A stretch of DNA of 21,762 nucleotides, from positions 6,200 through 27,961 of IMG/VR virus record IMGVR_UViG_3300030419_005350, one strand, 5' to 3'. Positions 1-21,762 of the stretch are shown one piece after another; the first letter of the stretch is position 1; every line of letters begins with the position of its first letter. Source of the stretch: a virus. The notes beneath the pieces are model-generated. The model saw nothing but the letters and a program-made list of their open reading frames with translations. It ran no database searches and had not been told where the DNA came from. The translations under genes were made by a program, and so were the position numbers.

Positions 1-1496
1 ACATAGATGATGTTACCGGAATATTTTTTCACCTCTGGTTGAGCTACACCTTTTATAAAAGATTGTCCTAAGTTATATGTACGACTATTTATTACCGTAT
101 TAATACCCGGATTGGCGCTACTACCAAAAGTAGTTTGAATTGCTAGAGTTGCACTACCACCAATAATATTAAAAGATCCCCCACTGCCTATATCAGCAGT
201 AAATCTTTCCATCGTAAATCCATAAGTTGGGTCAGTATTCCTAGTTCCATCAGTATTAAATCCACAATGGAATTTATCCTGCCAATACTTCAACACACCA
301 GTATTCTGATCATAAGAAACTACCCTACCAAAAGCAGTTGATCCTATACCAATTGTTTGAGTAATCTGAGAATCTGCATTATAAGTAACCCCACTATAGC
401 CAGCTCCAGCTAATTTAAGTCCATAAACTGCACTTGCTTTATCTGACTCTAAGTTTGCAGTAGATCCATGTGCTTTAGGACTTTCTACAATTCCGACTCT
501 TGCTATCTGGTTTCCAGTTACGAAATCTGGATTATCGGTATCATTTTCAATTCTAGAATATAGAAGGACATTATAAGCACCTAATTCTCTATAGATATCA
601 GCACCATGACCCCCTTGAGGAGGAATAATAACATCAAAGACAGGAGCAGTAGTTCCTGTAATTCCCTTAGCAGCAAGATCTAAAGTACCAAAAGTATATC
701 CAGATCCACCATTAGAGATTGTTACATTCGAAACTTTAGCATCATTATTAGTAGTTACCGTTGCTTCTGCACCAGATCCATCACCTTTAATTGGAACTTG
801 AGTATAAACCTTATTAGCGGTTCCTACCCCCACACCTCTATTAGTAATAGTTACAATTTTCAATTGCCCACTGCTTGAAGCATTATTTCTAACAGCAGCA
901 TCTGTGGTATTGGTTTCCCAATCTTGAGGAACTGGTAGATAATTTGTGGAATCAAATTTAACAATATCACTAGGACTAATAGTATAAAGATACTTCCAAA
1001 TATACCCATCCCCACTAGTTCCAGCAGAACGTGGTTCTAAATCAGTAAAAGTAGGTTCATCAAGAGATGGTCTACCTGAAGGGTTATCAGGAGAAGTACC
1101 ATTTTGAAGACAAATATAAACCCTATAATCACTATTCAGTACATAATAATTTGCATCGTATAAAGTTACAGAGTCAGAAGGTTTAGCTACATCAGTTGCA
1201 CTAATGTCACTACGATACATATCATATGTAATACCTGATGTCCAAGTAGTTTTTCTAACAACTTGTCTGACATCCGCCTTGTTGATCTTCTTCAACGCAA
1301 CCATTGTGTCCCAATAATTATCCTCTTGATTAAAATTATCAATAGGAGCAGGTGGAGTAGTTTCCCAATCTGCATCATAATCAGTAGGATTAGGTAATCC
1401 CACAAAAGAATAATAGGAGTTAGCTGTTGATGCAACTCCGGCAACAAAATTCTTGGCGTTTAATATACGAAGTTGATCAGTTATAATTGCAGCCAT
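1..1496 (-). CDS. 8: Baseplate wedge subunit gp8-like, 3' end cut by window edge
   Basis: Structural subunit of the T4-type baseplate wedge. The frame opens at ATG 1496 and stays open to base 1, giving 498 codons with the C-terminus missing. Two segments match what I recall of T4 gp8: GDGYIWKYLYTISP near residues 162-175 (T4 has a GDGYVWEYLFEIPP-type segment) and KKYSGNIIY at 490-498 (T4 has RHSGEMIY close to its C-terminus), so probably only about 20-30 residues are lost. The protein is longer than T4 gp8 (about 334 aa). The extra length includes a glycine-rich beta repeat near residues 215-275, with SNGGSGYTF and GDGSGAEATV, which is also found in the giant protein next door. It starts 34 bp after that gene's stop and has no clear Shine-Dalgarno. 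Placement after gp6 and the gp7-position gene agrees with T4 order 6-7-8. Confidence 0.9.
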   Translation of the reverse strand, partial: MAAIITDQLRILNAKNFVAGVASTANSYYSFVGLPNPTDYDADWETTPPAPIDNFNQEDNYWDTMVALKKINKADVRQVVRKTTWTSGITYDMYRSDISATDVAKPSDSVTLYDANYYVLNSDYRVYICLQNGTSPDNPSGRPSLDEPTFTDLEPRSAGTSGDGYIWKYLYTISPSDIVKFDSTNYLPVPQDWETNTTDAAVRNNASSSGQLKIVTITNRGVGVGTANKVYTQVPIKGDGSGAEATVTTNNDAKVSNVTISNGGSGYTFGTLDLAAKGITGTTAPVFDVIIPPQGGHGADIYRELGAYNVLLYSRIENDTDNPDFVTGNQIARVGIVESPKAHGSTANLESDKASAVYGLKLAGAGYSGVTYNADSQITQTIGIGSTAFGRVVSYDQNTGVLKYWQDKFHCGFNTDGTRNTDPTYGFTMERFTADIGSGGSFNIIGGSATLAIQTTFGSSANPGINTVINSRTYNLGQSFIKGVAQPEVKKYSGNIIY

Positions 1497-1530
1497 TGGA
1501 CAATAGTTTTTTTACTTATTTAGCAGGTAA

Positions 1531-4500
1531 TTAGCTATAGTTTTTCCATTTAAGAGGATATAGCCTTCTAACTATCCCTCCTGTTGTAATTCCAGTCACT
1601 CCATCGGTAGTATAAGCATTATATGCCTTAGCATCAGCTCTATTTCCAAATAGAACTTTGCCCCAAGAGAAGTTACCATAATAACCACTATATCCAAGAC
1701 CAGTCAATCCTTCAAGATTTGCTACACTCACAGTAACGTGAGCGACTGCTGTTAAACCAGCACCTGTCTTGGATTCTGCTGCAGTTACTCCAATAGAAAC
1801 AGCAGCCACTTCATATACATTATCTATAAAGGTAGATCCTATTCCTAAAGTACTACCATCTTGATAAAGAGAAGTTACTCCATTACCAACAGCCGAATTA
1901 CTAACTGTAAAGTAATATCCAGTACCAATTCCACTAACCGTAGTAACTCCAACTATATTAGAATCTCTTAGTTCTGAATCAGGAGGAATAAAGAGATCAA
2001 ATACTATTCCAGTAGATGCAACACCTACAGAAGTAGATTTAATTCCACTAATAATTCCAAAGTCACCTTGATAAGTTACACTGGTTGCCTTTCCTCTTAC
2101 AGGGATAGGATCACCAATAAGAACTTGAGGTGGATTTGTAGATGTATATCCCGATCCTGGAGTAGATCCAATAGTTATAGCATTTACAACCCCACTGCTT
2201 ATAGTTGCTGTTGCATATGCCTGACAATCTCCTGGAGTAGTTCCAAGTCCAACAGGAGAACCAATAATAACAGAAGGAGCAGATGCATAACCATATCCTC
2301 CATCTGTAATACTCAGTGAGGTAATTGTTCCTGCAGTAGAAACATTTGCAGTTGCGGAAGCAGAAACTTTACTATCTTGAGATATAATCTCTACTGTATA
2401 TGTGTTGAGATCAGTATTATTTTCATTAATAGGATCAAAGAATGGTTTTGCATTCTGAACCCAAGCACATGTAGATGCTACACCAACATTCTGAATTAAG
2501 AATGCAGTAGGTTGAACAAGTGGTTCATAATGAACTCTATCTTTTCCAATTCTAAGTCCATCAATAAACTTATCTTTAGTTTGCTTACACCATTTAATTG
2601 GTCTTAATAATGTATCATCAGTGGTAATTCCTGGACCACCATAAGGATTAGTATTAACAGAATCAGTAGTATTGATCCCAGTAACAACTCTCTCATCCTG
2701 AAGCATTCCATATCCTTGATTATATGGATCTCTAGGTTCATTCAGTAAGGTAAGTTCATCACCTACTTTTACAGTTTCAAGAACATCTTTAAAGACAACA
2801 TCAATATCTCCAGTTCCTTTATAATAAAGAATCTTCGTAGAATCTCCCTTCTTGGGTGCTTCACTGAATTTAAGAGTACTTCCTCCACTAAAGGTATATG
2901 CTTGTCCTGGGACTTGAAGAATATCATTAATGAATACTAATAGAACTGATTGAACATCAATTGATGATCCTTTAGCAGCTCTAATTGTAAGATAAGTACC
3001 ATCAAGTTTAATTGGGAAAGACTTATTATTACCATCACACAAATCATCAAAATGGTCTAATACTTCTAAATCACCAAGAGTCCATCCTGCAAATGAATCA
3101 CTAAAGGTATCTTGAATAGTAATCTGGAATTCCTTATAAGTTAAAGAAGGATCTGTAGGAATTCCTGCACTTCCTCCAGTATGAACTGTCAATACTTCAC
3201 CTTGACCATATGCATATCCAGTATTTCTAATTGAGAAATCAATTATACTTGATCCTTGCCCTACTACTACATCAATCTTACCCTGAGTTCCTATTCCCTG
3301 AGTGGACTCAGAACTATAGATTAAATCTAAATTCTCATAAGATTTAGGATCATCAAATTTAACTTTCAATTCCTTATTAAGCTTACCACCTCTAGCATAG
3401 AAGTGCGTTCTAGTAGATACTCCAGTTAATACCTCAAAGTTCTTACTGTCAATAACATTAACAACTGTAGATCCACTCTCAGCAGGATCTTGACCAGAAT
3501 CAGAGAAGTTCTTTGCTCTAGGAGCAATAATTGCTGCTTGAACTTTTCCTCCTCCCTGATAGAATGTAGGAACAGTAGATGTACCAACATTAACAGTAAA
3601 GGTAGTTGTAGTGCCTACACTATCAATAGGAACTCCAGCATAAGTAGGATCAGGCTTCCTTGGATAACTATGCTCAGTAGCATGTGCGTCTCTAGCACAT
3701 GTAAAGGTAAGAGATTCTGTAGCAATAGCAACATTTGTACCTTTAATCATATTATGAACGGTACCACCTGCTCCAGTAAGAGTTAAAACAAGATCACCAT
3801 CTGAAGGATCATAAGTTGCAGCAGAAACATTATGATATACTAAAGTAGATATTCCAACATTAAGAGTAATTGTAGTGGCAGTAGTTGCTCCAATAGAAAT
3901 TGAAGTATTAGAATAAGGATCACTAGGACGTGGATAACTATGAAGGGTTTGATAATCATCCATTGAACATCTAAATGTGATTCCATTATCCAACATCTTG
4001 ACAGATTCCCCTGCCTTACTCAATCCATTTGAACTTGCAGATACAAAGGAATGAATTCCGGTATATGCGGATGGTCTTCCTATACCTTCCTCTAATACAT
4101 TAACTTCAAATGTGTTGGTCGTAACTCCACTAATCGGTAACCATTTATTATTTGCATAATCGCTAGATCTTGGATAAGTATGATTGGATCCATAACTATC
4201 TTTGGCACAACTAAAGGTTAAAGAGTTAGTAGCAAATTTAACCCTATCCCCGGTAGTAAATGATTTTGCAGTTCCTACATAACAAGTCATGATACCAGTA
4301 TTAGGATCATACTGTGCATCCGTTATAGTTTCAGTTGAAGATCCTCTTAAAGTATGAGACCCGATGGTGAGTACCATATCACCAGTTGATCCATCATACG
4401 TAGCATGAGATGGGGTGTAGAAGACGCTAGCAGAGGTTCCAACGTTAACAGTTATCGTATCATCAGTAACAGCGGTAATGGAGGTATTAACACCCGTTAC

Positions 4501-7500
4501 AGGGTCCGTAGGACGAGGATAAGCATGGGTAGTAATACCAGTATCCATTGCACAACTGAATACTATACTACCAGTATCAAATCCTACAGTATCACTAGTA
4601 GTGTAAGTATGCCCACTACCAACTGTTAAGACCATAAGACCAGTAGTTGGAGCATACGTAGCGTTTGTAGGTACAACCGAACCAATTCCTGTTACAGTAA
4701 TAGAACCTACTCCTACGCTTGTGAAAGTATGGGAGTAATTACCGCCCGTAATCAGACAACTAGTTCCAGCACTAACAAAGTTGTGTAGATAATCTCCACC
4801 AGCAACTATAGCATTGGAAGATGCGCGTTTGAAGGTATGTGCATATTGATCTCCAGGACCAGCAACTCCAACATTAACTGTGATTTTTCCAGTATGCTTT
4901 ATTAATCCATCGTCCGAAGCAGAAACAAAAGTATGAGCAGAAGTATTGGAGGATGGAGTTACATTAACCGTAAATGTATTAGTTGTTTTATTAGCTACTT
5001 CCAACCATCTATTGTTTACAGGATCAGTTGGTCGTGGATATGAATGTTGAGTAGCATGACCATCTTTAGCACAAGTAAAGATTAATGATTCATCTACAAT
5101 TCTAACTAGATCTCCATTAGAGAATCCATGACTAGAAACTGTTAAAGTCAATACTCCAGTAGCAGGAGCATATGAAGCATCACTTACTGTATACGCTGTT
5201 CCATCGTTTGTAATAGCAAGAGAATTATTATATGCATAATCAGCACCTCTAGGATAATAATGTGTTGATACACCAGAATCAATAGCACAGGTCATTCCCA
5301 ATCCAGTGAATATGACAACACTTGATTTATTGGTAGCATTAAATCCATGAGCAGTACTGGTAGTAACTGTCATAACACCAGTAGTGCTTGTATAATCTGC
5401 GGTATAAATCCCAATAGGACCAGCATAATCACATGTAAATGCAATACCAGAAAGTTTAATATTTTCTCCTCTTTGCAATCCGTGAGGAAGATGGGTTGTA
5501 ACTGTAGTTAATCCACTGAGTGAACTATAACCAACATTAGAAATATCTTTAGGTCTATAGAATACCTGAGGATTGGTAATTGCAATTCCAGTAATACCAC
5601 CGTTAACAATCTGTCCAGTACCAACTCCGGTATAATTGGCAGCATACAAACTTGATGTTTGAATTGCTACATTCACTGTTGGTTGAACATTAAGTCTATA
5701 TCCAGTACCACTAGTACCAATACCAATAGAGGAAATAGTTCCTGCTGCGGATACTACCGCTGTTCCTCCAGCAGCAACTAATGGTTGTAATCCAAATCCT
5801 TCTGTAGATCCAACAGAAACAATAACTCCACCTACAGGAATATTTGCATTATTAACATCATAAGCAACAGAAGTTGCTGTTCCCGTAAAGAAGATACTAG
5901 AGATACCAGCACTTTCTTTCATATCATAATCTTCTTCACGAGGTTGAGTTCCCTCAGGACTCTGGAAGACACCATTAATTAAAACTATACCATTGCTAGT
6001 AGAGAATCCAGTAGCACTTGTTCCACCATCCTTAGTTAAAGAGAAAGTCTTAGCAATACCAGTGAATGAATTAGAAATATCATCAAAGATAATATTATTA
6101 GTATAAGTCTCGGCAATTGTACCTGTCTTTCCACTTCTCATAAAGGTTCTACCTTGGAAAGTAGAATGTGTAGAAATACCAGTCCAATCTCTATCATCAG
6201 GTGCATTTGTATCGGATGATATTGGATCTAATCCATAAGGTGCCTCAACAAAGTGAATCTTATTCTCCCGAATATTATAATTACCTTCAATTATCTGAAC
6301 CAAATCACCAGAACTATGAGTAGAAAGTCCAGTACCCATCCATGGTCTATCAACAAGAATTACATTAGTGCTACCAAGACCAACAGTGTTGATCTTCATA
6401 ATTTCACTATTAATTTGGACTAAATCCCCACTAAAGAACGAGGTTATTCCAGTAAATTCAATTTTCTCATCTACTAATGATATATCCTTATCCAGAGTAG
6501 TAGTTATTGCTCCACCAACAATAGGAGACTGGAACCAATTATCAATTGCAATAAGTGCCTTAGCATTCTGATTAGTTGATGTGAAGGAGTGTGAAGTTCC
6601 AATACCAACAGCAGTAATATCAAATACTACTGGATTCTGTAGAAGTGCTTTCTCAGGACTTGCTGCCAACTTAATCTTACTATCATTAATTTTAACAGCA
6701 TATACAGTTGGTGGTACTCTAGTAGTTGCTCCAAACCCAGGACCACTAGTTGAAGCAATACTAATTGCTTGAGTGGAACCTATACCTGCCCAAGAATACT
6801 TAAGTTCTTCACCCGTTACAAAGTAATGATCCGGAATAGTAATAGTATCATCAGAAACGCTGACTAAATCCGTATCACTTGCATTTACAAATCTTTGGAA
6901 TATTGGCAACTCATTATGAAGTAATCCAAAGGTTCTCTTAATATCAGTATGAGTTCCTCTATACTCTGCATAACTCGAAGTAATTTTAGCAGATTCAAAA
7001 TCAATGGATGAAACCATATCATCCTTAGCCACACTTAAAACATTTTGGAATACTCTTACTTGAACCTTAATATTATGATTTGGAATAAAGGTTAAATGAT
7101 TTCTACCAGAACCATCATTATTAGCACCGATAGTTCCTAATCCAGTAGTATGTAATTGAACATTACCATATTCAGTGAATGCATTATAATCATCGTCATC
7201 ACATGCAACAACCTCACACATCTCATAACGCTTATTAGTAGTATCCTCCAATTGGACAACATAGTATGCAGCATGAGAATCTGCATGATACTCAGCAATA
7301 GTGTTTATACCAGGAGTTCCTGAAGCAGCAATAGATGTATACCAAGAATCTAAAAGACCAGTACTTAACTCTTGAGCAGTTCCTACTCCAGTTGCAGTAG
7401 ATGTACTACTTGCAATAGAAATAGACATTGCACTTACACTATGACCTACACCAAGTGCAGAATCAGGTGTAAAGTCAATCTTTAATCTAGAACCATCAAT

Positions 7501-10500
7501 ATAAGGATAATATGTTCCTAATCCACTTACACCATAGGGACTAACATTACTATCTGTCAATTGACCATATTCAACCATATCAACAGTTGATCCATCATGA
7601 ATTAAATTAAGTTCATCAAATTCATAGTATGAACCATCATTTGCTCCAATCTCAACAATAACTTTTGCAGAACGATAAGTAGATGCAATTCCTACAATAG
7701 TAGTGGCACTATTCGTTCCACTAGCCATTTGTTTATAGTGAGAATTAATATTAACAATACTTCCTAAAGCAGTGCTACCTATTCCACTATTATTACTCAA
7801 AAGATCATGTGAAATATAAGTAACATCATAATTATTATCTTCATACTTAATAGGATAGAATTGAAGTCTTCCTTCCTCTCCACTTACATTCCAATCAAAG
7901 GATCCTAAATCAGGATGAGTTTCTACTCTAGCATACTGATTAATAAAACCATTTGAACCATCATGGAGAAGTGATACTAAAAGGACTTGCCTTTCTTTTG
8001 TATATCTCTTATCTCTTACATAAGTAAAATATTTTCTAGTCCTATATGCCGTTAATTTATCACTATTAATAACAGCATATCTTGTTGATCTTGGTTTGTT
8101 ATTAAATTCACCGCTAAAGTCGTCAATAGTGAGAACCCTATTTCCAACAGATTCTGAATAATCAGTTAATGCTCTATTTTCAAATATGATTTGATTAGAA
8201 ACTAATGCTGTTCCAATTCTTACTGCTTCTTCAGATGCTAAATCAAAAGTATAAACACAGTGAAGATGTCCTTCTCCTGTTAAATCTGCAATAATTTCAG
8301 CATCACTATCCAGACCAAAAACTCCACCTCTATTATCTGCCTTAGTTTCAACAACTAAATTGGAGAATTTTAAGAATCCAGCAGTGTGGTTTAAAGAACT
8401 AACAGGATCATTCCAATCCTCATAAGCAACTTTAGATTTCAAAGCATAAGAGAAATATTGATAATAATCATTATCTGGTAATCTCTGAACATTATCATTC
8501 AAAATACCTGTATCATATCTCCATCCCTTATTAACTTGGGAATAAGGTCCCAACTTAATGTAAGAATCATAATCAATTTTACTCTTAATACGTCCTTTAG
8601 TATTAGAAGTTTCACCAGTAAGAATTTGACCAACTTCAAAATCACTATCCGTAGCAACTTTAAGAGTTTCTATCTTATTATTCCAACTCTCTACAATTCC
8701 ATTTTCATTACCAACAGTAACAGTTTCTCCATTTTTAAAATCATTAATTTTTAATTTAATATCAAAAATTGGGAATTGCTTTTTAGGAATTATTCTACCA
8801 AAAGAATTAGTAGGATCAAAATAACCAGGATATTGATCACCCTCCAAAACGGAGCTCATATCATAAACTATAGAACCTGTGTTACCACCCAAAGCGGCAT
8901 TTACTTCAGTAACAGGGAAAAGTTTATAGTTATAAGCAGCAGAATTATATCCTAACGATGTACTTCCAACACCAACACTAGTATTCTCAATAAGAACGTC
9001 ATCTCCTACAGCAACAGGGAATAAATCACTAAATCCAGTATTAATCCCTACAGTTACTAGTTTAGTAGTGCTATTATAGGTAATAGTATTAATTCCAATT
9101 CCATTAGAATTGTGAATTGGTATAATAGTTGGGAGAATATTATTCATCCCATAAGTATTCTGTATTATCCTTACTTGAGGGGATCCAACATTATATTCCA
9201 AAATAACATCATCTACTACCTCACCAGTATATCCATCTAAAACAACTAAAGTAGGATCAGTCAGATAGTTCTTACCACCCGATGAAATACCAATACTTTG
9301 GAAAGATGTAAGAGGTTCAATTGTCAGAATTTCTGGAAGGTTGAGAGAAGGTTTTAAAGTAAAATCACTAGGATAATCAAATCCAATATTTTCAATTGTA
9401 TCCTTTTGAATTTTACCAATCGAATTACTTTGAACTTCTAAAATTGCTCCCTTTCCATATGCTGAGGAAACTGTACTAATACCAGGATTAAATTCATACT
9501 TTCTACCACCGTTAACAACTTCAACTTTAGCAATAGCCCCATAAGCAGTTGAAGACTGTGTAGTATAATAAGAATTTGCAGTGGTAGAGGTATAAGACTC
9601 TGCTTCAGGATATTTTCTTACATTATACTTAAATGTAGTAGTTCCTAATCCAACTACTTTTTGAGTTCCTGAATACAGACTATCAATCAAATTAAGTTGA
9701 TTATAATTAACTACATCAGTATCAATAACAATCTGTTTTTTAACATCAGCAATATAATCTTCATTAACGGCTTCTAGATTATAATAAAGATTTTCTGGGA
9801 CATCATCATTTAAGAATATCTTAACAGTAGCATCGCTTTCAAGTCCTATTTTACCACTCTTAACAACTTCAAATTTATTAGTGACCCCAGTAGATTCAAA
9901 CTCATAATTAAATTCAGGATCCTTATACAAATTAAAGGTAAATGCTGAATAGGAAGTTACACCGACTTTGGATGATAAAGTAGAATCAGATAAATCAAAT
10001 GTAACAATCTTATTCCGGTAAACATCCAACTGAGGATTAATCAAACAGATAGTTCCTATTGTAGCAGTCGTAATATCAATATAATTCGGTATATTTAAAC
10101 TTAAATCATATCTGGTTTTGCATAATCTAATCTTATCTTTTGTATAATAAAGAACATAGTAAATTGCTTCGTTGACTAACCCACCAGCTGGTGAATCAGC
10201 TTTATAGAGAACCTTATCACCATGACGTAATCCATGATTGCTAAGAGTAATAGTATCAGCAGCAGTGTCTATAGCCGATGCAGCCCAAGTTACTGAGTTG
10301 TATACTGCTCTTCTATTATCATCATCATATTTTACAGTTATAGTTTGAGTATCTTTTGGAAGAACTGAAACTTGGATTTCATCACCTAAGGATAATGCAT
10401 GAGTAGAAGCAGTCGAAACAGTAACAATATTTTGTCCTATTTCACCTGATATACCAGTTCTCTTAGTAGTAAAGCTATGATAATCTCCTATACCAAAATT

Positions 10501-13500
10501 CTGGAAATAAGGTAACCGTTGTGTAGTAGTAGAACCAACACCAACAAAAGTTCCTGTAGTTCCTAAACCTACTTTAACAGTTGAAATTCCAATAAAATCT
10601 CTTGCAATATTAGCAACATATAAGTCTTGACCCTCTGGCAATTTAAATGTAGTTCCAGATGTAATACCTGTTATAGGATGCCAACATTGAATTCCAGTTC
10701 CACCATGATTTGAATAAGTAACCTTTTCACCAGTCTTTAATCCATGATTAGGAATGTAAATTTGACTGTAAGGAACAAATACTTGTGTTACTCCCAAACC
10801 AGGCATAGAGAACACTGCAGTAGATCCAATACCAGCAATTGCTGAAGTTCCAATACCTACAGATTCATTAGGATTGAAATAAATCTCTCTATTCACACTA
10901 TAACTATAATCTGTTTTAAATCCCGTATTAATAGTGAATTTACGTGGATCTTCTCTAAGGATAGCTGATGAACTATATGCAAATCCTACGGTGCCATCAA
11001 CTGCTCTTCTAACTCTAATTCTTTTACCAACTTTGTCGATATTAAGGACTTTAACCTTTTCAGTATTACCTATTCCAAGAATATCATTTTCCCTAATGTA
11101 TGGGAAATCAAGGAAACCAGTAGTATAGAAATAAGTAGTCAATCCTGTTACATTAGTGCTTCCAATACCTAAAACAGTTACAAAGTTATCTGTTCTAATT
11201 CCTATAGTATAGTCACCTTCTAAATGAGCAAAATAAGTACTTAATCCAGAAACAGTGATTAATTCACTATTCTTTAATCCATGAGGAGCAGTGGTAAATC
11301 CAACAACACTTCCACGCCCATCTAAAGTAGCAAATTCAACATTAGAATATGAAGTAGTTGCAACACTTACTGAAGAAATACCCGGACTATAAAGACTCTT
11401 AACTTTAGCAGAAGCATTGTTTCCACCTGTTAAAGAATTATCAAATAAAACCCTATCTCCAACATTGTAATTACTACCTCCAGTTAAGATACCAATAGAA
11501 TCAACTTGACCAGTAGAAACACTATCGATATTTACTGTTTGATTTCTAACACTATCGGGGTCAAAAACAAAATTATACGAACTATTAGATGATTTAAGTT
11601 GATAACCTAAAGTGTTCCTAAACCATTCAGATTTATTTAAATCAAACTCTTCTTGATTTATATCATTACTCCAATCTGATGCAATAGGTTCCGAATAGAA
11701 ACTTGTTCCAATAACATAAGGGAACTGTGGTCGATAGAATCCATCAAAAGATCCAGAAGTATCAGTTTGTCCGCCTTCAATAGTAGTGAAGTATGCATAA
11801 ACTCCATTAGGATATTCAGGTGTTACTCCAAATCTACCGTTATGCTCATCAAGATCTCCACTATTTTTAAAGGCATAATCTTCATTAAAGAATCCTTGTG
11901 GGAAAAGAGTAAGAGATGGTCTATTAGTATGAGAAACTAATTCATACCCAGACATCATTGCTCTAGCAACTCCACCCTCCGGAGTAGTATATCCATAAGG
12001 ACCATAGATTGGATTTCCATCATATGCCCATCCAAGAATTGGTGAATGCCAAGAAGAAGCTTGTTCTGTATTTTGAGCTATCCTCAGATCCCCAACACCA
12101 TATTGTATCTCTCCTCCATCATTTCTTACAAATACAGATTTCCTAAGTTGTCTAGGAGCATACATGTGGCAATATTGTAATCCAAAATCATCTCTATCTG
12201 AACGAGCAATAATTCCATCATCTGCAGTTATAGTATCTAATAATTTGCGGAATAAATTGATTGTCCACTTCTCAAGGTGTGCTTTGAGTTCACAAGTAGA
12301 TCCAGCTGGATTTATAGTAAGAGTAGTATCATTATCATATCCAATTCCGCCAGTTATTACCTTTACTTCTTTTAGTTGTCCCCCTTCAACAATAGGAGTA
12401 AGTGTAGCATAATTTCCACTTCCATTAATTACCAAATCAGGTGGGGAATTATATCCTGTTCCATTTCTTGTAACCAATACTTCCTGAATTCTTCCATTAC
12501 TAACTACAACCATCACTTCAGCATCATTTCCCTGACCATTAACCTCACCACCACTTCTGAAGAAGAATTCAGGTTGTCTATCCCAATTAACAATAGTATC
12601 TGATCCGTAAGAACTTCCAGCGTTAGTTAAGTGAACAGACTCAATCTCTCCTCTAAAAATAGGTTGAAGCTGTGCAGAAAAATCTTGATTAGCTAATGTA
12701 GAAACTCCAATGTTTCCAGTAACAACAACAGAAATGGCCGGATAGTTGAAAGAGTGTATTCCACTACCAACTGATTTCAAATCAACATATTGTTCACTAT
12801 CCAAATACTCTCTTATAGATGTAGTTCCCAATCCAACAGGAGCAAGTTTAAAGGAATCATTATTTACCTTTTTAACCAAATATTCTAAGGAAGTATTAAG
12901 ACCATCAATAACAGTTCCTGTTGTACTATAAGTAACAGTCTCACCTGTCTCATATCCATGAGAATCTATATTAATATTATTAAGCGATGTACTAACACCA
13001 GCAGTTTGAGCAGTTCTCTTTTTATTTGCATAGTCTTCACCACTGTTACTAACAACGATATCTGAAATTATATTTTTCTTTACAGTAGAATTAATTTGTT
13101 GCCGCCCAACACCATAACCGCTAATGAAAACAGTGTTTATTCCACTTATAGCATCCTTTTGTTTGGGATAAAGCTTAACTGTTTGAGCATCTACTACACC
13201 CACATGATAAAATGCTCCTGTAGTTAAACCACTTAAAGCAGTTTGCTTATCTGGATTATATACAACTTCTTCATAATCTCTAAACTTGTGGTAAGTAGAA
13301 AATCCAATTAAACTAGTAGTAGCACTTCCTGCTTGAATGAATACATCCCCACTCGATCCCTGATTAGTTGCATCAAAAGAAACACTATGAGATACAGATC
13401 TCATATTGACTTCTGCAGCTGCATCCTTACCATTTCCTCCACTAATGGTAATAAATGGAGTACTTACATAATCAAATCCACCATCAATAATTTCAATTCT

Positions 13501-15888
13501 TTGAAGAGATCCTTTTACCGCACATATACCCGTTGCAGCACTACCGACAGAATCTACAATATCCAAACTAGGTGGAGTTATTATATCATATCCTGATCCT
13601 GGAGCTTCAACTTCTATCTCTTGAATACCGCCATAGAATATAGTATCGGGTGATTTATAATTTAAAACCTCAACTCCATTAATTAAAACACCTGTCTTCC
13701 CAGGTTCTGTTGTATAATTACCATCCTTGTTTAGTGGATCTTTTACTTCCCTAAAAAGATTTTGAGCTTTTATTTCTTGCCTGGCAAAATCAAAATCCTG
13801 AATATTGTTAGAAGTTACAATTCCAGAAATAGTAATAAAATCACCATTATTGATATTAGATCTACTCTTGGCAAAACTTAATTTAGAAGCACTTATTCTT
13901 TTAACAAAATACAGTCCTTCCTCAAGTTCTGGGAATTTACTTATAGAAGTTTGAATTCCTGTAAATCCATCACTATCAACAACCGTTTCTTCTTTCACAT
14001 ATGGTTGATAGTAAATCCTATCTCCCGTGTAAAAACCATGATCTAATGGAGCATCAGGATCATTAGCAAGTACATCAATCTCGGATCCACTATACTCACC
14101 AGTTAAAGTAAGTTTTCTACTATATGGATTAATAAAAGTATCCTTATAAAAAGGAAGGGAGGGAGATCCAACTAAAATTTGATTATTAAAATTAGTATAG
14201 GTATTTTGAATATTTGCATTATTCCTATTCAGATAAGGATATCTGGTAGAATCTACTTTGGTTAATTTCCTTTGAACTTTATAAGTGTAATTAGAGAATA
14301 ATTCGCCTTGTCCTCTAATAGTAAACTTCCTGGCCCCAGTTACAGAAATAATATCACAATCTTTTATTACTCCGTCACTTCTAGTAACAAGTCCTCTATC
14401 ACCAGCTTTAAAATTATGAATATCATAAGATGTTACTTCATAAGTATAATTCGAAATATTAACTATACTAAAACCATCAAGTTCATATGTGTTAGCAATA
14501 TTATCAATCCAATTATCTCTTCTAGTAGTGACAGAAGAAATTCCTAAACTTTTAATCCTACCTGTATCATTCTTAGAATATAAATGTGTTTCTGGAAGTA
14601 CAACATCTTCTAAAACAGATCCAACTCTAACCTTAACTATATCATCGGTAGTTATGCCAGAATAACCATAAGCATAAGCATCTAACCTGATTTCTGCTGC
14701 TGTTCCAAGTCCAGAGACAATAGCGGTACTTGCTATACCAAAAAACTGAGTAATAGACTTAGAAGAGTAAGATACTAATCCAGCAACTCCATTATCATAT
14801 CTAAATGCAAGTTCTCCAGATTGAGCAAACCCAACAGTCGAATCAACATCAATTGTGGTAGCACCAACAGAAACAGGAGTTATTACTAATGTTTTTGGAT
14901 GAACAGAAAACTCACCATAAAGACTTCCCTGTAACGTTACATCTTTATTATAATCAGCATCAAAACTTAATTTATAGTACTCTGTAGTACCTATAGAAAT
15001 TTTTTCTACATCTGTAACAGATCCATATGCTTCTGTAATATCATATTTTTCATCAGCATCTTGATATAAAGTATTATTTAAAAGTTGTGTAGGATCTCCT
15101 TCAAGATGCTCAACAACTAAATCTCTAGTTCTTCTCCAACCAGCATCAGATGGTTTGAATAAGAAATCTCTTGGTTTAATAACTTCAACTTCTTCACCAT
15201 ATAATGCACCAAATAAAATTTCAAATGACCTATCAGTACCTTTTGAAGAATAAAAATCTTTAGATTGTTTAATAAAAAGATTTTGATTTAAATCACTATC
15301 TAAATTTCTCTCAGCAAATCCAGGAATAAATTGTTGCTTTAACTTATTGAGAAATTCAGTAAAAAATAATCCACTTAAATTATAAACAACTGGACCTATA
15401 GCATATCCCTCATACCTCTCTACAGTGTGCTGTGCCGTCTTAGAAGAGGAGAAAACTAGTTCTTCGGGGGAATTAGTCTTAGAGTACTTAGTAACCCCGC
15501 TGAACCCCCTTACACACCCCTCAAAGGTCGAATCTGTCTTACTAGTATAGGTAATTATTTCATCATCAATTTTGATAACTCCATATCTATCTGGAAATCC
15601 CTTTGTACCAGTTAAAATCTTACCATCTTTATCAGTACTAGTGCTTATATTAATAGTAGTATCATTATAAGATACATCTTCATTTAATATACATGTATCA
15701 ACATTACTAAAAATTTCATCAAGTTTAAGATACTTGTCAAGATTTTGAACAAGATCAGTAGCTGAACTAGGGTATTCCTGCGAAATATAATATTGCTTTA
15801 AAAAGTCTACAAGAAGCGGATTTTCCTCTGCAATAAAATCTGGCAGTTGATTCTCAACTATAGATTGGATTTTGACTCTAGTTTCCAT
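1531..15888 (-). CDS. Giant virion structural protein in the gp7 position, 4785 aa
   Basis: Predicted virion protein of roughly 500 kDa, one uninterrupted frame. Residues about 175-245 (LNQNLFIKQSKDFY, then KGTDRSFEILFGALYG) resemble the P2 gpI/T4 gp7 tail-protein-I pattern, where a helix ending in K/R-G-T is followed by a short alpha-beta unit. I infer that this end docks on gp6. Residues about 1235-1400 form a YHYH-type domain (YDGNPIYGPYGY near 1287, GRFGVTPEYPNG near 1350, FPYVIG near 1389). Near 2455-2500 is a WRYDTG...YYQYFSYALKS block. Residues about 3530-4085 carry six HxYPRxxDP modules. Elsewhere there are many GIGST/VGLGTT turns and GxGYxxxPxV beta repeats. The start ATG lies 3 nt after the gp6 stop, with no good Shine-Dalgarno nearby, so it is probably translated by coupling. 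No signal peptide or catalytic motif was recognised. T4 gp7 is about 1030 aa, so gp7 equivalence rests on position and the N-terminus only. Confidence 0.9.
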   Translation of the reverse strand: METRVKIQSIVENQLPDFIAEENPLLVDFLKQYYISQEYPSSATDLVQNLDKYLKLDEIFSNVDTCILNEDVSYNDTTINISTSTDKDGKILTGTKGFPDRYGVIKIDDEIITYTSKTDSTFEGCVRGFSGVTKYSKTNSPEELVFSSSKTAQHTVERYEGYAIGPVVYNLSGLFFTEFLNKLKQQFIPGFAERNLDSDLNQNLFIKQSKDFYSSKGTDRSFEILFGALYGEEVEVIKPRDFLFKPSDAGWRRTRDLVVEHLEGDPTQLLNNTLYQDADEKYDITEAYGSVTDVEKISIGTTEYYKLSFDADYNKDVTLQGSLYGEFSVHPKTLVITPVSVGATTIDVDSTVGFAQSGELAFRYDNGVAGLVSYSSKSITQFFGIASTAIVSGLGTAAEIRLDAYAYGYSGITTDDIVKVRVGSVLEDVVLPETHLYSKNDTGRIKSLGISSVTTRRDNWIDNIANTYELDGFSIVNISNYTYEVTSYDIHNFKAGDRGLVTRSDGVIKDCDIISVTGARKFTIRGQGELFSNYTYKVQRKLTKVDSTRYPYLNRNNANIQNTYTNFNNQILVGSPSLPFYKDTFINPYSRKLTLTGEYSGSEIDVLANDPDAPLDHGFYTGDRIYYQPYVKEETVVDSDGFTGIQTSISKFPELEEGLYFVKRISASKLSFAKSRSNINNGDFITISGIVTSNNIQDFDFARQEIKAQNLFREVKDPLNKDGNYTTEPGKTGVLINGVEVLNYKSPDTIFYGGIQEIEVEAPGSGYDIITPPSLDIVDSVGSAATGICAVKGSLQRIEIIDGGFDYVSTPFITISGGNGKDAAAEVNMRSVSHSVSFDATNQGSSGDVFIQAGSATTSLIGFSTYHKFRDYEEVVYNPDKQTALSGLTTGAFYHVGVVDAQTVKLYPKQKDAISGINTVFISGYGVGRQQINSTVKKNIISDIVVSNSGEDYANKKRTAQTAGVSTSLNNINIDSHGYETGETVTYSTTGTVIDGLNTSLEYLVKKVNNDSFKLAPVGLGTTSIREYLDSEQYVDLKSVGSGIHSFNYPAISVVVTGNIGVSTLANQDFSAQLQPIFRGEIESVHLTNAGSSYGSDTIVNWDRQPEFFFRSGGEVNGQGNDAEVMVVVSNGRIQEVLVTRNGTGYNSPPDLVINGSGNYATLTPIVEGGQLKEVKVITGGIGYDNDTTLTINPAGSTCELKAHLEKWTINLFRKLLDTITADDGIIARSDRDDFGLQYCHMYAPRQLRKSVFVRNDGGEIQYGVGDLRIAQNTEQASSWHSPILGWAYDGNPIYGPYGYTTPEGGVARAMMSGYELVSHTNRPSLTLFPQGFFNEDYAFKNSGDLDEHNGRFGVTPEYPNGVYAYFTTIEGGQTDTSGSFDGFYRPQFPYVIGTSFYSEPIASDWSNDINQEEFDLNKSEWFRNTLGYQLKSSNSSYNFVFDPDSVRNQTVNIDSVSTGQVDSIGILTGGSNYNVGDRVLFDNSLTGGNNASAKVKSLYSPGISSVSVATTSYSNVEFATLDGRGSVVGFTTAPHGLKNSELITVSGLSTYFAHLEGDYTIGIRTDNFVTVLGIGSTNVTGLTTYFYTTGFLDFPYIRENDILGIGNTEKVKVLNIDKVGKRIRVRRAVDGTVGFAYSSSAILREDPRKFTINTGFKTDYSYSVNREIYFNPNESVGIGTSAIAGIGSTAVFSMPGLGVTQVFVPYSQIYIPNHGLKTGEKVTYSNHGGTGIQCWHPITGITSGTTFKLPEGQDLYVANIARDFIGISTVKVGLGTTGTFVGVGSTTTQRLPYFQNFGIGDYHSFTTKRTGISGEIGQNIVTVSTASTHALSLGDEIQVSVLPKDTQTITVKYDDDNRRAVYNSVTWAASAIDTAADTITLSNHGLRHGDKVLYKADSPAGGLVNEAIYYVLYYTKDKIRLCKTRYDLSLNIPNYIDITTATIGTICLINPQLDVYRNKIVTFDLSDSTLSSKVGVTSYSAFTFNLYKDPEFNYEFESTGVTNKFEVVKSGKIGLESDATVKIFLNDDVPENLYYNLEAVNEDYIADVKKQIVIDTDVVNYNQLNLIDSLYSGTQKVVGLGTTTFKYNVRKYPEAESYTSTTANSYYTTQSSTAYGAIAKVEVVNGGRKYEFNPGISTVSSAYGKGAILEVQSNSIGKIQKDTIENIGFDYPSDFTLKPSLNLPEILTIEPLTSFQSIGISSGGKNYLTDPTLVVLDGYTGEVVDDVILEYNVGSPQVRIIQNTYGMNNILPTIIPIHNSNGIGINTITYNSTTKLVTVGINTGFSDLFPVAVGDDVLIENTSVGVGSTSLGYNSAAYNYKLFPVTEVNAALGGNTGSIVYDMSSVLEGDQYPGYFDPTNSFGRIIPKKQFPIFDIKLKINDFKNGETVTVGNENGIVESWNNKIETLKVATDSDFEVGQILTGETSNTKGRIKSKIDYDSYIKLGPYSQVNKGWRYDTGILNDNVQRLPDNDYYQYFSYALKSKVAYEDWNDPVSSLNHTAGFLKFSNLVVETKADNRGGVFGLDSDAEIIADLTGEGHLHCVYTFDLASEEAVRIGTALVSNQIIFENRALTDYSESVGNRVLTIDDFSGEFNNKPRSTRYAVINSDKLTAYRTRKYFTYVRDKRYTKERQVLLVSLLHDGSNGFINQYARVETHPDLGSFDWNVSGEEGRLQFYPIKYEDNNYDVTYISHDLLSNNSGIGSTALGSIVNINSHYKQMASGTNSATTIVGIASTYRSAKVIVEIGANDGSYYEFDELNLIHDGSTVDMVEYGQLTDSNVSPYGVSGLGTYYPYIDGSRLKIDFTPDSALGVGHSVSAMSISIASSTSTATGVGTAQELSTGLLDSWYTSIAASGTPGINTIAEYHADSHAAYYVVQLEDTTNKRYEMCEVVACDDDDYNAFTEYGNVQLHTTGLGTIGANNDGSGRNHLTFIPNHNIKVQVRVFQNVLSVAKDDMVSSIDFESAKITSSYAEYRGTHTDIKRTFGLLHNELPIFQRFVNASDTDLVSVSDDTITIPDHYFVTGEELKYSWAGIGSTQAISIASTSGPGFGATTRVPPTVYAVKINDSKIKLAASPEKALLQNPVVFDITAVGIGTSHSFTSTNQNAKALIAIDNWFQSPIVGGAITTTLDKDISLVDEKIEFTGITSFFSGDLVQINSEIMKINTVGLGSTNVILVDRPWMGTGLSTHSSGDLVQIIEGNYNIRENKIHFVEAPYGLDPISSDTNAPDDRDWTGISTHSTFQGRTFMRSGKTGTIAETYTNNIIFDDISNSFTGIAKTFSLTKDGGTSATGFSTSNGIVLINGVFQSPEGTQPREEDYDMKESAGISSIFFTGTATSVAYDVNNANIPVGGVIVSVGSTEGFGLQPLVAAGGTAVVSAAGTISSIGIGTSGTGYRLNVQPTVNVAIQTSSLYAANYTGVGTGQIVNGGITGIAITNPQVFYRPKDISNVGYSSLSGLTTVTTHLPHGLQRGENIKLSGIAFTCDYAGPIGIYTADYTSTTGVMTVTTSTAHGFNATNKSSVVIFTGLGMTCAIDSGVSTHYYPRGADYAYNNSLAITNDGTAYTVSDASYAPATGVLTLTVSSHGFSNGDLVRIVDESLIFTCAKDGHATQHSYPRPTDPVNNRWLEVANKTTNTFTVNVTPSSNTSAHTFVSASDDGLIKHTGKITVNVGVAGPGDQYAHTFKRASSNAIVAGGDYLHNFVSAGTSCLITGGNYSHTFTSVGVGSITVTGIGSVVPTNATYAPTTGLMVLTVGSGHTYTTSDTVGFDTGSIVFSCAMDTGITTHAYPRPTDPVTGVNTSITAVTDDTITVNVGTSASVFYTPSHATYDGSTGDMVLTIGSHTLRGSSTETITDAQYDPNTGIMTCYVGTAKSFTTGDRVKFATNSLTFSCAKDSYGSNHTYPRSSDYANNKWLPISGVTTNTFEVNVLEEGIGRPSAYTGIHSFVSASSNGLSKAGESVKMLDNGITFRCSMDDYQTLHSYPRPSDPYSNTSISIGATTATTITLNVGISTLVYHNVSAATYDPSDGDLVLTLTGAGGTVHNMIKGTNVAIATESLTFTCARDAHATEHSYPRKPDPTYAGVPIDSVGTTTTFTVNVGTSTVPTFYQGGGKVQAAIIAPRAKNFSDSGQDPAESGSTVVNVIDSKNFEVLTGVSTRTHFYARGGKLNKELKVKFDDPKSYENLDLIYSSESTQGIGTQGKIDVVVGQGSSIIDFSIRNTGYAYGQGEVLTVHTGGSAGIPTDPSLTYKEFQITIQDTFSDSFAGWTLGDLEVLDHFDDLCDGNNKSFPIKLDGTYLTIRAAKGSSIDVQSVLLVFINDILQVPGQAYTFSGGSTLKFSEAPKKGDSTKILYYKGTGDIDVVFKDVLETVKVGDELTLLNEPRDPYNQGYGMLQDERVVTGINTTDSVNTNPYGGPGITTDDTLLRPIKWCKQTKDKFIDGLRIGKDRVHYEPLVQPTAFLIQNVGVASTCAWVQNAKPFFDPINENNTDLNTYTVEIISQDSKVSASATANVSTAGTITSLSITDGGYGYASAPSVIIGSPVGLGTTPGDCQAYATATISSGVVNAITIGSTPGSGYTSTNPPQVLIGDPIPVRGKATSVTYQGDFGIISGIKSTSVGVASTGIVFDLFIPPDSELRDSNIVGVTTVSGIGTGYYFTVSNSAVGNGVTSLYQDGSTLGIGSTFIDNVYEVAAVSIGVTAAESKTGAGLTAVAHVTVSVANLEGLTGLGYSGYYGNFSWGKVLFGNRADAKAYNAYTTDGVTGITTGGIVRRLYPLKWKNYS
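3640..5450 (-). repeat. Six degenerate HxYPRxxDP protein modules within the giant gene
   Basis: The giant protein repeats a unit of roughly 75-115 residues, of the form ATYDPxTGxLxLT, GDxVxI, SLTFxCAxDxxxxxHxYPRxxDP, then TxTVNVG. Cores lie near 5289-5235 (HYYPRGADY), 5080-5020 (HSYPRPTDP), 4560-4505 (HAYPRPTDP), 4220-4160 (HTYPRSSDY), 3980-3915 (HSYPRPSDP) and 3710-3645 (HSYPRKPDP). Each core keeps one Cys (x-C-x-x-D) and one His. A seventh, decayed unit (FTCDYAGPIGIY) is seen near 5440. Between copies B and C (about 4930-4700) is a shorter repeat of HTFVSA/HTFKRA/HNFVSA/HTFTSV units. Nucleotide identity between copies is only moderate, so the array looks old rather than freshly duplicated. 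Confidence 0.8.
11690..12185 (-). other. YHYH-type domain within the giant virion protein
   Basis: Residues about 1235-1400 of the giant protein carry the hallmarks of the YHYH protein family (Pfam YHYH as I recall it): HSPILGWAYDGNPIYGPYGY, then LDEHNGRFGVTPEYPNGVYA and FPYVIG. The usual cysteine of the LDxCNG segment is replaced by His here (LDEHNG). The family's function is unknown to me. In phages it is found inside large virion proteins. Confidence 0.75.
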
Positions 15889-15891
15889 ATC

Positions 15892-17790
15892 TTATCTTAC
15901 AAAGACTCCGTTTGAATAACTTGACGATACTTGAAGTGTACTTCCTGATATTTCTGCTCCAGATGCAATTTCATCAGGCCACATATTAATACTTACCTTA
16001 CTAGTATCTAGTTGCAAATAAAGATCCTGTAATCCGATAATATCATTGGAATATGGAATAGCTTCAATCTCAATAAGTGGAGCTCCTCTATTAACAGTGG
16101 TTCCTAGGATATTAATGGGATTTAATTTAATTTCACCTTTTTTGTAATCAATAGATCCAATATTTCTTCTAATAATTTGTGGTTGAGTGGGAGAATCCAA
16201 TCTGAATAAATTAAGGGTTCCCAGATGGTCATTAGTGGGAATATCCGCTAGATATACCGTTCCAGCAATTCCACTAACACTAAATCCAGAGGATTTAATA
16301 TTATATCCCGCTTTATGGGCAATATGGAATCTATTACCATAACATACCTCATATTCAGCAAAAGTGTTCAATATTGCTCTTAAATCTCTTCTCATTACCA
16401 CTGTAGTAATGTTAGAAGTGATAGATTGATTACTTTCATCAATTATATTCAAAAATTGACTATATTTGAATCTTGCACCAAATTTGTTCAATTCTGTTGA
16501 ATCGGCATATGTGTTAATACTCGAAAAAACGTCATTTTTCGCCGAATTTGGAGAAGGTGCCAAATTTGGGTTATAATAGACGTTTGAAGCAGTTTCGATG
16601 TACAAATATTTCAAATCTACTATTTCTGGAACAATTCCAGCAACAGTAAATTTTTGTAACTCCCTTTTTATGTTATCTTTGATCAAATTGGACAAATAAC
16701 GATCATTATAAGGTTTTATGCTAATATAAACCTTTCCAAATCGAGGTGGAGTAAGAGTTTCCCCTCCATAAGCAGAAACTGACTCTGTTTCAGGATAAAT
16801 TGTTGGAATTAGTGCTTCATAGTCGGATGAAGTGACTGCTCTGTTCCTAGAAGCATAAATTCGTGTTCCATACTTCTTAATCGACTCTACACTCTCAATA
16901 CTTTCACCAGAATGCGAAGAATCAGTAACTGAAATGAGTGAAATTCCAGTTTCGACTGCTCTGTCCGAATCATCTTGTAAAATTCCACTAAATTGGAAGG
17001 TAGAAAGGTTATTTGCAGCACTACCATTGCAAACAACGTAATTTGCTTCAATAAATTCGGGTTCTTCTAGTTTTTTACCAAAAATACCATCTCCAAAGAT
17101 CAATTCATACTCTTCATCTTCAACTTCTTGAATAAAGAACACTCTAGAAGTGGGAGTGAGGTCAAAAAGACTGTCAGCAAGCGTATATGAGTTTGCAGCA
17201 CTTGAAGTAGAGTTTGCTCTAACTGTTACGGTAAGCAAACTAGTGTCAATACCGGCATTATCAAGAATAAATCGCTGATTTGGGGTAAAAGAGCTAACTG
17301 TAAAGGTTTTTGTAACTCTAGTACCTTCATAAATCGTAATATCGTTAAATTCTGCAATATTATTAACAACAGGAACAGTAATATCGGTAGGAATTGAAAA
17401 AGAATAACTTTGTTCACCAAATGGATCCGTTGTAGCAACAACTCCTGCCTTTAAAATGAGTGATGCAGGGGCATTTGTGAAATTACTTGTATCAACGAAG
17501 AAAGATACCTTTGCTCTTGCTGATTTTCTTGATCTAGGGACATATCCGATGTTACGGGCAAGAGAAACGACATTTTCCCTCAAAGTTGCACTATCAATGA
17601 ATACTTCATTCGTTACCATATTGGTATTGTATGAAGTAATGTAAGTATTATATGCTAAAGTATCAACAATAACTGAAAGGTTAGATCCCTCAAAGTCATA
17701 ATCGGTAAAATTGGAGTTTGCCCTTAGATAATCCTTAATTGAGGTCTTTATCTGGTCAAAATCTAGATCTGCGTAATTTACTAATGCCAT
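15892..17790 (-). CDS. 6: Baseplate wedge subunit gp6 (baseplate J-like)
   Basis: Core wedge protein of contractile tails. In T4, gp6 dimers form the inner baseplate ring and hold gp7 and gp25. The 632-aa length is close to T4 gp6 (about 660 aa). The N-terminus (LDFDQIKTSIKDYLRANSNF and the following helices, residues about 8-110) is the usual gp6 wedge helical region. Residues near 318-332 (SSDYEALIPTIYPE) followed by FGKVYISIKP match the baseplate J-like pattern. The start ATG overlaps the gp25 stop as TAATG, which indicates translational coupling, and the stop lies 3 nt before the giant gene. There is no separate Shine-Dalgarno. Confidence 0.93.
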   Translation of the reverse strand: MALVNYADLDFDQIKTSIKDYLRANSNFTDYDFEGSNLSVIVDTLAYNTYITSYNTNMVTNEVFIDSATLRENVVSLARNIGYVPRSRKSARAKVSFFVDTSNFTNAPASLILKAGVVATTDPFGEQSYSFSIPTDITVPVVNNIAEFNDITIYEGTRVTKTFTVSSFTPNQRFILDNAGIDTSLLTVTVRANSTSSAANSYTLADSLFDLTPTSRVFFIQEVEDEEYELIFGDGIFGKKLEEPEFIEANYVVCNGSAANNLSTFQFSGILQDDSDRAVETGISLISVTDSSHSGESIESVESIKKYGTRIYASRNRAVTSSDYEALIPTIYPETESVSAYGGETLTPPRFGKVYISIKPYNDRYLSNLIKDNIKRELQKFTVAGIVPEIVDLKYLYIETASNVYYNPNLAPSPNSAKNDVFSSINTYADSTELNKFGARFKYSQFLNIIDESNQSITSNITTVVMRRDLRAILNTFAEYEVCYGNRFHIAHKAGYNIKSSGFSVSGIAGTVYLADIPTNDHLGTLNLFRLDSPTQPQIIRRNIGSIDYKKGEIKLNPINILGTTVNRGAPLIEIEAIPYSNDIIGLQDLYLQLDTSKVSINMWPDEIASGAEISGSTLQVSSSYSNGVFVR

Positions 17791-18191
17791 TATCGTGTTG
17801 GTTGTAATGCAAATTCTAACTGTTGAGGTAATACATCAATTCCAACAATATCATATTCTAAAGTTACGTTAAATTCACCATTATCATAATTTGGAACGAC
17901 ATTAACATCTGTTAATACTACCCGTGGTTCAAAATTTTCCACTGTTATCTTGATTTGATCACTAATTTCTTCTGCCGTCAGTTCATCAATGTTCTCAAAA
18001 AGGAGTCCAGTGACATCAGAACCTAAAATTGGGTTAAAAAACCGTTCTCCAGGTACTGTCATGATTAAATTTCGTATAGAACGAGCAATTGCTGTCTCAT
18101 TTTTGATCGCAATGATGTCTTCATTTAAAGGATTTACCTTAAATGATGAACTAACATCTTTAAAAGTCTGACTTACCCGTTCTATAGGCAT
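17790..18191 (-). CDS. 25: Baseplate wedge subunit gp25 (GPW/gp25 family)
   Basis: Small wedge/sheath-initiator protein of contractile tails, with a lysozyme-like fold but a structural role. The 133-aa length equals the usual family size. Conserved positions include GERFFNP (48-54), LLFENIDE (63-70) and NFEPRV (86-91), the family's ExR-type motif. The gene starts a tightly spaced structural run, with gp6 overlapping its stop by one base. The 50 bp upstream is very AT-rich, lacks a Shine-Dalgarno and contains a late-promoter-like AATAAATA, so a new late transcript may begin here. Confidence 0.95.
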   Translation of the reverse strand: MPIERVSQTFKDVSSSFKVNPLNEDIIAIKNETAIARSIRNLIMTVPGERFFNPILGSDVTGLLFENIDELTAEEISDQIKITVENFEPRVVLTDVNVVPNYDNGEFNVTLEYDIVGIDVLPQQLEFALQPTR

Positions 18192-18221
18192 GAAAATATA
18201 AAAATACTATAATTATTGAGT

Positions 18222-18229
18222 TATTTATT
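18222..18229 (-). promoter_or_regulatory. Candidate T4-late-type promoter element before gp25
   Basis: AATAAATA on the minus strand, one base from the T4 late consensus TATAAATA, lies about 30 bp upstream of the gp25 start in the only gap between the 66-aa gene and gp25. Position and target (virion genes) fit late transcription. In AT-rich DNA such 8-mers also arise by chance. Confidence 0.45.
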
Positions 18230-18241
18230 AAGGATATGTTA

Positions 18242-18442
18242 CTAAAATTCCGCCAGAGGAATCATATCAGTGTCATAATCTAGTCCATCGTCCTCAAAAT
18301 CGTCTTCTTTACGCTCATATACGTCATTTTGGACTAAAGTATCGCGTTTTTTAGGTGTTATATTGTCATTTGCTATTTCACGAAGCATTTTTTGATGCTG
18401 ATGATTTGCTAAATTGTCTAAAAAATCGTTGTCTGGAGTCAT
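18242..18442 (-). CDS. Hypothetical acidic 66-aa protein
   Basis: Not recognised. The 66-residue protein has a helical-looking N-terminal half (FLDNLANHQHQKMLREIA) and a strongly acidic C-terminal half (KEDDFEDDGLDYDTD), with no membrane segment and no cysteine. The start at 18442 is supported by a good Shine-Dalgarno (AGAGG, 5 nt before ATG). The gene lies directly downstream of a terminator and 50 bp upstream of gp25, so it is probably the first gene of the late structural transcript. A role in virion assembly is only suggested by position. Confidence 0.75.
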   Translation of the reverse strand: MTPDNDFLDNLANHQHQKMLREIANDNITPKKRDTLVQNDVYERKEDDFEDDGLDYDTDMIPLAEF

Positions 18443-18459
18443 GGTTTCCTCTCTTCACT

Positions 18460-18481
18460 AAAAAAGGACTCTTTCGAGTCC
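18460..18481 (-). terminator. Rho-independent terminator after the 50-aa gene
   Basis: In minus-strand RNA, GGACTC-GAAA-GAGTCC forms a perfect 6-bp stem with a stable GAAA tetraloop, followed at once by six U. It closes the operon of the glycosyltransferase-like, 28-aa and 50-aa genes. Confidence 0.9.
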
Positions 18482-18485
18482 CATT

Positions 18486-18493
18486 TATTTATT
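18486..18493 (-). promoter_or_regulatory. Candidate late promoter overlapping a stop codon and terminator
   Basis: AATAAATA on the minus strand contains the TAA stop of the 50-aa gene and lies just 5' of the terminator hairpin. T4 late elements start RNA a few bases downstream, here about 18480, so a transcript for the 66-aa gene and the baseplate genes would begin with the hairpin itself. Assigned by motif and position only. Confidence 0.4.
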
Positions 18494-18641
18494 TTCCTTG
18501 TCCACGATACCGTTTTTTGGCTTCGTTACGAGAGGTTGCCGCATATTTAGTATGTTTACCCCTCCCTTGACGAGTTTTTTTCGGCGGTGTATCACTATAA
18601 GTGGTAGCACCCCATGTTCCGGTCTTTGATTTAACTGCCAT
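18489..18641 (-). CDS. Small basic 50-aa protein
   Basis: Fifty residues starting MAVKSKTGTWGATTYSDTPP and ending RYRGQGK. Lysine and arginine are abundant and acidic residues few, which suggests nucleic-acid or phosphate contact, but there is no known fold. I recall short basic proteins of this kind in T4-like cyanophage genomes, always of unknown function. It starts 8 bp after the 28-aa gene's stop and ends 8 bp before a strong terminator, so it is the last gene of that operon. There is no Shine-Dalgarno; translation is probably coupled. Confidence 0.75.
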   Translation of the reverse strand: MAVKSKTGTWGATTYSDTPPKKTRQGRGKHTKYAATSRNEAKKRYRGQGK

Positions 18642-18649
18642 AATGTAAT

Positions 18650-18736
18650 TTAATGAGGATTATAAGATTTAAGGTATAAAACGAACCCGCATATTGCTAA
18701 AACAATCGCGAGTCCGAGCAACGACGCTATCTGCAT
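18650..18736 (-). CDS. 28-aa single-span membrane peptide
   Basis: A 28-codon frame, MQIASLLGLAIVLAICGF followed by VLYLKSYNPH. Residues about 2-22 form one hydrophobic helix and the short tail carries one Lys and one His. The start lies 2 bp after the stop of the glycosyltransferase-like gene (TAATTATG) and the stop 8 bp before the 50-aa gene, with the same strand and promoter. That spacing is the main argument that it is real. It could be an accessory membrane peptide. Its size recalls photosystem or cytochrome b6f small subunits, but I see no specific match and do not assign it. Confidence 0.6.
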   Translation of the reverse strand: MQIASLLGLAIVLAICGFVLYLKSYNPH

Positions 18737-18738
18737 AA

Positions 18739-19536
18739 TTAAATGATACGATTTTTCTCATGTCCTACGCGAATTCGAGGATCGCACCAGATCTGATAGT
18801 CCTTATCAATAGCATCAAGACAGAATGAAACGTCTTCACCACACATGTCTTGAACAGCACCTGATTCAAAGACCTGCATTTTAGGTGCAAACCAAGGATA
18901 CTCAAGATCTTCAAAAACGCCCTTCTTAATTAAGACCCAACCGAAACCTGTGTAATCAACTGTAAAGGGTTTTGATCTTTTCGAGATGCTTTCGACGGTC
19001 TCGTGATTCATAACACCACCGTTCTTGCGGAAATCATCTTCCTCTAACCAGTGTGCTACTGAGGTCGTTTGCCCATCTTCTGTTGCATACCACCCTGCAC
19101 TGATTGGACGATCCTTTGTGGTATCAACAGTACCATCTTCCTTAACTGATTCAGCAGGTAGTGCCATATCACAAAGTTGCCAGAATTTCTCTGTGTTAAA
19201 GACAATATCCGAGTCTATCCATAGTTGGTAATCATAATTTAACTTACCATCCCACGGAACTTGCTTAGGTCCTCTGAGAACATTAGCACCTAAACACTTA
19301 CAACGTGCAAAGTTAACCATTGATGAATAGTCCTGGGATATCTGGATAGACATACCGTTCTGAACCATATCAAAGCATAACTGCACAAAGTTTTTCAGAA
19401 AGACGTAAGAACATCCACGTCCTGGAAGACAAAATACAATTGTCTTTCCTTTCATTCTTGCTTTGATAGCATCAATATCCCATTCAGGTGCTTTCTTCTT
19501 TGGGGTATTGGCTTTAACCGTAAATCCTTTTGCCAT
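18739..19536 (-). CDS. Glycosyltransferase-like protein (GT-A type, DxD motif)
   Basis: 265 residues. After a basic N-terminus, residues 32-40 (TIVFCLPGR) look like the first beta strand of a GT-A fold. YDYQLWIDSDIVF (101-113) contains a DxD motif (D108, D110) of the kind that binds the metal and sugar nucleotide. FTVDYTGFGWVLIKKGVFE (191-209) and GEDVSFC (233-239), ending in HEK (259-261), match acceptor and catalytic regions of family-2-like transferases. The likely role is modifying host or virion surface glycans, inferred from the fold. A perfect sigma70-type promoter lies just upstream. The Shine-Dalgarno (GAAGG) is about 13 nt from ATG, which is long. The gene is followed with no gap by the 28-aa and 50-aa genes. 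Confidence 0.7.
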   Translation of the reverse strand: MAKGFTVKANTPKKKAPEWDIDAIKARMKGKTIVFCLPGRGCSYVFLKNFVQLCFDMVQNGMSIQISQDYSSMVNFARCKCLGANVLRGPKQVPWDGKLNYDYQLWIDSDIVFNTEKFWQLCDMALPAESVKEDGTVDTTKDRPISAGWYATEDGQTTSVAHWLEEDDFRKNGGVMNHETVESISKRSKPFTVDYTGFGWVLIKKGVFEDLEYPWFAPKMQVFESGAVQDMCGEDVSFCLDAIDKDYQIWCDPRIRVGHEKNRII

Positions 19537-19559
19537 AATTGTTTAATACCTTCAATTCA

Positions 19560-19588
19560 ATTATACACTGATATATGTAGTGTGTCAA
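19560..19588 (-). promoter_or_regulatory. Consensus sigma70 promoter for the glycosyltransferase-like operon
   Basis: On the minus strand TTGACA (19588-19583), a 17-bp spacer and TATAAT (19565-19560) give a perfect -35/-10 pair. The -35 box overlaps the TGA stop of the preceding 75-aa gene. RNA would start near 19553, leaving a short leader before ATG 19536. A strong host-polymerase promoter suggests early expression. Confidence 0.9.
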
Positions 19589-19812
19589 TAAGAATCATCA
19601 CCGGCGGGTTCTGTATAGATTACCCTACCCGGTCCTCCCATTCCTACCTTGGGTTCCAGTTTAATATATGACAGATCTTCAATAGTATAGTCAGTCTTTA
19701 ACAGACCTACCATAACATTCAACATCTCCCATTTTTCTTCGAAATCTTCTTGGATTAGATTATGATATAAAACCTTATCTCTTGCATATATGTGATAGGT
19801 CGTATCGTTCAT
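19585..19812 (-). CDS. Conserved-looking 75-aa hypothetical protein
   Basis: 75 residues starting MNDTTYHIYARDKVLYHNL. The pattern (YHIYxxDKxLYxNLxxEDFEEKW) resembles small cyanophage proteins of unknown function that I recall only generally. Residues about 20-40 look helical, and the C-terminus has a glycine cluster (GMGGPGR, 58-64). There are no cysteines, membrane segments or catalytic motifs. Its stop lies inside the -35 box of the next promoter. There is no clear Shine-Dalgarno before ATG 19812, and the upstream DNA is AT-rich with a terminator hairpin about 40 bp away. Confidence 0.75.
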   Translation of the reverse strand: MNDTTYHIYARDKVLYHNLIQEDFEEKWEMLNVMVGLLKTDYTIEDLSYIKLEPKVGMGGPGRVIYTEPAGDDSY

Positions 19813-19850
19813 TCTATATGGGCGATTTTTTATATTTAGAAAAAGGTAAT

Positions 19851-19868
19851 AAAAGACCTTTTGGGTCT
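19851..19868 (-). terminator. Probable terminator hairpin upstream of the 75-aa gene
   Basis: AGACC-CAAAA-GGTCT in minus-strand RNA, followed by TTTATT, makes a compact 5-bp stem-loop with a short U-rich tail. On the plus strand the same stem is followed, five bases later, by seven T, so it may act in both directions. No gene ends just upstream on the minus strand. Confidence 0.55.
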
Positions 19869-20085
19869 CAGAATTTTTTTGCGATTTTTATATATACATC
19901 TCGAATTGTCACCTCTGTAGGTTAGAAAGGTTCCTTTTTTTAAGCCAAGGGGCAACGCGGCGCCGGTAGGTAACAACAACGCGGAAACAACTGCCGAATT
20001 CGTTATACTAAAACACTGCCATATTCGTGTTCGTTAAGTGTTATAAACTGTGTGTGTGCTATGTGTTACTTAGATATCATAACAT
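19869..20085. other. Non-coding stretch between two terminators
   Basis: About 215 bp without a convincing gene. It contains a GC-rich patch (about 19949-19985, with the palindrome CGGCGCCG and CAACGCGG twice) in otherwise AT-rich DNA, and two related segments, CTGCCGAATTCG and CTGCCATATTCG. Hexamers such as TATAAC occur, but none has a good -35. A small RNA is possible but not shown. Confidence 0.4.
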
Positions 20086-20116
20086 AAAAAGGGCAGAGTG
20101 TCAAGAACTCCGCCCT
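20086..20116 (-). terminator. Strong Rho-independent terminator after the 34-aa gene
   Basis: In minus-strand RNA, AGGGCGGAGT and ACTCTGCCCT form a 10-bp stem with one G-U pair and a 7-nt loop, followed by a U run (20090-20086). On the plus strand the G-U becomes an A-C mismatch and no T run follows, so it is oriented for the minus strand. It lies 24 bp after the stop of the 34-aa gene. Confidence 0.9.
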
Positions 20117-20140
20117 AATCGTGTCTTTAGTTGTTGTTAC

Positions 20141-20245
20141 TTATAGGACTGTATCTTTGGTCTCTACGATGTCATCGAGGACAGCAAGGATTTCAGTACC
20201 ATTGTTTGCATTTTCCAGCAAGAACATTGCAAAGGTTTTAGACAT
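20141..20245 (-). CDS. 34-aa hypothetical protein
   Basis: A 34-codon frame: MSKTFAMFLLENANNGTEIL, then AVLDDIVETKDTVL. It looks like an amphipathic helical mini-protein with an acidic C-terminal half and no cysteine. The FLLENxxNGxEILxVLDDI pattern recalls very short conserved proteins of T4-like cyanophages, from memory only. A strong terminator follows 24 bp later, and in-frame stops bound the ORF upstream (TAA shortly before ATG). No Shine-Dalgarno is visible. Confidence 0.65.
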   Translation of the reverse strand: MSKTFAMFLLENANNGTEILAVLDDIVETKDTVL

Positions 20246-20282
20246 TTTAGAAATGCACGGTTAGTTACACTATAGGGACACT

Positions 20283-20318
20283 TTATACGTCACCCCATAC
20301 TGATAACGAACCACGCAT
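20283..20318 (-). other. Possible 11-codon leader peptide frame
   Basis: ATG at 20318 opens MRGSLSVWGDV and a TAA stop. A good Shine-Dalgarno (AGGTG) lies 5 nt before ATG and is itself part of an inverted repeat (with ACACCT at 20348-20353). It sits between the 57-aa and 34-aa genes. It could be a leader peptide or chance. Confidence 0.3.
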
Positions 20319-20322
20319 AATA

Positions 20323-20376
20323 ACACCTGACAGATTAACACAAACTGAGGTGTAATCTGTCCTGGTATTTGTGTTA
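20323..20376 (-). promoter_or_regulatory. Three interleaved inverted repeats after the 57-aa gene
   Basis: Perfect pairs, given as plus-strand intervals: 20323-20328 with 20348-20353 (6 bp, ACACCT/AGGTGT), 20329-20337 with 20353-20361 (9 bp, GACAGATTA/TAATCTGTC) and 20336-20344 with 20368-20376 (9 bp, TAACACAAA/TTTGTGTTA). The arms run a-b-c-a'-b'-c', so the stems cross and must be alternatives or part of a pseudoknot. The middle pair can be extended with CAC/GTG and one bulged base. The outer right arm contains the stop codon of the 57-aa gene. Confidence 0.6.
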
Positions 20377-20547
20377 CCAATCCACAGGAATTGTTAGTTC
20401 TTCGATGTAACTTTCGACTGACTCATTACCACCGAGGTCGAATACTTTTTCCCAGTTAATATCCCTGGGATTAAAGTCACTTTCTACTTGAAGATCTAAC
20501 GTTATTCTATACCTTTGCTGTGTACGGTTGTAGATAGAAACTGGCAT
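20374..20547 (-). CDS. 57-aa hypothetical protein
   Basis: 57 residues starting MPVSIYNRTQQRYRITLDLQ and ending in IPVDW. The central DFNPRDINWEKVFDLGGNES segment resembles a small protein type I recall from T4-like cyanophages, without known function. It looks mixed alpha/beta with no cysteine or membrane segment. The start at 20547 has a strong Shine-Dalgarno (AGGAG, 7 nt before ATG), and a sigma70-type promoter with a T4-late element lies within 80 bp upstream. This makes it one of the better supported small genes here. Confidence 0.8.
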   Translation of the reverse strand: MPVSIYNRTQQRYRITLDLQVESDFNPRDINWEKVFDLGGNESVESYIEELTIPVDW

Positions 20548-20577
20548 AGGATTGCTCCTGGGGTGGTAACATATAGT

Positions 20578-20606
20578 ACTATAACATAACTGTGAATTAC
20601 TGTCAA
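20578..20606 (-). promoter_or_regulatory. Sigma70-type promoter for the 57-aa gene
   Basis: TTGACA (20606-20601), a 17-bp spacer and TATAGT (20583-20578) on the minus strand, 31 bp before ATG 20547. One base differs from the consensus pair. It is suited to host polymerase early in infection. Confidence 0.8.
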
Positions 20607-20615
20607 TTAGTGTCA
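20586..20615. repeat. Three tandem 10-bp repeats across the promoter -35 region
   Basis: Plus strand: ATAACTGTGA, ATTACTGTCA, ATTAGTGTCA. Neighbouring copies differ at one or two bases, and the spacing of one helical turn places them on the same DNA face. They cover the -35 box and most of the spacer, as expected of an operator. Confidence 0.5.
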
Positions 20616-20617
20616 GT

Positions 20618-20625
20618 TATTTATA
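20618..20625 (-). promoter_or_regulatory. Exact T4 late promoter element TATAAATA
   Basis: TATAAATA on the minus strand, an exact match to the T4 late consensus, lies just upstream of the sigma70 promoter of the 57-aa gene. The gene may thus be expressed both early and late. Confidence 0.6.
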
Positions 20626-20716
20626 GTACATTTGTAACACTTACCGAACCTAAACTATCGGTTCTAGTTTATACTGAACTGGTTTGGTATTAGTGTGACA
20701 AAGTATAACCGAGGTC

Positions 20717-20745
20717 TTGTACTTTTCGCTCGCTCGTGTTATACT
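20717..20745 (+). promoter_or_regulatory. Sigma70-like promoter on the plus strand
   Basis: TTGTAC (20717-20722), a 17-bp spacer and TATACT (20740-20745). The octamer CGCTCGCT occurs at 20727-20734 and again at 20747-20754, bracketing the -10 box 20 bp apart. No plus-strand gene follows; the RNA would run into the DnaA-box cluster. Confidence 0.5.
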
Positions 20746-20834
20746 ACGCTCGCTAAGATCACAACGTCTGAGCACATTTAAATGACCTAATAATCTCACT
20801 GTTTATCACATAGTAAGCACACAGTTACTATCAC

Positions 20835-21003
20835 TTATCCACATGATTTCCACACTAATTAACACCTTTTTCAACAAGTATGTGGAAAACGTATAAACAA
20901 GTGGTTCCTATTTATTAGACCATTTATAAACGTTTTTTAATGTATTTTACCCCAATTTGTATTAGTTTTCCACAGAAATACCCTCCTAGTTGTGGAAAAC
21001 TAA
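20835..21003. other. DnaA-box cluster, possible replication origin
   Basis: Five DnaA-box-like 9-mers lie in 165 bp: TTATCCACA (20835-20843, plus), ATTTCCACA (20846-20854, plus, one mismatch), and TTTTCCACA at 20881-20889 (minus), 20966-20974 (plus) and 20991-20999 (minus). TTATCCACA is the classical bacterial box. TTTTCCACA is the form I recall for cyanobacterial oriC. Between boxes three and four is an AT-rich stretch (about 20890-20965) that could unwind. No gene occupies the segment. Origin function is inferred; a DnaA-binding regulatory site is the alternative. Confidence 0.45.
20962..21003. repeat. Perfect 13-bp inverted repeat
   Basis: TTAGTTTTCCACA (20962-20974) and TGTGGAAAACTAA (20991-21003), with a 16-bp spacer. 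Each arm contains one TTTTCCACA box. A second pair, TACCCTC (20979-20985) and GAGGGTA (21004-21010), crosses it. It lies 28 bp after the stop of the 75-aa gene at 21031. Confidence 0.85.
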
Positions 21004-21030
21004 GAGGGTAAGATTAGTATGTAGTTAGTG

Positions 21031-21258
21031 TTAATTAAGCGACCAATTAATGCGTAAGTAGTCATCATCGTGCCACCTATCTTGTGCTTCTCCGTTCTCA
21101 TCTACAAATATAAATTCCTCACAAAAGTATTCAACTGATATGTTCCCTAATTCTTCACAAGCACGTAAAAGTTCACCTATTCTGTTATCATCTAAATCCA
21201 ACTCATCTATACAATAAGCAATGTCTTTTTCAAGTTGAGTTGTACATTTGTTGCTCAT
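21031..21258 (-). CDS. Acidic 75-aa hypothetical protein
   Basis: 75 residues, not recognised. Strongly acidic (ELDLDDN at 19-25, DENGEAQDRWHDDDY at 53-67), with four cysteines at 5, 16, 34 and 46 that are not in a zinc-finger spacing. Residues 7-37 look helical. It ends in INWSLN. The start at 21258 has the best Shine-Dalgarno of the window (AAGGAG, 8 nt before ATG), and the ATG overlaps the TGA stop of the 49-aa frame as ATGA. Acidic small early phage proteins often act by binding a host protein, but nothing here identifies a target. Confidence 0.8.
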   Translation of the reverse strand: MSNKCTTQLEKDIAYCIDELDLDDNRIGELLRACEELGNISVEYFCEEFIFVDENGEAQDRWHDDDYLRINWSLN

Positions 21259-21404
21259 GATTTAGTCTCCTTAGTTGATAATTTGCGATGAGATTGTGAT
21301 TCGTTTAAGTAAGGATCAGGATGGAACTTTGGGAACCTAAAATGATAATCTAATAGGATTTCTTTATAGAGGTTCTTGTACTTGGGATCGGTGTAATGGT
21401 TCAT
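21255..21404 (-). CDS. 49-aa hypothetical protein overlapping both neighbours
   Basis: A frame of 49 codons beginning MNHYTDPKYKNLYKEILLDY, then HFRFPKFHPDP. It overlaps the last 41 bp of the 59-aa gene in another frame and ends in an ATGA overlap with the 75-aa gene. The composition (aromatic and charged, ordered first 30 residues) is not that of a random AT-rich frame, and it fills what would otherwise be a 105-bp gap. There is no Shine-Dalgarno, so translation would rely on coupling. Function unknown. Confidence 0.55.
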   Translation of the reverse strand: MNHYTDPKYKNLYKEILLDYHFRFPKFHPDPYLNESQSHRKLSTKETKS

Positions 21405-21543
21405 CGGTTGTTGTGCAATAGGACTGATCAATTTGACATAGTTGTTGCATCTTATCTTGCTGTATCTTGTCTGCTTTATCTATCACATTGATGACTAAAT
21501 TAGCACCCAAGATTGTAAAGAAACCAACAAGAATAAGACGCAT
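21364..21543 (-). CDS. 59-aa protein with N-terminal signal or membrane segment
   Basis: 59 residues. Positions 1-22 (MRLILVGFFTILGANLVINV and on) form a hydrophobic segment after a single Arg, fitting a signal peptide or membrane anchor. The rest is polar (KADKIQQDKMQQ) with two cysteines, C36 and C43, that could form a disulfide outside the cytoplasm. No family recognised. The start lies 7 bp after the stop of the 60-aa gene, with no Shine-Dalgarno of its own. An inner-membrane or periplasmic role is inferred from the hydrophobic segment only. Confidence 0.6.
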   Translation of the reverse strand: MRLILVGFFTILGANLVINVIDKADKIQQDKMQQLCQIDQSYCTTTDEPLHRSQVQEPL

Positions 21544-21550
21544 TGTTTTA

Positions 21551-21733
21551 CTAGTAGTTGTTTAATGTTCTCATGGGTTTGTATAACTCCCATGAATTAT
21601 TCCATTCATCGTATAACTTAGCACTATCAATATTGTCTGGATTCCACTCACCTAATTCAGTGGGTTGGTTGTTAGTTTTTGTTTGATTTGTTTGATTGTT
21701 GTTGTTCATTTGATTCATAGTATTAGGGGACAT
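21551..21733 (-). CDS. Asn/Gln-rich small protein, start uncertain
   Basis: From ATG 21733 the frame encodes 60 residues. Residues 6-23 are almost only Asn, Gln, Thr and Met (low complexity), followed by a more ordered acidic part (GEWNPDNIDSAKLYDEWNNS). No Shine-Dalgarno precedes this ATG, and the frame has no stop upstream as far as the window edge, so the true start may lie outside or at an internal Met. Not recognised. It leads a run of overlapping small genes. Confidence 0.55.
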   Translation of the reverse strand: MSPNTMNQMNNNNQTNQTKTNNQPTELGEWNPDNIDSAKLYDEWNNSWELYKPMRTLNNY

Positions 21734-21762
21734 AAAAAAATAACTTAGGAGAGGGATTAACC

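Follow-up and report, generated by a model that had tools for sequence, protein, structure and literature searches.

Four sites of DnaA-box type lie close together in gene-free DNA of a T4-like cyanophage, which raises the question of whether the phage starts its replication there with the help of host DnaA, draws host DnaA away from the host chromosome, or uses the sites for another purpose. The window analyzed here, a stretch of 21,762 nucleotides, belongs to a 27,961-bp virus record, and its minus strand encodes the gp25-gp6-gp7 baseplate block of a T4-like cyanophage, in an order identical to that of S-SM2.

The box array in the window

Scans for exact and mismatched boxes and for hairpins detected the following features:

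20835-20843, plus strand: DnaA box TTATCCACA (exact-site scan of the window and the whole record)
20846-20854, plus strand: weak DnaA box ATTTCCACA, one mismatch, 11 bp from the box at 20835
20868-20876, plus strand: weak DnaA box TTTTCAACA, one mismatch (mismatch scan)
20881-20889, minus strand: DnaA box TTTTCCACA (exact-site scan of the window and the whole record)
20966-20974, plus strand: DnaA box TTTTCCACA (exact-site scan), inverted partner 25 bp away
20991-20999, minus strand: DnaA box TTTTCCACA (exact-site scan of the window and the whole record)
20979-21010, minus (late) strand: terminator-like hairpin at the end of the upstream gene, overlapping the last box (hairpin/terminator scan)

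The four exact 9-mers described in an earlier note on this DNA, one TTATCCACA and three TTTTCCACA, were confirmed at 20835, 20881, 20966 and 20991, and the 27,961-bp record has no exact TTWTCCACA site besides these four, all of which lie within the 165 bp of 20835-20999 rather than being spread through the record. Their density is beyond chance, as had been claimed, with 0.87 exact boxes expected in the window and four anywhere in it reached by one of 100 shuffles. The linkage of two copies through an inverted repeat also held, the 20966/20991 pair lying within a 13-bp perfect inverted repeat, as did the gene-free character of the array region, which has no ORF of at least 60 aa and is situated between a 75-aa ORF (21258-21031, minus strand) and a 56-aa ORF (about 20551-20381, minus strand). 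The note had counted a single one-mismatch copy where two are present, at 20846 and 20868 (both on the plus strand), and the 11-bp spacing that it gave for the first two boxes is real (20835 to 20846), but the box at 20846 is one of these mismatched copies and not an exact box.

Regarding the type of box, TTTTCCACA has been reported to be the DnaA box of cyanobacteria (PMC4674748). When host genomes were scanned for direct boxes at close spacing, many phyla were among the matches listed, and host boxes were therefore studied beside dnaN instead, where all 15 exact boxes at 30 dnaN-flanking loci of genomes in the same family as a picocyanobacterium were TTTTCCACA. The phage cluster matches this host consensus, as would be expected of a DnaA-dependent origin.

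Two neighboring genes were also characterized. The 265-aa gene at 18739-19536 (minus strand; T4-GC 102) is conserved in many T4-like cyanophages; it weakly matches a glycosyltransferase, and its PHROG has no assigned function. A single 4,785-aa ORF (1531-15888, minus strand) occupies the place of the gp7 baseplate wedge initiator.

Promoter, core and unstable segment

BLASTN of the whole region returned two short phage matches, and relatives were therefore sought via the neighboring 265-aa gene, the core described below and a sequence-only model; a search of the region against Rfam gave sub-threshold matches only. Alignment of the relatives and calculation of duplex stability revealed further elements:

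20717-20745, plus strand: sigma70-type promoter TTGTAC-17-TATACT with extended -10 (TGT), from the sequence and an alignment with 50 relatives
20748-20765, plus strand: conserved core GCTCGCTAAGATCACAAC, expected start of an early transcript, near-invariant in 60 distinct loci
20774-20782, plus strand: conserved ACATTTAAA block 3' of the core (profile positions +27 to +32), present in Syn9-type elements too
20909-20968, no strand: 60-mer with the lowest calculated stability in the non-coding region (z 2.1), candidate unwinding element
20909-20916, minus strand: T4-type late-promoter motif AATAAATA, directed at the late genes and back across the early promoter

The promoter and core (20717-20782) are directed away from the late genes and lie about 3 kb upstream of gp6. 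The 50 aligned relatives mostly have TTGACA or TTGTAA for the -35 and TATAAT for the -10, while the -35 of the window copy is degenerate (3/6), which is why a generic promoter scanner missed it. The element occurs in two forms. In the first, the -35 is followed after 17-18 bp by an extended TATAAT-like -10 and then by GCTCGCTWAGATCAC and ACATTTA, and the sequence-only model finds one strong core match per genome in SynMITS9220M01, S-SM2, Bellamy, S-CAM9 (with an additional weak partial match), P-TIM68 and S-SSM7, and none in T4. The second form, TTGACA-N16/17-TGCTAAGACWACAA...ACATTWA, is found in Syn1, S-PM2 and many contigs, with boxes after it, often at +54 and +77; Syn9 and S-SSM5 carry a sequence that, judged by eye, resembles it, and S-RSM4 (about 140.2 kb) has it without boxes.

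Boxes follow the core closely. In all 16 usable contigs found via the first core form alone, usable being those with at least 150 bp downstream of the core, 2-4 exact boxes lie within 260 bp, and the remaining boxes of these contigs are all within 320 bp upstream of the core. A layout with boxes at 97/161/186 or 132/207/231 bp from the core recurs.

The unstable segment lies between two box groups and, with an AT fraction of 0.74 over 20890-20966, bears out the AT-rich core noted earlier among the boxes. The stability minimum mostly starts at +75 to +165 from the core in 43 relatives and is inside or beside the array in most of them; by calculated stability alone, the array would thus have the adjacent unwinding element of an origin. 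Among 47 relatives, the arrays of 34 carry the late-promoter motif on the late strand (5.8 expected) and that of one carries it on the early strand (5.1 expected), so that the region appears to be set up for early and late transcription in opposite directions. A central segment conserved in a few relatives (20912-20932), considered as a separate element, was largely the late promoter and the AT-rich stretch and was dropped. Elsewhere in the non-coding DNA a strong sigma70-type promoter (20578-20606, minus strand; TTGACA-17-TATAGT, 11/12) precedes the 56-aa ORF and adjoins a second late-promoter motif at 20618.

The skew turning point proposed for the site was not seen: as nearly all genes share one strand, cumulative GC skew only rises, and GC skew at fourfold sites showed no consistent change between left and right of the locus in six genomes, a comparison confounded by the early and late gene blocks.

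Retention and spacing of the boxes among relatives

The prediction that the boxes are kept at the same locus in related cyanophages was upheld in many relatives. At 80 loci gathered by similarity to the 265-aa gene, with no selection on boxes, together with the named phages, 66 exact boxes occur in the 131 kb that lie 0-2 kb upstream of this gene and 10 in 520 kb elsewhere, several of these 10 being clusters slightly beyond 2 kb. A tight cluster, defined as two exact boxes no more than 50 bp apart, was detected in six of 16 complete named genomes (S-SM2, P-TIM68, Syn9, S-PM2, S-SSM5 and Syn1), against 0.08 expected by random placement and with six reached in none of 20,000 trials, and was absent from the other 10 of these 16. 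The candidate site falls at 19.2 kb in S-PM2, 52.6 kb in Syn9 and 58.7 kb in Syn1. Wherever a cluster and a gp25 match occur together, in 14 records, every cluster lies 2.1-8.6 kb upstream of gp25; eight of these records are contigs picked for an inverted box pair regardless of its location. The clusters of G006 and G010 are not accompanied by a gp25 match. Two box arrays about 0.25-1 kb apart were observed upstream of gp25 in G003 (52240-53287) and G004 (81489-82542), and likewise in G008 (61197-61501) and G009 (64250-65303).

Downstream of the core, 60 core-bearing loci contain 121 copies of TTTTCCACA in 15.5 kb against 0.45 expected, although part of these loci was gathered by the inverted-box pattern, and the unselected sets are therefore the cleaner test of enrichment. 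The variants tolerated at the 60 loci are TATTCCACA, ATTTCCACA, TTTTCAACA and TTATCCACA, and both weak types of the window are enriched in relatives (ATTTCCACA, 10 observed and 0.5 expected; TTTTCAACA, 9 and 0.7). Contigs found by the inverted-box pattern were excluded from the spacing statistics, and those with a core were kept in the flank test described below, the box-enrichment count and the late-promoter count.

Direct pairs are spaced mainly at 11-12, 19-22, 31-33 and 42 bp and inverted pairs mainly at 13-14, 24-26 and 33-34 bp, the commonest inverted spacing in relatives being 24-25 bp and that of the 20966/20991 pair 25 bp. Both kinds are phased at 10.5 bp (R 0.83 for direct and 0.76 for inverted pairs), with p-values for phasing as for enrichment overstated because the loci are kin by descent. 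Such helical spacing is characteristic of a protein that assembles on one face of the double helix, and the 11-bp and 25-bp spacings in the window conform to what is expected of a DnaA-type origin.

Known origins, rival explanations and the preferred reading

Among known origins the closest likeness is to T4 oriE, which depends on an early promoter and whose iterons are kept at syntenic places in close relatives (PMC3016281). Like the cyanophage site, oriE lies upstream of the gene 6 baseplate cluster; its annotation places it 1.7 kb before gene 6 and gives its primer RNA as the complement of the transcript of late gene 5. It has an early promoter that works without a phage activator, an antisense primer RNA and opposed late transcription; in the cyanophage the location above the gene 6 block is shared, and the likeness in the opposed early promoter and late-promoter motif is one of sequence motifs alone. 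The two differ in that oriE carries iterons AGTTGAAGGTAAT at a 24-bp period, whereas the cyanophage site has host-type DnaA boxes and a different core; TTWTNCACA does not occur in T4 at 76-83 kb, and DnaA is nowhere mentioned in a review on how T4 replication starts (PMC3016281). The exact 24-bp period of the oriE iterons (79425-79532, L296) resembles the 24-25 bp of the cyanophage inverted boxes, which may be coincidence. T4 oriF and oriG, which are primed by R-loops, share with the cyanophage site a promoter that has an AT-rich, readily opened segment after it and no initiator gene alongside, but they use MotA-dependent middle promoters, whereas the cyanophage site has a sigma70-type promoter and DnaA boxes. 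The cyanobacterial oriC, beside dnaN, likewise has TTTTCCACA boxes, but the sampled host dnaN loci have 0-2 exact boxes nearby, and it is the phage that has the core and the opposed late promoter. DnaA-dependent plasmid and temperate-phage origins, those of pSC101 and P1, contain host DnaA boxes within a self-replicating element, as at the cyanophage site, but both encode an iteron-binding Rep protein, and none is apparent beside the cyanophage site.

The locus is best read as an origin that is primed by a transcript, like oriE, and has gained host-type DnaA boxes, which would make it a putative variant of the T4-type transcript-primed origin. With a probability of roughly 0.6, the segment 20717-21010 is a replication origin of a T4-like cyanophage, placed and built like T4 oriE; its use as an origin is what we infer from the elements, their conservation, their arrangement and their position. 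Host RNA polymerase would make an early non-coding transcript from 20717-20745, antisense to the late baseplate genes, and host DnaA would bind the helically phased boxes flanking the unstable segment 20909-20968 and either help to open it or halt the polymerase there. The transcript would remain annealed and prime leading-strand synthesis, with the T4-type helicase loader and helicase of the phage entering where the DNA is open; the phage late promoter within the array would afterwards drive transcription of the opposite strand and shut the origin off.

Regarding other explanations, DnaA might instead act as a transcription regulator or roadblock that limits or ends the early non-coding RNA, with no replication start at the site. 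The boxes do lie 30-260 bp past the conserved promoter, whose predicted transcript is antisense to the flanking late-oriented genes, but such a role alone leaves the stability minimum, the opposed late promoter and the position of T4 oriE unexplained, and the promoter and core persist in phages without boxes, so that this account is unlikely. Titration, by which multiplying phage genomes would absorb host DnaA and stop initiation on the host chromosome, would be served by tight clusters of consensus boxes duplicated with every phage genome; it is nevertheless improbable, as there are merely about 2-5 clustered boxes per genome and titration needs neither a fixed place by the promoter and core upstream of gp25 nor the recurring layout of distances from the core. 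The fixed arrangement with the promoter in particular makes pure titration less likely.

Two further accounts deny host DnaA any part. Binding by a phage-encoded protein with coincidental DnaA-like specificity would fit the deeper conservation of the core than of the boxes, but is very unlikely given that the consensus equals the published cyanobacterial DnaA box and is also found beside dnaN in host-like genomes. The inverted 9-mers could also form RNA stem-loops, as a terminator or regulatory RNA, rather than protein sites, since the 20966/20991 inverted repeat overlaps the terminator-like hairpin; however, in 37 inverted pairs at related loci, base pairing between the flanks does not exceed that of shuffled flanks (78 observed and 86 expected), the flanks of 150 boxes hold almost no information outside the 9-mer, and many boxes are direct or single, at helical spacing, which makes this account highly improbable.

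Returning to the oriE-like origin, the retention of a box cluster at the same place beside a backward-facing promoter in many relatives suggests that it is probably a replication start that borrows DnaA. The core is kept without a box cluster in SynMITS9220M01 (49605-49675), Bellamy (73325-73391), S-CAM9, S-SSM7 and S-RSM4. As 10 of the 16 genomes have no cluster and several of them have the core, the boxes look like a frequent addition and not the whole mechanism, and as at least five box-free named genomes keep the core, DnaA would not be needed in all of these phages and would be at most a common helper. The host-DnaA-dependent origin proposed earlier is thus partly supported, by the box match, the retention of the locus and the origin-like anatomy, and not by the skew or by the genomes that have no cluster.

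The level of host DnaA tracks the host cell cycle and light. Tentatively, and at somewhat under even odds, a large group of virulent T4-like cyanophages may have a hybrid origin that is R-loop-primed in the T4 manner with opening assisted by DnaA, its box module gained or lost among relatives and linking phage replication to the cell-cycle state of the host. A single theta origin has been predicted for Syn9, with no mechanism given, in a review (PMC2984593). A literature search covering few subscription journals turned up neither DnaA boxes nor a mapped origin reported for cyanomyoviruses, and the abundant T4-like marine cyanophages appear to have no located replication origin in the literature searched. 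The locus supplies an exact origin candidate, found in the isolated laboratory phages S-PM2, Syn9, Syn1, S-SSM5, S-SM2 and P-TIM68, and makes it possible to test where replication of these phages starts and whether the DnaA of the host is required by a virulent T4-like phage.
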